Below are positions 1-64,000 of a stretch of 64,000 nt of DNA, piece by piece; positions within the stretch are counted from its first letter, which is position 1, and every line of letters starts with the position of its first letter. The notes below the pieces were generated by a model that had not been told where the DNA came from, made no database searches, and worked only from the letters and a program-made list of their open reading frames with translations. The DNA is taken from assembly GCF_003434305.1 (NCBI RefSeq), contig NZ_QKKX01000011.1:62001-126000 (forward strand). The letters are read 5' to 3'. This DNA comes from Micromonospora sp. MW-13. GTDB taxonomy: Bacteria; Actinomycetota; Actinomycetes; Mycobacteriales; Micromonosporaceae. The translations under genes and the position numbers were made by a program.

Positions 1-692
1 GCCAGCCCGAGGAAGCGCAGGATGCCGGCGTACGTCGCCGCCGGGTCGGCGTACAGGTCCTCGCTGCGCACCACGTGTAGCCGTTCCCGGGGCACGTGGG
101 CGAACCACCGGTCGAGCTGCTCGGCGTAGCGGCCCCGGGCGGCGTACGAGTGGTCGCGCAGGGCCCGGTGGGCCGCCGGGGTGTCCGGCCCCCGGCGCAG
201 CGCCGCCGCCAGCCGTCCCGGCTCGGCGGCGAGCGCGTCGGCGAAGGCCAGCGGCTCCCGGCCGAGCGAGCGGGTGTGCAGGTAGTGCGAGTAGGCCCGC
301 TCGACGGGGTCGCGCAGCAGTGCCACGAACCGGGCCTCGGGCAGCAGCGCGGCCACCCGCGCCGGCACCTCGGGGTGGAACAGGTAGTAGGGGCTGGCCT
401 CGAAGCTCTGCCGGCCGGGGGCGGCCGGCGGGAAGTGGGCCCGGTACCAGCGCTGTCCGCGTCCGGCGTGCAGGCTGAAGAACTGCAACTCCTTGCCGGT
501 GGCGGCCCGCACCTCGGGATGCGCGGCGAGATAGTGGTGCAGCGACGTGGTGCCGCAGCGCTGCCCGCCGATGACGAGGAAGTCGGGCAGCGCGCCGACC
601 GGGCCGGGCCGGGCAGCGCGGGCCCAGGCCCGCGTGCCGCGTACCGCCCGGCGCAGCCGGTCCACCGCGACCCGGCGGGACCCGGCGCTCAC
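1..692 (-). CDS. Sulfotransferase, C-terminus cut by window edge
   Basis: This is the N-terminal 230 residues of a PAPS-dependent sulfotransferase of the heparan-sulfate/NDST-like type. The 5'-phosphosulfate loop reads GQRCGTTSL (residues 43-51). The 3'-phosphate site reads LLRDPVERAYSHY (about 125-137), with the expected Arg and Ser. The GTG start overlaps the stop of the flippase gene by 4 nt (GTGA), so it is the last visible gene of a Wzy-Wzz-Wzx-sulfotransferase operon. It probably transfers sulfate to a surface or capsular polysaccharide; that substrate is inferred from the neighbours only. There is no signal peptide, so it should act in the cytoplasm. The C-terminal part lies outside the window. 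Confidence 0.85.
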   Translation of the reverse strand, partial: MSAGSRRVAVDRLRRAVRGTRAWARAARPGPVGALPDFLVIGGQRCGTTSLHHYLAAHPEVRAATGKELQFFSLHAGRGQRWYRAHFPPAAPGRQSFEASPYYLFHPEVPARVAALLPEARFVALLRDPVERAYSHYLHTRSLGREPLAFADALAAEPGRLAAALRRGPDTPAAHRALRDHSYAARGRYAEQLDRWFAHVPRERLHVVRSEDLYADPAATYAGILRFLGL

Positions 693-2389
693 CGGGCCAC
701 CACGGTGCCGGCGGTCGGCGTGCCGCCGGTGGGCGTGCCGGGCGGGGGTGGCTTCGGGACGCCACGGCCGCGCCGGCGCACCAGGGCCCGCAGCACCATC
801 AGGTCCTCCCGGCCGAGCCCCAGCGCCAGCACGACCGCCAGGTAGACCGTCACGATCGTCAGCAGGCCGACGCCGAGCCGCCACGGCCAGCCCGGCAGCA
901 GCCAGCGCACCAGCAGCCCGGCGAGCAGCGCCGCCGCGCCGGCGGCGATCCCCTTGACCATGCCCACGGTGAACGGCAGCGCGCCCACCAACGCGCGGAC
1001 CTGGAGCACCCGGGCGACGTTGACCACGATCAGCGACACGCTCCACGCGAGCGCCGCGCCGACGATGCCGTACGCCGGGATGAGCCAGAGGTTGAGCAGC
1101 ATGTTGAGCACCAGGGCGGCCACGTTGTCGGCCATGTTGACCGCCACCCGGCCGGACATGTTCAGCACCGTGCCGCACGGGCCGGTCGCCGCGTTGACGA
1201 GTTGACCGAGGGCCAGGACCACGGTCACCGCCGCGCCGGCGGCGACCTCGCCGCCGAAGACCCGCAGCAGGTCGCCGGGCAGGACCAGCAACGCGACGAA
1301 GGCGGGCATGGACAACCGGACCACCCAGCCGGTGGCCACCGCGTACACCCGGCGGACGTCGGCCAGCTCCCCCCGGTGGTGCAGGTGCGCGATGTACGGG
1401 CCGAACGCGGCGTTGATCGGCGCGAGCACGAAGATCGCGACGGTGACCAGGCGGGTGGCCACGTTGTAGACGCCGATCTCCGGGTTGGCGAAGAAGCCGA
1501 GCAGCAGGGTGTCGACCCAGATCAGCCCGGTCGAGGACAGCGAGGACACCCAGCTCACGGTGGAGAAGCCGAAGAGCTGGCGGGGGCGGTACACCGGGCG
1601 GGCCGAGGGCACCCGCCGGACGAGGCGGCCCAACGCGACGAGGGCGAGCAGCGCGGCGGACCAGCCGGCGCCGACCAGCGCCCAGTAGGCCCCGGTCAGG
1701 CCCGCGCCGGTGGCCAGGGCGAGCGCGGTCAGCAGCAGCCGGGTGCCCGGCTCGTAGAGCTGGCCGATGAAGGTGAACGGGCGCTGGGTCCGCCAGCCCC
1801 GGGTCGCCGCGAGGGCGGCCTCGCAGATCGTCGAGGCGGGCAGGGTCAGCGCCACCAGCCGCAGGCCGGTGACCAGTCCGGGGTCGTGCAACCGGGCGGC
1901 CAGCCAGGGGGCCCCGAGCGCCAGCGCGACGGCGAGGACGACCGACGAGGCGGCGGAGATGGCCAACCCCAGCCGGACGGTGCCGCGTAGCGCCGGCGCG
2001 TCGGAGTCCGCCAGGTGCACCGCCACGAACCGGGTCAGCCCGGCCCGGAAGCCGGAGAGCGAGAGCAGCCCGGCCAGGGACAGCACGGCGTAGCACTGGG
2101 CGTACCGGCCGACCTCGCGGATGCCCAGCACCCGGGCCAGCAGCAGCATGATCAGGAAGACCGCGGCCTGGCTGAGCAGGGCGCCGACCAGGTTGAGGCC
2201 GCCGCCCCGGGCCATTCCCCGGACGTGCCGGTCGCCCTGCGGCTCCGGCTCGCCCCGCGGGGCGGGACCGGGCTGCGGGGCTGGCGCACCCTGCGGCTCC
2301 GGCTCGCCCTGCGGGGCGGGACCGGGCGCCGGGCGCCGGGCGCCGGCTGGGGGAACCCGCACCGTCCGCCGGTCCGGTTCGGCCGCCAC
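689..2389 (-). CDS. Wzx/MATE-like polysaccharide flippase
   Basis: A 566-residue polytopic membrane protein with about 12-14 hydrophobic segments starting near residue 65, matching the oligosaccharide flippase (Wzx/MurJ/MATE-like) superfamily. It would move lipid-linked glycan units across the membrane. The GTG start lies 9 nt after the chain-length gene's stop, with an AGGCGGG ribosome site inside that gap and stop. The stop overlaps the sulfotransferase start. The first 60 residues are unusual: a Pro/Gln/Glu/Gly-rich cytoplasmic tail built on an 18-residue repeat (a 54-nt period at DNA level). That tail is not part of the transport core and may vary in length between strains. Confidence 0.85.
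   Translation of the reverse strand: MAAEPDRRTVRVPPAGARRPAPGPAPQGEPEPQGAPAPQPGPAPRGEPEPQGDRHVRGMARGGGLNLVGALLSQAAVFLIMLLLARVLGIREVGRYAQCYAVLSLAGLLSLSGFRAGLTRFVAVHLADSDAPALRGTVRLGLAISAASSVVLAVALALGAPWLAARLHDPGLVTGLRLVALTLPASTICEAALAATRGWRTQRPFTFIGQLYEPGTRLLLTALALATGAGLTGAYWALVGAGWSAALLALVALGRLVRRVPSARPVYRPRQLFGFSTVSWVSSLSSTGLIWVDTLLLGFFANPEIGVYNVATRLVTVAIFVLAPINAAFGPYIAHLHHRGELADVRRVYAVATGWVVRLSMPAFVALLVLPGDLLRVFGGEVAAGAAVTVVLALGQLVNAATGPCGTVLNMSGRVAVNMADNVAALVLNMLLNLWLIPAYGIVGAALAWSVSLIVVNVARVLQVRALVGALPFTVGMVKGIAAGAAALLAGLLVRWLLPGWPWRLGVGLLTIVTVYLAVVLALGLGREDLMVLRALVRRRGRGVPKPPPPGTPTGGTPTAGTVVAR
2235..2327 (-). repeat. 54-nt-period coding repeat in the flippase tail
   Basis: Two 39-nt copies at 2235-2273 and 2289-2327 differ at one position and are offset by exactly 54 nt (18 codons). 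In the protein they encode repeated GEPEPQG / PAPQG-like blocks in the N-terminal tail of the flippase. The multiple-of-three period keeps the reading frame, so copy-number change would only alter tail length. Confidence 0.85.
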
Positions 2390-2398
2390 GCCGCCCGC

Positions 2399-3559
2399 CT
2401 ACCGGTGCCGCAGCTCGGGCTCGGAACTGACGTCCCGGGGCGCGGGCGTGCCGGCCCGCCCGGTCGCGCCGCCCGGGCCGACGGCGTCCGCCCGTCCGTT
2501 CACCGCGTCCGGTCCCGTCCCCTCGGCCCGGTGCGCCGGCGCGGCCTGGCCGGTCGGCGCGGCGCGGCGCGTGGTCGTGGCCCGGCCGGTCGTCGCCGCG
2601 CGGCTGCGGGTGACCTGCTCCAGGACGGCCACCAGCAGCACGGCCAGCAGCAGGCCGGCACCGGCCACCGGCAGCACGAGACCGGCCAGCGCCCGGCCCC
2701 GGGAGACCGGCTCGACCTCGCCGAGGCTGGTCACCTGGGCGGGGTCGGCGGCCTGGGCCTGGGCCCGGGCCTGCTGGAGGGCCTGGCGGGCGGAGGACAA
2801 CGCGGTGCTGGCGCCGTCGCGCTGCGCGAGCAGCGCCTGGTAGTCGGGCAGCTTCGGGCCGAGCCCGTCCAGCCGCTTCTGCCCGGCGGAGATCGCCTCG
2901 GCCGCGGCGTCGGCGCCCCGGCCGTTGCCGACGGCCTGCATCTGCAACTGCTGCTGCCGCATGCTGGCGATCTCCTGCAGGGTCGCCTGGTAGAGCTTGT
3001 CCGGCTGGCTGACCTTGTTCGTCTTCTCCCAGTCGTTGATCGCCCGGGTGGCGGCGGTCAGCTCGTCGGTGGCCGCCCGCACCTCGCCGGTGGCGATGTT
3101 GACCTGGCTGGTGAACAGGAAGGACAGGGCGCGCTGCCCGGTCGCCGTGAGCACCGGGACCACCGTGGACCGGCTGGTCGCCGTGTAGGTCAGGGTGAGC
3201 TGGCTGCTCGCCCCGACCTGCTCGACCTTCAGCCCGTCGCGCAGGTCGCCCGCCGCGACGCCGGTGTCCGCCGACACCTGGCCGACCACCTGCGGGGAGG
3301 TCACGGCCGCGGCGAAGGCCGCCGCGAACTGGTTGGCCGCCTGCGTGCCGGTGTACTGCTGGGCCGCGGCGCCGCCGACCAGCGCCGGCGCCGCCACGTA
3401 CGAGGTGGCCGTGTAGCGCTGGGGGCCGAGCAGGACGACCAGCGCGGCCACCGCCGTGGCGACCAACGGGACACCGACCAGGACCCAGAGTCGACGCCGC
3501 GCGACCCGCAGATAGTCGACGATCTCCACCCTTGCGCTCCCCACTGTCCGGTAGCTCAT
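2399..3559 (-). CDS. Wzz-like polysaccharide chain-length determinant
   Basis: A 386-residue protein starting at the ATG that overlaps the upstream gene's stop by 4 nt (ATGA). It has a short cytoplasmic N-terminus, a transmembrane helix at about residues 25-45, a long periplasmic-type region with Ala/Gln-rich coiled-coil potential (about 170-285), a second transmembrane helix (about 300-322) and a charged Thr/Ala/Arg-rich tail. This two-helix layout is that of the Wzz/polysaccharide co-polymerase family. No Walker A/B tyrosine-kinase domain follows, unlike CpsD/Wzc fusions. It probably sets polymer length together with the adjacent Wzy-like protein. The reading frame stays open upstream, but the overlap start is clearly preferable. 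Confidence 0.85.
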   Translation of the reverse strand: MSYRTVGSARVEIVDYLRVARRRLWVLVGVPLVATAVAALVVLLGPQRYTATSYVAAPALVGGAAAQQYTGTQAANQFAAAFAAAVTSPQVVGQVSADTGVAAGDLRDGLKVEQVGASSQLTLTYTATSRSTVVPVLTATGQRALSFLFTSQVNIATGEVRAATDELTAATRAINDWEKTNKVSQPDKLYQATLQEIASMRQQQLQMQAVGNGRGADAAAEAISAGQKRLDGLGPKLPDYQALLAQRDGASTALSSARQALQQARAQAQAADPAQVTSLGEVEPVSRGRALAGLVLPVAGAGLLLAVLLVAVLEQVTRSRAATTGRATTTRRAAPTGQAAPAHRAEGTGPDAVNGRADAVGPGGATGRAGTPAPRDVSSEPELRHR

Positions 3560-5058
3560 CCGATGTCCCGCCCGAGCGCCGTCGGCGCGTCGGGCGCCAC
3601 GGCCCGGTCCGCGCCCCGGGCGATCGCGTTGGCCGCGGCGGCGAACGCCGCGAAGTACCACAGCGTGACCACGTTCGAGATCACGTTGGAGGCCGCGCTG
3701 ACCGCCACGAAGGCGACCGCGCAGCCGAGGAAACCTACCGCGATCCCCCGGCCCAGCGTGCCCGGCGGGGCCCGCCGCAGCGCCGCCCACCCGGCGTGCA
3801 GGCAGAGGACCATCATCGCCAGGTAGGCGAGCAGGCCGAGCAGACCGGTCTCGACGTACGCGCGCAGGAAGTCGTTGTGCGGCTTCTTCGCCTCGTCGGC
3901 CTCGAACTTGGTCATGTTGGGCCCGATCCCGGTGACCGGGTTCCGGTTGGCCAGGGCGACGATCTCCGACCAGTAGTCGACCCGCCAGGCGAGGGTGTTG
4001 CCGGTCGGGCCGCCGCCGACGGCGGTGCTGTCGGCGAGCTGCCCGAAGCGCTGGGCGACCGTCGGTAGCAAAGCCCCGCCCGCCACCGCGACCAGGCACA
4101 GCGCCACCAGCAGGCGCCGGCTGCGGTGCAGTACCGCGACGACGACCAGGCCCAGGGCCGCGCCGAGGATGGCGCTACGGGTGTTGGTGAGCAGCAGGAA
4201 CAGCAGCGACCCCGCGAGCAGCACGCCGAGGGCGACCCGCAGCCGGCGGCCCAGGTACCGGTGGACGCCGAAGCCGAAGATCACCATGAACATCAGGTAC
4301 CGGCCGAACGTGGTCGACTGGCTGAACGGCCCGCTGATCCGGGTGAAGTCGCCCTTGACCTCGGCCGGCGGGTCGCCGAGCAGGGACAGCACGGCGGTGT
4401 AGCCGAGCGCCAGCGCCAGGGAGGCGTAGGCCGCGAGCAGGAACCGCCGGATCGCCGGCAGGTCCGGCATCAACTGCTCCAGGACGACGAACATCACCAC
4501 CACGGTGCCGATGCGCAGCGCCTCCAGCGCGCTGGGCACGGGCTGCGCCGCGCCCAGCGCGCTGACCAGCGAGGTCGCGCCGACCAGCAGCAGCGCCACG
4601 CCGAGCGGGGAGCCGCGCAGCCGGCCCCTCTCGCGCAGTTGCGCGGCCAGCCACAGGCCGGCGGCCAGCAGGAACAGCACGGCCAGGATCGTCGACGGGT
4701 CCAGCGTCCGGGTGGCGGCGCCGGCGTCGGCCCGGCCGGCGCTCGGGCCGCTGAGCTTGAACAGGTCGACGCAGGAGCGGACGGCCAGCATCAGCAGCAC
4801 GTACGCCGCGAAGCGGGTCAGCGCGAGCGCCCCGACCACCAGCCCGGCGACCACCGCGAGGGGCAGCACCACGCCGACCCGGTCGCCGCGGGTCATCGCC
4901 AGGCCGGCGACGACCGCCACCACGGCGCAGAGCAGCGCCGCGCCACCGGTCAACAGGCGCCCGGTCGGGTCGCCGGCCGGCCGACGCCGGGCTCCGTCGG
5001 GTAGGCCGGCGTCACGCACCGTGCCGTGTCGCTGTCCGTCCACTCGCTCGCCGACCAC
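3556..5058 (-). CDS. O-antigen ligase / Wzy-like polymerase
   Basis: A 500-residue integral membrane protein with about 11-12 hydrophobic helices and a large loop ending in PHNDFLRAYVETG, the signature seen in Wzy/WaaL-type O-antigen ligase and polymerase proteins (Wzy_C domain). It probably polymerises or ligates the repeat unit moved by the flippase two genes downstream. It is the first gene of the operon. The chosen GTG start at 5058 has a weak GGAAACGA ribosome site; a GTG at 5043 is an alternative. A TAGATT hexamer on the minus strand at 5112-5117 could be its -10 element, but no good -35 was found. Confidence 0.85.
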   Translation of the reverse strand: MVGERVDGQRHGTVRDAGLPDGARRRPAGDPTGRLLTGGAALLCAVVAVVAGLAMTRGDRVGVVLPLAVVAGLVVGALALTRFAAYVLLMLAVRSCVDLFKLSGPSAGRADAGAATRTLDPSTILAVLFLLAAGLWLAAQLRERGRLRGSPLGVALLLVGATSLVSALGAAQPVPSALEALRIGTVVVMFVVLEQLMPDLPAIRRFLLAAYASLALALGYTAVLSLLGDPPAEVKGDFTRISGPFSQSTTFGRYLMFMVIFGFGVHRYLGRRLRVALGVLLAGSLLFLLLTNTRSAILGAALGLVVVAVLHRSRRLLVALCLVAVAGGALLPTVAQRFGQLADSTAVGGGPTGNTLAWRVDYWSEIVALANRNPVTGIGPNMTKFEADEAKKPHNDFLRAYVETGLLGLLAYLAMMVLCLHAGWAALRRAPPGTLGRGIAVGFLGCAVAFVAVSAASNVISNVVTLWYFAAFAAAANAIARGADRAVAPDAPTALGRDIG

Positions 5059-5139
5059 TCGTTTCCAGGGTGCCGTTGCCGGTCACAGCCGAGGGACCGG
5101 GAGAACGGCCTAATCTAACGGTTGCCGCCGCACCGGGGA

Positions 5140-5203
5140 CATGGGCCGTTGCGGCGGCCGTGGACGACGCAACGTCCGGCCCTCCGCGGCGACACGGCCC
5201 ATG
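5140..5203. repeat. Inverted repeat in exopolysaccharide/SRPBCC intergenic region
   Basis: CATGGGCCGT (5140-5149) and its exact complement ACGGCCCATG (5194-5203) are separated by 44 nt. The pair lies in the 443-nt region between the divergent exopolysaccharide operon (start 5058) and the SRPBCC gene. It could be a looping operator or chance. Besides this and the promoter at 5315-5344, I see nothing else in that region. Confidence 0.4.
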
Positions 5204-5314
5204 ATCGTCGCACGGGACGTGACGGCGTCGTGATCGACCACTGTGTGGCACGGGCCGGCGACCGGCCGCCGCGCGCCGCGTTCCCGGCCCGGCACCGGGT
5301 GGCCGCGACGAGGA

Positions 5315-5344
5315 TTGACGGGACGTCCCGCAACCCTCTATAAC
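5315..5344 (+). promoter_or_regulatory. Near-consensus sigma-70-type promoter
   Basis: TTGACG (5315-5320) and TATAAC (5339-5344) are separated by 18 nt, a near-consensus housekeeping promoter and rare in DNA this GC-rich. Transcription would begin near 5351 and run to the SRPBCC gene starting at 5502, giving a leader of about 150 nt. An ATG at 5370 is in frame with that gene, but the encoded extension is low-complexity. Confidence 0.7.
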
Positions 5345-5501
5345 GTGGGAAAGCTGGTCACGCACGTCGATGGACTCGGGTCCGCCCGCCGCCCCGACCC
5401 CCGCGAGCTGCGTGACCGGCATCCCTACGGCGGCGCCCGGTTCCCCCTCCCGTCCACCACGGGTCGACCGGGGCGCCCAGCCCTACACCGAAGGCGGCAG
5501 C

Positions 5502-6032
5502 GTGCGATACACCGACGGCCCGAGCGTAGCGTGTGAGCTCTACGTCGAGGCGGCTCCGCCGCAGGTCTGGGAGCTCGTGACCGACATCCACCTGCCGGCT
5601 CGGCTGAGCCCCGAGCTGCAACGGGTGGAGTGGCTCGACGGCGCGGACGGCCCCCGGCTCGGGGCGAGCTTCGTCGGCTACAACCGCCACCGGCAGATCG
5701 GTGAGTGGCGCACCGTCTGCCAGGTCGTGGAGCTGGAGGAGCAGCGCCGGTTCGGGTGGACCGTCCTGGACGTGGACGGCAGGTTCGCCGGCCCCGACGG
5801 CAACTGCACCGAGCCGGCGGCGGCCTGGTGCTTCGAACTCGCGCCCGAGACGACCGGCACCCGGTTGCGGCAGACGGCCCGGATCGGCCCCGGCCGTTCC
5901 GGGATCAGCCTGTTCATCGACCAGATGCCCGAGCGCGAGGAGGATCTGGTCGCCTTCCGGCTCGACGAGCTGCGCACCAACATGACCGCGGCGCTGCGCA
6001 GCATCCGGGGGCTCGCGGAGGGCGACCGCTAG
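5502..6032 (+). CDS. SRPBCC (START-like) family protein
   Basis: A 176-residue soluble protein with the SRPBCC/polyketide-cyclase fold pattern. An N-terminal strand (ELYVEAAPPQVWELVTDI) is followed by a mid region ending FSWTV-like (RRFGWTVLDV) and a C-terminal amphipathic helix. Such proteins bind hydrophobic ligands; this subgroup is usually annotated only as SRPBCC family protein, so the ligand is unknown. The GTG at 5502 was chosen because AAGG lies 7-10 nt before it. An ATG at 5370 would add a 44-residue low-complexity extension. It stands alone behind a strong promoter at 5315-5344 and points away from the exopolysaccharide operon. Confidence 0.8.
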   Translation: MRYTDGPSVACELYVEAAPPQVWELVTDIHLPARLSPELQRVEWLDGADGPRLGASFVGYNRHRQIGEWRTVCQVVELEEQRRFGWTVLDVDGRFAGPDGNCTEPAAAWCFELAPETTGTRLRQTARIGPGRSGISLFIDQMPEREEDLVAFRLDELRTNMTAALRSIRGLAEGDR

Positions 6033-6203
6033 GGTCCTGAGTCGACACGCCGCCCGTCCGGACCAGACCCGCGGACGACGGCCCCGCCACGTACGGCTGG
6101 CGAACTCGCGGCGCAGGACGCCGGCGGGCGGGTCGCCTCGGTCACAACGACATCCAGCAGTAGAGGCGCTGTCCACTTCCGCACGCCCGGCGGGCCGCGC
6201 CCC

Positions 6204-6638
6204 TCAGGCCGCCGCTGCGGCGACGCAGAACTCGTTGCCCTCCGGGTCGGCCAGCACCACGTGGTGGCCGTCGAACTCCGCCAGGACGCTCCCGCCCGCC
6301 TCGACCAGGCGCTCGGACTCCGCCCTGATCCGCGCCCACCGCTCGTCGGGGCCGCCGTGCCCCGGCACCCGAACGTCGATGTGGAGCCGGTTCTTCGCCG
6401 TCCGGGGCTCGGGGACGCGGAGGATCGACAGGCGGGGACCGATGCCGTCGGGGTCGCAGAGCCAGGCGCCGTCGTCGGCGGAGTCGTCCTCCGGCAGGTC
6501 GAACTGCGCGAGCCACTGCGCGCGGGTCGCGAAGGGGGCGGGCGGTGGCTCGTCGACGTAGCCCAGTGCCGTCTTCCAGAACGCGGCGAGGAGTTGCGCG
6601 TCTGCGCAGTCGAGCGTCAGATCGATCCTGGCTGCCAT
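6204..6638 (-). CDS. VOC (glyoxalase/bleomycin-resistance) family protein
   Basis: A 144-residue protein with two VOC-type beta-alpha-beta-beta-beta halves. The first half opens with RIDLTLDCADAQLLAAFWKT. The second carries RLHIDVRVPGH and closes with DPEGNEFCV, the usual end of this subfamily, where the Glu is a metal ligand. Members are metal-dependent enzymes or binding proteins; the substrate cannot be told from sequence. It is a single gene convergent with the SRPBCC gene and downstream of the GT4 gene. Confidence 0.85.
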   Translation of the reverse strand: MAARIDLTLDCADAQLLAAFWKTALGYVDEPPPAPFATRAQWLAQFDLPEDDSADDGAWLCDPDGIGPRLSILRVPEPRTAKNRLHIDVRVPGHGGPDERWARIRAESERLVEAGGSVLAEFDGHHVVLADPEGNEFCVAAAAA

Positions 6639-6676
6639 GGCAGGACCGTAGCGCGCACCTACGACAGTCGGGCCCG

Positions 6677-7924
6677 TCAGCCCCGGCGGGGGCCGGGGTG
6701 GCGGCGCAGGCGGGGCGACCGGACGGCCAGCTCGAAGTACAGCCGCTCCAGGTCGCGGGCCGCCGCGTCCCAGTTGTACTCGGCGAGCACCCGGTCGCGC
6801 AGCAGCGCGGCGCCGGCCCGCTCCGCCGGCACGTCGGCGGTCACGGTGGCCAACGCCCGTAACAGGTCGTCGCCGTCGCCGTCGCGGAACAACCGCCGGC
6901 CGGGGGCGTCGCGTTCCAGCACCTCGACGTGCGGTTCGATGTCGCTGGCCACCACCGGCAGCCCGTACGAGGCGGCCTCCAGCAGCGTCAGCGGCAGCCC
7001 CTCCAGCCGGGAGGGCTGGACGAAGGCCGCCGCGTGCGAGTACAGCTCGGCGAGCTGCTCGCCGTAGACGAAGCCGGTGAACACGATGCGCGGGTCGTCG
7101 CCGGCCTCGCGGCGGAGCCGGGCGACGAACTCGTCGGTGAAGGCGGAGCCGCCGACGACGACCAGCCGCAGGTCGGTGGGCAGCCGCCGGAACGCCCGGA
7201 CGAGCAGGTCCGCGGCCTTCTCCGGCACGAGCCGGCCGACCAGCAGCAGGTACCCCCCGGGGCGCAGGCCGAGGCTGTCGAGCTGCCGGGGCGGCAGGTG
7301 CCGTGGGGCGGCCACCCCGTTGGGGATGTACCGGGCGGGCCGCCCGAACCTGGTCGCGTAGTGCGTCGACAGGCCGCGCGACACGGTCACCCTGGCGTCC
7401 GGGACGTACCCGCTGAGCCGGTACGCGGCGCCGAGCACGGCGCGCGCCGCCCGGCCCCACTTGTCCCGCTGGTTGTCCAGGCCGTGCACGGTGAGCACCA
7501 CCTTCGACCGGGAGGCGTAGCGGGCCAGCGGGGCGGTCAGGATCGGGCCGAGCCCGTGGTAGTGCACGATGTCGGGCCGTTCGGCCAGGGCCGCCAGGGT
7601 CGAGGTGGTCGAGTGCACGATCGCGTCGAGGTGCTTGCTGGCGACGGTGCGGGCCCGGCGCAGCCGGATGCCCCGGTGCTGCTCGACGGACACGTCGCCG
7701 TAGCTGTCCCGACAGTAGACGGTCACCTCGTGGCCGAACGCGGCGAGCCGGCTGGCCATCTCCTCCACGTGCCGCTCGATCCCCCCGTAGGTGGCGGGCA
7801 CGCCCTTCTGCCCGATCATCGCCACCCGCAGGGGGCGCCACCCCGGCGGCCGGGTCGTGCCCGACTCCGACCGGTCGGGGCGGGAGTGGTCGGTCGCCTC
7901 TACGGCGTCCTCACGAAATGGCAC
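6677..7924 (-). CDS. GT4 family glycosyltransferase
   Basis: A 415-residue GT-B fold glycosyltransferase. The N-terminal domain has the acceptor-side glycine loop QKGVPATYGGIERH (about residues 39-52), common in rhamnosyl- and mannosyl-transferases of exopolysaccharide clusters. The C-terminal domain has GRLVPEKAADLL and the donor-binding PSRLEGLPLTLLEA with the EX7E pair. The GTG start at 7924 is supported by a GGGGGA ribosome site 7 nt upstream. With no membrane segment it should act at the cytoplasmic face. It probably serves the nearby exopolysaccharide operon, although unrelated genes intervene. Confidence 0.88.
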   Translation of the reverse strand: MPFREDAVEATDHSRPDRSESGTTRPPGWRPLRVAMIGQKGVPATYGGIERHVEEMASRLAAFGHEVTVYCRDSYGDVSVEQHRGIRLRRARTVASKHLDAIVHSTTSTLAALAERPDIVHYHGLGPILTAPLARYASRSKVVLTVHGLDNQRDKWGRAARAVLGAAYRLSGYVPDARVTVSRGLSTHYATRFGRPARYIPNGVAAPRHLPPRQLDSLGLRPGGYLLLVGRLVPEKAADLLVRAFRRLPTDLRLVVVGGSAFTDEFVARLRREAGDDPRIVFTGFVYGEQLAELYSHAAAFVQPSRLEGLPLTLLEAASYGLPVVASDIEPHVEVLERDAPGRRLFRDGDGDDLLRALATVTADVPAERAGAALLRDRVLAEYNWDAAARDLERLYFELAVRSPRLRRHPGPRRG

Positions 7925-8060
7925 TGTCCCCCCTAGGTTCGCTGCGCCCGAGGTGGCGAACAGGCACCAGACGCACGGGACGCTAGATCATCGGCGGACC
8001 GTCGGACAGGGGCCGGACAGCCAACCCGAGCAGCACGTCCGGCCACCCCGTACCCGGTGC

Positions 8061-8100
8061 GTCGCCGGGAGGACGGAACGTGTCCGTCCCCCCCGGCGAC
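8061..8100 (-). terminator. Hairpin terminator of the ThuA-dehydrogenase gene
   Basis: GTCGCCGGG and GGACGGA (8061-8077) pair with TCCGTCC and CCCGGCGAC (8083-8100), with a 5-nt loop and one small bulge. It lies 11 nt beyond the stop of the minus-strand gene at 8112. There is no U-tract, as is common in actinomycetes. Confidence 0.7.
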
Positions 8101-8111
8101 TGAGGGCCTGG

Positions 8112-11100
8112 TCAGGCGGTCGAGCCGCCGAACTCCACCCAGTTGAGGTTGAACAGACCGGTCGTCGGCCCGCCGGCGACGGGCTTGAAGACCAGGTAGA
8201 GCTTGTGCGACCCGGCCGCCTGGCTGACCGGGACGGTCTGGCTGGCCCAGACGCTGGTGCCGGTGGTCGCGTTCAACGTCGCGCTGGTCACCAGCGCTCC
8301 GGTCGGCGAGTCGAGCCGCAACTCGACCACGCCGCGCGGCGTGCCCGCGGTGGCCGTCGAGCCACCGGCGTAGCGGAACGTCACCGAGCCGACCCCGCCA
8401 AGGTTGACCGGGTCGAACGCGATGTGGTCACCGGCGTCGATGCCGGCCACGTGCGAGCCGCCGCCGGCGTCGTTGGTGGTGACCACCGACACGCCCTGCT
8501 GCACCTGGGCGAACTCGGCCTGCTGCCGCCGGGTCTGCAGGACCACCTGGTCCAGGCCGGACAGAGCCGGCTGGCCGTTGGCGCCGAGGTCGGTGTAGGT
8601 GGCGCTGATCGCGCCGTACAGGTAGCCACCGGCGTGGTCGGCGCCGTCTGCCGGGCTCTCGAACGAGCCGGAGCAGCCGTTGGCGTCGCTCATGCCGTGC
8701 CCGTGGCTGTCGTGGCCGAGGACGAAGGACACCGTCACCCGGCTACAGTCGATCGGCCCGTCCTCGGGGTCGGTCACGGTGACCGTCCAGGGCACGGTGT
8801 CGCCCCAGTTGAAGAACGTCCCGGCCAGCGGCGCGGTGACCTTCACCGTGGGCGCGGTGTTGCCCACCGTGATCTCGCGGGTGAGCACCGCCGTCTTGCC
8901 GCTGGAGTCGGTGACGGTCAGCTTGGCGGTGTACACCCCGTTGCTGGTGTACGTGTACGACGCGTCCGGGGCGGTCGAGTCGGTCGTGCCGTCGCCGTCG
9001 AAGTCCCAGGCGATGGCGATGGACTCACCCGGGTCGGCGTCGTACGAGCCCGCGCTGGAGAACTGCACGGTCAGCGGCGCCTGGCCCGAGGTGGGCCCGA
9101 CCTCCAGCTTCGCCACCGGCGCCCGCTTGCCCTTGACGTAGCGGATCACCGACAGCGCGGCGTCGGGGTTGGCGCGGAAGAAGCCGTCGCCGTACTCCAG
9201 CAGGTAGAGGCTGCCGTCCGGGCCGAACTCCATGTCCATCGGGTTGTCGAAGACGAAGCCCGGCAGGAACTGCTCCACCCCGAGCAGGCCACCGCTGCCG
9301 TTGGTGCGCATCATGAAGATCTTGTCCCGGCTGAACTCGCCGAACACGACCGCGTCGTCGTAGTACTCCGGGAACTTGCCGTCGGACGCCAGCTCCGCGT
9401 CGTAGTCGTAGATCGGTCCGCCCATCGGGCCGACGCCGCCGGTGCCGACCACCGGCCACTTGAAGTCGCAGGTGCCGGGCGGGGTGGACAGGTAGCCCTC
9501 GGCGCAGGTGGTGCGGCCGTCGAAGGTGTACCAGAACTGGGGCTGCTGCACCGGCGGAAGGACCCGCTGGCCCGTGTTGCGGGGCGAGTCGTTGACCGGC
9601 GCCGCGCAGTTGAACGCGCCCTTCGACTGCTTGGTGACGAAGTCGTAGTCGATGTAGGGCAGGGTCGGCGAGTAGCAGTACGGCCAGCCGAAGTTGCCGG
9701 CCTTGTTGGTGGCGAGCCAGCGGCCGGTGCCCTCCGGGCCGCGGGTCGGGCTCGGGGTACGCGAGTCCGGCGAATAGTCGCCGAGGTAGACCATGCCGCG
9801 GGAGTCCACGTCGAAGCGGAACGGGTTGCGCAGGCCCATCAGGAAGATCTCCGGGCGGGTCTTGTCGTCGCGGTCCGCCGACTCGGGGAAGAGGTTGCCG
9901 GCCGGGATGCTGTACGACCCGTCGGCCTTCACCTTGATCCGCAGCACCTTGCCCCGCAGGTCGTTGGTGTTGCCGGCGGAGCGCTGGGCGTCGTAGCCGG
10001 GGCCCTGGGTCGGCGACTCGTTGATCGGGCTGAAGCCGTCCGAGCCGCCGGCGTTGGTGTCGTCGCCGGTGACCAGGTAGAGCAGCCCCTTGCCGTCGAA
10101 CTTGACCTCACCGGCGACGTGGCAGCAGACGCCGCGGTCCACGTCGACCCGCAGGATCTGCTGCTCGCTGGCCAGGTCCAGGTGCGGGGTCGGCTCCTCG
10201 ACGAACTTGAACCGGGAGAGCTGGTTGTAGCCCTTGTAGGCGTCCCACACGCTCGGGTCGGTGCTGGTCACCGGCGCGTCCGTGGTGGGGGTGTTCAGTT
10301 TGGGCGCGTAGTAGACGTAGACCCACTTGTCGGTGGCGAAGTCCGGGCCCACGGTGACGGACTGCAGGCCGTCCTCGTCGTGCTGGTACACCGGGATGGT
10401 GGTGATCACCGGGCTGGCGCCGGTCTCCGGGTCGTACAGCCGGATCTCGCCGCTGCGGGTGTTGTGCAGCACCCGCCCGTCGGGCAGCACCGACAGCGTC
10501 ATCGGCTCGCCGGGCTCGTCGTTGAGGATGACCTTCTCGTAGTTGGCGTTGATCGTCGCGCCGCAGTCGCCCTGCACCAGGCCGGCCGCCCACTGGATGG
10601 CGCCGAGCAGGTGCTTGCGGAACGCCCCGTTGCCGTACGAGCTCTCCGAGTGGCCGAGCCCGGTGTAGAACGACCGGCCGCCCTGGTACTCCTTGCACCA
10701 GGAGATCGGGTGGTCGTAGCCCATGCTGCCGCCGGTGAAGGACTTCTCGTCGACGGTGGCCAGCACGTGCGCGTTGCCCCGGACGTTGGTGGTGAAGTTG
10801 TACCACTCCTCGTCGAGGCTGAACTGGCGCGCCAGCGGCTTGCTCGCCGGGTGGGCCCGGTCGGCCACGTCGATGGTGGCGGCGCCGACCGACGACGCAC
10901 CCGACACCTTGGTCCCGACCACGTCGCGGTAGAACGTCCAGTCCGGCTCGGTCTCGGCCGCGGCGTGCACGCCGACGTACCCGCCACCGCTGCGGATGTA
11001 GCGCTCGAAGGCCGCTTCCTGGCCGCTGTTGAGCACGTCACCGGTGGTGTTGAGGAAGATGACGGCGCCGTAGCTGGCGAGGTTGTCGTCGGAGAAGGCG

Positions 11101-11330
11101 GTCGAGTTCGCGGTGACGTCGACCGTGATGTCGTTGGCCTTGCCCAGGGTCCGGATCGCGTTGACGCCCTTGTCGATGGACGCCCGCCGCTCGCCGGCGG
11201 TCTTGGTGAACACCAGGACGCTGTTGTGCTCGTGCCCCTCGTGGGCCGCGGCCGGGGCCACCGCCGTGAGGGGCAGGACGAGGCCCAGCCCCGCTGCCAG
11301 GGCGAGCCATCGGTGTAACGGTCTTGCCAT
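8112..11330 (-). CDS. Secreted ThuA / sugar dehydrogenase / PKD / CBM protein
   Basis: A 1072-residue multidomain exoprotein with a Sec signal peptide (about residues 1-29). A ThuA-like glutamine-amidotransferase-fold domain follows (about 38-235; GGGYVGVHAAAE and WYNF motifs). Next is a six-bladed glucose/sorbosone-dehydrogenase-type propeller (about 255-720; blades GLLYLVTGDD, IFLMGLRNPFRF, YLLEYGDGFF), a PKD domain (about 740-835) and a C-terminal CBM6-like beta-sandwich. It has an ideal GGAGG ribosome site. The family is known in actinomycetes and planctomycetes, but its substrate is not settled. It lies 430 nt downstream of a sugar-isomerase-like gene on the same strand. The intervening hairpin means the two may not share one full transcript. 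Confidence 0.88.
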   Translation of the reverse strand: MARPLHRWLALAAGLGLVLPLTAVAPAAAHEGHEHNSVLVFTKTAGERRASIDKGVNAIRTLGKANDITVDVTANSTAFSDDNLASYGAVIFLNTTGDVLNSGQEAAFERYIRSGGGYVGVHAAAETEPDWTFYRDVVGTKVSGASSVGAATIDVADRAHPASKPLARQFSLDEEWYNFTTNVRGNAHVLATVDEKSFTGGSMGYDHPISWCKEYQGGRSFYTGLGHSESSYGNGAFRKHLLGAIQWAAGLVQGDCGATINANYEKVILNDEPGEPMTLSVLPDGRVLHNTRSGEIRLYDPETGASPVITTIPVYQHDEDGLQSVTVGPDFATDKWVYVYYAPKLNTPTTDAPVTSTDPSVWDAYKGYNQLSRFKFVEEPTPHLDLASEQQILRVDVDRGVCCHVAGEVKFDGKGLLYLVTGDDTNAGGSDGFSPINESPTQGPGYDAQRSAGNTNDLRGKVLRIKVKADGSYSIPAGNLFPESADRDDKTRPEIFLMGLRNPFRFDVDSRGMVYLGDYSPDSRTPSPTRGPEGTGRWLATNKAGNFGWPYCYSPTLPYIDYDFVTKQSKGAFNCAAPVNDSPRNTGQRVLPPVQQPQFWYTFDGRTTCAEGYLSTPPGTCDFKWPVVGTGGVGPMGGPIYDYDAELASDGKFPEYYDDAVVFGEFSRDKIFMMRTNGSGGLLGVEQFLPGFVFDNPMDMEFGPDGSLYLLEYGDGFFRANPDAALSVIRYVKGKRAPVAKLEVGPTSGQAPLTVQFSSAGSYDADPGESIAIAWDFDGDGTTDSTAPDASYTYTSNGVYTAKLTVTDSSGKTAVLTREITVGNTAPTVKVTAPLAGTFFNWGDTVPWTVTVTDPEDGPIDCSRVTVSFVLGHDSHGHGMSDANGCSGSFESPADGADHAGGYLYGAISATYTDLGANGQPALSGLDQVVLQTRRQQAEFAQVQQGVSVVTTNDAGGGSHVAGIDAGDHIAFDPVNLGGVGSVTFRYAGGSTATAGTPRGVVELRLDSPTGALVTSATLNATTGTSVWASQTVPVSQAAGSHKLYLVFKPVAGGPTTGLFNLNWVEFGGSTA

Positions 11331-11696
11331 GTGATTCCTCCGTGGGGGGCTCGGAAGGTGCGCTGCCCCCTGGCGGGATGCCGCATCCGCCAGGGTGGTG
11401 GTGGGTGCTGCGACGGGCGGGGGCCGGGACGCCGCTGTCCCGGGTCGACCGACCGCCCGTCCGGCTGGTCGGCCGCACGCTGCGACGACCGATCACCCGG
11501 GCGCTGGCGTGACGGCGGCGCCCGGGGTACGGGATTGCGGGGAGGATGCCCGCGGGGGCCGGCGGCCCGCCTGCGGGTTCTGCGGCCCGTGCGGGCCGGT
11601 CGTGGTACGGATGGCGGCCGGCCGGCACCGCCGGTGTCCGCGGCGGCGGGTGCGCGTACGCGGGTGGTCCGGCGCCGCCCGCGGCGCGGGGCGGGT

Positions 11697-11726
11697 GCGC
11701 GGTCGCGTACCGGGACGCGACCGCGC
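11697..11726 (-). terminator. Perfect 12-bp hairpin after the isomerase gene
   Basis: GCGCGGTCGCGT (11697-11708) and its exact complement (11715-11726) flank a 6-nt loop, 35 nt beyond the stop of the minus-strand gene at 11761. It is a likely full or partial terminator before the ThuA-dehydrogenase gene. The rest of 11331-11760 is GC-rich with no gene I can support; the ThuA gene's ribosome site lies at its edge. Confidence 0.65.
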
Positions 11727-11760
11727 CCGCCGGGGGCCGGCGCGGCCGGCCCCGGTGCCG

Positions 11761-12876
11761 TCAGTCGTTGCGGTAGATGGTCAGCTCGGACATGTTCTGG
11801 TAGCTGAGCCGGGCGAAGTCGAGCGACTGGCCCGGGGCGGCGGCGCCGCCGGGGGCGCTGTCCTGCTCCCAGTTGGCGTGGTGGAAGTCGGACTCGCCGA
11901 TGGTCTGGAAGAACTGCTGGAAGTTGATGTCTCCCTCGCCGAGCGGCACCATCTCGTACCCGTTGGGCACCGTGGTGTTGCGGTTGCCGTCCTTGGCGTG
12001 GAAGAGCGGGAACCGCTTGGTGCGCCGGGCCACGTTCAGGATCGGGTCGAACAGGGCGGTCTTCTCCCGGCCGGCCGAGTTGACGTACTTGGTGTGCTTG
12101 TAGCGGGCCACGTAGGCCCAGTAGATGTCCAGCTCGAAGAAGACGTACTTCGGGTCGGTCTTGGCGAAGAAGTACTCGAGCCGGCGGATACCGGAGGAGC
12201 GGGTCGGCTTGTTGTTGGCGTCCAGCGGGCCGCTGTCCAGCAGGAACGAGTAGGCCGCGTCGTGGTTGTGGGTGTACAGCCGCATGCCACGTTCCTTGGC
12301 CTGCCGGCCGAGCTCGTTCCAGGTGTCCGCCGCGGCGTCCCAGTCGGACTGGTAGGAGCTGTTGGTCGGGTCGCTGCCGGTGCCGATGTTCTTCATGCCG
12401 AGTTCCTCGGCGATGTCGAGCTGCTGCTGGAAGGTCGCCGCGTTGATCGACGTGTGGGTCCCGTTGGCCACGAGGCCGTTGTCGTCGAGGATCTTCCGGA
12501 TCTCGGTCGGGGTGATCTGCCGGCCGCCCAGGATCGAGGTGTGCTGGTTGTAGCCGGCGAACTCGATCTCCTTGTAGCCCATCGCGGCCAGGCTGGCGAG
12601 CACCCGCTCGAAGCCGTAGGGCACGCCGCTGTCGTCGGGGGCCGCCGAGATCCGGTCCCGGACGCTGTAGAGGATGATGCCCCGGTTGCGCTCCGGGATC
12701 AGCGGGTCGACCCGCCACTTGCCGTCCGCGCGGACCGGGGTGCCGGTCTGGAGCACGGGCAGGCCGGCCGCGCCGAGGGCGGCGGCGGCCCCGGCCGAGG
12801 CGGCGAGCAGCCGGCGACGGGTGAGCTGGGAGCGCTGCTGCGGATCGGTAGCCGTACGGCGATATGCCTCGTTCAC
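11761..12876 (-). CDS. Tat-exported sugar phosphate isomerase/epimerase-like protein
   Basis: A 371-residue TIM-barrel protein of the xylose-isomerase-like (AP endonuclease 2/IolE) family. A Tat signal LTRRRLLAASAG lies near residues 18-29, followed by an Ala-rich stretch. Barrel motifs include GIILYSVRD, GYKEIEFAGY, YTHNHDAAY, FELDIYWAYVA and FHAKDG, the last three carrying the usual acidic and His metal ligands. I chose the GTG at 12876 because AAGGTGG lies 6-7 nt before it; the frame continues upstream without a better site. Exported family members often sit beside ThuA/sorbosone-dehydrogenase proteins, as here, which suggests a joint role in sugar or polyol conversion outside the cell (inference). 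Confidence 0.85.
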   Translation of the reverse strand: MNEAYRRTATDPQQRSQLTRRRLLAASAGAAAALGAAGLPVLQTGTPVRADGKWRVDPLIPERNRGIILYSVRDRISAAPDDSGVPYGFERVLASLAAMGYKEIEFAGYNQHTSILGGRQITPTEIRKILDDNGLVANGTHTSINAATFQQQLDIAEELGMKNIGTGSDPTNSSYQSDWDAAADTWNELGRQAKERGMRLYTHNHDAAYSFLLDSGPLDANNKPTRSSGIRRLEYFFAKTDPKYVFFELDIYWAYVARYKHTKYVNSAGREKTALFDPILNVARRTKRFPLFHAKDGNRNTTVPNGYEMVPLGEGDINFQQFFQTIGESDFHHANWEQDSAPGGAAAPGQSLDFARLSYQNMSELTIYRND

Positions 12877-13070
12877 GATCTTCCACCTTTCAAGGGCGGC
12901 CCGGGGGGCCACGGTGACGAACGAATCCTGTTGGGAGGGTGAGGGGCCTGCGCCGCCGATACGCACAGCCCGCCGATAACTGGCCGGTCAAGGGGGAATG
13001 TCAGCCGTGTTACGTCCGTGAATCGGACACTAACGCTGACCGACAGGGAAAGATAGGTCTCCAACGGAGA

Positions 13071-13096
13071 AACTTTCGTTCGTACGAACAAAAGTT
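13071..13096. promoter_or_regulatory. 26-bp near-perfect palindrome, operator candidate
   Basis: AACTTT-c-GTTCGTACGAAC-a-AAAGTT is a 26-bp palindrome with one mismatched pair around a perfect 12-bp core. It sits in AT-richer DNA about 195 nt upstream of the isomerase-like gene start (12876). A smaller inverted repeat (TCTCC-aac-GGAGA) abuts it. The size and symmetry suit a dimeric regulator, perhaps LacI or ROK type, controlling the isomerase/ThuA genes. The regulator is not in the window and I could not place the promoter with confidence. Otherwise 12877-13214 holds nothing I recognise. Confidence 0.6.
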
Positions 13097-13214
13097 GTCC
13101 AACAGGTAGGGGGAACGTCCGAACGGGTGCCCTGAGCAGGCCACCCGTCCCGGCGACCACGGGCCCGGGGGCAGATTCGGACGTGCGGGCAGCCGTGCCC
13201 CGGGCACAGGGAAG

Positions 13215-13259
13215 CCTCGGTGCGACGCCGACCGGTGCCGGGTCGGCGCCGCACCGAGG
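13215..13259 (-). terminator. Strong two-part hairpin after the TlpA-like gene
   Basis: CCTCGGTGC pairs with GCACCGAGG and, inside, CGCCGACC pairs with GGTCGGCG around a 7-nt loop, with a 2-nt internal bulge on each side. It begins 14 nt past the stop at 13274 and is a convincing intrinsic-type terminator without a U-tract. Confidence 0.75.
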
Positions 13260-13273
13260 TGCCTGCGACGGGA

Positions 13274-13855
13274 CTACGGCTGGCCGGCCAGCACCAGTTC
13301 CCGCAGCCGCTGGTCGAGTGCCGGGGCGTCCAGGCCGCCCGGCCAGCCGCGCAGCAGCGCGCCGCCCTTGGCCACCAGCACGACGGCCGGCGGCTCCCGC
13401 ACCGCGTACGAGCGCCAGATCGTCTGCTGGTCGTCCAGGACGACCGGATACTCCACCCGGTGGGCGCGCAGGTAGTCCTGGACCTCGTCGGCCTGGTCCG
13501 CGCCGGCCACGCCGACGAAGACCACCCGGTCCCGATAGCTGCGGGCGAGGTCACTGAGGGCGGCCTGGCGGCTGGCGCAGGTGGTGCACCAGGAGCTGAA
13601 GAAGACGAGCACGACCGGACGCTGTGCCCACAGCTCGGCGGCGGCGAGCGGGGTGCCGTCGGTCAGCGCGCCGGTGAACGCCGGAGCGGCCGGGGCGGAG
13701 CCGGGCGCCGGGCGCAACGCCAGGTCGGCGGGGACCGGCCCGGGCAGCGTCGCCGCCCCGCCGGCGGGCGCCGGCGCGGGCTCGGGCGGGGGCGTGCCGC
13801 ACCCGCCCAGCAGCGCCGCCGCCACCAGCAGCAGCGGCAGGAGCGCCCGCCTCAT
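13274..13855 (-). CDS. TlpA/ResA-like thioredoxin-fold lipoprotein
   Basis: A 193-residue lipoprotein with signal peptide and lipobox LGGC (Cys 19), a Pro/Ala-rich spacer and an AhpC/TSA-TlpA-type thioredoxin domain (about residues 55-190). The redox motif is WCTTC (Cys 90 and Cys 93), and a cis-proline region REPPAVVLV follows later. It should act on the outer face of the membrane as a thiol-disulfide oxidoreductase. Its ATG overlaps the stop of the upstream lipoprotein gene by 4 nt, so the two are translationally coupled and probably function together. Confidence 0.85.
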   Translation of the reverse strand: MRRALLPLLLVAAALLGGCGTPPPEPAPAPAGGAATLPGPVPADLALRPAPGSAPAAPAFTGALTDGTPLAAAELWAQRPVVLVFFSSWCTTCASRQAALSDLARSYRDRVVFVGVAGADQADEVQDYLRAHRVEYPVVLDDQQTIWRSYAVREPPAVVLVAKGGALLRGWPGGLDAPALDQRLRELVLAGQP

Positions 13856-14286
13856 GCCGGGACCACCGCCACCAGCGCCGGGCCCTCGCTGCTGTCCGGC
13901 GTCAGGTCGAGCGCCGGCCGGCCGTCCACCTCCAGCCGGTAGGAGGCCCGCTGCGGCACCCGCACGGGGACGGCGAACTCGCAGTAGGTGGGCACCCGCT
14001 CGACCCCCAGGTCCTCGGCGAAGGCGGCCACCGCGGTGCCCGCCGGCAGCCGCCCGCTGGCCAGCGCCGCGCCGTCCGGGTCGAGCACGCGGAACGGCGC
14101 CCGATTGTGGAAGTGCAGGTACGGACCGGTGCCGGAGCAGTCCACGCCCGCGGCCCGGATGTTGATGTCGCGGACCAGGACCCGGACGGTCGTCGGGGAG
14201 ACCGCCTCCTGGGCGGCGCCGACGGCGCCGCAGCCGGTCGCGCCGGCCAGCAGCAGGGGCAGCAGCGTCATGGTGCTTCGCCGCAC
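13852..14286 (-). CDS. Small lipoprotein of unknown function
   Basis: A 144-residue lipoprotein starting at the GTG at 14286, which has an excellent AGGAGGAGG ribosome site. The lipobox is AGATGC (Cys 19). The mature part is a compact beta-rich domain with two cysteines (in VDCSG and TYCEF) that could form a disulfide. I do not recognise the family. Overlap with the downstream TlpA-like gene suggests the cysteine pair could be a substrate of, or partner for, that oxidoreductase; this is inference from linkage only. Confidence 0.7.
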   Translation of the reverse strand: MRRSTMTLLPLLLAGATGCGAVGAAQEAVSPTTVRVLVRDINIRAAGVDCSGTGPYLHFHNRAPFRVLDPDGAALASGRLPAGTAVAAFAEDLGVERVPTYCEFAVPVRVPQRASYRLEVDGRPALDLTPDSSEGPALVAVVPA

Positions 14287-14309
14287 GTCGTCCTCCTCCT
14301 CTCGCCCGC

Positions 14310-14349
14310 CTGCCGGGTCCGCGGCGGCTGGCCGCCGCGGACCCGGCAG
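14310..14349 (-). terminator. Perfect 18-bp hairpin terminator after the M6 protease
   Basis: CTGCCGGGTCCGCGGCGG (14310-14327) and its exact complement (14332-14349) enclose a 4-nt loop. The hairpin starts 26 nt past the stop of the M6 protease (14375) and ends the transcript before the lipoprotein pair. Confidence 0.8.
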
Positions 14350-14374
14350 GAACGGGGTCAACCTCGGGCGCCGG

Positions 14375-16420
14375 TCAGGACTTCTCGACCCGGCACTGCC
14401 TGGTCACCGTCTTCGTCGGGTCGCTCTCCGAGGTCGCGGTGAGCTTCACGAAACCGGTGTCCGCGGCGGCGGCGGTGGCACCCACCGACACCTTGACCGT
14501 GGTGGACTTGCCGAACTGCGCGGTGGCGAGCTGGTTGGGCAGCCAGGTCCGCCAGCCCTGGCCGGCCACCTCCGCCGACAGGCGGTAGACGTCCGACTTC
14601 AGGTACGCGCTGACGTTCTCCGGGTGCTGCTGCCCGCCGGCCGAGTACGAACCGGTGTTGGTCAGCTCGAACGAGCAGGTCACCCCGCGGTTGGTCGGCT
14701 TGCCGCCGCTGGTCACCTCGCCCTTGCCCAGCGTCACGCCGCGGCTGCTCGGCCCGCCGGTGCCGTCCAGCGAGCGCACCGCCACGGTGTAGGACAGCGA
14801 GCCGGCCGAGTCCCGCTTGAGGTCGACGATGTAGAAGTGCAGCCGGTTGGCCTCGTCGATGTACTCGTACTGGCTGCCGGTGTCCGCGCCGGCGTGGAAC
14901 AGCGCGTCGGAGAGCTGCCGGTAGTCACCCATGGTGATCTTCTGCGGGGTGCCGTCGGGCCGGTAGAAGTCGATCATGTCGATGTCCTGCGGGTTGGCGT
15001 CCACCACCCACTGGAACGGCGCGCTGTCGGCGTTCTTCGTCTTGCTCAGCAGCACGCCGCTGTCCGGGGTGAAGGAGTCCGCGCCCATCCGGTCGACGAC
15101 CTCGACGGTGTAGTTGTTGAAGTTGCCACCGTCGCACAGCGGGTCGGTGCTGACGCCGCACGTCGGCGACAGGTCCTTGTTCAGCGCGATGTTCACGCCG
15201 GTCAGACCCTTCGGGCCGGCGTCGACCGCCCGGGCGGTGACCTGCGCGACCACCAGGCCCGAGGAGGCCAGCGACTCCCGCGACAGCCGCAGCACGTGCT
15301 CCTCGCCGAGCAGGCCGATCTTGAGCTTGTCCCGCACCGTGTGCAGCGAGCCCATCGAGCCGCCGTTGGTCGGCGGGATCTGCCAGCGGGTGTGCGGACC
15401 GCCCGGGCCGTTGAACGACCCGCGCGACATCATGCTCCAGATCCCGGTGTACGCCCTGCGCAGCGGCTCGCCGTACGGGTTGTTGTAGTTGTCGCCGATG
15501 CCCAGCAAGTGGGTCAGCTCGTGGGCGTAGACGCCCATGCCGGAACTCTCCCCCTGCGTCGAGGAGCCGCCGCCGGCGTTCGGCCACAATGTCGCCGCCG
15601 CCTTCCACGAGGTCCAGTCCACGTAGCGGGTCTTCGCCCAGTTCGGCAGGTTGGGGTCCGGCGGGCCCCAGGCGTCCGGCACGTCCTCCTTGTTCTGGAA
15701 GATCATCTGCCCGAACTCCTGCCAGGTCGACGACTCGTCCTGGCCGGCGCTGAGGATGAACACCAGCTCGTACTGGTTGGCGACCTCATCGCCGACGGCC
15801 GCCCGCCAGGCGCCCAGGCCGTCGGTGCGGATGTTCTTGCCGCACACGTCCCCGCTCGGGCAGGCGCCGGGGTTGAAGCTGTTGTCCAGCCCGTACTGGT
15901 GGGACTTCGCCGGCATCTGGTACGGCCCGAACCCGGCGAGGTCGACGCCGTAACGGCCGTTGGAGTCCTGCATCCAGTACTCGTGCAGGGTGTGGCCCTT
16001 GTTGAGGGTGTTCGGGGTGTTCAGGAAGTCCTGGTAGAACTTCGGCACGTCCGCCCGGGGGATGTTGGTCGCGACGGACTGGGGGTTGCCGAAGACCGTC
16101 GAGCGGGCCCGCTGGGAGACCGCGAACGTCTGGTCGGGATAGTCGAGCGCCACCAGGGCGATCTTGAAGTTGCGGACCGAGCCCGACACGCTCGGGTCGG
16201 CCCAGTTCCTGCCGGGCACGGCCTTGTAGTCGTTCCAGGTCATCGTGTCCGGGTTCTGCCAGGCCTGCGGATCGAGGACCTGGAACGGCGCGGTGCCGCC
16301 GGCCGGGTTGGCCGGGGCCGCGGCGGCCTGCGCCGCCCCGGTCGCCACGAGCGTGGTCACCACGGCTGCGGCCAGCAGGGAACGCCTCAGTCGGGTTCGG
16401 TTGGGGGTAGCACGGTGCAC
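14375..16420 (-). CDS. Secreted M6-family (immune inhibitor A-like) metalloprotease
   Basis: A 681-residue exoprotease with an Arg-rich signal peptide (to about residue 36), a short propeptide and an M6-like catalytic domain. The zinc motif is AHELTHLLGIGDNY (His 300, Glu 301, His 304; Asp 310 is the probable third-ligand region). A methionine-turn-like SMMSRG follows about 25 residues later, and the C-terminus carries beta-sandwich domains. The GTG start at 16420 is preceded by GAGGTGG. Family members cleave matrix or host proteins; here saprophytic protein breakdown is likelier. It is a single-gene transcript ended by the hairpin at 14310-14349. Confidence 0.85.
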   Translation of the reverse strand: MHRATPNRTRLRRSLLAAAVVTTLVATGAAQAAAAPANPAGGTAPFQVLDPQAWQNPDTMTWNDYKAVPGRNWADPSVSGSVRNFKIALVALDYPDQTFAVSQRARSTVFGNPQSVATNIPRADVPKFYQDFLNTPNTLNKGHTLHEYWMQDSNGRYGVDLAGFGPYQMPAKSHQYGLDNSFNPGACPSGDVCGKNIRTDGLGAWRAAVGDEVANQYELVFILSAGQDESSTWQEFGQMIFQNKEDVPDAWGPPDPNLPNWAKTRYVDWTSWKAAATLWPNAGGGSSTQGESSGMGVYAHELTHLLGIGDNYNNPYGEPLRRAYTGIWSMMSRGSFNGPGGPHTRWQIPPTNGGSMGSLHTVRDKLKIGLLGEEHVLRLSRESLASSGLVVAQVTARAVDAGPKGLTGVNIALNKDLSPTCGVSTDPLCDGGNFNNYTVEVVDRMGADSFTPDSGVLLSKTKNADSAPFQWVVDANPQDIDMIDFYRPDGTPQKITMGDYRQLSDALFHAGADTGSQYEYIDEANRLHFYIVDLKRDSAGSLSYTVAVRSLDGTGGPSSRGVTLGKGEVTSGGKPTNRGVTCSFELTNTGSYSAGGQQHPENVSAYLKSDVYRLSAEVAGQGWRTWLPNQLATAQFGKSTTVKVSVGATAAAADTGFVKLTATSESDPTKTVTRQCRVEKS

Positions 16421-16597
16421 GGAACCACCTCTCGTCGGAGGAACGCGGTGCCGACGTCCCGGTGGGGGTATCGCGGAACACCTGTCAGCAGGCCGCGCAG
16501 CGAATCTAGGAGGGCGGGACGGTGCCGGTCACCGTGCAGATGTCGGCAGGTGGGCCGGCGACTTCCGACACCTGAAGGACCGGCGCCCACCGGCGGA

Positions 16598-17515
16598 TCA
16601 GCCAGCGGGGGCCCCGGAAGCCGGTTCGGCGGTCGCCGCGAGGGCCCGCAGCACGTCCCGGCGCACCCGGTCGGCGGCGGGCCCGGACAGGGGTCCGCGC
16701 GGTGGGCGGCACCGGCCGCCGAACCGCCCGGCGCACTCCATGGCGAGCTTGACGGCCTGCACGGACTCGGGCCGGGAGGCCCAGCCGAGGATCGGGTGCA
16801 GCTCGGCGTAGAGCGGCAGCGCCCGGCCCAGGTCGCGGGCGACGCACAGCTCGTACAGCCGCACGGCCTGGCGGGGCAGCGCGTTGGGCAGGGTGGCGAC
16901 CCATCCCGTGGCGCCGCACAGCACCAGTTCGAGCACCACGTCGTCGGCGCCGACCAGCACGTCGACGTGCGGGCAGAGGTCCCGCAGGCGGTGCAGCCTG
17001 CGGACGTCGCCGGTGACCTCCTTGACCGCGACGATCCCGTCGATCTCGGCGACGGTCGCCAGCAGGTCCGGCGTGAGGTCCAGCCGGGAGTCGTAGGGTT
17101 CGTTGTGGGCGACCACCGGCAGTCCGACCGCCGCCACCTCCCGGTAGTGGGCGACCACGTCGGCGGCGCGGGCGGCGGGCCCGTCGGGTGGCGGCGCGAG
17201 CACGCCGTGGGCGCCGGCCTCGGCGGCCTGCTCCGCCCAGCGGCGGGCCTGCCGGCTGCCGTAGCCGCCGACGCCGGGCACCACCGCGCAGCCGGACGGC
17301 GCGGCCTGCACCGTCGCCCGCACCACGGCGGCCCGCTCGTCGTCGGAGAGGGCCCGGTACTCCCCCACCGATGCACACGGCGCGACCCCGTGGCACCCCT
17401 CGGCGGCGAGCCAGCGGACGTGTTCCTGGAGCTGGTCGAAGTCGACCGACAGGTCGGCGCGCAACGGCGTGGTGATGGCGACCAGCACGCCCCGCCAGGG
17501 CCTACCAGCTCCCAC
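16598..17515 (-). CDS. DapA/NanA superfamily aldolase, divergent active site
   Basis: A 305-residue (beta/alpha)8 protein of the dihydrodipicolinate synthase / N-acetylneuraminate lyase superfamily. The Schiff-base lysine is present in AVKEVTGD (Lys 165). The usual YNxP motif that supplies the catalytic Tyr reads HNEPYD (His 137), and the GTTGE loop reads ASVGE. It is therefore unlikely to be the lysine-pathway DapA and more likely a sugar-acid or related aldolase/dehydratase. I chose the GTG at 17515 because GAGAGGGG precedes it; a GTG at 17542 would add nine residues. It is divergent from a PucR-type regulator, its likely controller. Confidence 0.8.
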   Translation of the reverse strand: MGAGRPWRGVLVAITTPLRADLSVDFDQLQEHVRWLAAEGCHGVAPCASVGEYRALSDDERAAVVRATVQAAPSGCAVVPGVGGYGSRQARRWAEQAAEAGAHGVLAPPPDGPAARAADVVAHYREVAAVGLPVVAHNEPYDSRLDLTPDLLATVAEIDGIVAVKEVTGDVRRLHRLRDLCPHVDVLVGADDVVLELVLCGATGWVATLPNALPRQAVRLYELCVARDLGRALPLYAELHPILGWASRPESVQAVKLAMECAGRFGGRCRPPRGPLSGPAADRVRRDVLRALAATAEPASGAPAG

Positions 17516-17772
17516 TCGGGTATCCCCTCTCCGCGCCGGCACCGCCCGTCAATCCACCCGCACTGTGCGCGGCGGCGCTGGTGCGGTCCGTACCGGAACC
17601 TTAGGAACGTCCGTCGCCACCGGTCTTCGGACAGATGCCGGAACAGTCGCGTTGCCGCCCGTCCTTTTGTCGCGACTTCGACAGTGGACCTTGCGCGATG
17701 ACCCACCGGCACCGGAGGGTAAGGACTGGCGGTCGCGCGACCCCTGTCACGCGGCGCAACCAGGGGAGATAC

Positions 17773-19002
17773 ATGCACGGTGAGCTCCAGCGAATCGTCG
17801 ACGCCGTCGCCGCCCGGGTGGGGCGACCCGCCCTCATCGAGGACCGGCGGCAGCGGGTGGTCGCCTACAGCGAGCACGACGGCCCGATGGACGACGTCCG
17901 CCGGATGTCGATCCTGCGCCGGCAGACGACGCCGGAGGTGATCGCCTGGTTCCGGGGCATGGGCGTGCTCACGGCACGCGCGCCGGTCCGCACCCCCGCG
18001 TGCGCCGAGCTGGACCTGCTGGCGAGGGTCTGCGTGCCGATCCGGCACGACGACCTGCTGCTCGGGTTCGTCTGGTTCATCGACGCGGACGGTTCGATGA
18101 CCGACGCCGACATCGCCACCGCGACCGGCGCCTTCACCGACCTGTCGCTGGCCCTGTACCGGGAGAACCTGCTCGGTGAGCTGGCCTCGCAGCGGGAGAC
18201 CGAGGCCACCCGTACCCTGCTGGTGGAGAGCCGGCAGGCGCGCGAGCACGCGGCGCGGGCGCTGCTGGAGGAGGGCGTGGTGGCCGCCGACGGGTCGACC
18301 GTCGCGCTCGTCGCCCAACTCGTGCCGGCCGGCGGACGGCAGCCCGACGAGGTGGCCCGGATCGCCCTGGAACAGGCCCTGGTCACCACCCGCCGGTGGA
18401 TCGGGGTACGGGAGACGCTGCACCTGGTCTGGCACGACCACGGGGTGCTGCTGGTCTGCGGCGACCGGGTCGCCGGCCGGCCCTCGCCGGAGGCGTCCGC
18501 CGGCCACCTGGACGAGGCGCTGGGCACCGCGACCCGGGGCCTGGCCTCGGTGGACCGGACCGTGACCGGGATCGGCCAGCCCCGCGCCGGGCTGTCCAGC
18601 GCGGTCGAATCCTACCAGGAGGCCGCGCAGGCGGCCCGGGTCGGCACGCAACTGCCCGCGCTGGGCCGGGTGGTCTCCTGGGCCGGCCTGGGCATCTACC
18701 GGGTGCTGTCCCAACTGGACAGCCAGCACCTCGACGTCGCGGGCGTCCATCCCGGGCTTGAGCGGCTACTGCGCGACGACGCCCACCAGGTGCTGCTGGA
18801 GACCCTGGAGGCGTACCTCGACCTGGCGGGCAACGCGCACGCGACCGCCGAGAAGCTCCGGCTGCACCGGACCACCCTCTACTACCGGCTGCAACGGGTG
18901 GAGCAGCTCGCCGGGACCGACCTCAAGGACGGCAACGAACGGCTGTGCCTGCACCTGGCCATGAAGCTCGGTCGGCTCACCGGCCACTACCGCCCGGCGT
19001 GA
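17773..19002 (+). CDS. PucR/CdaR-type helix-turn-helix regulator
   Basis: A 409-residue transcription factor. The N-terminal half has a sensor region resembling GAF-like domains (VCVPIRHDDLLLGFVWFIDADG), then a central GGDEF-like CdaR region, and finally the PucR-type C-terminal HTH (NAHATAEKLRLHRTTLYYRLQRVEQL, about residues 352-377). The ATG at 17773 was chosen for the GGGGAGAT ribosome site 4-5 nt before it; the frame is open further upstream. Its divergence from the aldolase-like gene, with a 257-nt shared control region, suggests it regulates that gene in response to a small metabolite. I see no clear operator there. Confidence 0.85.
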   Translation: MHGELQRIVDAVAARVGRPALIEDRRQRVVAYSEHDGPMDDVRRMSILRRQTTPEVIAWFRGMGVLTARAPVRTPACAELDLLARVCVPIRHDDLLLGFVWFIDADGSMTDADIATATGAFTDLSLALYRENLLGELASQRETEATRTLLVESRQAREHAARALLEEGVVAADGSTVALVAQLVPAGGRQPDEVARIALEQALVTTRRWIGVRETLHLVWHDHGVLLVCGDRVAGRPSPEASAGHLDEALGTATRGLASVDRTVTGIGQPRAGLSSAVESYQEAAQAARVGTQLPALGRVVSWAGLGIYRVLSQLDSQHLDVAGVHPGLERLLRDDAHQVLLETLEAYLDLAGNAHATAEKLRLHRTTLYYRLQRVEQLAGTDLKDGNERLCLHLAMKLGRLTGHYRPA

Positions 19003-19068
19003 CGCCGTCGGCCCGCCCGCGCCCACCCACCGCGGCGGCTGTCCGCAGTGGCAGCACGGGCGCGCCGA

Positions 19069-19097
19069 TTGACATGAGATAGACGTACTGCTATCTG
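19069..19097 (+). promoter_or_regulatory. Promoter and operator candidate for the chitosanase gene
   Basis: TTGACA (19069-19074) is followed after 17 nt by TATCTG (19092-19097). Within the spacer and reaching into the -10 lies the inverted repeat AGATAG-N8-CTATCT (19077-19096), well placed for repressor binding. Transcription would start near 19104 and leave a leader of about 187 nt before the chitosanase ATG at 19291. The stretch 19003-19290 is AT-rich for this genome and holds no gene. Confidence 0.6.
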
Positions 19098-19290
19098 TTA
19101 ATAGAGTTGCCTAATTGTCGCGGGCTCTCGACAACCACCCGAAAAAGGCCCGGCCGACGCCGCATTCACGCATTCCTGCCCTGACCGTGGCCCAGGCCGC
19201 CGACGACCGCACCCCCCGGATCATCGGGGCCGACCGGGGCTGACCCGACACGCGCCGCCGGCACCGCCCGTCCCCCACCCTAGGAGTGCC

Positions 19291-20496
19291 ATGCCCGCCA
19301 AGAGGACAGCCGCCTACCTCGCCGTGGCCCTGTTGATCCCCACCGCGGCGGTCGGCTACGGCCTGCCGTCGGCCAGCGCCGCGACCGCCGGGCCGATCAC
19401 CGGCCTGGGCGGCAAGTGCGTCGACGTCGCCGCCGCCAGCTCCGCCAACGGCACCGCCGTCCAGCTCTACACCTGCAACAACACCGCCGCCCAGGTCTGG
19501 ACCGTCGGCAACGCCGACGGCTCGATCCGCGCGCTCGGCAAGTGCCTCGACGTCACCGCGGCGTCGACCGCCGACGGCGCCAAGATCCAGCTGTACGACT
19601 GCAACGGCACCGGCGCCCAGCGGTGGAGCGCGGCCGACGGCGCCCTCGTCAACGCCGGCTCGGGCAAGTGCCTGGACGTCACGGACCGGAGCACGGCCGA
19701 CGGCACCCGGTTGCAGATCTGGACCTGCGCCGGCAGCGCGAACCAGCGGTGGACGGTGCCCGGCGGGGGCACCACCCCCAGCCCGTCCGCCCCCGCCGGG
19801 GTGAACCTCGACAACCCGGCGAAGAAGGACGTGGCCATGCAGATCGTGTCCGCCGCGGAGAACTCGTCGCTGAACTGGCGGGCCCAGTTCTCCTACATCG
19901 AGGACATCGGCGACGGGCGGGGCTACACCGCCGGCATCATCGGCTTCTGCTCCGGCACCGGCGACATGCTGGAGTTGGTCGAGGCGTACACGGCCAGCAA
20001 GCCGGGCAACGTGCTGGCCCCGTACCTGCCGGCCCTGCGCAGCGTCAACGGCACCGACTCGCACGCGGGCCTCGACCCGAACTACCCCCGCGACTGGCGG
20101 ACGGCCGCCGTCGACGGTGCGTTCCAGGCCGCCCAGGAGTCCGAGCGGGACCGGGTGTACTTCAACCCGTCGGTGCGCGACGGCAAGGCCGACGGGGTGC
20201 GGGCGCTCGGCCAGTTCGCCTACTACGACGCGGCGGTGATGCACGGCTACGAGGGCATGCGGGCGATCCGCAGCCGCGCCCTCGCCCGGGCGAAGCCGCC
20301 GGCCCAGGGCGGCGACGAGCGGACCTGGCTCAACGCCTTCCTCGACGAGCGGGTCGCCGAGATGAAGAAGGAGGAGGCCCACTCCGACACGTCCCGGGTC
20401 GACACCGCCCAGCGGGTGTTCCTCAACAACGGCAACTTCGACCTGAACACGCCGCTGGTCTTCGCCGTCTACGGCGACCAGTACCGGATCGGGTAG
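19291..20496 (+). CDS. Secreted GH46 chitosanase with N-terminal ricin-type lectin
   Basis: A 401-residue exoenzyme with a signal peptide (about residues 1-31). A ricin-B/CBM13-like lectin domain follows (about 35-156) with three repeats ending in QxW-type motifs (AAQVW, GAQRW, ANQRW). A short Pro/Ser linker leads to a GH46 chitosanase domain (about 170-401). The catalytic pair matches Streptomyces N174 chitosanase in spacing and context: Glu 190 in SAAENSS and Asp 208 in EDIGDGRG. It endo-cleaves chitosan; the lectin module would anchor it to polymer. A promoter with an overlapping inverted repeat lies upstream, consistent with induction. Confidence 0.93.
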   Translation: MPAKRTAAYLAVALLIPTAAVGYGLPSASAATAGPITGLGGKCVDVAAASSANGTAVQLYTCNNTAAQVWTVGNADGSIRALGKCLDVTAASTADGAKIQLYDCNGTGAQRWSAADGALVNAGSGKCLDVTDRSTADGTRLQIWTCAGSANQRWTVPGGGTTPSPSAPAGVNLDNPAKKDVAMQIVSAAENSSLNWRAQFSYIEDIGDGRGYTAGIIGFCSGTGDMLELVEAYTASKPGNVLAPYLPALRSVNGTDSHAGLDPNYPRDWRTAAVDGAFQAAQESERDRVYFNPSVRDGKADGVRALGQFAYYDAAVMHGYEGMRAIRSRALARAKPPAQGGDERTWLNAFLDERVAEMKKEEAHSDTSRVDTAQRVFLNNGNFDLNTPLVFAVYGDQYRIG

Positions 20497-20524
20497 CCCG
20501 GCAGCCGTGGGGGCGCGAACGGTC

Positions 20525-20758
20525 TCAGTCGGTCGGCATCGGCGCCGGCAGGGCGCTGCGCATCCGGTCCGGGTCCCAGTAGGAGTCGTCCGGGGCCGGC
20601 AGGCGCGTGCTGACCGTTCCGACGTCGCCGGTGGGCGTGGGGACCGGGGGCTGCCCCGCCGGCCCGGACCGGCGGGCCGTCACCACCCCGGCCACCACGA
20701 CGGCGACCAGCACGAGCGCGACCGCCGCCCCCACGGCCACCACCCAGCCGTTCCTCAT
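20525..20758 (-). CDS. Small membrane-anchored protein with protease-propeptide-like motif
   Basis: A 77-residue protein with one N-terminal transmembrane helix (about residues 5-28), a short extracytoplasmic Pro/Gly linker and a C-terminal segment SYWDPDRMRSA (59-69). AAGGAG lies 6 nt before the ATG. The segment resembles NYWTAERMRTA in the pro-region of the secreted trypsin-like protease encoded 147 nt upstream on the same strand. The two are probably co-transcribed. The function is unknown: an anchor, modulator or leftover fragment of a protease precursor are all possible. Confidence 0.65.
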   Translation of the reverse strand: MRNGWVVAVGAAVALVLVAVVVAGVVTARRSGPAGQPPVPTPTGDVGTVSTRLPAPDDSYWDPDRMRSALPAPMPTD

Positions 20759-20905
20759 CTTCCGCTCCTTCTCGCCGGCTCCGGCGCTTCGACCGTCCCG
20801 GTCGCCGGCCGGGCGGCTGGAGCACCACCCCGGTGGGACGCGCGCGGGCCCCGACCGGATCCCACGGATCACGGTCGGGGTCGGCGGTTCACCCTGTCGG
20901 GTGAC

Positions 20906-21952
20906 TCAGGTGCGGTTCGCCACCGAGTTGAAGGCGTCCATCACCGCGGTGTCGAAGTACGAGCTCCGGTTCACCCCGTTGCCGTCCAACGTGCTCATGA
21001 TGCCGTTGACGTAGCCGTACGCGTCGTTGTACAGCCGCAGCCAGACCGATCCGCTGGAGCCACCGGTGAAGCCACAGCCGAGGGCGATCTTGTTCTCCTG
21101 GAACGGCCAGATGCCGGGCCGGTAGGTCGTGCCCTGGCAGTACTGCTGCCAGCCGCCGTCGTACGGGGGCGCCGCCGGGTAGGCGAGAATGGTCACGGCC
21201 TGGTCGTAGCTGTAATTGACCGAGAGCCCGTTTCCGCCGAGCACATCGACGGGCCGCTGGCCAGAGCCGTTCGGCCACACCGTGATGTAGGAGACGTCAC
21301 GATCGAGGTTGCTGTCGTTGATCCACGCATTGAACGTCGTCAGATACTTGGCCGACCAGCGGCCGTACGGTTCGGCACCGTAGTTGTACAGCGGGACGAA
21401 TACCCAGTTCTGCATCCACTGGCCGCCACGGCCGCCGTGCACGCAGTGCCCGGCGCTCATGACGAGCAGCTTGGAGCCGCTGTTCACGGTGCCCGCCGAG
21501 CAGACGTAGTTCTTCCCGTCGGCCGGGTTGTAGAAGAAGACCTTGCCGACCGTGGCGGAGGCGGCGACGTTGGCGGCCATGGAACCGCCAGCGGCGGGGA
21601 CGCGACTGGTCGCGGCCTTGACGCTCGGCGCGGCGGGCGGCGTGGACTGGGCCGCGCCGGTCGGGCGCAGGCTCTCACCGGAGCTGGCGGGGGCCTTCTT
21701 GACCAGCGTGTCCGCCGAGATCGCGGTGCGCATCCGCTCGGCGGTCCAGTAGTTGCTGGCCTGCTCGGCGGCCGTCAGGCCACTGCGGGCGGTGGTGGAG
21801 GTGGTCGCCGGCGCAGTGCTGACCGACGCCCCGGCGGTGGCGGCGGGCGCCGGGGCCGCCTGCGCGGTGCCGGTGCCGACCAGGGCCATTCCCGCAGCGA
21901 GCGCCACGGTCGCGGCGACCCGGGTCGCGCGCCGGATGTCCGGATAGTGCAT
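20906..21952 (-). CDS. Secreted trypsin-like (V8-type) serine protease
   Basis: A 348-residue exoprotease with a signal peptide (about residues 1-32), a Thr/Ala-rich pro-region including NYWTAERMRTA (67-77), and a trypsin/V8-type chymotrypsin-fold domain. The triad reads His 169 (SAGHC), Asp 219 (DRDVSYI) and Ser 300 (GGSSGS). The catalytic domain also contains paired cysteines. GGGAGGG precedes the ATG at 21952. The gene is divergent from the NB-ARC protein gene with a 211-nt shared control region. Substrate specificity cannot be read from the sequence. Confidence 0.88.
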   Translation of the reverse strand: MHYPDIRRATRVAATVALAAGMALVGTGTAQAAPAPAATAGASVSTAPATTSTTARSGLTAAEQASNYWTAERMRTAISADTLVKKAPASSGESLRPTGAAQSTPPAAPSVKAATSRVPAAGGSMAANVAASATVGKVFFYNPADGKNYVCSAGTVNSGSKLLVMSAGHCVHGGRGGQWMQNWVFVPLYNYGAEPYGRWSAKYLTTFNAWINDSNLDRDVSYITVWPNGSGQRPVDVLGGNGLSVNYSYDQAVTILAYPAAPPYDGGWQQYCQGTTYRPGIWPFQENKIALGCGFTGGSSGSVWLRLYNDAYGYVNGIMSTLDGNGVNRSSYFDTAVMDAFNSVANRT

Positions 21953-22163
21953 TCGTTTCCCTCCCGGTGGTGGAATTGGCGCTTGTGGAAGCGCTGGCGA
22001 CAGCATGGCCAGCCGGGAAGCATGAACGGAAGCGGATCGAGGCGTTAATTGTGTCGCTGACAGTGTGTCGGCGTCATGACTCAGGGCAATAGCGTCGACG
22101 CTGGCGGTGATAGAAATTGGTATCCACTTCCGAACCAGCGTCGAATACGTGGGGAGAACGCCG

Positions 22164-23390
22164 ATGGGTCGGCTCACCCGTCCGTTCGTGCCAGCGGGTC
22201 CCCTGACCGATTTCTACGAGCGGCTGCACGACCTGCACGTCGCGGCCGGGCAACCGAGCGTGCGCCGGTTGCAGCGGCTGACCCGCACCGGGCGGTGGCC
22301 CACGGGAATCAACCCCACGTCCATCCACGCCGCCTTCGTCCGCCCGCGCCTCGCCCGCTGGGAGGTGGTACGCGAGATCGTCCGGGCGCTCGGCGGCGAC
22401 GTCGACGAGTTCACCGGCCTGTGGTGCCGGGCCCACCGCTGCCAGGCCCGCGACGACGTCGGGCCGGTGGACCCGGCGCCGCAGGACCGGGCGTGGGCAC
22501 CGGCGGCGCACGTCCCCGTGCCCCGGGAACTACCCCCGGACGTTCTGCCGTTCACCGGGCGCGGCCTGCTCCGCGGCGCCCTGGACGCGCTGCTGGCCGA
22601 GGCGGCGAACCGGGCGGCGATGATGACCGTGCTGCTCACCGGGGCGGCCGGGATCGGCAAGACGGCGCTGGCCGTGCACTGGGCGCACCGGGTGGCCGGG
22701 TGTTTCCCCGACGGCCAGCTCTACGTGGACCTGCGAGGCGACGGCTCGGGTCAGCCGCCGTCGCCGACGGAGGTGCTCGCCGCCTTCCTCAACGCCCTCG
22801 GCGTCGCCAGCACCGAACTGCCCGGCACCGCCGCCGCGCTGGCCGCCTGCTACCGGACCCGGATGTCCGGCCGCCGGACGCTGGTGCTGCTCGACAACGC
22901 GTCCTCGGTCGAACAGGTCCGTCCCCTGCTGCCCGGGTCACCGGGCTGCCTGGTCCTGGTGACCAGCCGGGAGAACCTGGCCGAGCTGGTGGTCCGGCAC
23001 GGCGCGCGGCGGCTGGAGCTGGGGCCGCTGAGCACCGAGGCGGCCGTCGAACTGTTGCGCGGACTGCTGGGCGACCGGGTCGACGCGGAGCCCGAGGCCG
23101 TGTACGACCTCGTCCGGCGCTGCGCGGCTCGCCCGCTGGCCCTGCGCGCCGCCGCGGAGCGGGCGGCGGCCCGCGGCACGCTCGTGCTGGCCGCCACGGA
23201 CCGGACGGCCGCCGAACCGGCGTGGGGTGGCGCCGGGGCGGAGCGGGGCCGGCCGCCGCGCCTGCGCGGGCCGACCGACCCGGCCCGGTCGACCGGGGTC
23301 ACGGCGCCGGCCCTGTTGTCCCGGGTGCGCCCGCCCGGCGCCGGTCCCCCGGCGCGACGACCGGAACAGGCCCAGCTCAGCGCCGGCTGA
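22164..23390 (+). CDS. NB-ARC (STAND) ATPase with HTH-like N-terminus, short form
   Basis: A 408-residue protein with an N-terminal XRE-like region (about residues 12-92), a linker, and an NB-ARC nucleotide-binding domain. Walker A is GAAGIGKTAL (160-169) and Walker B is TLVLLDN (239-245). Related actinomycete regulators continue into winged-helix and TPR or WD sensor domains. This one stops soon after the ARC start (RPLALRAAAERAA) and ends in a low-complexity Pro/Arg tail, so it may be truncated by frameshift. GGGGAG precedes the ATG. Its last 14 nt overlap the 3' end of the convergent gntR gene. Confidence 0.75.
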   Translation: MGRLTRPFVPAGPLTDFYERLHDLHVAAGQPSVRRLQRLTRTGRWPTGINPTSIHAAFVRPRLARWEVVREIVRALGGDVDEFTGLWCRAHRCQARDDVGPVDPAPQDRAWAPAAHVPVPRELPPDVLPFTGRGLLRGALDALLAEAANRAAMMTVLLTGAAGIGKTALAVHWAHRVAGCFPDGQLYVDLRGDGSGQPPSPTEVLAAFLNALGVASTELPGTAAALAACYRTRMSGRRTLVLLDNASSVEQVRPLLPGSPGCLVLVTSRENLAELVVRHGARRLELGPLSTEAAVELLRGLLGDRVDAEPEAVYDLVRRCAARPLALRAAAERAAARGTLVLAATDRTAAEPAWGGAGAERGRPPRLRGPTDPARSTGVTAPALLSRVRPPGAGPPARRPEQAQLSAG

Positions 23391-24144
23391 GCAGGGAGGT
23401 GACCCGCATCCGCTCGCTGTGGATCCACACGTCGGAGTATTCGATCGGCCGGCCGTCGTCGAGGTAGGTGATCTGTTCCAGGTACAGCAGCGGGAATGCC
23501 TCGGGCACCCCGAGGGCCTCGGCGACCCGCCCGGAGGCGGCGGTCGCGGTGAACGTGCGCCGGCCGGTGCTGATCTTCAGCCCGTAGTCGTTCTCCAGCA
23601 GGCCGAACAGCGACCGGTCGGCCAGGTCGTCCCGGTCGAGGCCGGGGGCCAGGTCGATGCGTACGTAGTTGACCAGCCAGGCCACCGGCCCGGCGGTGCT
23701 CGACCGGAGCCGTTCCAGGCGGAGCACCGACTGGCCGGGGCGCAGGTCGAGCAGGGCCGCCACGGGCGACGGGGCGGCCATCACCTCGTGGGAGAGCACC
23801 TGGGTGGTGACGGTGACGCCCTGCCGGGCGAAGTCCTCCGACAGCGTGGTGAGCTTCTGGGCGATGGACGGCTCGATGGCGGTGGAGGTGACGAAGGTGC
23901 CGCGCCCGCGGACCTGCACGAGCAGGCCGTCGCGGATCAGCGTGGCCAGCGCCCGGCGCAGGGTGCCCCGGGAGATGCCCAGGTCGACGGCCAGCTCCGG
24001 CTCGCTGCGCAGCCGGTAGTGCGGCGGCCATTCGCCGGACAGGATCCGGGCCCTGATCTGCTCGGACACCTGCGCGTGCAGCGGCGCGGGCGCGGCGCGG
24101 TCGAGCTGCTCACTCGCCCCGGCGGGGCTTGACTGGTCGGACAT
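23377..24144 (-). CDS. GntR/HutC-type (UTRA) regulator of the ribose operon
   Basis: A 255-residue regulator with a GntR winged-helix domain (about residues 20-90; SEPELAVDLGISRGTLRRAL is the recognition region) and a UTRA effector domain (about 110-250; ending PIEYSDVWIHSERMR). It is the last gene of the rbsKCBAD-deoC-gntR operon, 83 nt after deoC. The palindrome at 30015-30036 in the operon promoter is of the type bound by HutC-subfamily repressors, so self-regulated repression relieved by a sugar phosphate is likely. Its 3' end overlaps the convergent NB-ARC gene by 14 nt. Confidence 0.88.
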   Translation of the reverse strand: MSDQSSPAGASEQLDRAAPAPLHAQVSEQIRARILSGEWPPHYRLRSEPELAVDLGISRGTLRRALATLIRDGLLVQVRGRGTFVTSTAIEPSIAQKLTTLSEDFARQGVTVTTQVLSHEVMAAPSPVAALLDLRPGQSVLRLERLRSSTAGPVAWLVNYVRIDLAPGLDRDDLADRSLFGLLENDYGLKISTGRRTFTATAASGRVAEALGVPEAFPLLYLEQITYLDDGRPIEYSDVWIHSERMRVTSLLSRR

Positions 24145-24227
24145 GACGCCTTCCCGTGGCGGCCCGTCGCCCCTCGACCCCGGTGGTGGTACGGACCACC
24201 GGTGCGGTGTCGAGGGGCGACGGACGG

Positions 24228-24932
24228 TCAGTAGCTCGTGGTGTGCTCGTTGACTTCGTCGGTGACGATAGCCACCCCGGCGCTGGTGCCCAGCAGCACC
24301 GCCCCCGCGCGCAGCAGGGACACGGCCTGGTCGAAGGACTTGATCCCGCCGGAGGCCTTGACCTGCACGCCCTGCGGCGCGCGGGCCACCAGCCAGGCGA
24401 CGCTGTCGGGGTTGGCCACCTCGACCGCGCCGCTGCTGGCGTTCTTGAGGAACGCGGCGCCGGCCTCGATGGACAGCTCGACGGCGGCCTCGCGCTCGGC
24501 CGGGGTGAGCAGCGGCAGTTCGAGCATCACCTTGACCGGTACGCCGGAGGCGACCACGCCGGCGATGTCGGCGCGGAACGCGTCGTACCGGCCGCTCTTG
24601 AGCCAGCCGATCTGCACGCCGATGTCGATCTGCGTGGCGCCGGCCCGGACCAGGCTCTCGGCCTCGGCGGCCTTTCCGGCGCTGGTGGTCACGCCCACGG
24701 TGGGGAAGTCCAGCGCGGAGGCGACCTCGGCGTCGGTGCCGCGCAGTACCTCGGCGACCTCGGCGACCCAGGAGCCGGGCACCATGGCGGCGTTGAAGCC
24801 GTACCGGAGGGTCTCCTCGGCGTGGGCGACGATCTGGTCGCGGGTGACGCCGACGTCGATCAGGGTGTGTTGGATGTAGGGCGCCAACGCCGCGGAGGTG
24901 ATCTCGGTGTCGGTCAGGATGGCAGTGCTCAC
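24228..24932 (-). CDS. deoC: Deoxyribose-phosphate aldolase
   Basis: A 234-residue class I aldolase that splits 2-deoxyribose 5-phosphate into acetaldehyde and glyceraldehyde 3-phosphate. Catalytic residues align with E. coli DeoC: Schiff-base Lys 163 in FLKNASSG, Lys 192 in VKASGGI and Asp 103 in QIDIGV. I chose the GTG at 24932 because GGAG lies 6 nt before it; an ATG four codons upstream (24944) lacks spacing for one. It lies between rbsD and gntR, so the operon probably handles deoxyribose from nucleosides as well as ribose. Confidence 0.9.
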   Translation of the reverse strand: MSTAILTDTEITSAALAPYIQHTLIDVGVTRDQIVAHAEETLRYGFNAAMVPGSWVAEVAEVLRGTDAEVASALDFPTVGVTTSAGKAAEAESLVRAGATQIDIGVQIGWLKSGRYDAFRADIAGVVASGVPVKVMLELPLLTPAEREAAVELSIEAGAAFLKNASSGAVEVANPDSVAWLVARAPQGVQVKASGGIKSFDQAVSLLRAGAVLLGTSAGVAIVTDEVNEHTTSY

Positions 24933-24972
24933 GTTCTTCTCCAATGTCGGTACGACGTGGCGGGTGTCGCCA

Positions 24973-25428
24973 CTACATCCGGTCCCGGTAGTAGTCGGGC
25001 ACGATGACTCCGGGCTCGTCGAACCAGCGCGGCACGTCGACGCCGCAGACCAGCCCGACGTTGCCCCAGGGGTTGAACGCGCCGGTCCGGACGATCGCCT
25101 TGGCCTGGTGGGCCAGCTCGCCGAGCATCTCGGCGTGCTGGCGGGTGGTCAGCGGCACGCCCGGGAAGCGCTGCCCCAGCCAGTCGGCGAGCGGCCGGTT
25201 GTGGGTGGTCACGTCCTCGGCGACCACGACGCCCTCGACGATGATCTCGTCGGCGACGAGGTCGAGCACGGTGGTCAGCGGGGGCAGGTCCTCGGCGATG
25301 GCCAGGTCGACGCGGTGCGCGCCGCGCGGGATGGGGAACCCGGCGTCGACCACGAGCAGCAGGTCGGTGTGACCGAGGGTGGCGAGCGTCCCGGACAGCT
25401 CGGCGTTGAGCAGGCCGCTGCGTTTCAT
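24973..25428 (-). CDS. rbsD: D-ribose pyranase RbsD
   Basis: A 151-residue RbsD/FucU-family mutarotase that converts beta-pyranose ribose to the furanose form used by ribokinase. It has the N-terminal MKRSGLLNAEL pattern, the catalytic His 20 in LGHTD, and the DAGFPIP and NPWGNV segments. It is slightly longer than the roughly 130-140 residue norm because of its C-terminal tail. Its ATG overlaps the rbsA stop by 4 nt. Confidence 0.93.
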   Translation of the reverse strand: MKRSGLLNAELSGTLATLGHTDLLLVVDAGFPIPRGAHRVDLAIAEDLPPLTTVLDLVADEIIVEGVVVAEDVTTHNRPLADWLGQRFPGVPLTTRQHAEMLGELAHQAKAIVRTGAFNPWGNVGLVCGVDVPRWFDEPGVIVPDYYRDRM

Positions 25429-26969
25429 GCGTTCTCCTTCATGGTGTGTGCGCCGGTGGCCAGGGCCATGACCTTCTCCTCGGTGGCCTCGGCCGCGTCG
25501 ATGACGCCGACGAGCCGGCCGGCGGCCAGGACGGCGATCCGGTCGCTGACGGTCAGCAGTTCGGGCAGGTCCGAGGAGGAGACGACGATCCCGACGCCGG
25601 CCTCGGTGAGGCTGCGGAACAGCCGGTAGATCTCCGCCTTGGCGCCGACGTCGACGCCGCGGGTGGGCTCGTCGAGCAGCATCAGCCGGGGCTCGATGGA
25701 CAACCAGCGGGCGAGCAGCGCCTTCTGCTGGTTGCCGCCGGAGAGCTGGGTGATGCCCTGGGCGGTGGTCGAGGTCTTCACCCGCAGGTCGCGGGCGCGG
25801 GTGTCGGCGTCGCGCCGCAGCGCGCCCCGCCGCAGCAGGCCGAAGCGCTGCCGGCGGCCCAGCGTCAGGATGTTGACGTTGTCGGCGACGCTCATCGTCG
25901 GCAGGATCCCCTGCTGCCGCCGCTCTCCCGGCAGGTACGCGACGCGGGCGCGGATCGCGTCGCGCGGTGATCGGGCGGTGAACGTCTCGCCGTCGAGCGA
26001 CAGCTCACCGCCACTGATCGGGTCGGCGCCGAAGATGCCGCGCAGCAGCTCGATCCGGCCGCTGTCGGGCAGGCCGGCCACGCCGAGCACCTCGCCGGGC
26101 GCGACGTCGAGGTCGACGCCGGTGAACCCGGTGCCGCGGACGCCCCGCAGCCGCAGCCGGGGGGTGGCCGTCGGGGCGGGCGCGGGCGTGTCGTGCCGGG
26201 CGAACTCGGCGGCGAGTTCCCGGCCGACCATCGCCGCGACCACCTGGTCGGGGCTGACCTCGGCGGTCGGCCAGTGCCCGACGTGCCGGCCGTCGCGCAG
26301 CACGTGGATGTGCTGGGACAGGGCGAAGACCTCGGGCATCCGGTGCGAGACGTAGAGCAGGGTCACGCCGTCGGCCTGCAACGACCGGATCACCCCGAAC
26401 AGCCGCTCCGACTCCGCCGGCGACAGGATCGACGTCGGCTCGTCCAGGATGACCAGCCGCGCCTGCCGGGCCAGGGACCGGGCGATGACCACGAGCTGCT
26501 GCGAGGCGGCGTCGAGGTGCCGGACGGCGCCGCGCGGGTCGACCCGCAGGCCGAGCCGGTCGAGCAGCTCCGCGGCGCGCTCGTCGACGCGGCGGCGGTC
26601 GGGGAACGGGCGGGACCCGGGTTCGGCGCCGAGCATGATGTTCTCGGCGACCGTGCGGTCCTGGGCCAGGGCGAGTTCCTGCGGGACCAGGGCGACCCGG
26701 TGCCGGCTGAGCAGGGTGGCCGGGTCGAACCGGCGGACCTGTTCCCCGGCCACCCGGACCGCGCCGGCCGTGGGTGTGTCCAGCCCGGCCAGGATCTTCA
26801 TGAGGGTCGACTTGCCGGCGCCGTTCTCCCCCATCACGGCGGTGAGGCTGCCGGCGGGCACGCTCAGGGTCACGTCCTGTAGGGCCCGTACGGCTCCGAA
26901 GTGCCTCGACAGACCCGTCACCTCGACGGCGGCCGTCGTCGGGGCGGCGATCGTGGCCGGGCTGGTCAT
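25425..26969 (-). CDS. rbsA: Ribose ABC transporter ATPase RbsA
   Basis: A 514-residue protein of two fused ABC cassettes, typical of CUT2 sugar importers. The first has an intact Walker A (GENGAGKST, about residues 47-55) and Walker B (LVILDEPTSIL). The second has the family's degenerate P-loop (GLPDSGRIEL), signature LSGGNQQK and Walker B LMLLDEPTRG. It powers ribose uptake through RbsC. The start lies 4 nt after the rbsB stop, and its stop overlaps rbsD. Confidence 0.93.
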   Translation of the reverse strand: MTSPATIAAPTTAAVEVTGLSRHFGAVRALQDVTLSVPAGSLTAVMGENGAGKSTLMKILAGLDTPTAGAVRVAGEQVRRFDPATLLSRHRVALVPQELALAQDRTVAENIMLGAEPGSRPFPDRRRVDERAAELLDRLGLRVDPRGAVRHLDAASQQLVVIARSLARQARLVILDEPTSILSPAESERLFGVIRSLQADGVTLLYVSHRMPEVFALSQHIHVLRDGRHVGHWPTAEVSPDQVVAAMVGRELAAEFARHDTPAPAPTATPRLRLRGVRGTGFTGVDLDVAPGEVLGVAGLPDSGRIELLRGIFGADPISGGELSLDGETFTARSPRDAIRARVAYLPGERRQQGILPTMSVADNVNILTLGRRQRFGLLRRGALRRDADTRARDLRVKTSTTAQGITQLSGGNQQKALLARWLSIEPRLMLLDEPTRGVDVGAKAEIYRLFRSLTEAGVGIVVSSSDLPELLTVSDRIAVLAAGRLVGVIDAAEATEEKVMALATGAHTMKENA

Positions 26970-26973
26970 CGGC

Positions 26974-27993
26974 TCAGCCCTCCACCGGCACGTCGCCGAC
27001 GTTGGCGCGGGTGACGACGAGGACGCCCGTGTCGACGCTGGAGATCTCGGTGCCGTTCTTCAGGTAGTCGGCGAGCAGCTTGACCGCCTGGTAGCCCTGC
27101 TCGGCCGGAGCCTGGCTGATGGTCAGGTCGACGACGCCGGACTTGAGGTACTCGACGGTCTGCGGCTGGACGTCGAAGCCGACCGAGTGGATCTTTCCGG
27201 CGTTGCCGGACTGCTGGAGCCACTTGGCTCCGGCGGTGAAGCTGCAGCAGTCGAGCGAGACGAGGGCGACGGCGTCCTTCTGCGCGGCCATCGTCGACTC
27301 GATGGTGTTGTAGGCGGCGCTGGGCTCGTTGCCGGTGTTCACCGGGCCGACGATCTGCAGGCCGGCGTCCTTGACACCCTCCTGGAATCCGGAGAAGCGG
27401 TCGTTGGACCAGCCGGCGCCGGAGTCGACCGAGGCCACCACGACCTTGCCCGTCCTGCCCTTGAGGACGCCGATCAGCTCCTTGGCGAGGGACTTACCGG
27501 AGGCGACGAGGTCCTGGCCGACGAAGCCCATCTGCTTGGACTCGGGGTTGTTGGTGTTGAACGAGATGATCGGGATGCCGGCGTCGTACGCCTGGGCGAT
27601 GACCGGCTTGAGGGCGTCGTTGCTGGCCGAGGAGACGGCCAGACCGTGGATCTGCTTCTGGTTGATCAGGGTCTGTAGCTCGGCGACCTGGTCGGCGGGG
27701 TTGCCACCGGACGGCCCGATCATCTGGGCGTCGACGCCGAACTCCTTGGCGCCGCGCTCCATGCCCTGCCGGATCGGGACGGCGAAGGCCAGCGACGGGT
27801 CGTGGTAGCTGAGCTTGATCTTGAGGGGTTGGCCCTTCTCGACCGCGTCCTTGATGTAGCCGGCGAGCGTGAACCCGCTGCCGTCGGCGGCGGCGGTGCT
27901 GGCCGGGGTGACCGCGCCGCAGGCGGCGTTGGCCACCAGCGCGAGGCCGAGGGTCGCGACGACGGCGATCCGTCGCCGGAGGGAGAGCGTCAT
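26974..27993 (-). CDS. rbsB: Ribose-binding lipoprotein RbsB
   Basis: A 339-residue periplasmic-binding-protein type 1 (Peripla_BP_4) with signal peptide and lipobox NAAC at about Cys 25. Sugar-contact motifs include YHDPSLAFAVPIRQG, SFNTNNPES and SLDCCSFTAG. Anchored to the outer membrane face, it delivers ribose to RbsC. An AAGGAG ribosome site lies 9-10 nt before the ATG. It is 59 nt downstream of rbsC and 4 nt upstream of rbsA. Confidence 0.92.
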   Translation of the reverse strand: MTLSLRRRIAVVATLGLALVANAACGAVTPASTAAADGSGFTLAGYIKDAVEKGQPLKIKLSYHDPSLAFAVPIRQGMERGAKEFGVDAQMIGPSGGNPADQVAELQTLINQKQIHGLAVSSASNDALKPVIAQAYDAGIPIISFNTNNPESKQMGFVGQDLVASGKSLAKELIGVLKGRTGKVVVASVDSGAGWSNDRFSGFQEGVKDAGLQIVGPVNTGNEPSAAYNTIESTMAAQKDAVALVSLDCCSFTAGAKWLQQSGNAGKIHSVGFDVQPQTVEYLKSGVVDLTISQAPAEQGYQAVKLLADYLKNGTEISSVDTGVLVVTRANVGDVPVEG

Positions 27994-28052
27994 TGCGGGG
28001 GGCTCCTTGCGGTGTGGGGGGACGGGGTGTGGCGGGCGGGGGACGGGGGAGG

Positions 28053-29096
28053 TCACCGACGCCCGGAGCGTCTGCGCAGCCAGGTGTCGGCGGCCACGGC
28101 GAGGATGATCACCGCGCCGGTCGCCACGGTCTGCCAGAACGAGGAGATGCCGCGCAGGTTGAGGATGTTCTGCAGCACGCCGATGAAGGCGACGCCGATG
28201 ACGGTGCCGAGCATGGTGCCGGAGCCGCCGAACAGGGCCGCGCCGCCGATGATCACGGCGGAGATGGCGGTCAGCTCCATCCCGGTGCCGGTGACGCCCT
28301 GCACGTAGGAGAGGAAGGACAGGCCCAGCACGCCGGCCAGGCCGGCGAGCGTGCCGGAGAGGGTGAACGCGGCGACCTTCACCCGGCCGGTGTTGATCCC
28401 GCACAGCCGGGCGGCCTCGGCGCTGCCGCCGACGGCGTAGGTGTTGAAGCCGTACCGGGAACGGGACAGCACGATCATGCCGACGACGGCGACGAGCGCG
28501 AAGAGGACGAGCTGCATCGGTACCAGGCCGAACAGCTTGCCCTGGCCGAGCAGGTTGAACTCGGCCACGCCGGGGTCCTTGGCGGACAGCGAGATCGGCG
28601 AGCCGCCGCTGAGCAGCAGCGTCACGCCCCGGTAGACGCTCAGCGTGCCGAGGGTGACGATGAACGACGGGATGCCGAAGCCCACCGTCATCAGGCCGTT
28701 GAGCAGGCCGGCGACCGCGCCGGCGGCGATCCCGCCGAGGGCGGCCAGCGGCCAGGCGACGTCGGAGCTCATCAGCAGTCCACAGACGACGGCGCCGAGG
28801 CCGTAGATCGAGCCGACGGACAGGTCGATCTCGGCGTTGATGATCACGAAGGTGACGCCGACGGCCATGATGCCGATCTGCGCGATCTGCTGGCCGACGG
28901 TGAGGAAGTTGTCGGTGCCGACGAAGCCCGGGGCGATCAGGGTGCCGAGGGCGAACAACACGACCAGGGCGAGGAAGGTGCTGGCCTCCCGGGCGTGCAG
29001 GAAACGGTGCAGCGGGGAACGGGCGGCGGGGGCGGCGGCACGCTCGGGTACGGGGGGCGCCGCGGGGGCGGTGGTCATCTGGGCCATCGGTCTCAT
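28053..29096 (-). CDS. rbsC: Ribose ABC transporter permease RbsC
   Basis: A 347-residue CUT2-type permease with 8-10 transmembrane helices beginning near residue 35. The family signatures GLLNGLMTVGFGIPSFIVTLG and VYRGVTLLLSGG are present. The N-terminal 30 residues are Ala/Pro-rich and cytoplasmic. Its ATG overlaps the rbsK stop by 4 nt, so permease and kinase are translationally coupled. Confidence 0.93.
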   Translation of the reverse strand: MRPMAQMTTAPAAPPVPERAAAPAARSPLHRFLHAREASTFLALVVLFALGTLIAPGFVGTDNFLTVGQQIAQIGIMAVGVTFVIINAEIDLSVGSIYGLGAVVCGLLMSSDVAWPLAALGGIAAGAVAGLLNGLMTVGFGIPSFIVTLGTLSVYRGVTLLLSGGSPISLSAKDPGVAEFNLLGQGKLFGLVPMQLVLFALVAVVGMIVLSRSRYGFNTYAVGGSAEAARLCGINTGRVKVAAFTLSGTLAGLAGVLGLSFLSYVQGVTGTGMELTAISAVIIGGAALFGGSGTMLGTVIGVAFIGVLQNILNLRGISSFWQTVATGAVIILAVAADTWLRRRSGRR

Positions 29097-30004
29097 CTCC
29101 TCAACAGGGCCGCGACGTCGTCCGGGCGGGGCAGGGCGGGGATCACCTCGGCGACGCCGACGGCGTGCGCGCCGGCCGCGGCGGCGAAGCGGACCGCGTC
29201 GGTGAGGGCGTCGCCGCGGGCCAGGGCGACAGCGAGGGCTCCGGTGAAGGCGTCGCCCGCGCCGGTGGTGTCGACGACGTGGGGCACGGGGACCGGGTCG
29301 ACGTGGACCCGCCGCCCGTCGTGGTCGACGAGTGCGCCGTCGGCGCCGAGGGTGAGCACGATCGTCCCGGCGTAGCGGGCCCGGATCAGGTCCACCAGCT
29401 CGTCGCCGGTGGCCGGGTCCTCAGGGTCGCGGCCGGTCAGCACCCGGGCCTCGCTGGCGTTGGGCGTGACCACGTCGATCCAGCCCCACGCCTCGTCCGG
29501 CAGGGCGACGGCCGGCGCGGGGTTGAGCAGCGTCCGGACTCCGCGTTCGTGGGCGGTGCGCAGCGCCGCGACGGCCACCGGCAGCGGAATCTCCAGCGAG
29601 ACCACGACCAGGTCCGCCTCGGCGATGCGGTCGGCGAAACCCTCCACGTCGGCGGGTGTCAGCTCGTCCAGGGCTCCGGGGGCGATGGCGATCCGGTTCT
29701 CGCCGTGCTCGTCGACGAGGATGACGCCGACCATCGTCGCGGCGTCGGCGGTGCGTACGCCGGCGGCGTCGACGCCCTCCTGCGCCCAGAGCTGGCGCGC
29801 GGCGGCGCCGAACTGGTCCGGGCCGACGGCGGTCAGGAGGCTGACCCGCGCGCCGAGCCGGGCGGCGGCCACCGCCTGGTTCGAGCCCTTGCCCCCGTGC
29901 CCGGACGCGAACCGTCCACCGGACAGGGTCTCCCCGGCGACCGGCACCCGGGACACCCGCATGGTGAGCCCGGCGCCGTAGCTGCCGATCACTGCAATCT
30001 TCAT
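29093..30004 (-). CDS. rbsK: Ribokinase RbsK
   Basis: A 303-residue PfkB-family kinase that phosphorylates ribose on O5. The substrate motif GGKGSNQAVAAARLGA lies at about residues 35-50 and the catalytic/anion-hole motif DTTGAGDAFTGAL at about 245-257, with the Asp base. It is the first gene of the operon. The ATG at 30004 was chosen for the GAGG site just upstream and because the frame upstream runs back through the operator and promoter. Kinase-first order is less usual than the enterobacterial rbsDACBK order. Confidence 0.93.
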   Translation of the reverse strand: MKIAVIGSYGAGLTMRVSRVPVAGETLSGGRFASGHGGKGSNQAVAAARLGARVSLLTAVGPDQFGAAARQLWAQEGVDAAGVRTADAATMVGVILVDEHGENRIAIAPGALDELTPADVEGFADRIAEADLVVVSLEIPLPVAVAALRTAHERGVRTLLNPAPAVALPDEAWGWIDVVTPNASEARVLTGRDPEDPATGDELVDLIRARYAGTIVLTLGADGALVDHDGRRVHVDPVPVPHVVDTTGAGDAFTGALAVALARGDALTDAVRFAAAAGAHAVGVAEVIPALPRPDDVAALLRR

Positions 30005-30014
30005 CCTGGCCTCA

Positions 30015-30036
30015 TGTTCATGGACAACCATGTACA
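30015..30036. promoter_or_regulatory. GntR/HutC-type operator of the rbs operon
   Basis: TGTTCATGG-acaa-CCATGTACA is a 22-bp inverted repeat with one mismatch per arm pair, centred about 10 nt downstream of the predicted start of transcription. Read on the minus strand it also shows a TTGTnCATG direct repeat with 10-nt spacing. The format is typical of HutC-subfamily GntR regulators, and such a regulator is the last gene of this operon. Bound repressor would block the promoter at 30046-30075. Confidence 0.7.
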
Positions 30037-30045
30037 ACAGAGGGG

Positions 30046-30075
30046 ACCGTAGGGACCGCCAGCCGGCGATGTCAA
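30046..30075 (-). promoter_or_regulatory. Promoter of the rbsKCBAD-deoC-gntR operon
   Basis: On the minus strand TTGACA (30075-30070) and TACGGT (30051-30046) are 18 nt apart. Transcription should begin around 30039, giving a leader of about 35 nt. The GntR-type palindrome lies just downstream and a LacI-type palindrome lies 21 nt upstream of the -35. Confidence 0.7.
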
Positions 30076-30096
30076 GGGCCTCGACGACTTTGATCC

Positions 30097-30106
30097 GAAA
30101 CGTTTC
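30097..30106. promoter_or_regulatory. LacI-family-type operator upstream of rbs promoter
   Basis: GAAACGTTTC is a perfect 10-bp palindrome with the central CpG favoured by LacI-family regulators, 21 nt upstream of the rbs -35. No lacI-type gene is in the window. It could be a leftover operator, a site for a distant global sugar regulator, or a site once serving the decayed lut genes on the other side. Confidence 0.5.
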
Positions 30107-30248
30107 CGCAACCCGAGGGACGCCACAGAGACGCCCATCACACAATTTTGCCCCTTTTGTGGAGCCGCCTCCGCGCGTTTCGCCCCGCCGCGCCCCCGGC
30201 CCAGCCGCGACTCCCGGCCCGGACGACGCGCTCCCGGCGCCGCCCCGC

Positions 30249-30640
30249 GCCTCCCTGCCGTACGGGTCCAGCCTCTGCGGCACCTACTTGGACGGGTGCC
30301 CGGTGCGCATCGACATCCCGTCGATCCTGGTGACCTGCGTGGCGAGCACGTCGCCGCCAGGGCCCGACGGCCTCCGCCGTCGGCGGAGGCCGTCGCGATG
30401 GGCGTGGCCGCCTGGGTGATGGCCTCGCCGCGCCGGTTCCGGCTCGCCGGGTCCGCCCTGCGGCTCGCCCGGTCGCTGGGCGGGCGGCGGGGGTGGATCA
30501 CCCGCCTGCCGCCGCCGCTGTCGACGTGGACGGCCAGCCGGGACGTGCCCTGGCCGCCCCGGCGTACCTTCCGCCGGTGGTGGCGCTCTACTGGCTGGGC
30601 CGACAGCCGGGGCGGGCACGGCACCGCCGGCCGGGTCTGA
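30249..30640 (+). pseudogene. lutB: lutB 3' remnant (iron-sulfur lactate-utilisation protein)
   Basis: The C-terminal third of a LutB/YkgF-type protein survives in two frames. The first frame reads SLPYGSSLCGTYLDGCPVRI and continues DIPSIL, matching the second ferredoxin cluster region of LutB, but one cluster cysteine is changed (canonical CGxC reads CGTY). After a frameshift near 30350 the second frame reads AVAMGVAAWVMASPRRF, then RLPPPLSTWTASRDVP and TFRRWW, matching the LutB C-terminus. The N-terminal two thirds are missing; the break lies between here and the rbs promoter. A perfect 13-bp hairpin (30366-30394) sits at the frameshift. It is not expected to be functional. Confidence 0.75.
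30366..30394 (+). repeat. Perfect 13-bp hairpin inside the lutB remnant
   Basis: GACGGCCTCCGCC, a 3-nt loop, then the exact complement. It lies where the lutB reading frame switches and may mark the expansion or insertion that broke the gene. It could now act as a terminator. Confidence 0.6.
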
Positions 30641-30693
30641 CCCCGGCCGGACGACGGGACCGGGACCGCCGGCCAGGCCCGGGGCGAGGACCG

Positions 30694-31180
30694 ATGAGCC
30701 CGCGCGCTTCCGGACGGTCCGATCGCCGAGGAGGGCCGCCGAGCCGCGGGGGACACCGTGCTGGGGCGGATCCGCGCCGCCCTGGGGCCCGAGCCGGCGG
30801 TGCTGCCGGTGCCCGGAAGCACCGCACCCGGGGTGGGCACCGCCGCCCTGGGGCCCAAGCCGGCGGTGCCGCCGGTGCCCGGGACCACCGCACCCGGGGT
30901 GGGCACCCGGCCGGCGACCCGGCCCTGCTCGACCCGCTCGCCGACTACCGCGCCACGGTCGTCGCGGCCACGCCGGGGCGGCTCGCCGAGGGTGGCCGCC
31001 GAGCTGGCCCGGGTCGTCCCGGGCGGCGGCCGGGTGATCGTCCCGCCCCGCCTGCCGGCCTGGGCGCCGGCCGCGCACCCTGGTCAGCGGCCCGTCCGCG
31101 ACCAGCGACATCGAGCTGCACCGGGTGGAGGGGTGCCCGCCCCCGTACCCCCGTGGTGGTCCTGGTCCCGCCCGGACTGA
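30694..31180 (+). pseudogene. lutC: lutC remnant (LUD-domain protein), frameshifted and internally deleted
   Basis: Fragments of a LutC/YkgG protein occur in order but in different frames: VLGRIRAALG (N-terminus, frame of 30758), LLDPLADYRATVVAATPGRL (frame of 30493), VAAELARVVPGGGRVIVPP (back to the first frame), LVSGPSATSDIELHRVEG (third frame) and RPRTPVVVLVPPG (frame of 30493). About 100 residues of the core, including the region that normally reads AIAETGTIVLDG, are absent. The ATG at 30694 with GAGGACC is the probable original start. A 66-bp tandem duplication lies within it. Several independent frameshifts make sequencing error an unlikely cause. Confidence 0.78.
30776..30907 (+). repeat. 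66-bp tandem duplication in the lutC remnant
   Basis: Two adjacent 66-nt units (30776-30841 and 30842-30907) differ at only a few positions. In the lutC frame each encodes a 22-residue AALGPxPAVxPVPGxTAPGVGT block just after the conserved N-terminus. This is a direct sign of slippage or recombination in the decaying gene. Confidence 0.85.
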
Positions 31181-31376
31181 CGACCGCAGTCGTCCATGCG
31201 GGACGGTCCTGCGTGTCTTCTTCGTGGTCGCGCGGCGGCCCGACGGCTCGGCAGGGGGTGCCCACCGCGCCCGCCGGAGCCGCTGGCCGGCGGGCCCGGC
31301 GCAGCGGCTCGCGCGCTGCGCCGGGCACCTTCGTCACCCGGCCGGCGGGCGGCGCGTCGGCGCCCCCGGTCGGCGG

Positions 31377-32633
31377 TCAGTACCGCGACCACCTCTGGTT
31401 GGCGCTGCCCGCGCAGTCCCAGAGCTGGAGCTTGCCCCCGTTGGCCGGGTTCTGGTCGCGCACGTCGACGCACCGGTTGGCGCTGAGGTTCACCAGGTCA
31501 CCGGAGGCGTTCAGGGTGAACCGCTGGGCCGGGTTGCCGTTGCAGGTGACGAGGTTGACCTCGGTTCCGTTGGCGGTGCCGGCCCAGGCGGGGTCCATGC
31601 ACTTGCCCATCGCCCGCACCGTGCCGTCGGTGGCGAAGGTCCACGCCTGCGCGGCCGTGGTGTTGCAGTCCCAGATCTGCAGCTTCGCGCCGTCGACCGG
31701 GTTGGCGCTCGGGATGTCGATGCACCGCCCGCTCTGCGCGCCCCTGAGCCGCGTGGTGCCGGTGGGCGGGTTGCCGCCGTCGGTGTAGCCGTTGACCCGG
31801 ACGTAGTCGACCAGCATCTGCTGCGGGAACTGGGTGGAGGCGTCCGGGTAGCCCGGCCAGTAGCCGCCGACGGCCACGTTCAGGATCATGAAGAACGGGT
31901 GGTCGAAGACCCACCGGTTGCCGCCCAGCCGGCTCGGGTCGACGCGGTGGAACTCGACGCCGTCGAGGTACCAGACGATCGAGTTGGGCTGCCAGTCCAC
32001 CCGGTAGGTGTGGAAGGCGTCGGCCAGCGGCGCGCCGACGCTGCGGCTGCCGCTGATGCCGCCGCTGCCGGAGTACCCCGGCCCGTGCACGGTGCCGTAG
32101 GCGGTGTTCGGCTCGCGGCCGATGTTCTCCATGATGTCGATCTCGCCGGCGTTCGGCCAGCCGACGCTGCCCATGTCGTTGCCGAGCATCCAGAACGCCG
32201 GCCAGATGCCCTGGCCCCGGGGGATCTTGATTCGGGCCTCGAACCGGCCGTACGCCTGGGTGAACGTCGCGGCGGTGAGCAGCCGGGCCGAGGTGTACTC
32301 GCACCGGCCGTAGTGGCACTGGTAGTTGGCCGGGTTCTCCCTGCGGGCGGTGATGACCAGGTTGCCATTGCCGTCGTGCACCGCGTTGCTGGTGCTGTTC
32401 GTGTAGTACTGCATCTCGTTGTTGCCCCAGCCGCTGCCGCCGATGTCGAACCGCCACTTGCTCTGGTCGACGGCCGTGCCGGCGGGGGCGTTGAACTCGT
32501 CGGCCCAGGTGATGCCGCCGATCGCCGCCTGGGCGGGCGCGGTGGGGCCGGGCAGGACGAGGGACGCCGCGACGACGACGAGGGCGACGGCGGCGCGGGC
32601 GAACGCGCGGGGCGCGGAGCGGGATCTGGTCAC
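31377..32633 (-). CDS. Secreted GH16 beta-glucanase with ricin-type lectin
   Basis: A 418-residue exoenzyme with a signal peptide (about residues 1-37). A GH16 laminarinase-type domain follows (about 38-285) with catalytic motif GEIDIMEN (Glu 164 nucleophile, Asp 166, Glu 169 acid/base). A C-terminal ricin-B lectin domain (about 295-418) carries repeats AAQAW, PAQRF and ANQRW. It is likely an endo-beta-1,3-glucanase acting on fungal wall glucan. The GTG at 32633 has GAGGAG 6 nt upstream. It lies 56 nt after the S1 protease gene and probably shares its transcript. Confidence 0.92.
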   Translation of the reverse strand: MTRSRSAPRAFARAAVALVVVAASLVLPGPTAPAQAAIGGITWADEFNAPAGTAVDQSKWRFDIGGSGWGNNEMQYYTNSTSNAVHDGNGNLVITARRENPANYQCHYGRCEYTSARLLTAATFTQAYGRFEARIKIPRGQGIWPAFWMLGNDMGSVGWPNAGEIDIMENIGREPNTAYGTVHGPGYSGSGGISGSRSVGAPLADAFHTYRVDWQPNSIVWYLDGVEFHRVDPSRLGGNRWVFDHPFFMILNVAVGGYWPGYPDASTQFPQQMLVDYVRVNGYTDGGNPPTGTTRLRGAQSGRCIDIPSANPVDGAKLQIWDCNTTAAQAWTFATDGTVRAMGKCMDPAWAGTANGTEVNLVTCNGNPAQRFTLNASGDLVNLSANRCVDVRDQNPANGGKLQLWDCAGSANQRWSRY

Positions 32634-32689
32634 GGGGGCCTCCTCGGGGGACGGTCCGGGCGGTCGTAGGGCTGGGCGGTGGGGCGCGG

Positions 32690-34243
32690 TCAGCCCCGCC
32701 GCCACTTCTGGTTGGCGGTGCCGGCGCAGTCCCACAGTTGGAGCCGGGCGCCGTCGCCGCCGTTCCAGTCGACGATGTCGACGCACTTGTTGGCCTGCGG
32801 GTTGACCAGGTCACCGGCGGCGGACAGGACGAACTGCTGGGCGGGGTTGCCGCTGCAGTTGGCGATCTGGATCACCGCACCGTTGGCGGTGGACCCCCAG
32901 GCCACGTCCATGCACTTGTTGTTCTGGGTGTGCAGGGAACCGCCGGTGAGGGTCCACGCCTGGGCTCCGGTGCCGTTGCAGTTCCACATCTGCAGGGGCA
33001 CGCCGTCGGAGAAGTTCGAGTTCGGCACGTCGATGCACTTGTTGTTCCAGTTGCTGATCAGCCGGTCCCCGCCCCCGCCGCCGGCCGTGACCAGCGACAG
33101 CCCGTACGCGCCGAGGATCTCGTTGACCGGCTGGAACCAGGTGGTGCCGCCGGTGGAGCAGTTGCCGGAGCCGCCGGAGGTGACCCCCTGCGCCTGGTTG
33201 CCGCTGATCCACGCCCCGCCGGAGTCGCCGCCCTCGGCGCAGGCGTTGCTGCGGCTCAGGCCGGACACCGCGCCCTGGGCGTAGTTCACCGTCTCGTTGC
33301 GACCCAGGATGGTGCCGCACCGCCAGCCGGTGGTACGCCCGGAGCGGCAGACGGAGCTGCCGATCGCGGCGTCCTGCGAGCCTGCCACCGTGACGTTGCC
33401 GCCGGAGTAGTTGTTCACCCAGGGCCGTGGGGTCCAGTTGCTGTTGGTCCGCACCCAGCCGTAGTCGTTGCCGGGGAAGGACGAGCCGGCGAAGGTGCCC
33501 TGCGCGACGTTGTTGAAGCCGAGCGTCGGGCTGCCGGTGCCGCCGCAGTGCCCGGCCGTGACGAAGCCGCCGGCGACCGCGAAGCCGACCGAGCAGAGCG
33601 TGTTGCCGTTGATGACGTACTGGTCGCCGCCGCGGATGTCGTACAGCGGTCGGGGCGTGTCGGCGGACTCGACGATCCGGACGGCGTCGGCGGCGACGCC
33701 GCTGGTGCGCGCGAACGCGGTCGCCTCGGCGGTGGCGCCCGGCGCCACCGTCAGCACCACGCTGTTGCCGGTGACGTCGACGTGCCAGCCGCGGATCCGT
33801 TGCGGGTCCGCCCGGTCGGCGCGCCGGTCGAGGGCCCGCTTGACGGTGCCGAGCGTGCGCTCGCTGCGGGCGGCGACGGTGGCGTCGGCGCCCTCGGCGC
33901 GGACGACGGCGGCCAGCGCGGGGTCGGTGACCGCCACGGTCAGCCGCTGCCCGCCCGCCGGGATCCAGGCGCCGGCGAACGCCGCGCCGAGCTGGGCGCG
34001 CAGCCGCTTCTCGACCGGCGGGGCGGCGGCCTCGACGCGCAGCCGGGCGCCGACCTGCTCGGCGGTCAGCCCGAGGTCGCGGCGCATCGCCGTGACCAGT
34101 TCCGGGGATAGGTCGGCGACGCCCGTCGCGGCGGGGGCCGCGGGGGCGCCGGGGGTGTCGGCGGCGCGGGCCGCCAGTGGCGACGCGACGACGAGCAGGA
34201 GGGCTGCGGTGATGGTGCCGAACGCGCGTAGCTGTCGCGGCAT
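32690..34243 (-). CDS. Secreted S1 (streptogrisin/alpha-lytic-like) protease with ricin-type lectin
   Basis: A 517-residue preproenzyme with a signal peptide (about residues 1-27) and an alpha-lytic-type propeptide (about 45-195). The chymotrypsin-fold domain has triad His 232 (TAGHC), Asp 260 (GNDYG) and Ser 341 (GGDSGG). A C-terminal ricin-B domain (about 395-517) carries QAW, QQF and QKW repeats. A GGGAGG site precedes the ATG. Paired with the GH16 enzyme, it looks like a fungal-wall-lysing set in which the protease opens mannoprotein layers; that role is inferred from the pairing. An AGAGAGCGCTCTCT operator lies upstream. Confidence 0.92.
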   Translation of the reverse strand: MPRQLRAFGTITAALLLVVASPLAARAADTPGAPAAPAATGVADLSPELVTAMRRDLGLTAEQVGARLRVEAAAPPVEKRLRAQLGAAFAGAWIPAGGQRLTVAVTDPALAAVVRAEGADATVAARSERTLGTVKRALDRRADRADPQRIRGWHVDVTGNSVVLTVAPGATAEATAFARTSGVAADAVRIVESADTPRPLYDIRGGDQYVINGNTLCSVGFAVAGGFVTAGHCGGTGSPTLGFNNVAQGTFAGSSFPGNDYGWVRTNSNWTPRPWVNNYSGGNVTVAGSQDAAIGSSVCRSGRTTGWRCGTILGRNETVNYAQGAVSGLSRSNACAEGGDSGGAWISGNQAQGVTSGGSGNCSTGGTTWFQPVNEILGAYGLSLVTAGGGGGDRLISNWNNKCIDVPNSNFSDGVPLQMWNCNGTGAQAWTLTGGSLHTQNNKCMDVAWGSTANGAVIQIANCSGNPAQQFVLSAAGDLVNPQANKCVDIVDWNGGDGARLQLWDCAGTANQKWRRG

Positions 34244-34308
34244 GAAGATCCTCCCGAGGGGACGTACGGGCGGTCGCGGCGGTGCGACGCGGGGGGCGGG
34301 AAGGGCTG

Positions 34309-34322
34309 AGAGAGCGCTCTCT
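34309..34322. promoter_or_regulatory. LacI-type palindromic operator
   Basis: AGAGAGCGCTCTCT is a perfect 14-bp palindrome 66 nt upstream of the protease start. It resembles the CebR/CelR operator core GGGAGCGCTCCC in format and centre. It overlaps the predicted transcription start of the promoter at 34328-34356, which fits repression in the absence of an inducing oligosaccharide. The regulator is not in the window. Confidence 0.65.
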
Positions 34323-34327
34323 AACGA

Positions 34328-34356
34328 AGTCTGTCGATGTTAACGACTTCTGTCAA
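34328..34356 (-). promoter_or_regulatory. Promoter candidate of the protease-glucanase pair
   Basis: On the minus strand TTGACA (34356-34351) is followed after 17 nt by CAGACT (34333-34328). The area also holds an imperfect direct repeat, GACAGAAGTCGTTA and GACAGACTTCGTTA, 19 nt apart, which could be a second regulator site. The -10 match is only moderate. Confidence 0.5.
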
Positions 34357-34459
34357 GACTGTTACCAGTTGCCCGCCACGCCCGCCCACCCGCCGGCGGG
34401 CGGTCCGTCATCCCCGGGGCACGCTTGCGCCCGGGCCGGCCCGGCCCGACGCCCGGGGC

Positions 34460-35998
34460 CTACTCCGGGCCGCGGTGCGGCACCCGGCGGAGCGGCAGGG
34501 CCGGGGCTGCCCGGAGCAACGCCGCCGCGTCGGCGCCCGTCCGCATCACCGTGCGGTCGGGACGCACGAGCGCCGCCCGGGCCCCGCCGCGACCCAGCCA
34601 CCGCCCGAGGGCCGAGCCCGGCTCCACCGGCACGAGCACCACCCGTCGGCGCCGCGCCTCGGCGGCCACCTCCCCGGGGACCGGCCCGGCGACGAGCACC
34701 GCGAAGCGGGACCCGAGCACGTCGTCGAGGCGGCGGCCGTCGCCCAGGACCGGGTTCGGGCAGAGCCGACCGGCGCGGCTCCACGGCACCCAGCGCCGCC
34801 GGCGCAGGGCCGAGGGACGCAGGGCCGGCGTCGTGCTGTCCAGGACCCGCGCCCGCAGGCCCGGGACGTGGACCAGCCGGGGCGCGACGGCCCGGCGCAG
34901 CAGGTCGCCGACCTCGCCACCCCGGGTCATCGCCCGGCCGACGCCCACGGCGAGCCGGATCGACGCGGTCACGTGGGGCCTGCGCTCAGCCTCGTAGCTG
35001 TCCAGTGCGGCGTCGGGCAGGCCCCCGGCCAGCACCGAGGCCAGTTTCCAGGTGAGGTTGGCGGCGTCGCGCAGCCCGGCGCCCAGGCCCTGGCCGATGA
35101 ACGGCGGGGTGAGGTGGGCGGCGTCGCCGAGCAGGAACACGCCCCCGGCCCGCCACCGGTCGGCCACCTGGGCACGGAAGGTGTACTCCGCGCAGCGGAG
35201 CACCACGAGCGCCTCGAACGGCACGTCCCCCGTCCACGGCCGGACCAGCTCGCGCAGGGTCGCCGGGGTGGACACCGCCGCCGCCGTCTCGCCGGGCAGG
35301 AGGCGGAACTCCCAGCGGTGCCGGTGCGCCCCGACGCGCAGGTAGGTCGCGGCCCGGCGGGGGTCGCACACCTGGTGCACGCCCCCCCAGGCATCGATCG
35401 CGGCGTCGGTGTCGACGTCGACCACGAGCCAGCGCTGCGCGAAGCCGAAGTCGCGCATCCTCGACCCGACCTGCGTCCGGACGGTGCTGTTGGCGCCGTC
35501 GCAGCCGAGGACGTACCGCGCGCGCAGCGCCGCCCGCTCCCCCGACCCCCGGTCGGTCACCGCGACGGCCACCGCCCCGGCACCGTCGGCGCGAACCGCG
35601 GTGACCTCGACGCCGCCGCGCAGGGTGACCAGGGGATCATCGGCGACGGCGCGGCGCAGGATGGCCTCCAGCCGCGGCTGGTCGAACATGTTCGCCTGCG
35701 GGTGGCCGTGGATCCCGGCCGTCGTGCCGCGACTGAACTGCGCCAGGACGCGGTGGTCGGGGCCCAGCAACCGCAGCCCCTCGGCGGGCCGGGAGATCGC
35801 CGCGAACTGCTCGTGCACCCCCGCCCGGTGCAGGATCCGGCACACCTCGTCGTCGAGGTGGACCGCACGAGGCCGGGGGTAGACGGCCGGCCACCGGTCC
35901 AGCACGACGCAGCGGACACCGTGGACGGCGAGCAGCCGGGCCGCCGTCACCCCGGTCGGCCCGGCGCCCACGACGACGACGGGCCACGGATCCTCCAT
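34460..35998 (-). CDS. FAD-dependent aromatic hydroxylase (MhpA/PheA/TfdB type)
   Basis: A 512-residue group A flavoprotein monooxygenase. It has an N-terminal Rossmann motif VVVGAGPTGVTAARLLA (about residues 8-24), the DG motif YVLGCDGANS that contacts FAD and NADPH, and the second FAD motif LLGDAAHLTPPFIGQGLGAG. A C-terminal thioredoxin-like domain (about 400-512) is typical of phenol and 3-(3-hydroxyphenyl)propionate hydroxylases. The ATG at 35998 follows GAGGGGGACC. No catabolic partners such as a ring-cleavage dioxygenase are adjacent, so the substrate is unknown. Confidence 0.85.
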   Translation of the reverse strand: MEDPWPVVVVGAGPTGVTAARLLAVHGVRCVVLDRWPAVYPRPRAVHLDDEVCRILHRAGVHEQFAAISRPAEGLRLLGPDHRVLAQFSRGTTAGIHGHPQANMFDQPRLEAILRRAVADDPLVTLRGGVEVTAVRADGAGAVAVAVTDRGSGERAALRARYVLGCDGANSTVRTQVGSRMRDFGFAQRWLVVDVDTDAAIDAWGGVHQVCDPRRAATYLRVGAHRHRWEFRLLPGETAAAVSTPATLRELVRPWTGDVPFEALVVLRCAEYTFRAQVADRWRAGGVFLLGDAAHLTPPFIGQGLGAGLRDAANLTWKLASVLAGGLPDAALDSYEAERRPHVTASIRLAVGVGRAMTRGGEVGDLLRRAVAPRLVHVPGLRARVLDSTTPALRPSALRRRRWVPWSRAGRLCPNPVLGDGRRLDDVLGSRFAVLVAGPVPGEVAAEARRRRVVLVPVEPGSALGRWLGRGGARAALVRPDRTVMRTGADAAALLRAAPALPLRRVPHRGPE

Positions 35999-36083
35999 CG
36001 GTCCCCCTCGCCCGGCCCGCGCCACCCGGATACGGGCGGCCGGCGCGCCGGACCCGCCCGGTCCGACGGTACCGACCGCCCGG

Positions 36084-38717
36084 TCAGCCGGCGGTGACCA
36101 CCCGGTGCAGGCGGCGCGCCTCGGTCACCATCCGGGTCGTCCCGCTGCGGCCGGCCACCTCGGCCAGCCCCGCCACCTCGATCGCGACCCCGGTGCCCGT
36201 GGCGGTCTCGGCCGCCAGGGTCAGCAGGTCGGGCAGGCCCCGTGGCGGCGTGCGGGCGGCGAGCAGCGGCGGCAGCGCCGCGGCCAGCAGCCGCCACACG
36301 CTCAGCGGCGCCCCGGCCGTCGCCGCGTCGCGCAGCGGCTCGACCGCCCGGGTCAGCTTCACCACCTGCCCGGCGGCCAACTCGCCGAGCTGCCCGCCCA
36401 CCGCGGCGGCGTCGAGCCGGCCGGCGCCGGCCAGGGCGAGCAGGGCGTCCAGCGCGGCGACCCGGTCGGCGCCGTGGCGGGCCCCGAGGCCGTAGGCCAG
36501 CGCGAGGTCGACGGAGGCCCCGCCGGATCCGCCGCACTCGGCGAGCAGCGGCAGCGCCCGGGCACCGTCGCGGCGGTCCAGGTCCGCGGCGGCGGCCACG
36601 TCCGGCAGGAGGTGCGCGGCGACCACGCCCAGGTGGTGGGGCAGCACCGACGGCCACATCCGGGTCCAGCCGAAGTGGTCCGTCTGCATCGGGGCGGGGT
36701 CGGCGGTCAGCAGGCCGTACCGGTCGTCGTAGCCGTCCGGTGGGCGCAGCTCGACGGCGACGCGGCGGGCCGGGAGCTGGTCGTACTCCCAGTCGTAGCC
36801 GATCTTGCGGGCCCGGCGGGCGAGCGTGGTGACCCGGATGACGGGATCGGGCAGCCCGCCGCCGCGCAGCCAGGCGGCGAGCCGGTCACCGGCCGGGGTG
36901 CGCAGCGCCTCGGCCCGGCCGGCCAGCCCGTCGTCGACGGCGGTGGGCAGGCGCAGCAGCGCCTGGGTGAGGTCCCAGTGCCACGGCTCGCGGTCGCCGA
37001 GCGCGGCGAGCCGCTCCAGCAGGGCCAGCGGGTCGAGCGCGCCGTTGGCCGAGGTCGGCCTCGCGAGCAGGCCGGGGTGGCCCGGCTCGCCGAGGTGGTG
37101 GCCGACCTCCGCGACGCGGGCCCGCAGCAGGGCGTGCGGCGCCGGCACCCGGGAGTCGGTGCTGACCAGCTCCGGCTGCGACGGCGACCGGTTGGTGCGC
37201 CGCACGGCGGCCAGCAACGCGCTCCACCGGCTGCGGGGCTGGGCGGCCGGGGTGGGTCCGCCGGCGCCCTCCAGGACGTCGCCGACGAGGCCGCACAGGC
37301 AACACGGGTCCCAGCGGTGCTCGCTGGCCCAGGACCAGTGCCGGCGGCTCAGCACCGGGTCGAGCGCGGCGCGCACCCGGTCGCCGTCGGTCGCCGCGAG
37401 CCGGACCAGCCCGTCGAGGAGTCGGTCCAGCGGCTCGTCCCGGCTCTCCGTGCCGAGCAGCGCGGCGACCTCCTCAGCGAGCTCGTCGACGTCGGTGATC
37501 GGCGGCGGGGCGGCCGGGGGCGGGCCGGGGCGGGGCAGGTCGTCGCCGCGCGGGGCGGTGACCGTCGCGCCCGCGCCGGCGGCCGGGTCGAGGCCGTGGC
37601 GGGCGGCCAGGGCGGTGGCGCGCTCGCGCAGGTCGACGGCGGGATGCTCGGCGGCGACGGCGATCACCTCGGCGATCTCGGCGGCCCGGTCCCGGTGCCG
37701 GCGGGCGAGCCGGTCGAGCCAGGCGAGCTGGCCGCGCACCAGCGCCTTGTCCGGCCGCACCAGCACCTCGCGGGAGGTGTCGAGCACCGCGTCCAGCTCC
37801 AGGTCGGGCACCGCGCGCAGCGCCTTCTGCGCCGAGGTGGCGACGGCGCCGGGGGCGTCGGCGAGCAGTCGCAGGTAGTCGGTGGCGCGGGCGGCGACCT
37901 CGTCGGTGGTCGGCTGGAGCAGGTCGAGCAGCACGGTGAAGGCGCGCAGCGCCGCCGGCCGGTCGCCGCGCAGCAGCCGGCCGACCGCGCCGTCGAGCAG
38001 GGCGGCGCGGTCGACCAGCCCCTCGGCGGCGAGCTGGGCGAGCGCGGTCGGCAGGGCGTGCGGGCGGCGGTCCTTCCAGTCGGTGACGATCTCGTCGAAC
38101 ATCATCGGCGAGCCGAGACCGTCGACCTCGAACAGCCGGGGCAGCAGCGCCGGCAGGAACGGGTCGGCGCGTAGCCGGTCGAGCAGCGGCACGGGCGCGG
38201 CGCGCCCCGGCCGGTCGGGCCGCGACAGCGCGAGCACCCACAGCTCGACGAACCGGTCCCCGGGCGGCGGTTCGGCCTGCCCGGCGTGCAGCAGCGCGGC
38301 GATGAACCGCCAGTGCTCGACCTGGGTGTCGCGCTGGAGCTTCCCGGCCATCCGCAGGGCGAGGTCGGTGAGCCAGGTGATCCCGCGGTCCTCGGCGGCC
38401 CGCCGCACGAGAGCCGCGGCCCGCTCGCCGTCCACGGCGACGACGCGACGACTCAGGACGGGGGCCGCCTGGGCCGCACTGGGCAGGCAGCCGACCACGG
38501 CCACGGCCAGCGCGGTGCCCTTGCCGATACCCCACCAGGTGCTCCGCCGTGCCTTGAGCCAGTCGGTCAGCTCGGCGCCGACGGCGCGCCGCCGGTCCTC
38601 GGGCAACCCGGCCAGCGCGTCGACGATCAGCCCGGCCGATCCGGCGTCGATCAGGTCGAACAGGTCGCTGGTGCCACCGGCGGCCAGCTCCCACCGGCGC
38701 CGGACCGTGGTCTTCAC
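36084..38717 (-). CDS. DUF6493-like alpha-helical repeat protein
   Basis: An 877-residue protein, almost wholly alpha-helical and Leu/Ala-rich, with HEAT-like helix pairs (for example LPTALAQLAAEGLVDRAALL). It resembles actinomycete proteins annotated DUF6493. A Cys-rich spot RWDPCCLCGLVG occurs mid-protein and a conserved-looking KIGYDWEYDQLPARRVAVEL follows in the C-terminal third. There is no signal peptide and no enzymatic motif. Its GTG start overlaps the stop of the SWIM zinc-finger gene by 4 nt (GTGA), so the two form one translational unit. The biochemical role is unknown. Confidence 0.75.
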   Translation of the reverse strand: MKTTVRRRWELAAGGTSDLFDLIDAGSAGLIVDALAGLPEDRRRAVGAELTDWLKARRSTWWGIGKGTALAVAVVGCLPSAAQAAPVLSRRVVAVDGERAAALVRRAAEDRGITWLTDLALRMAGKLQRDTQVEHWRFIAALLHAGQAEPPPGDRFVELWVLALSRPDRPGRAAPVPLLDRLRADPFLPALLPRLFEVDGLGSPMMFDEIVTDWKDRRPHALPTALAQLAAEGLVDRAALLDGAVGRLLRGDRPAALRAFTVLLDLLQPTTDEVAARATDYLRLLADAPGAVATSAQKALRAVPDLELDAVLDTSREVLVRPDKALVRGQLAWLDRLARRHRDRAAEIAEVIAVAAEHPAVDLRERATALAARHGLDPAAGAGATVTAPRGDDLPRPGPPPAAPPPITDVDELAEEVAALLGTESRDEPLDRLLDGLVRLAATDGDRVRAALDPVLSRRHWSWASEHRWDPCCLCGLVGDVLEGAGGPTPAAQPRSRWSALLAAVRRTNRSPSQPELVSTDSRVPAPHALLRARVAEVGHHLGEPGHPGLLARPTSANGALDPLALLERLAALGDREPWHWDLTQALLRLPTAVDDGLAGRAEALRTPAGDRLAAWLRGGGLPDPVIRVTTLARRARKIGYDWEYDQLPARRVAVELRPPDGYDDRYGLLTADPAPMQTDHFGWTRMWPSVLPHHLGVVAAHLLPDVAAAADLDRRDGARALPLLAECGGSGGASVDLALAYGLGARHGADRVAALDALLALAGAGRLDAAAVGGQLGELAAGQVVKLTRAVEPLRDAATAGAPLSVWRLLAAALPPLLAARTPPRGLPDLLTLAAETATGTGVAIEVAGLAEVAGRSGTTRMVTEARRLHRVVTAG

Positions 38718-40048
38718 ACCCGCTCCCGCACGTCGGCGGTGGCCATCCGGGTGGCCAGCGCGTGCTTGCACGGCCCGCGCTGCCCGCGGTGCTTGGCCCA
38801 CCAGGGGCAGGTGCAGGTGAACCCGCCGTCGGGCAGCCGGCGGACCCGGTAGACCTCGTCGCCGCTGCGCACGGTGGCGCCGGCCTCGTCGGACGCGACG
38901 GCGCCGGCGTCGAGCAGCGCCCGCGCGCCGACCAGCCGCGGGTTGTCCCGTTCGGCCCGGCCCGCGTCGTACGGCATGACGCGGTGGAAGTACGCCGCCT
39001 CGGAGACGTCGTAGCCGACCCGCCCGGCGGTGCCGAGCTGCGCGAGGGCGCCCCGGACCCGGGCCGCGTCGATGCCGGCGGAGGCGGCCAGCGCGTCGAC
39101 GTCGACGGTCGGGTCCCAGGACAGCAGGGCGGAGATCAGCTCGGCGTCGTCGACGACGTCGTCGCCGGCCAGGGCGGTGAGGGCGGCGCCCTCGCCGGAG
39201 AACCCGCGGTAGGGCTCGGGGGACAGGGTCAGCGACAGCCGCAGGGCCCCGGTGTCGAGCTCCCAGGTGCTGGGCAGCGGCGCCGAGCCGGGCGTGGCGG
39301 TCGGGCCGTACACGCGCAGGGTCCGGGCGAAACGCAGCAGGCCGCGCAGGGCGGTCAGCCGGCCCGCGCCGGCGAGGCAGACCGCGCCGGGCACGGGCCG
39401 CGAGGTCAGCCGCAGGCCACGCCCGGCGGGCACCGCCCAGAGCACCGACCGGTCGTTCGACGTCGGCAGCCGGCGCAGGAACGCGGCGGCCTCGACCGCC
39501 GGGATCTCCGCCCGCGGCTCGAACGCCGCGGCCAGGACCTGCACCTCGGCGAAGCCGCGCAGCCAGCGCACCGGCAGCGGCACCTTCTTCTCCACCACCG
39601 CGCCGTCCATGGTGGAGACGGTCAGGTCGTCGGGGCCGACCGACAGGTGCAGCGGGTCGAGGCCGCCGACCCGGGCGAGCGACTGGCGCAGCGGGTTGTT
39701 GACGTCGACGTTGGTGGTGCCGTGCTCCACCACGTCGCCGTCGAGGCCCTCCGGCAGGGCGTCGAGGCGGGCGTAGACCCCGCAGCAGCCGGAGAACGAC
39801 TCGAACCGCAGCCGGTCCCGGCTGCCGGTGACGACCGGGTCGAGGCTCGCCGGGCTGACCGGCCGGTAGTAGCGGGTGCGGGCCACCTCGGCCACGGCGA
39901 GCAGCCCGACGGCGGCGGCCTGCGGCGTGGTGAGGAAGCCGGTGAAGAACCGGGGGTTCGGCGCCGGGCCGCCGCTGGTCTGCAACGCGAGGCCGGTACG
40001 GCTCAGCGCCGAGGACCCCAGGTACCGGTACGTCTGTTGGGCGTTCAC
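38714..40048 (-). CDS. SWIM zinc-finger protein
   Basis: A 444-residue protein whose C-terminus carries a SWIM zinc finger: CTCPWWAKHRGQRGP followed by CKHALA (CxCxnCxH). The N-terminal 350 residues are an uncharacterised mixed domain. SWIM fingers bind DNA or proteins. The GTG at 40048 lacks a Shine-Dalgarno site. A TATCGT hexamer (40062-40057, minus strand) ends 9 nt before it, suggesting a nearly leaderless transcript. It is coupled to the DUF6493-like gene. In enterobacteria a SWIM protein (YehQ) accompanies MoxR/VWA proteins; no such partners are seen here. Confidence 0.8.
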   Translation of the reverse strand: MNAQQTYRYLGSSALSRTGLALQTSGGPAPNPRFFTGFLTTPQAAAVGLLAVAEVARTRYYRPVSPASLDPVVTGSRDRLRFESFSGCCGVYARLDALPEGLDGDVVEHGTTNVDVNNPLRQSLARVGGLDPLHLSVGPDDLTVSTMDGAVVEKKVPLPVRWLRGFAEVQVLAAAFEPRAEIPAVEAAAFLRRLPTSNDRSVLWAVPAGRGLRLTSRPVPGAVCLAGAGRLTALRGLLRFARTLRVYGPTATPGSAPLPSTWELDTGALRLSLTLSPEPYRGFSGEGAALTALAGDDVVDDAELISALLSWDPTVDVDALAASAGIDAARVRGALAQLGTAGRVGYDVSEAAYFHRVMPYDAGRAERDNPRLVGARALLDAGAVASDEAGATVRSGDEVYRVRRLPDGGFTCTCPWWAKHRGQRGPCKHALATRMATADVRERV

Positions 40049-40264
40049 GGGCCCGGACGATACAAGATCGCTCCGACAGTTCTCGCCGGGCGGATCACGC
40101 GGATCGGTCGGCCTCGGCGTGGACAGCTGGCCGCCCGGCAGCGGGCCCTGGCCGCCGAGCCGGCCCTGCGCCGGACCGTCGTGATCGGGCACAGCACAAC
40201 CTGGCCGGATCGCCCCCGTCGGCGCGCCCTTGCACCCACGGCCGGCTTCGACACAGGCCCGGCG

Positions 40265-40339
40265 TGATCGTCTGCTGATTTGTGAGACGACACGCCGGGC
40301 GAGTTCTCCATGGACAGCAAACGATCATGGAGAGTCGCC
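40265..40339. repeat. Interleaved inverted repeats (extragenic palindrome or pseudoknot-forming)
   Basis: Arm A TGATCGTCTGCTG (40265-40277) pairs with CAGCAAACGATCA (40315-40327; one mismatch). Arms B, GGCGAGTTCTCCATG (40298-40312) and CATGGAGAGTCGCC (40326-40339; one bulge), enclose the right arm of A in their loop. Transcribed, this could form a pseudoknot; as DNA it may be a REP-like or MITE-like element. It lies in the 882-nt gap 40049-40930, where I found no gene that I can support. Confidence 0.6.
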
Positions 40340-40786
40340 CCCCACGAAGGGAGGGGCGGCGCTAGGGCGCGTGTCATCCAGCGCGATCGTGTGCGCTCGT
40401 ACGGCGCGTTAAGCGCTCGGCGGAAGGGGTCGGCTACAGGGCCGTCAGGTACAGTACGGGCCGACACGGCCAGCAGGCGGGCCAGCGCCACCGCGACGGC
40501 GGCCTCCCACCGCGGATTCCACCGCCCAGGCGGCTCGCCCGGCGGTATGCCGGGCCGCCCCTCTCGCAGAGCCTCCCATCCGAGCGGCGTCTGACGCGGG
40601 GAGGCATCGCCGGTGGCGGACCGCCTCTGGGTCCAGCCACACCGCCTGCCAGCGTCCGAAGTCTCCGACGCGGGTCGCTACCGGCCGCCCGCACCGGACA
40701 CACGCGAGACTAGGGCCGTCTCGCTCGTGAACAAGGTCATGCGAACTCCCGAGCCCTCACCCGCGAACGCGGTCTCAGCTCCCGAC

Positions 40787-40833
40787 GGCCCGATGAGGCA
40801 TCGGGCCACGGTATGAGGCATCCGATATATATT
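40787..40833 (+). promoter_or_regulatory. Hairpin, direct repeats and -10 upstream of the S8-like gene
   Basis: GGCCCGATG-agg-CATCGGGCC (40787-40807) is a perfect 9-bp hairpin. ATGAGGCATC occurs twice (40793-40802 and 40813-40822), 20 nt apart, and TATATT (40828-40833) follows as a possible -10. No matching -35 hexamer is seen, so an activator bound at the direct repeats is possible. The S8-like gene starts about 90 nt downstream. Confidence 0.45.
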
Positions 40834-40930
40834 CGTCTCCCTGGATGATGGGTAGGCTCGGCCCAGTCCGTTCGCGTCGTCTCCCCGGCGGCATCTGGCC
40901 CCGGAGACGGCCAGAGCACGGGAGGCCGGG

Positions 40931-42130
40931 ATGACGCCGCCACGCAACCGCCGCCGGTCCGCCGCCATGGCCGTCCTGTTCGCCCCGGTCGTGGCCGCCG
41001 CCATGGCCGGGACTCCGGCCGGCGCGGCACCGGCCGCCGGCGACATTCTGCGGGCGGGCGGGGCCAGCGCCGTCGAGGGCAGCTACGTGGTGGTGCTCGC
41101 CGACAGCGGGCGAACCGCCGCCGACTCGGCCACGCGGCTCGCCGCCCGGTACGGCGGTTCCGTCGGCCAGGTCTACGGTGCCGCGCTGCACGGTTTCGAG
41201 GCCCGGCTGCCGGAGCGGGCCGCCCGGCGACTGGCCGCCGACCCGGCCGTGGCGTACGTCGAGCAGAACCACGTGGTGTCGCTGGCCGCCGGGGTCCAGC
41301 TCAACCCGCCGTCGTGGGGCCTGGACCGCATCGACCAGCGCCTGCTGCCGCTGGACCAGCGCTACGCCTACCCGAACACCGCGCCCGGCGTGCACGCGTA
41401 CGTCGTCGACACGGGCATCCGCGCCACCCACGTCGACTTCACCGGCTCCGCCGCAGGCGGGTACGACGCGGTCGACGGCGCCCTGCCCGCCGACGACTGC
41501 AACGGCCACGGCACCCACCTCGCCGGCACCGTCGGCGGCCAGCAGCACGGGGTCGCCAAGGACGTCCGCCTGGTCCCGGTGCGGGTGCTCAACTGCGCCG
41601 GCAGCGGCACCTACGCGCAGGTCATCGCGGGGGTCGACTGGGTCACCGCGAACGCGGTGAAACCCGCGGTGGCCACCATGGGCCTGGGCGGCAGCGCCAG
41701 CACCGCGCTCGACAGCGCGGTGACCGCCTCCATCAACTCCGGCGTGACCTACACCGTCACCTCGGGCAGCTCCGCCACCAACGCCTGCAACTACTCCCCG
41801 TCGCGGGTGCCGGCGGCGCTCACCGTCGCCGGCACCACGCCGACCGACGCCCGGATGAGTTCCGCCAACTACGGCTCCTGCCTGGACCTGTTCGCCCCCG
41901 GCCAGGGCATCACCTCGACCTGGCACACCAGTGACACCGCCACCAACACGATCAGCGGCGGGCCGATGGCCGCCGCGCACACCGCCGGGTGCGCGGCCCT
42001 GGTCCTCCAGGACCACCCCACCTGGACCCCCGCCCAGGTCGCCGCCCACCTCACCGGCACCGCCACCACCGGCGTCGTCGGCGCTCCGGGAGCCGGCTCG
42101 CCCAACCGGCTGCTCTACTGCGGCGGCTGA
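40931..42130 (+). CDS. Secreted S8 (subtilisin/kexin-fold) protein lacking catalytic Ser; probable pseudoprotease
   Basis: A 399-residue preproprotein with a signal peptide (about residues 1-33), an I9 inhibitor-type propeptide (about 48-120; YVVVLAD, FEARLPE, VAYVEQNHVV) and a proteinase-K-like S8 domain. Catalytic Asp 160 (VVDTG) and His 193 (NGHGTH) are present. The serine box, normally SGTSMAxPH, reads SGGPMAAAH, so Pro 345 replaces the nucleophile. The oxyanion-hole Asn (AAGN) reads TSGS (Ser 280). MSLGG reads MGLGG and the final PHVAG reads AHTAG. Reading frame, signal and ribosome site (GGGAGG) are intact, which argues for a folded non-proteolytic protein, for example a binding or decoy protein. 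Confidence 0.85.
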   Translation: MTPPRNRRRSAAMAVLFAPVVAAAMAGTPAGAAPAAGDILRAGGASAVEGSYVVVLADSGRTAADSATRLAARYGGSVGQVYGAALHGFEARLPERAARRLAADPAVAYVEQNHVVSLAAGVQLNPPSWGLDRIDQRLLPLDQRYAYPNTAPGVHAYVVDTGIRATHVDFTGSAAGGYDAVDGALPADDCNGHGTHLAGTVGGQQHGVAKDVRLVPVRVLNCAGSGTYAQVIAGVDWVTANAVKPAVATMGLGGSASTALDSAVTASINSGVTYTVTSGSSATNACNYSPSRVPAALTVAGTTPTDARMSSANYGSCLDLFAPGQGITSTWHTSDTATNTISGGPMAAAHTAGCAALVLQDHPTWTPAQVAAHLTGTATTGVVGAPGAGSPNRLLYCGG

Positions 42131-42145
42131 GGTCGCGGCGGCCTG

Positions 42146-42832
42146 TCAGGGCCGGTAGCGGTAGCCCATTCCGGGCTCGGTGATGAGGTGTCGCGGACGG
42201 GCCGGGTCGTCCTCCAGCTTGCGCCGCAGTTGGGCCATGTACTGGCGCAGGTAGTTGGTCTCGTTCTGGTACTCCGGTCCCCACACCTCGTGCAGCAGCT
42301 GGCGCTGGCTGATGAGCTTGCCCGGATGGCGCAGCAGCCGGTCGAGCACCGCCCACTGGGTGGGGGTGAGCCGGACCTCCGCGCCGTCGTCGCGGGTCAC
42401 CGTGCGGTCGACGAGGTCGACGGTGTGCCGGCCCACCCGGGGGGCCGCCGTCGCCCCGTCGGCCGCCGGGGCGGCGAGGCGTCGGGTGACCGCGCGGATG
42501 CGGGCGAGCAGCTCGTCGACGCCGAACGGCTTGGTGACGTAGTCGTCGGCGCCGGCGTCGAGGGCGGCGACCTTGTCCTCGCTGCCCGCCCGGCCGGACA
42601 GCACGATGATCGGCACCGTCGTCCAGCCGCGCAGGCCCCGGATCACCTCGACGCCGTCGAGGTCGGGCAGGCCCAGGTCGAGGACCACCAGGTCCGGCGG
42701 ATGGGCGGCGGCGGCCCGCAGCGCGGCGGCGCCGGTCTCGGCGACCTGCACGTCGTACCCGCGGGCCCGCAGGTTGATGCGCAGGGCCCGCAGGATCTGC
42801 GGTTCGTCGTCGACGACGAGGATGCGGCTCAT
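42146..42832 (-). CDS. kdpE: Response regulator KdpE
   Basis: A 228-residue OmpR-family regulator with a receiver domain (DDEPQ acidic pocket, phospho-Asp in VVLDLGLPD near residue 52, Lys in VTKPFG near 102) and a winged-helix DNA-binding domain (about 130-228; TPTQWAVLDRLLRHPGKLIS, YRYRP). It is activated by KdpD and drives the kdp operon under potassium limitation. Its ATG overlaps the kdpD stop by 4 nt. It is convergent with the S8-like gene, 15 nt apart, with no obvious terminator between. Confidence 0.93.
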   Translation of the reverse strand: MSRILVVDDEPQILRALRINLRARGYDVQVAETGAAALRAAAAHPPDLVVLDLGLPDLDGVEVIRGLRGWTTVPIIVLSGRAGSEDKVAALDAGADDYVTKPFGVDELLARIRAVTRRLAAPAADGATAAPRVGRHTVDLVDRTVTRDDGAEVRLTPTQWAVLDRLLRHPGKLISQRQLLHEVWGPEYQNETNYLRQYMAQLRRKLEDDPARPRHLITEPGMGYRYRP

Positions 42833-45381
42833 TCCTGCGGCCCTTCGGTGCCGGTAAGGGTGGCGGCGGGCAGGCGCAGCACCATGGTCAGCCCGCCGCC
42901 CGGGGTGGTCTCGGGGGTGATGCTGCCACCCATCGCCTCGGCGAGGCCGCGGGACAGGGCGAGGCCGAGCCCCACACCGGTCTGGTTGTCCCGGTCGCCG
43001 AGGCGCTGGAAGGGCAGGAAGACGTGTTCCCACTGGTCCTCGGGGATGCCGGGGCCGGTGTCGATGACCCGCAGCTCCACCTGCCCGGCGTGGGCGCTGG
43101 CGGTGACGGTGGGCGGCCGGCCGGGCGGGCTGTGCCGCAGGGCGTTGGCGACGATGTTGACCAGCACGCGTTCCAGCAGGCCGGGATCCGCCAGCGCGGC
43201 GGGCAGGTCGGCGGGGATGTCGGTGGCGACGTCGGCGGCGGCCGGGCCCAGCTCGTCCAGGGCCCGCGGCACCACGTCCTCCAACCCGATCGCGGCGGCG
43301 GCCACGCCGAGCGCGCCGGCCTGCAACCGGCTCATGTCCAGCAGGTTCGCCACGAGGCGGCCCAGCCGGTCCAGGGACTCGTCGGCGGTGGCCAGCAGCT
43401 CGTCCCGGTCGTCGGCGTCGAACTCGACGTCGTGGCTGCGCAGGCTGCTCACCGCCGCCTTCGCCGAGGCGAGCGGCGTACGCAGGTCGTGGCTGACGGC
43501 GGCGAGCAGCGCGGTGCGCATCCGGTCGGCCTCCGCCAGCGGCCGGGCGGTCGCCGCCTCCTCGGCGAGGCGTTCCTGGCGAAGCGCCACGGCGGCCTGG
43601 GCGGCGAACGCCTCGACGACCCGCCGGTCGGCGGCCTCCAGCCGCCGGCCGGCCAGCACGACGGTGAGCCGGTCGTCGACCGGTACCGCCGTCTCCCCGG
43701 CGTCGGGGCTGGTCGCCGGTGCCTCCCCGACGGCGGCCACCAGCCGCCAGACGTCCCGCTCGTAGGCCCGGTTGGGGCGTCCCCGCGCGTCCGGTGCCAG
43801 TTCCAGGACGCTGACGGCGCGCAGCGCGAACGTCTCCCGCAGCCGGTCCAGCAGCGCCGGCAGCGGGCGCTCGCCGCGCAGCACGCCGCCCGCGACGGTG
43901 GCGAGGGTCTGCGCGTCGGCGGAGGCCCGCGCCGCCTCCCGGGTGCGCCGGGCGGCCACGTCGACGACCCAGCTCACCGCCAGGGCGACGCCGACGAAGA
44001 CGCCCAACGCGAGCAGGTTGTCCGCCTCGGCGATGGTCAGCGTGTGAAACGGCGGGGTGAAGAACCAGTTCAGCAGCAGCGACCCGCCGAGGGCGGCGAC
44101 CAGCGCCGGCCACAGGCCGCCGACCAGCGCCACCCCGACGACGCCGGCGAGGAACAGCAGGATGTCGTTGGTCAGGGTGAGGTCGGGCAGCGCGCTCAGC
44201 GCCCCGGTGAGCGCCGGCATACCGAGCCCGGCGAGGGCGAAGCCGAGCAGCCGGCGCCGCCGGGACAGCGCGGCCGGCAACCCACCGGTCCGCCGGCCCC
44301 GCCCCGCCTGCGGGTGGGTGACCAGGTGCACGTCGATCGGCCCGGACAGGGCCGTGGTGGTCACCCCTACGCCCCGGCTGAGCAGCTGGGCGAACCGGCC
44401 CCGGCGGCTGGCGCCCAGGACGAGCTGGGTGGCGTTGACGCCGCGGGCGAAGTCGAGCAGCGCGGCCGGCACGTCCGTGCCGAGCACCTGGTGGTACGTG
44501 CCGCCGAGGCTCTCCACCAGCACCCGCTGGCGGGCCAGCCGGGCGGGGTCGACGCCGGCCAGGCCGTCGCTGCGGGCGACGTGCACGGCGAGCAGGTCGG
44601 CGCCCCGGCCCCGGGCGGCCACCCGGGCCGCCCGACGGATCAGCGTGTCGCCCTCCGGCCCGCCGGTCAGCGCGACGACGACCCGTTCCCGGGCCTCCCA
44701 GGTGTCGGAGATGCCCTGCTGGGCGCGGTAGGCGCCGAGCTGGTCGTCGACCTTGTCGGCGAGCCAGATCAGGGCCAGCTCGCGCAGGGCCGTGAGGTTG
44801 CCGATCCGGAAGTAGTTGCCGAGCGCGGCGTCGATCTTGTCGGGGCGGTAGATGTTGCCGTGGGCCATCCGGCGGCGCAGCGCCTCCGGGGTCATGTCGA
44901 CCAGCTCGACCTGCTCGGCGGCGCGGACGACGGCGTCGGGGATCGTCTCGCGCTGGGTGGTGCCGGTGATCTGGGCGACGACGTCGTTGACCGATTCGAG
45001 GTGCTGGACGTTGACCGTGGACAGCACGCAGATGCCGGCGTCCAGCAGCTCCTGCACGTCCTGCCAGCGCTTGTCGTTGCGGGAGCCGGGCACGTTGGTG
45101 TGGGCCAGCTCGTCGACGACCGCGATCTCGGGCCGGCGGGCCAGGAGCGCGTCGAGGTCCAGCTCGGTGAACTCGACGCCCCGGTGCGCGAGGGCGCGCC
45201 TGGGCACCTGCTCCAGGTCGCCGATCATGGCGGCGGTGTGCGGGCGGCCGTGGGTCTCGACCAGCCCGATCACCACGTCGGTGCCGCGTTCGGCCCGCCG
45301 CCGGGCCTCCTGGAGCATCGCGTACGTCTTGCCGACGCCGGGCGCGGCCCCGAGGTAGATGCGCAGTTCCCCTCTGGGCAC
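42829..45381 (-). CDS. kdpD: Potassium-sensing histidine kinase KdpD
   Basis: An 850-residue sensor kinase. In order it has the KdpD N-terminal domain with Walker-type AAPGVGKTYAMLQEA and DELAHTN, a universal-stress-protein-like domain (about 250-360), four transmembrane helices (about 385-480), a GAF-like region, a dimerisation helix with the phospho-accepting His in VSHDLRTPLAS, and an ATPase domain (NIVANALRHSP N-box, DTGPGIPEDQW G1). It is the full family length. The GTG at 45381 is 97 nt after kdpC, and the stop overlaps kdpE. Confidence 0.93.
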   Translation of the reverse strand: MPRGELRIYLGAAPGVGKTYAMLQEARRRAERGTDVVIGLVETHGRPHTAAMIGDLEQVPRRALAHRGVEFTELDLDALLARRPEIAVVDELAHTNVPGSRNDKRWQDVQELLDAGICVLSTVNVQHLESVNDVVAQITGTTQRETIPDAVVRAAEQVELVDMTPEALRRRMAHGNIYRPDKIDAALGNYFRIGNLTALRELALIWLADKVDDQLGAYRAQQGISDTWEARERVVVALTGGPEGDTLIRRAARVAARGRGADLLAVHVARSDGLAGVDPARLARQRVLVESLGGTYHQVLGTDVPAALLDFARGVNATQLVLGASRRGRFAQLLSRGVGVTTTALSGPIDVHLVTHPQAGRGRRTGGLPAALSRRRRLLGFALAGLGMPALTGALSALPDLTLTNDILLFLAGVVGVALVGGLWPALVAALGGSLLLNWFFTPPFHTLTIAEADNLLALGVFVGVALAVSWVVDVAARRTREAARASADAQTLATVAGGVLRGERPLPALLDRLRETFALRAVSVLELAPDARGRPNRAYERDVWRLVAAVGEAPATSPDAGETAVPVDDRLTVVLAGRRLEAADRRVVEAFAAQAAVALRQERLAEEAATARPLAEADRMRTALLAAVSHDLRTPLASAKAAVSSLRSHDVEFDADDRDELLATADESLDRLGRLVANLLDMSRLQAGALGVAAAAIGLEDVVPRALDELGPAAADVATDIPADLPAALADPGLLERVLVNIVANALRHSPPGRPPTVTASAHAGQVELRVIDTGPGIPEDQWEHVFLPFQRLGDRDNQTGVGLGLALSRGLAEAMGGSITPETTPGGGLTMVLRLPAATLTGTEGPQE

Positions 45382-45478
45382 GGGCGGGTCCTTCCGGTGG
45401 GCGGGCCGTCCGGCGGCGCGGCCGTGGTCGGGGCGGTGACCGCCGGGCGGGCCTGTCGTGGCCCGCCCGGCGAGGGGT

Positions 45479-46360
45479 TCAACGAGCGGCGAACCGCTGG
45501 TCGAGGGCGAGGTTCAGCTCCAGCACGTTAACGCCGGGGGCGCCCAGGAAGCCGAGCGCCCGGCCGGTGGTGTGCGCGGCCACCAGCCGCCGGACCGCGG
45601 CCGGGTCCGCGCCGCGTTCCCGGGCCACCCGGGCGACCTGGATCTCGGCGTACGCGGGGCTGATGTGCGGGTCGAGGCCGCTGCCGCTGGCGGTGACCGC
45701 GTCCGCCGGTACGGCCGGCTCGGCGGGGGCGTCGCCGCGGACGGGGACGATCACCGCCCCGGCGGCGACGTGGTCCACGCCCGGTCGCGCCGGCTCCACC
45801 GGGACGCCCTGCCACGTGGTCACGAACGGGGTGGCGGGGGCGGCCTGGTTGACGCTCACCACCCGGGTGACCGGCCCGGTCAGCCCGTCGCGGTGGAACA
45901 CGCCCAGGACGGCGCCGACGCCGTCGGCGGTGCAGTACGGCCGGCGGCCGTCCACGCCGTCGAGCCGGCCGATCGCCCGGCTGCGGGCGCAGACCTGGGT
46001 GAGCAGGCTCTCGGTCGACTCGGCCGGGTCGGCGGCGAGGGTGTCGACGATGCTCTCCGGGCCGAGGTTGGAGGCGGCGGTGGAGGTGGGGTCGTAGCCG
46101 TCGCCGGCCGCCGAGGGGCGGGACTGAAAGTAGCGCGGGACGGGATTGCCGTCGGCGTCGGTGAAGGACTGGCCGATCAGCGCGCTGCCGACGGTCCGGC
46201 CGCCGGCGGCGACGAGCGAGCCGTCCGCCCCGGCGGCCAGGCCGGGCAGGCGGCCGGCGGCGACCAGGGCCAGCGGGTACGCCAGGCCGAGCAGGACGGT
46301 GAACACGAGCAGGGCGCGCAGGGCGGCCAGGTGTTGGGCGAGCCAGGTGGGTAGGCGCAT
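45479..46360 (-). CDS. kdpC: K+-ATPase subunit KdpC
   Basis: A 293-residue subunit with one N-terminal transmembrane helix (about residues 14-36; LLVFTVLLGLAYPL) and an outer domain containing YFQSRPSAAG and SGSGLDPHISPAYAEIQ, both hallmarks of KdpC. It is longer than the roughly 190-residue E. coli protein because of a mid-domain insert (about 100-200), as in other actinomycetes. The ATG at 46360 shares one base with the kdpB stop (TGATG); a GTG one codon earlier is possible. Confidence 0.92.
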   Translation of the reverse strand: MRLPTWLAQHLAALRALLVFTVLLGLAYPLALVAAGRLPGLAAGADGSLVAAGGRTVGSALIGQSFTDADGNPVPRYFQSRPSAAGDGYDPTSTAASNLGPESIVDTLAADPAESTESLLTQVCARSRAIGRLDGVDGRRPYCTADGVGAVLGVFHRDGLTGPVTRVVSVNQAAPATPFVTTWQGVPVEPARPGVDHVAAGAVIVPVRGDAPAEPAVPADAVTASGSGLDPHISPAYAEIQVARVARERGADPAAVRRLVAAHTTGRALGFLGAPGVNVLELNLALDQRFAAR

Positions 46361-48567
46361 CACGAGATCCCTGGGATGAACTGGATGAGCAGGTCGATGA
46401 GCTTGATGCCGACGAACGGCACGATGATGCCGCCGAGGCCGTAGACCAGCAGGTTGCGGCTGAGCAGTTTGGCCGCCGCCGCCGGGCGGTAGCGGACGCC
46501 CCGCAGGGCCAGCGGGATCAGCGCGATGATCACCAGGGCGTTGAAGACGACCGCCGAGAGGATCGCCGACTGCGGGCTCGCCAGCCGCATGACGTTCAGC
46601 GTGTCCAGGCTGGGATAGATGCCGGCGAACATGGCCGGGATGATGGCGAAGTACTTCGCGATGTCGTTGGCGATCGAGAAGGTCGTCAGGGCGCCCCGGG
46701 TGATGAGCAGTTGCTTGCCGATCTCGACGATCTCGATGAGCTTGGTCGGGTCGGAGTCGAGGTCGACCATGTTGCCGGCCTCCTTCGCCGCCGAGGTGCC
46801 GGTGTTCATGGCCACCCCGACGTCGGCCTGGGCGAGCGCCGGGGCGTCGTTGGTGCCGTCCCCGGTCATCGCGACCAGCCGGCCGCCCTGCTGCTCGCGC
46901 TTGATCAGGGCGAGCTTGTCCTCCGGGGTGGCCTCGGCGAGGAAGTCGTCCACGCCCGCCTCGTCGGCGATCGCCCTCGCCGTCCGCGGGTTGTCGCCGG
47001 TGATCATGACGGTGCGGATGCCCATCCGGCGCATCTCGTCGAACCGTTCCCGCATGCCGGCCTTCACGACGTCCTTGAGGTGGATCACGCCGAGGGCCCG
47101 CGCCGGCTCACCGTCGACGTGCTCGGCCACCACCAGCGGGGTCCCGCCGATGCCGCTGATCTCGTCGACGACCTGGCCCACCTGCTCGGTGGGGTGGCCG
47201 CCGTGCTCGCGGACCCACTTCATCACGGCCGCCGCCGCGCCCTTGCGGACCCGCCGCGCGGGCCCGGTGGCGCCGCCGTCGACCGTCGCGTCCGGCGTGA
47301 GGTCGACGCCGCTCATCCGGGTCTGGGCGGTGAACGGCACGAACGTGGCGTGCGGCACGAGGCCGGGCTCCCGCTCCCGCAACCCGAACTCGTTCTTGGC
47401 CAGGACCACCACGGACCGGCCCTCCGGGGTCTCGTCGGCGAGGCTGGCCAACTGCGCCGCGTCGGCCAGTTCGGCGGCGGTGACCCCCTCGACCGGCAGG
47501 AACTCGGCGGCCTGCCGGTTGCCCAGGGTGATGGTGCCGGTCTTGTCCAGCAGCAGGGTGTTCACGTCGCCGGCGGCCTCGACCGCCCGGCCGCTCATCG
47601 CCAGGACGTTGCGCTGGACGAGGCGGTCCATGCCGGCGATGCCGATCGCCGACAGCAGCGCGCCGATGGTGGTGGGGATGAGGCAGACCAGCAGCGACAC
47701 CAGCACCACGCCGCTGACCCCCGCGTCGGTGATCGCGCCGGTGTCCGGGGCGGCGGCCTGGTACTGCTTGGAGAAGGCGGCGAGGGGCTGCAACGTCACC
47801 ACGGCGAGCAGGAAGACGACCGTGAGCGCGGCGAGCAGGATGTTCAGCGCTATCTCGTTCGGCGTCTTCTGCCGGTTCGCCCCCTCGACCAGGGCGATCA
47901 TCCGGTCGATGAAGCTCTCCCCCGGCTTCTGGGTGATCCGCACGACGATCCGGTCGGAGAGCACCCGCGTGCCGCCGGTGACCGCGCTGCGGTCCCCGCC
48001 GGACTCCCGGATGACGGGGGCGGACTCGCCGGTGATGGCCGACTCGTCGACGCTGGCGATGCCCTCGACGACGTCGCCGTCGCCGGGGATGATCCCGCCG
48101 GCGCAGACCAGGACGACGTCGCCCCGGCGCAGCTCGGGCGCGGGCACCGCCTCGTCGCGGTAGGCGTTGGCGGGGGCGCCCGGGGTCCAGCCGACCAGTC
48201 GGGTGGCGATGGTGTCCTGCTTGGCCCGGCGCAGGGTGGCGGCCTGGGCCTTGCCCCGCCCCTCGGCGACCGCCTCGGCGAGGTTGGCGAACAGCACGGT
48301 CAGCCAGAGCCAGCCGGTGATGGCCCAGGCGAAGACCGACGGGTCGGTCGCCGCGAGGACGGTGGTGAAGGCCGCGCCGATCTCGACGATCAGCATCACC
48401 GGGTTGCGCCACAGGGTGCGCGGGTCGAGCTTGCGCAGCGCCTCCGGCAGGGAGGTCAGCAGCTGCCTCGGGTCGAGCAGGCCGCCGGCCCGGTCGCCCC
48501 TGGTGGCGGGCGTGCCGGGGGTGGCCTGGTCGACCCCGCCGTGCGGCGCCTGCGGGGAAAGGGTCAT
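46360..48567 (-). CDS. kdpB: K+-ATPase catalytic subunit KdpB
   Basis: A 735-residue P-type ATPase with actuator motif TGES, phosphorylation motif DKTGTIT, nucleotide-domain features and hinge [16 protein letters not shown]. It hydrolyses ATP to drive potassium uptake through KdpA. The N-terminus is extended by about 40 Pro/Gly-rich residues. Of three in-frame starts (GTG 48591, ATG 48582, ATG 48567) I chose 48567 for its AGGA site 8-9 nt upstream; GTG 48591 would overlap the kdpA stop (GTGA) and is a real alternative. Confidence 0.92.
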
Positions 48568-48587
48568 GTCGTCGTTCCTCATGGTGG

Positions 48588-50243
48588 TCACAGCCCTTCG
48601 GCCAGGGGGCCGAGCGCGAGCGCGGGCAGGAAGGTCAGCGCCACGAGGATCACCGTGACGCCCACGACCATCCCGACGAACAGGGGGCGGTGGGTCGGCA
48701 GGGTGCCCTCGGAGGCGGGGGTGGGCGCCTGGCGGGCCAGGGAGCCGGCCAGGGCGAGAACGAAGATGATCGGCAGGAACCGGCCGAGCAGCATGCACAA
48801 CCCCAGGGCGGTGTTCCACCACGGGGTGTTCACCGTGATGCCGGCGAACGCGGAGCCGTTGTTGTTGCTCGCCGAGGTGAACGCGTAGAGCACCTCGGAC
48901 AGTCCGTGCGGGCCGGCGTTCAGCGCGGTCGCCGCGTTGCCGGTGGCGAAGGCCGCCGCCGTGCCGGTCAGCACCAGGGCCGGGGTGACCAGGAAGTACA
49001 GCGAGGCGAACTTGATCTCCCGTGAGCCGATCTTCTTACCCACGTACTCCGGGGTCCGGCCGACCATCAGGCCGGCCACGAAGACCGTGATCACCGCGAG
49101 GATCAGCAGGCCGTACAGGCCCGCGCCGACACCGCCGGGCGCCACCTCGCCGAGCATCATGTTGACCAGTGGCATCATCCCGCCGAACGCGGTGTACGAG
49201 TCGTGGAACGAGTTCACCGCCCCGGTGGAGGTCAGCGTCGTCGCGGCGGCGAAGGTCGCCGAGTTCGACACGTCGAACCGCACCTCCTTGCCCTCCAGCG
49301 CCGCGCCGACCGCCTGCGGCACCGTGCCGTGCCCGGTCAGCTCGAAGACGTTGGTCAGGGCGACGCTCGCCACCGCCAGGACCGCCATCACCGCGGCCAC
49401 GGCGTATCCCTGCCGGTGCTGGCCGACGATCCGGCCGAAGACCCGGGGCAGGCTGAACGGGATCAGCAGGATCAGGAAGATCTCCAGCCAGTTCGTCCAG
49501 GCCGTCGGGTTCTCGAACGGGTGGGCGCTGTTGGCGTTGTAGAAGCCCCCGCCGTTGGTGCCCAGTTCCTTGATCACCTCCTGGCCGGCGACCGGCCCGC
49601 CGGTGATCGTCTGGGCCGCACCGGTGAGGGTGGTCACGTCGGTGCCGGCGGACAGGTTCTGCACCACTCCCCCGGCCATCAGGGCGAGCGCCCCGAGCAC
49701 CGAGACGGGCAGCAGGACCCGCAACGTGATCCGGGTCAGGTCGACCCAGAAGTTGCCCAGGTCGCCCGTACGGCTGCGGGCGAACCCGCGGACCAGGGCG
49801 ACCGCGACGGCGATCCCGACGGCGGCGGAGACGAAGTTCTGCACCGCCAGCCCGGCCATCTGCACCAGGTGGCCCATGGTCGACTCGCCGGAGTACCACT
49901 GCCAGTTGGTGTTGGTCACGAACGACACCGCCGTGTTCCACGCCCCGTGCGGCACGACCGGGTCGAAGCCGAGGGACAGCCACAGGTGGTTCTGCAACCG
50001 CTGGAACGCGTACAGGAACAGGATCGACACGGCCGAGAAGGCCAGCACCGCGCGGGCGTACACGCCCCAGGCCTGCCCGGCGGACGGGTCGACCCCGACC
50101 AGTCGGTAGACGCCCCGCTCGACGCGGGAGTGCCGGGTGCCCGAGACCACCCGGTACAGGTGGTCGCCGAACGGCTTGTGGACGGCGACCAGCGCCACCA
50201 CGAGGGAGAGGATGAACAGCACACCGGCTGTCGTCATGGTCAT
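48588..50243 (-). CDS. kdpA: K+-ATPase channel subunit KdpA
   Basis: A 551-residue membrane protein homologous to KcsA/Trk-type channels, with ten hydrophobic helices and the selectivity-filter-like loops [28 protein letters not shown] and [11 protein letters not shown]. It carries the potassium path of the KdpFABC pump. Its ATG shares one base with the kdpF stop (TGATG). Confidence 0.94.
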
Positions 50244-50332
50244 CAGAAGCGCTCCGGGAACAGCAGGGCGACCACCAGGAACACACCCAGGCCGATCGCC
50301 AGCACCAGGCCGACGGCGTTGACGGCGCTCAC
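50243..50332 (-). CDS. kdpF: K+-ATPase small subunit KdpF
   Basis: A 29-codon gene encoding a single transmembrane helix that ends LLFPERF, the typical KdpF C-terminus (core [17 protein letters not shown]). It stabilises the KdpABC complex. The GTG start at 50332 overlaps the stop of the preceding 27-codon gene by 4 nt, with GGAG 5 nt upstream. Its stop touches the kdpA ATG. Confidence 0.88.
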
Positions 50333-50412
50333 AGCTTCTCCACGCCCCTCACCACGAGGGCGAGCGCCGCGAACAGCGCCACCGTCCCCAGCACGAACAC
50401 CATGTCAGACAC
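50329..50412 (-). CDS. 27-residue membrane microprotein preceding kdpF
   Basis: GTG at 50412 with GAGGAG 6 nt upstream opens a 27-codon frame encoding one predicted transmembrane helix with a short charged end: [20 protein letters not shown] then VRGVEKL. Its stop overlaps the kdpF start (GTGA), so it is the first cistron of the operon and coupled to kdpF. It differs in sequence from KdpF. A role as an extra small pump subunit or a translational leader is possible. Confidence 0.65.
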
Positions 50413-50527
50413 GGCTGGCTCCTCTTACCCGACTCGGTTGCCGCGACCGCCTTCCGGTCACGCCGGGCAATCACAACGCCCCCGGCGCCGTCCGGACAGG
50501 GTCCTTCACGCGACCATGACGGCGACG

Positions 50528-50547
50528 GGCCGTTTCTTGACGCCGTT
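50528..50547 (-). promoter_or_regulatory. Direct repeat upstream of the kdp operon, KdpE-box candidate
   Basis: On the minus strand AAACGGC occurs twice, 13 nt apart (read as GCCGTTT at 50528-50534 and 50541-50547 on the plus strand), about 116 nt upstream of the first kdp cistron. Tandem half-sites suit an OmpR-family regulator such as KdpE. I see no clear -35/-10 and no riboswitch in 50413-50783. Confidence 0.35.
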
Positions 50548-50783
50548 TTCACGCGCCCGGCCGCGCCGGTGACGGCGGTCACCGGCGCGCTTTGCCCGCC
50601 TGAGCCGGGCCGGGTCGCCTGGGCGGCGAGTCGGACCGGGCCCGCCCAGCACCTCCTGCTGGCCCGGCAGGCCCGTCAGGCGCGCGGCGACGCCGATGAC
50701 CAGCCACTGCTCAGGAAGGCGTGCCGAGCCGGCCCACCAGGGGCCGGGCCTGCATCGGACATCGAGACCCGTAGAGTCTCGCC

Positions 50784-51866
50784 GTGATCGAGATCGGCGC
50801 CCAGATCGATTTGTCCCACCCTGCCGACCGGGTCTGGCGGGCGGTGACGGAGCCGGGACTGCTCGCCCGGTGGTTCGCCGAGGCCGAGGCGGTCACCGGC
50901 CGGCCGGGCCGGCTGCTGCTGTACACGGCGGGACTGCCCGGCTTCGACGCCGCCGTCGACGCGGAGGTGGCCGACCGGCGGGAGCCGGAGCTGATCGCCC
51001 TGCGCTGCCACGAAGCCGGCCGGCACACCCTGCTGACCTGCGCGATCACCCGCACGGCCGAGGGGTGCCGGCTGTCGGTGCGGGAGACCCTGGAGCGCGG
51101 CGCCTGGCCCGTCGAGCAGCGCGTGCGCCGCGAGCAGTGCTACCAGCAGGCGCTGACCGGCCGGCTGCCGGCGATCCTCGACTGGCTGGCCTTCCAGCAG
51201 GTCGACCTGCGGCGCGACGACCTCGCGGCGACCGCCGTGCTGCCGGTGACCGAGGTGTCGGGCGACCGGCCGGCGCCGGCCGGCCGCCGTCGGATCGCGC
51301 TGGTCGCGGGGCTGGGCGGCGCCGTACTGGCCACCGGGCTGGCCGCGTGGGCCCTGCTGCCCGGCGAGCCGCAACGCGGGGCGGCGCCCGACCCGCTGCC
51401 CCTGCCCACCGGTGCGAGCGCCACGCCCGCCACGAGCGGCCCGTCGCGGGCGACCCCGTCCGCCCGGCCGACCCGGACCGCCCCGAGGAGCAGTGCCCGG
51501 CCGGGCCGCACCGCCACGGCCGGGCCGTCGCGTACACCGGGCCCGTCGCCGTCGGCGGCGCTGCGCGCCCGGTACGAGACGGTGTCGACCCGGGTCTTCG
51601 GCTACACCGGCGAGGTGGTGGTCGACAACCGGGCCGGGGCGGCGGCCCGGGGTTGGACGGTGGTCGTCACCCTGCCCCCGGGCAGCTCGGTGTCGGACGT
51701 GAACGGGGCCGACTGGCGGCAGGACGGGCAGTCCGTCGTCTTCACCGGGCCGGCCGTGCCGCCCCGACGGTCGCAGACCATCCGGTTCGAGGTCCGCGAC
51801 GCCGATCCGCTCAGCAAGGCGCCCGCGGGCTGCACCGTGGACGACGACCCGTGCGCGGGCCTGTGA
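50784..51866 (+). CDS. SRPBCC - transmembrane - CBM2-like fusion protein
   Basis: A 360-residue protein of unusual layout. Residues about 1-140 form an AHSA1/SRPBCC domain (IDLSHPADRVWRAVTEPGLLARWF). A transmembrane helix (about 172-195; IALVAGLGGAVLATGLAAWALL) is followed by a Thr/Ser/Pro-rich linker (about 200-258). A C-terminal beta-domain (about 260-345; VFGYTGEVVVDN, GWTVVVTLPPG) resembles a family 2 cellulose-binding module. The linker and CBM would lie outside the cell and the SRPBCC domain inside. The frame is continuous with uniform codon use. It might link surface polysaccharide binding to an internal ligand-binding domain; no partner gene is adjacent. Confidence 0.75.
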   Translation: MIEIGAQIDLSHPADRVWRAVTEPGLLARWFAEAEAVTGRPGRLLLYTAGLPGFDAAVDAEVADRREPELIALRCHEAGRHTLLTCAITRTAEGCRLSVRETLERGAWPVEQRVRREQCYQQALTGRLPAILDWLAFQQVDLRRDDLAATAVLPVTEVSGDRPAPAGRRRIALVAGLGGAVLATGLAAWALLPGEPQRGAAPDPLPLPTGASATPATSGPSRATPSARPTRTAPRSSARPGRTATAGPSRTPGPSPSAALRARYETVSTRVFGYTGEVVVDNRAGAAARGWTVVVTLPPGSSVSDVNGADWRQDGQSVVFTGPAVPPRRSQTIRFEVRDADPLSKAPAGCTVDDDPCAGL

Positions 51867-51878
51867 GCATGGGGAACG

Positions 51879-51914
51879 GGCCGGCGGCCCGCAGACGAGC
51901 GTCTACGGGCCGCC
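51879..51914. terminator. Bidirectional hairpin terminator
   Basis: CCGGCGGCCCG (51879-51889) pairs with CGGGCCGCCGG (51904-51914), and an inner AGACG/CGTCT stem continues it after one mismatch. It lies between two convergent genes, 13 nt past the fusion gene stop and 22 nt past the M14 stop, and can serve both. Confidence 0.8.
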
Positions 51915-51935
51915 GGTCGCCGGGGTCGGGCTGCC

Positions 51936-54371
51936 TCAGCCCGTGGGCAGCGTCGCCCAGCCCCGGTTGAAGTTCTTGCTGTCGCCGTCCGGGCGGTAGT
52001 TCTTCTCCACGTTGCCGGCCGCGTCCACCGAGAACCAGTGGATCTTCGTGCCGACCGGGACGGTCAGCGTCTCCGCCCCCTCCCGGATGCCCGCCGAGGC
52101 GTACAGGGTGGAGGTGTAGCTGGGCCGGCCGCCGTCGAGGGTGTAGAACACCGCCGCCGGCTCGCTGACGTCGAACCGGACGCTCACCGTGCCCGGGGTG
52201 TCACCAGGGGCGACCGACAGGGTGCTCGTCGGCCGGTGCTTGTCCTTGTCGAAGTCCCGGGCCACCCGCATCAGCTCGACCAGGCCGTTGCTGAACTCCA
52301 GCGCCTCCTGGTGCGCCTCGTCCCAGGTGGGCTGGAAGCTGGTGCCGACCTCGAAGTTCCAGGCGTAGATGCCGTACTTGTACCACAGCATGTCCCCGGA
52401 GTTCCCGGCCGCCGAGTAGAGCACGTCGGAGATCGGGCCGGTCCGCGCCGGGGTGACCGCCATGTTGCGGTGCCGCTTGATGGCGGTGAGGATCCGCGAC
52501 GACGCGCCCCAGAAGAACGACTCCTCGGCCAGCGTCGGTCGCGGGGCGGAGAGCCGCCCGGGGGTGGCGTAGGCGCCCGGCGACCACATGAAGTAGTTGC
52601 CCGAGGAGTGCAGGTTCATCGAGAACTTCATGTTCGGCCGCTGGGCCAGCCAGTCGACGTTCTTGTTCTCCGGTTCGGACAGCTCGCTCGGCCCGGCGTA
52701 GGTGTCGCTGGTGCAGCTCGCCGACGCGCCCGAGTACCCGTCGAACAGGCTGTACTCGGTGTAGTTGCGGTTGTTGTCCACGCCCCACGAGTTGCGGGCG
52801 AGGGCGTCGGTGGCTCCCCCCGGCGCGCAGTGGTTGGTCATGTTCCGCCGCTGCGAGGCGTAGTCGTAGAACGAGTAGTGCCCGCCGTCGGGGTTGATCG
52901 ACGGAACGATCCAGATGTCCAGGGTGCGCAGCAGTTGCTTGGTGTTCTCGTCGGTGGCGTGGTTGCGCAGCAGCCGCTCCGCGGTCTCGATCGTCACCAG
53001 CGGCGGCACCCACTCCCGGGCGTGTTCCTGGGCGTACGCCAGCACGCCCGTGCGGGAACCGTCCCGGTACTTGCCGATCCGGATGGCGTACACCGGGTGG
53101 GGGTCGCGGGACACGCCGGCGGGCGCCTTGAGGTTGTCCGACAGCGGGGTCCGCACGGCCGGCGCGACCACGCCGGCGCCGGCGTCGCCCCGGTAGGTGT
53201 ACGCCTTGACCAGCGCGCCGGCCTGGGCGTTCAGCGCGGCGGCGACCTCGGCGGCGGTGCTGGTGACCGCCCCGGCGGCGTCGGTGGCCAGGGCGACCCG
53301 GATGGCCTTGTCCGTCACGGTCACCGACAGCGGCCGGTCGGCCGCCCCCGGGTCGGCCAGCTCGACGGAGATGTCGTTGCCGCCCTCGTGGCCCCAGGCG
53401 AGCGAGTCGACGGCCACCCGGTTGGCGTTGGCGGCGCCGAGCACGACCTGGGCCTTGCGGCGGTAACCGTTGGTCTTGTACGGCAGTTCGACGACCTCGG
53501 CGAGCTGCGGGAACTCGGCGGCGAGCTGCTTGATCCGGGCGTAGAGCTCGGTCGGGGTGAGGTAGCTGGTGACGAAGTCCTTCTGGTAGCCGGGGCCCTC
53601 CGGGTTGGTCTCCGGGATCGGCAGCCACTCCTTGACCTCGACGACCGCGACGTCGCCGGTCGGGCTGGTGATCTGGATCCGGTGCGGCCGGGTGGTGACC
53701 GAGGCGGCGCCGCGGTGGTACAGGTAGACCCCGGCGTCGACGAACCGGTTGATGGTCTGGGTGCCGCCGGAGCCGATCTCCGTGCCGGGGCCGCTGTCGC
53801 GGGCCACGGTCAGGGTGCTGGTGGAGGTCTGTCCCTGGGCCCACTTCGCCTCGACCGACAGCACCTGGTTGGCGCCGGAGGTGTAGTAGTCAGCCCGGAT
53901 GATCTTCACGTCGGAGACGGTCGCGGTCTGGGCGAGGGTGGCGGAGTACGCCTGGTTCTCGGCCCGGTGCGCGGCGATGGTCGCCTCGCGTTCGGCGACC
54001 CGCTGCGCGGAGTCCGCCGAGTCGTACAGCACGCCGCCGACCCGGTAGCCCATCCGTTTCAGCGCGGCGACCTCGGTGGGGGTGACCACGGCGTGCACCA
54101 CGATGCCCTGTTCGACGCGGGTGACGTGGTGGTCGAGGTCGACGCCGGTGGCGACCAGCTCGTCGAGTTGGGCGCTGTCGGCGACCGTCACCTCCACGAC
54201 GTCGGCCTGCTCGTCGGCGGACCGTTCGAGGACGGCGGGTGCGCCCTCGTCGGCCGTGGGTGGAGCGGCCGTGACGGCGGTGGCCGGGCCGGCGAGCAGA
54301 AGCAGGGCGACGCCTGCGGCGGTTGCGGCGGGCAGTCGCCTTCGCCAACGGGGCAGGGCGGATCGGGACAT
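51936..54371 (-). CDS. Secreted M14 zinc carboxypeptidase
   Basis: An 811-residue exopeptidase with an Arg-rich signal peptide (about residues 1-36), an N-terminal prodomain, an M14 catalytic domain and a C-terminal beta-sandwich resembling chitobiase/FN3-type domains (about 715-800). Zinc ligands are His 450 and Glu 453 (QEHAREW) and the His in NLHSSGNY; the catalytic Glu lies in NFEVGTSF. A roughly 115-residue insert (about 315-425) interrupts the M14 domain before YAIRIGKY. AAGGTGG precedes the ATG at 54371. It trims C-terminal residues from extracellular peptides. Confidence 0.87.
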   Translation of the reverse strand: MSRSALPRWRRRLPAATAAGVALLLLAGPATAVTAAPPTADEGAPAVLERSADEQADVVEVTVADSAQLDELVATGVDLDHHVTRVEQGIVVHAVVTPTEVAALKRMGYRVGGVLYDSADSAQRVAEREATIAAHRAENQAYSATLAQTATVSDVKIIRADYYTSGANQVLSVEAKWAQGQTSTSTLTVARDSGPGTEIGSGGTQTINRFVDAGVYLYHRGAASVTTRPHRIQITSPTGDVAVVEVKEWLPIPETNPEGPGYQKDFVTSYLTPTELYARIKQLAAEFPQLAEVVELPYKTNGYRRKAQVVLGAANANRVAVDSLAWGHEGGNDISVELADPGAADRPLSVTVTDKAIRVALATDAAGAVTSTAAEVAAALNAQAGALVKAYTYRGDAGAGVVAPAVRTPLSDNLKAPAGVSRDPHPVYAIRIGKYRDGSRTGVLAYAQEHAREWVPPLVTIETAERLLRNHATDENTKQLLRTLDIWIVPSINPDGGHYSFYDYASQRRNMTNHCAPGGATDALARNSWGVDNNRNYTEYSLFDGYSGASASCTSDTYAGPSELSEPENKNVDWLAQRPNMKFSMNLHSSGNYFMWSPGAYATPGRLSAPRPTLAEESFFWGASSRILTAIKRHRNMAVTPARTGPISDVLYSAAGNSGDMLWYKYGIYAWNFEVGTSFQPTWDEAHQEALEFSNGLVELMRVARDFDKDKHRPTSTLSVAPGDTPGTVSVRFDVSEPAAVFYTLDGGRPSYTSTLYASAGIREGAETLTVPVGTKIHWFSVDAAGNVEKNYRPDGDSKNFNRGWATLPTG

Positions 54372-54639
54372 CTGTGGCCACCTTCCTGTATGGAGCTGGC
54401 GGACCGGCAGCCGATGGGCGGTCGCCGGTCCGCGCGGGGGGTGAGGGTACGCGTCACCGACTGCGCGCAGCTGGGTGACGCACGGATCGCTACATCGACC
54501 CCGCGCGCACAGTGGACACGCAGGCACACGCGAAACCGTGCGGGGTGGTGAACCGGCGCCGCTCCGGTCCGGACGATGTGGCGAGGGCCGTGGGTAGACG
54601 TGACGGGCGGTCGATCAGGTCTTTCCGATCGGTTGGCCA

Positions 54640-54669
54640 ATCCTGGCCGGACCCAGTTCGGTCTGTCAA
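54640..54669 (-). promoter_or_regulatory. Promoter candidate for the M14 gene
   Basis: On the minus strand TTGACA (54669-54664) and CAGGAT (54645-54640) are 18 nt apart, about 270 nt upstream of the carboxypeptidase ATG. The long leader makes this uncertain. Confidence 0.45.
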
Positions 54670-54753
54670 TGACCTGCATGGTTGGCCTTGGACTGTCACA
54701 TGTCCCACGTCCCCGGCACCCGCCCGCGCCGGGTTGGCGGGTGCCGGCGCGGG

Positions 54754-54813
54754 TCGCGGGCCGACGCGCTCGTGCCGCTGATGACGCTGGAGGAGAAGGT
54801 CGCCCAACGACCC
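54754..54813 (+). pseudogene. Possible N-terminal remnant of a GH3-type glycosidase
   Basis: One plus-strand frame reads SRADALVPLMTLEEKVAQ, closely matching the opening of GH3 beta-glucosidases and related glycosidases (RADDLVSRMTLEEKVAQ type). Homology ends after about 20 codons, at the 3' end of the oppositely oriented GH43 gene. No start, signal peptide or downstream domain survives. It may mark the scar of a lost glycosidase gene. Otherwise 54372-54845 holds only the M14 control region. Confidence 0.4.
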
Positions 54814-54845
54814 CGCCGCCCTGCCGCACCCCGCCACCCGTCGGC

Positions 54846-56162
54846 CTACGCGACCTCGACGAAGTCCAGCTCCGCCCAGCCGTCACGGTGGGTGAGCCGC
54901 AGGGTGTTGAAGCCGGCGTTCAGGGTGACGTCGGCGCGCACCTGCCGCCAGTTCTCCCACCCGGAGTTGGGGTAGCTGACCACCTGGGCGGCCCCGCCGT
55001 TGACGGTCAGCATGTGGGTGGCGTCGCCGTACCCGGCGGCGTAGGCGAGGTGGGCCGTGTAGCCGCCGGCCCGCGGGGCGAAGACGGTGACGTCGACCCA
55101 ACTGTCGGCGTAGTCGAGGTAGGCCACCACCTGCCCCTGCGAGGCGCTCGCGGTGTTCCGCACCGCGCAGTGGTTGAGCGTCCCGCGCTCCGCCTCGTAG
55201 CGCACCCGGCTGCCCCGGACGACGGGATACTCCCCCGCCCAGCCGAGCGCGGCCACGTACATCCCCCGCGCCGTGTAGTTGTTGATCCAGCCGTGGAAGA
55301 CGAGGTGGTCGCCGCCGGCCTCGCGGACGACGTCCGCGCCGCCGGGACCCCGCACCGCGCCGTCCACGCTCGCCGTCGTCAGCAGCGACCGGTACGCCCT
55401 GGTGTACGGCCCGGTCAGCGAGGTCGCGGTCGCGTAGCTGGTCTGGTAGCCGTCCCCGCCGTACCCGCCGAGGGAGTAGAACAGCACGTAGCGCGCCCCG
55501 ACCCTGGTCAGCACCGGCGCCTCCACGATGCCGGCCTCCTCCGGGCGGTCGTTACGCAGCAGCTCCACCCGGGCGCCCTGTAGCGTCACACCGTCGGCGG
55601 CCACCCGCTGGAGCCAGAGGCTCGTCGGCTGGCCGACGGCGTTGCCGTCGTCCTTGTAGAGCAGATACCGCAGCCCCGTGCCGTCGACGAAGCTGGACGC
55701 GTCGATATCGCCGCCCTCGCCGCCGTTGCACACCAGCGGCCCGGTCCCGACGGGAGCGAACGGGCCCAGCGGCGAGCTGGCCAGGGCCACGCCGATGCAC
55801 TGCCGGCCGGCAGCCCGACTCCGGGCGGTGTAGTAGAGCAGGTACCGACCGTCGGCACGCGGGGACACGTCGGGAGCCCAGGTGCGGCCCCCGTCGGCCC
55901 ACGCGCCAAGGGTCGGCAACGCGTCCGGCCGCCGCGTCCACGGCCCGCCCAGCGAGGCGGCCGTGGCGACCGGCACGTTACCGAAGCCGTTGTTGGTCGA
56001 GTAGGCGTAGTACGTGCTCCCGACCTTGATCACGTCCGGGTCGGGGAAGTCGCCGCCGATGACGAGCGCGGCGGGCGTGGTCGCCGCGGAGGCCGCCTGT
56101 GCGGTGCTGACGACAGGGCTGGCCACGAGCACGGCGACCAGGCAGGCAAGGAGTCGGCGCAT
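54846..56162 (-). CDS. Secreted GH43-family glycosidase with C-terminal CBM6-like domain
   Basis: A 438-residue exoenzyme with a signal peptide (about residues 1-27) and a five-bladed GH43 propeller (about 32-310). The general base is Asp 41 in GGDFPDPDV, the pKa modulator is Asp 154 in GDIDASSF, and the acid is Glu 214 in IVEAPVL. A CBM6/CBM35-type beta-sandwich (about 312-438; YEAERGTL to AELDFVEV) follows. It is likely an arabinofuranosidase, xylosidase or galactan-type enzyme; the family motif does not fix specificity. A TATACT hexamer ends 6 nt before the ATG and there is no ribosome site, so the transcript is probably leaderless. Confidence 0.87.
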   Translation of the reverse strand: MRRLLACLVAVLVASPVVSTAQAASAATTPAALVIGGDFPDPDVIKVGSTYYAYSTNNGFGNVPVATAASLGGPWTRRPDALPTLGAWADGGRTWAPDVSPRADGRYLLYYTARSRAAGRQCIGVALASSPLGPFAPVGTGPLVCNGGEGGDIDASSFVDGTGLRYLLYKDDGNAVGQPTSLWLQRVAADGVTLQGARVELLRNDRPEEAGIVEAPVLTRVGARYVLFYSLGGYGGDGYQTSYATATSLTGPYTRAYRSLLTTASVDGAVRGPGGADVVREAGGDHLVFHGWINNYTARGMYVAALGWAGEYPVVRGSRVRYEAERGTLNHCAVRNTASASQGQVVAYLDYADSWVDVTVFAPRAGGYTAHLAYAAGYGDATHMLTVNGGAAQVVSYPNSGWENWRQVRADVTLNAGFNTLRLTHRDGWAELDFVEVA

Positions 56163-56167
56163 GACCG

Positions 56168-56173
56168 AGTATA
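56168..56173 (-). promoter_or_regulatory. -10 element for a leaderless GH43 transcript
   Basis: TATACT on the minus strand ends five bases before the GH43 ATG (A at 56162), which places the transcription start on or next to the start codon. CCCTTG at 17-nt spacing is a weak -35. The absence of a Shine-Dalgarno sequence agrees with leaderless translation. Confidence 0.55.
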
Positions 56174-56351
56174 ACCACGTGCATCGATGCCAAGGGGGTC
56201 GACGAACCACCCCTCGCACCGAGGGTGGACCGCCGGTGCCGCCGGTGCCGCCCCGCTCGCCCGGGCCGCCGTGGGGCGTGACCGGCCAGCCTCGTCTGGG
56301 CGCGGCCCGGGCCGGGGCGCTCCGGTGGCGGGCGGGAGTCATGCTGGAGGG

Positions 56352-56732
56352 GTGATCCGCTTTGTGCTCAACGTGTTGTGGCTGGCCTTCGGCGGCGGCC
56401 TCGTCCTCGCCGTCGGATACGGCATCGCCGCGCTGATCTGCTTCGTCCTGGTCGTCACGATCCCGTTCGGGGTCGCCTCACTACGCCTGGCCAGCTACTC
56501 GCTGTGGCCCTTCGGACGCACCCTCGTGCCCAAGTCCGGCGCCGGCGTGCCCTCCGGCCTGGCCAACCTCCTCTGGGTGGTGCTGGCCGGCTGGTGGCTG
56601 GCGCTGTCCCACGTCCTCGCCGGCATCGCGCTCTGCGTCACGATCGTCGGGATCCCGTTCGGCATCGCGAACTTCAAGCTCGTACCCGCCGCGTTCTGGC
56701 CCCTCGGGCGCGAGGTCGTCGACGCGCCGTAG
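56352..56732 (+). CDS. YccF-domain membrane protein
   Basis: A 126-residue membrane protein with two YccF domains in tandem. Each has hydrophobic helices followed by the conserved IPFG turn (TIPFGVASLRL at about residues 36-46; GIPFGIANFKL at about 98-108) and a WPFG/WPLG motif. The family is widespread and of unknown function. The GTG at 56352 has GGAGG immediately upstream. It is divergent from the GH43 gene. Confidence 0.88.
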   Translation: MIRFVLNVLWLAFGGGLVLAVGYGIAALICFVLVVTIPFGVASLRLASYSLWPFGRTLVPKSGAGVPSGLANLLWVVLAGWWLALSHVLAGIALCVTIVGIPFGIANFKLVPAAFWPLGREVVDAP

Positions 56733-56916
56733 CGCGCCGGCGGACGCGACGACCCCGAGCTGAGGGCGCGGTCAGCCGGCACCCCGTAGACGCCACCGCC
56801 GGCGTCCCCCGTTGGTGACTTCGTGCCATTCTGCGGGCAAAAAGGGCGGAGAATCAGCATGCGGGCGATTCAGCCGCAGGCCGGTCGCCGCCCGCAGGAC
56901 TGCGAGGGGGCGGTGG

Positions 56917-57195
56917 ATGGCCACGTACGAGTACCGATGCCAGCAGGACGGCAGCTTCGACACCACGCTGCCGATCGGCGCCGCCGGCCCGGCGGCGCGC
57001 TGCCCACGGTGCGGGGGCCGGGCCGCCCGGGTCTTCTCAGCGCCTCGGCTCAGCCGCACGCCGGCGCCCCTGCGCCAAGCTATCGACCGCGCGGAGCGTA
57101 GCGCGGAGGCCCCGGACGTCGTGACGCGCGTCCCGGGCCGGCCTCCGATCCGACGGTCACCGAACCCGGCCCACGCCCGCCTGCCCCGCTGGTGA
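56917..57195 (+). CDS. FmdB-type zinc-ribbon protein
   Basis: A 92-residue protein with the FmdB/CxxC_CxxC_SSSS zinc-ribbon opening MATYEYRC, of which the first CxxC is reduced to a single Cys (RCQQDG), then CPRCGG, and a basic Pro/Arg-rich tail. The ATG at 56917 was chosen because the family begins MATYEYRC; GAGGGGG lies just upstream. It precedes the formamidase gene by 49 nt on the same strand, recalling the classical fmdB-formamidase linkage, so it may regulate or assist that gene. Confidence 0.82.
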   Translation: MATYEYRCQQDGSFDTTLPIGAAGPAARCPRCGGRAARVFSAPRLSRTPAPLRQAIDRAERSAEAPDVVTRVPGRPPIRRSPNPAHARLPRW

Positions 57196-57244
57196 CCGGC
57201 CCACACCGGCCGGTCCCACCAGGACGATCGAAAGGCAGAACGAC

Positions 57245-58501
57245 ATGCCCGAACTGCTGTTCCCGCTCGACTCCGGCAGAAGGTTCACCGACCAGGAGAA
57301 GATCGGCCACAACCGGTGGCACCCGGACATCCCACCCGTGGCCACCGTCCGGCCCGGCCAGACGTTCCGGGTCCACTGCCGGGAGTGGTTCGACGGGGCG
57401 ATCCACAACGACGACTCGGCCGAGGACGTCCGGGACGCCCCGCTGACCACGGTCCACGCCCTCAGCGGCCCCTTCGCCGTGCAGGGCGCCGAACCCGGCG
57501 ACCTGCTCGTCGTCGACATCCTCGACCTCGGGCCCATCCCGCAGGAGGACTCCGGGCCGCTGGCCGGCCAGGGCTGGGGGTACACCGGCGTCTTCCCCAC
57601 CGGCAACGGCGGCGGATTCCTCACTGAGCAGTTCCCCGACGCCTACAAGGCCATCTGGGACTTCACCGGTCGGCAGGCCACCTCCCGGCACATCCCCGGC
57701 GTCGAGTTCACCGGGATCACCCATCCCGGGCTGATGGGCACCGCCCCGTCCGCGGGGATGCTGGCCACCTGGAACCGACGCGAGGGCGCGTTGCGGGCCA
57801 CCGACCCGGACCGGGTACCGCCGCTGTCCCTGCCGCCCGAGCCCCGCGACGCGATCCTCGGCACGCTCACCGGCGCCGAGTTCGACCGGGTGGCGGCGGA
57901 GGCGGCGCGTACCGCCCCGCCCCGGGAGAACGGTGGGAACCAGGACATCAAGAACTTCACCGCGGGCACCCGGGTCTTCTACCCGGTCTACGTACCCGGC
58001 GCGAACCTGTCCGTGGGCGACCTGCACTTCTCCCAGGGCGACGGGGAGATCACTTTCTGCGGCGCGATCGAGATGGGCGGCTTCGTCGACCTGCACGTCG
58101 ACCTGATCAAGAACGGCATGCAGACGTACGGCGTCGCCGAGAACGCCATCTTCCTGCCGGGGAACACCCCGCCACAGTTCAGCCAGTGGCTGGCCTTCTC
58201 CGGAATCTCCGTGACCCTCGACGGCCAGCAGCGGTACCTCGACCCGCAACTGTCCTACCAGCGCGCGTGTCTGCACGCCATCGACTACCTGACCCGCTTC
58301 GGTTACCAGCCCGAGCAGGCGTACCTCCTGCTCGGCGCGGCACCGATCGAGGGCCGGCTCTCCGGGGTGGTGGACATCCCCAACTCCTGCGCGACGGTGT
58401 ACCTGCCCACCGAGATCTTCAAGTTCGACGTGCGCCCGTCCGCCGGTGGCCCGACCAGGATCGACCCGGGCCCGGGCGCCCCGCGGGCCAGCATGTCCTG
58501 A
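57245..58501 (+). CDS. fmdA: Formamidase (acetamidase/formamidase family)
   Basis: A 418-residue enzyme matching FmdA formamidases over full length (start MPELLFPLDS; VHALSGPFAVQGAEPGDLLVVDI; PGNTPPQFSQW near the C-terminus). It hydrolyses formamide to formate and ammonia. The family's conserved metal- and substrate-loop segments EWFDGAI and GFVDLHVDLIKNG are present. AAAGGCAG precedes the ATG. It forms a probable two-gene unit with the FmdB-type gene and is followed by the terminator at 58508-58529. Confidence 0.93.
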   Translation: MPELLFPLDSGRRFTDQEKIGHNRWHPDIPPVATVRPGQTFRVHCREWFDGAIHNDDSAEDVRDAPLTTVHALSGPFAVQGAEPGDLLVVDILDLGPIPQEDSGPLAGQGWGYTGVFPTGNGGGFLTEQFPDAYKAIWDFTGRQATSRHIPGVEFTGITHPGLMGTAPSAGMLATWNRREGALRATDPDRVPPLSLPPEPRDAILGTLTGAEFDRVAAEAARTAPPRENGGNQDIKNFTAGTRVFYPVYVPGANLSVGDLHFSQGDGEITFCGAIEMGGFVDLHVDLIKNGMQTYGVAENAIFLPGNTPPQFSQWLAFSGISVTLDGQQRYLDPQLSYQRACLHAIDYLTRFGYQPEQAYLLLGAAPIEGRLSGVVDIPNSCATVYLPTEIFKFDVRPSAGGPTRIDPGPGAPRASMS

Positions 58502-58507
58502 CCGCAC

Positions 58508-58529
58508 GGCCCCGGTCCGCACCGGGGCC
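58508..58529 (+). terminator. Perfect 9-bp hairpin terminator after fmdA
   Basis: GGCCCCGGT and ACCGGGGCC enclose a 4-nt loop, 7 nt past the fmdA stop. Confidence 0.75.
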
Positions 58530-58595
58530 GGCGAGGACGCCCGCCGGCCGGACGCGCGGGCCCGGACGACCCGAGCGCCACCGGCCGGCCGGTGG

Positions 58596-58615
58596 CCGGC
58601 GACCGCAGTCGCCGG
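58596..58615 (-). terminator. Perfect 8-bp hairpin after the small helix-hairpin-helix gene
   Basis: CCGGCGAC and GTCGCCGG enclose a CGCA loop, 13 nt past the stop at 58628. A 16-bp palindrome (CACCGGCCGGCCGGTG) lies next to it. Confidence 0.65.
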
Positions 58616-58627
58616 GCACCGGGGGTT

Positions 58628-58849
58628 CTACTTGGTGCCGGTCAGGGCGACGAGGGCGCTGGCCGTGTGGAAGTACGGGTTGCGGCCGAGGTCGCCGACG
58701 GTGGTGATACCGAAGGCGTCCTTGAGCAGCTTGGCGTCGCCGTTGCTGACCCCGGCGAGGGCGGACACCGGGGCGTCGACCAGCTCGGCGAGGGTCTTGT
58801 CCTGGTATGCCTTGTCGACCAGCTTGGTGAGGTCGGCGGTGACGGGCAT
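58628..58849 (-). CDS. Small helix-hairpin-helix-like protein, unknown function
   Basis: A 73-residue acidic, all-helical protein with repeated hairpin-like elements: LAELVDAPVSALAGVSNGDA then LLKDAFGITTVGDLG. This resembles the helix-hairpin-helix turns of DNA-binding and DUF4332-like proteins. It has no signal peptide or cysteine. An AAGGAGAG site lies 4-6 nt before the ATG at 58849. It is a single gene with its own terminator. The function is not known to me. Confidence 0.75.
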   Translation of the reverse strand: MPVTADLTKLVDKAYQDKTLAELVDAPVSALAGVSNGDAKLLKDAFGITTVGDLGRNPYFHTASALVALTGTK

Positions 58850-58950
58850 GCACTCTCCTTCACACCCGGCCGGACATTCCGGCCGAAACGGAACAACTAC
58901 CTGAATTAGATCATCTCGCACGCCGGCGGTCCACTCCGGACCGGGCTCCC

Positions 58951-60006
58951 TCAGTCCTCGTCGTCGCCGCCCTCGTCGCCACCCTCGTCGTCGCCCTCGT
59001 CGTCGTCACCGAAGGAGTCGAAGACCTCGTCGGCGACCATGCCGCCGGCGAAGCCGAGCGCCGCGCCGCCGAGCACGCCGGCCGCGACGGCACCCATGCC
59101 GGGGCCGCGCCGCTCGTGGTGCTCCTCGTGGTGGTCGCCGTGGGCGTACCCGCCGGGGCCGGGCGGGTAGCCACCGGGCACGGGGTAGCCGTACCCGACC
59201 TGGCCGTAGCCGTGCCCGGCGTGCCGGCTCTGGTACCCGTCGAGGGCCTGGCGCAGCCAGGTGTCCACCTGGGCGGCCCAGTCGACGTGGTCGGCGTCGG
59301 CGTGGTCGACTCGGTAGCGACCGAAGGAGTCGTGACCGCCGGCGAACAGGCCGCCGCGCTTGTCGAACTCCAGCACCACGTCCACCCCGTACTCGTTCGT
59401 CACGAAGGTCAACTCGACCTCGTTGACGCCGTGGGCGTACTGCGGGGCGGCGTAGTACTCGATCTCCTGGTAGAAGGGCATGGTCTGGTGCAGGCCGGCG
59501 ATGTACCCGCGTTCCAGGTCGGCGCCCTTGAACTGGAAACCGAGTCGGCCGAAGGCCTCAAGGATGCGTTCCTGCACCGGCAGCGGGTGTACGTGGACGG
59601 GGTCGAGGTCACCCTTGTCCACCGCGCCACGCACGGCCACCTCGGTACGCAGGCCCATGGTCATGCCGTGCAGGTGCTGCCCGTACACGGTCGTCACGGG
59701 GGTCTCCCACGGCACCGGCACCTGGAAGGGCAGCGACAACCGCTGCCCCTCGGACAGGCGCAGGCCGCCCGCGACCTGGGTGCGGTGGAACTCGACGAGC
59801 GCGTCGTACTCCTCCTCCGCGCCCTCCGCCTCCACCCTCGTGACGAGGCCGAGGGTGATGTGGTCGATCTCCACATCGTGCCCGCCGCCGGTCAGGTTCA
59901 CCTGCCCCGCCAGCACCAGCCCCGGTCGGGTACCCGGGTTGGACAGCACCGTGTCGACGCTGGGCCCGCCCACCCCGAACGCTCCCAGCATCTTCTTGAA
60001 CACCAC
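58951..60006 (-). CDS. Spo0M-family (arrestin-like) protein with acidic tail
   Basis: A 351-residue protein. The first 240 residues match SpoOM sporulation-control proteins (VFKKMLGAFGVGGPSVDTVL start; arrestin-like beta-sandwich). Then come a Gly/Tyr/Pro/His-rich linker (about 270-305), a glycine-zipper-like hydrophobic stretch (about 306-330; GAVAAGVLGGAALGFAGG) and a strongly acidic Asp/Glu/Gly tail. I chose the GTG at 60006 for its GAGGGAG site 6 nt away; a GTG one codon later is equally in frame. Spo0M affects development in Bacillus and actinomycetes. The added membrane-active-looking segment is a variation. Confidence 0.85.
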   Translation of the reverse strand: MVFKKMLGAFGVGGPSVDTVLSNPGTRPGLVLAGQVNLTGGGHDVEIDHITLGLVTRVEAEGAEEEYDALVEFHRTQVAGGLRLSEGQRLSLPFQVPVPWETPVTTVYGQHLHGMTMGLRTEVAVRGAVDKGDLDPVHVHPLPVQERILEAFGRLGFQFKGADLERGYIAGLHQTMPFYQEIEYYAAPQYAHGVNEVELTFVTNEYGVDVVLEFDKRGGLFAGGHDSFGRYRVDHADADHVDWAAQVDTWLRQALDGYQSRHAGHGYGQVGYGYPVPGGYPPGPGGYAHGDHHEEHHERRGPGMGAVAAGVLGGAALGFAGGMVADEVFDSFGDDDEGDDEGGDEGGDDED

Positions 60007-60214
60007 GAACCACTCCCTCGCCAGTTTCGGTCGCGCCGGCGCCCGTCGGCGGTGAATCGCCGGCAGAGCCCTTGCGGCACAACGTGATCGGCGGCGTCCA
60101 TGATGGATGCCGCTGGCCCGGCAACCTAGCAACGCCACCTGTGAGATAGCTGGACGAGTTCGGCCAGACACGGTGAGCCAGGCCGACGCCCGGTGCGCCC
60201 GCGCCGTCGGCGAC

Positions 60215-61324
60215 CTACCGGCCCGCGCGACCCGCGCCCCTCGCCATGATCATCCCCAGCACGAGCAGGGCCAGCGCCGCGACCGCCGCCCCCACGGCCG
60301 GGGACGTGGCACCTCCACGGTCGCCGCGGGCGGGGGCACCGGCACCCCGGGAGGCGGTCGGGGCCGGATCGCCCCGGGACCCGGTGGGAGGCGGCGCCGA
60401 GGTCAGCGCGTAGCGCAGGATCGTGGGCCGCGTGCCGGGCGGCTGGCCTGCGGTCTCGGAGACGGTGAGCAGGAACCGGCCGTCACGGCTGTAGGTGACC
60501 GACTCCCCCTGCGGCTCGTCCGGCAGCGGGACGACCCGCGGCGCGCCGGTGGTCAGGGCGGCGACCACGTCGCCGCCGGTCACGTCGAACTCGAACGCGT
60601 CGGCGTAGGTGCGCAGGACCACCCGACGCCCGTCCGGCGCGGTCGCGCCGCCGGTGACCACCGCCCGACCGACGAAGGAGAACGGGTTGCGGGTCCTGGT
60701 GGACGGCAGCCGCACCTGACCCACCCGGACCAGCGGCACCGTCGCGCCCGGCCGCAGCGCCGCGGCCGGGCGGTACAGGCCGGCGCCGCCGCCCTGTTTG
60801 GTCACGATCACCGGGCGTCCGTCACCGGCGACCAGGAGGGCCTCCGCGTCGTGCGGGCCGTCCGGGTACGCCAGGCGGTACAGCACCGGGCGGTCCTTGC
60901 CGGGCCGCAGCCGCCACAGGGCGACCGTCCGGCGGGAGCGGTCGTTGTCGCCGACGTCGGCCACCCAGACCGTGCCGTCCGCGCCGACGCCCAGGTCCTC
61001 GGTGTCCCGGGGACGCGACGGGTAGCGCACCGTCCGCGCCACCGCGCAGTCGGCGTCGAGGAAGAAGATCCGACGCCGGGCCTCCTCGTCGGCGCCGTCG
61101 TTGACCACCACGAACCCGCCGCCGGTGGCGGCCATCCCGGAGATCTCGTTGAGCCGGCCGTCGCGGATCTGACACACCGGCGTGCCCGCGGCCGGGGACA
61201 GCACGGTGGACGGGTTCGCCGCCGCCACCGGCGGCATGCCGACGGTGCTCACTGCGGCCAGCGCGGCCCCCGCCGCCCACCACCACCGCCGCCGGAGCGA
61301 CCCGCGCAGCCGAATGTCCGTCAA
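60215..61324 (-). CDS. Secreted membrane-anchored propeller-like protein
   Basis: A 369-residue protein with an N-terminal signal peptide (about residues 1-36, with WWW before the hydrophobic core), a domain with repeated blade-like motifs (DTEDLGVGADGTVWVADVGDN, YPDGPHDAEALLV, DEPQGESVTYSRDGRFLL) as in esterase-like or phytase-like propellers, a Pro/Ala/Gly linker (about 320-345), and a C-terminal transmembrane helix with a basic end, suggesting cell-surface anchoring. The start is a TTG (61324) with a GGGCGGA site. The Asp/Glu-rich blades could bind calcium. The enzymatic role is uncertain. Confidence 0.72.
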   Translation of the reverse strand: MTDIRLRGSLRRRWWWAAGAALAAVSTVGMPPVAAANPSTVLSPAAGTPVCQIRDGRLNEISGMAATGGGFVVVNDGADEEARRRIFFLDADCAVARTVRYPSRPRDTEDLGVGADGTVWVADVGDNDRSRRTVALWRLRPGKDRPVLYRLAYPDGPHDAEALLVAGDGRPVIVTKQGGGAGLYRPAAALRPGATVPLVRVGQVRLPSTRTRNPFSFVGRAVVTGGATAPDGRRVVLRTYADAFEFDVTGGDVVAALTTGAPRVVPLPDEPQGESVTYSRDGRFLLTVSETAGQPPGTRPTILRYALTSAPPPTGSRGDPAPTASRGAGAPARGDRGGATSPAVGAAVAALALLVLGMIMARGAGRAGR

Positions 61325-61614
61325 CCGTCCGCCCGTGTGTCCGTCGTCGTCCAGGGGGCAACCGCGCCGCAGGTCCCGGGACGACCCGCCAGCCCCGCCC
61401 GGATGCCCGGTTCCGCAGCGACTCTAGTCGATTCCCCGGGCGGGCCGTCCGGCCCGGCTGCCGACCCGGCGACTGAGGACCGCGCGGGGTTTCGTCGACG
61501 GCCGGTCCCGACGACGACCGCCGCGACTGTCCGGTTGCCGACCGCCACCCGCCGCCGTCCCCCGTACTGTGACGGGCGAGGACCCACGGGTGACCCGCCG
61601 GAGGCAGGAGCACG

Positions 61615-62166
61615 ATGGCCCGGACCACGTCGACGCACCCCTGCCCGGCCGGGATCGAGGACGAACTGGTCCGGCTGGCCGTCCGGGCCGTGGCCCCCGC
61701 CGAGGAGCCGCTGCTGCCGTTCCTCGCACCCGCCTACCGGCGCCGCCCCGGCCGCTGGCGCCGTGACCCGGCCCGGCTGGTGCGGGTGGGCGGCGGCGAG
61801 GCCGGCGGCGGCGGCTTCGAGGCGGCCGTCGAGCCGCTCCTGCCGTACCTGCTGGTGCTGACCGGCATCGGGCTGGAGGCGCTGCGCGACGGGGTGCGGG
61901 AGCACGCCACGGAGGCGGTCCGGGGCGGCCTGCGTGGCCTCGGCCGGCGGTGGCGGGACCGCCGGTCCCCGGCCGGGCTTCCGCCGGCCGCCACGGTGCG
62001 CCTGGGGCCCGGCCAACTGCTGCGCATCGAGGAGGCGGTCACCGCCGCCGCCCGGGACCCGCGCTGGGAGCTGACCGAGGACCAGGTCGCGGTGCTGCGG
62101 GACGCGGTGCGGGACGCGTTCGCCCAACGGTTCGGCGTCGCCGGCCCGGATGTCGACGGCGGCTGA
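61615..62166 (+). CDS. Uncharacterised actinobacterial protein
   Basis: A 183-residue Arg/Ala-rich, mostly helical protein. A hydrophobic segment VEPLLPYLLVLTGIGLEAL (about residues 71-89) is too short and polar at its edges to be a sure membrane helix. The C-terminal half (LRIEEAVTAAARDP, LTEDQVAVLRDAVRDAFAQRFG) may be a small helical bundle. GGAGGCAGGAG precedes the ATG. I do not recognise the family. Its 3' end overlaps the downstream M48 gene by 17 nt, so they are probably co-translated and may function together. Confidence 0.6.
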   Translation: MARTTSTHPCPAGIEDELVRLAVRAVAPAEEPLLPFLAPAYRRRPGRWRRDPARLVRVGGGEAGGGGFEAAVEPLLPYLLVLTGIGLEALRDGVREHATEAVRGGLRGLGRRWRDRRSPAGLPPAATVRLGPGQLLRIEEAVTAAARDPRWELTEDQVAVLRDAVRDAFAQRFGVAGPDVDGG

Positions 62167-64000
62167 GGTCGGCGACCCACCCGCCGGCGGGGGGTCGCCC
62201 CCGCTGCCCTCCACCACCCTCGGCCGGTTCGTCGCCGCGGTGACCGCGGTCGTGGGCACCAGCATGTTCGGCTGGCAGACCGTCCTCGTCGACGGCGACG
62301 CCACCCGCGCCCGGGCGGAGTGCCTCAGCGGGCTGCGCGGGGCCGCACCGCCGATCGACGTGCGCGCCGGGACGGTGGACGAGGACTCCCTGGCGGCGGT
62401 GCAGCGCTGCCTGGGCACCCTGCACGGGGACCTGCTCCGGCAGATGGTCATCGGGCTGGCCGTGCTCGCGGCGGTGGCCGCCGTCGTCTACCTCGCCGCG
62501 CCCTGGTGCGAGTGCCGGCTGCGCGGCCTGCGCCGCCTCGACCGGACCCCCGGCACCGAGGCGCTGCGGTCCGACCTGGCCGGGCTGGTCCGGGAGGCGG
62601 GGCTGCGCCGCCCACCGACGTTCGTGGTGTCCCGGTCGGCGCGGATCAGCGGCAACACCTTCGGCGCGGGGCCCGTCCGGTACGTCCGGCTGGACCTGGG
62701 GCTGGTGCACGCCCACCGGACGGCGCCGCACCTGTTCCGGGCCGTCGTCCTGCACGAGTTGGCCCACGTTCGCAACGCCGACGTCCACCTCACCCGGCTG
62801 ACCATCGCCCAGGCATGGGCGTTCCCGCTCGCCGTGCTCGTCCCGGTCGCGGTCAACTACGTCGGATCGGTTCCCGCCCGGCACCTGTTCGACGACGCCT
62901 GGCGGCTGGCAGCGTTCGCGCTGATCGTGCAGGTGTCGGCCTGGTCGGTGCTGCGCGCCCGGGAGTTCGCCGCCGACGCCCGGCTCACCGGCGGCGACAT
63001 CGGGGCCGTCCGGGCGCTGCTCGCCGCCGACCGCAGGCGGGCCGGCCGGTGGGCCCGGGTGGGAGCGGCCTTCCGGTTCCACCCGCTGGCCCGGGCCCGC
63101 GAGGACGCCCTGGACCGTCCCGGGCGCCGGTACGCCGCCCGGCCGGTGGAGGCGCTCGGCGCCGGGCTGGCCGCCGGCATCGCCGCACCGCCACTGCTGG
63201 ACCTGATGACCAGCCTGCCACGCACGCTGCCCGGCCCGGACCCGTTGACGGGCGGCGCCTTCGCCACCGGCGTGCTGCTCGGCGCACCGATCGCGCTGGT
63301 CACCACCGGCGCGCTGTGGCGGTCCGCCTGGTGGGCGCGACGCACCGGCGCGCCGGCGGCCTCGGGCGGGGTGTTCGGCGCGGCGCTGGCCTGTGGCCTG
63401 CTCGTCGGCCGGCGACTGGCCTGGTCCACGGCGTACACCGACGACCGGCGGGCCTGGTGGGTCGAGGGGATCCTGGGTCTGCTGTGGATCGCCGGCGGCG
63501 CCCTGCTCGGCCGGTGGGTGGCCGGCGGCGCGCGGGCGCACCTGCGGCGCATCGCGCCGTCGGACGCGTCCCGCACCCGGCTGGCCTGGGCCGGTGCCGC
63601 ACTGGCCACGACGGCGGTCAGTGCCGGCTACGTGGCGGCCCTGCTCGTGCTGGGTGCCTGGTCCACCGACGGCGAGTTCAGCATGTGGCGCCTCGTCGCC
63701 GCGCGCGAGGGCCACCCGGACACTCTCACCCCGCTGGTCCTGCTCGACCTGCTCGGCTTCTTCTTCCGCATCGTCGCCGCCCAGGCGCCGTACCTGCTCG
63801 CCCTGCCGCTGGCCGCGGCGCTGTTCCCGGTCCTGGCCACCCGCCACGCCACCCGGCGGGCGGCGCGCCTGGGCCTCGTCGGCGGGGCCGTCGGCGCCCT
63901 GGTGCTGCCGCTGGTGCCCCTCGGTGTCGGCGTCGCCGCCCGCGATCCCGGCCTCGCCACGTCCACCGCGGCGGTCCTGGTCAACAGCCACACCCTGCTG
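62150..64000 (+). CDS. M48-family membrane metalloprotease, C-terminus beyond window
   Basis: 617 codons are open to the window end. The protein has an N-terminal transmembrane helix (about residues 27-45), a second (about 103-123), then a catalytic domain with zinc motif VLHELAHVRNADVH (His 202, Glu 203, His 206), a third-ligand region AREFAADAR, and six or more further transmembrane helices. This fits HtpX/Ste24-like M48 peptidases with a large membrane domain. The ATG lies inside the last codons of the preceding gene (17-nt overlap) without a strong ribosome site, implying coupling. Confidence 0.8.
   Translation, partial: MSTAAEVGDPPAGGGSPPLPSTTLGRFVAAVTAVVGTSMFGWQTVLVDGDATRARAECLSGLRGAAPPIDVRAGTVDEDSLAAVQRCLGTLHGDLLRQMVIGLAVLAAVAAVVYLAAPWCECRLRGLRRLDRTPGTEALRSDLAGLVREAGLRRPPTFVVSRSARISGNTFGAGPVRYVRLDLGLVHAHRTAPHLFRAVVLHELAHVRNADVHLTRLTIAQAWAFPLAVLVPVAVNYVGSVPARHLFDDAWRLAAFALIVQVSAWSVLRAREFAADARLTGGDIGAVRALLAADRRRAGRWARVGAAFRFHPLARAREDALDRPGRRYAARPVEALGAGLAAGIAAPPLLDLMTSLPRTLPGPDPLTGGAFATGVLLGAPIALVTTGALWRSAWWARRTGAPAASGGVFGAALACGLLVGRRLAWSTAYTDDRRAWWVEGILGLLWIAGGALLGRWVAGGARAHLRRIAPSDASRTRLAWAGAALATTAVSAGYVAALLVLGAWSTDGEFSMWRLVAAREGHPDTLTPLVLLDLLGFFFRIVAAQAPYLLALPLAAALFPVLATRHATRRAARLGLVGGAVGALVLPLVPLGVGVAARDPGLATSTAAVLVNSHTLL

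Follow-up and report, generated by a model that had tools for sequence, protein, structure and literature searches.

This study concerns a stretch of 64,000 nucleotides from Micromonospora sp. MW-13, referred to here as the window. It carries a gene whose predicted product has the fold of a subtilisin-like protease and a proline in place of the nucleophilic serine. The locus raises the question of whether this is a protease gene in decay or one that has been kept for something other than cutting, and in the latter case what its product would do. An initial annotation, made from the sequence alone, had called the product a probable pseudoprotease and considered a repurposed fold more likely than recent decay. 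On the evidence presented below, the best explanation is that the gene encodes a secreted, folded subtilase no longer able to cut.

The gene, its predicted fold and its surroundings

The gene and the features around it, all on the forward strand, were as follows.
40793..40822 (+), direct repeat ATGAGGCATC-N10-ATGAGGCATC, exact copies; candidate operator
40920..40925 (+), GGGAGG, ribosome-site-like, 5 nt ahead of the ATG; read directly
40931..42130 (+), putative pseudoprotease gene, 399 aa, secreted proteinase K-type; from ORF translation, Pfam and model m3e1770f44144
40931..41029 (+), probable signal peptide, about residues 1-33; boundary set by eye from the sequence read only
41126..41284 (+), I9 propeptide domain, residues 66-118; Pfam match (Inhibitor_I9)
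41291..42127 (+), mature subtilase domain, model residues 121-399; aligns with proteinase K-like structures

The reading frame opens with the ATG at 40931, ends with a stop codon at 42130 and encodes 399 amino acids. The frame, coordinates and residues of the initial annotation were all found as it gave them, and its clean frame and ribosome site correspond to an intact ORF with GGGAGG 5 nt from the ATG. Pfam detected two domains only, the I9 propeptide and Peptidase_S8, the latter over residues 158-381 with 102.1 bits against a cut-off of 21.8. The S8 match was also present in all 44 rows of an aligned set (A1). Assignment as a type VII secretion mycosin (TIGR03921) was rejected, with 86.3 bits against a curated cut-off of 278.75.

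The model of the window protein had a mean pLDDT of 85.8, falling below 50 over residues 1-4 and 6-27 in the signal peptide region. Residues from about 121 to 399 superposed on seven proteinase K-like entries with Z 45-46 and rmsd 1.4-1.9, the value of 46 being that of the mature domain against aqualysin. The nearest solved structures were aqualysin I, a Meiothermus keratinase and ProteinT protease, with 52-62% identity over the mature domain. Both the Pfam score and the structural match (Z 46) thus place the protein in the S8 family. The pTM was 0.86 for the model of a canonical paralogue and 0.71 for that of the window protein. Model confidence was low beside the nucleophile position (mean pLDDT 52 over residues 331-340), and this dip was not taken as a sign of a disordered pseudo-active site, because the canonical paralogue showed a similar one (51 at 341-350) when its model was built from the 44 rows used for the window protein. 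The GSG and LGG strands, which we take to be the lining of the substrate cleft, were at least 90% conserved over the 44 aligned rows, clade and canonical proteins pooled.

The structured upstream region that the initial annotation had described did not hold up: the folding z-scores were -1.72 for 150 nt and -1.14 for 100 nt, and 14 of 200 and 25 of 200 shuffles, respectively, folded at least as well. Scans for sigma-70 promoters and for terminators found none. The direct repeat lies about 110 nt ahead of the gene, and no second site of this kind was found in the genome when up to 3 mismatches were allowed. Its first copy falls inside a predicted 9-bp hairpin. In M. rubida one copy of ATGAGGCATC is exact and the other has a single mismatch. 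The spacing of the two copies, about two helical turns, suggests an operator. On the other side, at 42146-46363 on the reverse strand, frames that were named by eye from their translations as response regulator-like, KdpD-like sensor kinase and KdpC-like converge on the gene. Next to the M. rubida copy, the KdpD-like gene and another common gene are arranged in the same order, and the other neighbours vary between groups of clade loci.

Active-site changes across the clade and their order

The search of 151 genus genomes found at least 36 genes in 35 genomes scoring at least 507 bits, with the next match at 481. A search of 354 family genomes added at least 13 genes at 501 bits or more, with the next at 487.5; of these 13, one belongs to the genus and the remaining 12 are spread over four further genera of the family. 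The named records among all of these were Micromonospora and Plantactinospora. Identical cores were merged, matches ending before query residue 385 were excluded, and row L001, the window itself, was not counted. The counts are lower bounds, because weaker matches were read in part and a fixed number of candidates was scored per genome. In a tree of 90 rows, comprising all 49 clade genes and 41 of the 86 canonical ones, the 49 fell on one side of a branch with an SH-aLRT of 98, the trait columns having been left out. Within the clade L130 diverged first, though on a long branch.

A wider spread of the clade beyond the family was rejected: among the matches listed in a class-level search, 29 of 29 loci (27 outside the family, 2 in the genus) were ordinary Asn/Ser/Pro proteases. 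The window genome itself holds two further close relatives, L002 (64% identity, motifs GTSMAAPH and AAGNS) and L003 (55%), both with Asn and Ser.

The residues of interest in the window protein, with their state in the 49 clade members, are listed below.
41408..41410 (+), Asp160, catalytic acid position; kept in 49/49
41507..41509 (+), His193, catalytic base position; kept in 49/49
41681..41683 (+), Gly251 replacing the Ser of MSLGG; A or G in 45/49
41768..41770 (+), Ser280 (AGC) replacing the oxyanion Asn; S in 44 and G in 5 of 49
41960..41962 (+), Gly344 replacing the Thr before the nucleophile; not Thr in 46/49
41963..41965 (+), Pro345 (CCG) replacing the nucleophile Ser; Pro in 5/49
41975..41977 (+), Ala349 replacing the Pro four residues past the nucleophile; Ala in 49/49
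41990..41992 (+), Cys354, gained together with Cys397; 48/49
42119..42121 (+), Cys397, gained together with Cys354; 48/49, possible disulphide, pairing inferred

Read directly, the serine box is SGGPMAAAH and the oxyanion motif TSGS, Asp160 and His193 are present, and MSLGG and PHVAG have become MGLGG and AHTAG, all as initially annotated. The window protein therefore lacks two features of an active S8 proteinase K-type peptidase, the complete Asp-His-Ser triad (Pro345 at Ser) and the oxyanion Asn (Ser280).

The residue comparison covered 49 clade and 86 canonical rows, and a class-specific residue scan used 83 canonical rows, with 3 left out. The oxyanion Asn was absent from all 49 clade genes and from none of the 86 canonical relatives. 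The Thr preceding the nucleophile was found in 3 of 49 against 86 of 86, and the MSLGG Ser had changed to Ala or Gly in 45 of 49 against 3 of 86 (Gly); Asn, Thr and this Ser were all gone at once in 42 clade members. The change from Pro to Ala four residues past the nucleophile was invariant in the clade (2/86 in canonical rows), and the Phe of ASFSNYG was Ser in 47 of 49 against 0 of 86. Four old cysteines, conserved in the canonical relatives too, were retained in 49/49, and the new pair, Cys354 and Cys397, was missing from one and the same row, L130. Subtilisin residue numbers were assigned through the motifs GTSMA, MSLGG and ASFS rather than by a computed alignment to subtilisin. Ser125, Asn155 and the Thr220-Ser221 pair are described as one interlocked zone in subtilase cores, in which Thr220 contacts Asn155 (PMC11593635). 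Judged from the aligned residues, the clade has altered this zone and retained Asp and His.

The nucleophile position held Ser in 44 clade genes and Pro in five, namely those of the window, M. rubida (93% identical), M. okii, M. haikouensis and genome G006. The Pro codon was CCG in 5/5, one base away from the TCG found in 40 of the 44 Ser-bearing members. Pro345 is not a sequencing or assembly error and not unique to this strain, since Pro occupies this column in four other genomes as well. Because the Asn is gone in 49/49 and the Ser still present in 44/49, the alignments indicate that the oxyanion hole was lost first and the nucleophile later. The substitutions initially annotated are real, but the loss of the oxyanion Asn extends over the whole clade and predates the Pro. 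Likewise, the term pseudoprotease is firm for the Pro subgroup only, as 44 of 49 clade members retain Ser.

The protein tree needs three changes to Pro, and a single Pro clade was not rejected (AU p 0.127). An rpoB tree was built from 100 of the 151 genus genomes (the 35 clade-bearing ones, G103 and 64 of the 115 others, non-random picks from the output list). In this tree, four Pro carriers and G103 formed one species group (97), with M. okii outside the sample; G103, inside the group, has no clade gene.

That the window protein has remained a peptidase by means of a different nucleophile close to His193 is extremely improbable. In favour of it, neither Asp160 nor His193 has changed, but the oxyanion residues are gone as well. 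Ser342, the sole other Ser in the box, is no special replacement because it is common to 82 of 86 canonical rows, and a Ser344 found in three of the five Pro carriers is absent from the window and M. rubida.

The Ser-bearing majority may be a different matter. These proteins could be slow or single-turnover enzymes that cleave their own propeptide, as PCSK9 does, with the window subgroup having lost that step. We regard this as plausible, at rather less than even chances, and it is compatible with the best explanation given above. Ser, His and Asp are kept in 44, 49 and 49 of the 49 members despite the lost oxyanion Asn. PCSK9 autoprocesses and then works by binding, and its prodomain is inhibitory; it keeps the triad and the oxyanion Asn and carries a C-terminal Cys/His-rich domain (PMC8198903). 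Since PCSK9 retains the Asn, its chemistry would not be the same as that of the clade. The window protein shares with it a subtilase fold proposed to act by binding, but has both Ser and Asn replaced, and its last residue, 399, still belongs to the subtilase domain. PIMMS2 of Plasmodium berghei, likewise subtilase-like and proposed to be a pseudoenzyme, keeps the Asp, His, Ser and Asn residues, with the motifs around them absent (PMC5520436).

The invariant change from Pro to Ala matches, by motif position, the P225A of subtiligase and peptiligase (PMC7921005), and this opens another reading. The Ser-bearing majority would be natural acyl-transfer enzymes that join or cap peptides outside the cell, and the Pro subgroup a later binding-only offshoot modulating the acyl-transferases or the active partner protease. 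The oxyanion pocket would have been rebuilt, with Pro225 changed to Ala and the primed-side Phe189 equivalent to Ser; an acyl-enzyme would form slowly and be passed to an amine rather than to water. We consider this highly improbable, and the lost Asn argues against efficient acyl transfer. The engineered ligases have Cys221 and keep Asn155 (PMC7921005), whereas the window protein has Pro345 and Ser280, and its 44 relatives have a Ser nucleophile without the Asn.

Several rows showed further variation around the active site. L139 (G310), a Ser-bearing clade member, reads GSSASAH; the residue after the nucleophile is missing, so that the active-site helix begins with a gap of one residue. Clade members L017 and L026 read GGSPATAH, with Pro at the Met222 position plus Ala at 225; M222P and substitutions of Pro225 are also found in engineered peptide ligases (PMC7921005). 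L003 of the window genome, L050 and L123 form a second divergent subgroup. They keep Asn and Ser, carry Gly where MSLGG has its Ser, and show the motif GTSHAAPH or GTSQASAH; in two of the three rows the subtiligase position is also Ala. One canonical relative (G051:C31:114047-115246) contains a single in-frame TAG stop, which may be decay elsewhere in the protease family or a sequencing error.

Constraint on the mature domain

In the mature domain, the window and M. rubida genes differed by 12 nonsynonymous and 22 synonymous changes (p<1e-6), and the other close Pro pair by 16 and 22 (p<1e-5); the neutral expectation in this test was about 75-79% nonsynonymous. The dN/dS check across relatives that had been proposed for this gene thus rejected neutrality in both pairs, and the mature domain of the Pro-bearing pairs is, on this substitution pattern, under purifying selection. 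The NG86 mature-domain ratios of the two pairs were 0.19 and 0.26. Mature-domain dN/dS ranged from 0.13 to 0.59 in the 25 closest clade pairs listed and from 0.03 to 0.19 in the 25 closest canonical pairs listed. The values of the two Pro pairs fell among those of Ser-bearing clade pairs and equalled or exceeded those of the canonical pairs listed. In the propeptide of the window and M. rubida pair, 11 nonsynonymous and 7 synonymous changes gave no significant constraint (p 0.12-0.21).

Canonical paralogues of the same genomes were used as controls. For the other pair (G006 versus G150) the canonical dN/dS was 0.14. For the window genome versus M. rubida (L002 versus L143 in G011) it was 0.70 at a dS of 0.107, an unusually fast and unexplained value.

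These data bear on recent decay, by which the gene would be inactive and on its way out. The clade does evolve faster than its canonical relatives in the closest pairs listed, and the lack of significant constraint on the propeptide of the window pair points the same way. Against this, the frame and the ribosome-site-like sequence are intact, the Pro form occurs in five genomes, the mature domain is non-neutral in both close Pro pairs, and Asp, His and the four old cysteines are kept throughout the clade. We therefore rate recent decay as improbable, and decay unique to this strain is ruled out by the five-genome Pro form together with the mature-domain constraint. The preference for a repurposed fold in the initial annotation was supported by the Pro in five genomes, the non-neutral mature domain, the shared active-site changes and the gained Cys pair.

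A possible partner protease and the role of the protein

In 16 of the 49 clade loci a canonical paralogue, 70-84% identical to L002, was found directly upstream on the same strand, its match ending 53-95 nt ahead of the aligned start of the clade gene. These tandem loci include three of the five Pro carriers and L130. As they keep Asn and Ser, the upstream paralogues are judged active by sequence. The window and M. rubida loci have no upstream paralogue. When the paralogue of the window genome was searched against 36001-46500, only the window gene itself was found and nothing in the 1700 nt upstream, which ruled out a remnant of a tandem partner there. In the window genome the canonical paralogue is instead unlinked.

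The L002 subfamily (at least 600 bits; next match 575) was present in 23 of 151 genus genomes, that is in 22 of the 35 clade-bearing genomes versus 1 of the 116 others (Fisher p 2e-16). G103 is the genome with the partner and without the clade gene, and 13 of the 35 clade genomes had no partner-subfamily match above the 600-bit cut. Clade gene and partner were not adjacent in 11 of the 22 co-occurring genomes, the window genome included. The co-occurrence is suggestive and not proof, because on the rpoB tree of 100 genomes it was clustered, with 4 well-supported independent pairs, too few for a tree-aware test.

With these results we tentatively favour, at not quite an even chance, a maintained secreted pseudoprotease that is probably a peptide-binding regulator of an active paralogue. 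The sequences show that the oxyanion Asn was lost in the ancestor of the clade, with changes in the surrounding residues and with Asp and His retained, and that Ser gave way to Pro at the nucleophile later, in the window's subgroup. The mature domain has stayed under purifying selection. We infer that the substrate cleft still holds a peptide or the propeptide and that the protein acts by binding. Its likeliest partner would be the active proteinase of the paralogous subfamily, upstream in the tandem loci and represented by L002 elsewhere in the window genome, which it may regulate as a scaffold, decoy or inhibitor. With its own nucleophile gone, the I9 domain would stay attached or be cut in trans by the paralogue. 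If the propeptide were needed, the lack of significant constraint on it in the window pair would be unexpected, and the dN/dS of 0.70 for L002 leaves it not clear whether the partner is constrained between the window genome and M. rubida.

A kept pseudoprotease might instead have no partner protease and an independent role, binding peptides, wall material or the protease inhibitors of competitors. In favour of this, constraint on the mature domain coexists with the loss of catalytic residues. No paralogue lies directly upstream of 33 of the 49 clade genes, the window's among them, 13 of 35 clade genomes have no match to the partner subfamily, and the neighbourhoods otherwise vary between groups. 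The co-occurrence with the partner subfamily speaks against it, as does the tandem arrangement in L130, the first to branch off in the clade. We hold this independent role to be possible, on the doubtful side.

A precedent for the regulator reading exists in Clostridioides difficile, where CspA and CspC are inactive and CspB is active within the same subtilase family, and where the CspC prodomain is uncleaved owing to triad substitutions (PMC6636752). CspA and CspC resemble the window protein, a putatively inactive subtilase that also has a canonical member, active by sequence, in its gene family. A CspC:CspA complex was reported in 2026, and according to a heading of that report CspB is not in the complex (PMC12880746); for this reason a regulator of an active protease is one model among several. 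CspC is a spore protein with a jelly-roll insertion of about 130 residues in its subtilase domain, and it has lost other triad residues, His and Ser being replaced by T170 and G485 (PMC6636752). The window protein, in contrast, is nearest to proteinase K-like enzymes, and its mature domain, about 279 residues long, can be aligned over its whole extent with enzymes of similar length and has no jelly-roll insertion. It shares with proteinase K-type subtilases the fold (Z 45-46, 52-62% identity) and the Asp and His. Canonical relatives encoded in the same genomes also have its I9 propeptide and four conserved cysteines. It differs from proteinase K-type subtilases in the replaced Ser, oxyanion Asn, pre-nucleophile Thr and MSLGG Ser and in the extra Cys pair.

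Subtilase pseudoproteases are already known from clostridial spores and from eukaryotes, and there is no new fold here. Among the results listed in searches of open papers, no actinobacterial S8 clade lacking the oxyanion Asn came up. As far as literature searches show, a secreted proteinase K-type clade without this Asn and with the triad otherwise mostly kept is new, and so are the nested loss of the nucleophile and the association with a canonical subfamily. In this secreted actinobacterial lineage the losses can be put in order, the oxyanion Asn going first and the nucleophile last, in one subgroup only, with Asp and His lost in no clade member seen. As canonical and altered copies adjoin in cultured soil bacteria, the fate of a protease fold after the loss of its chemistry is directly testable.
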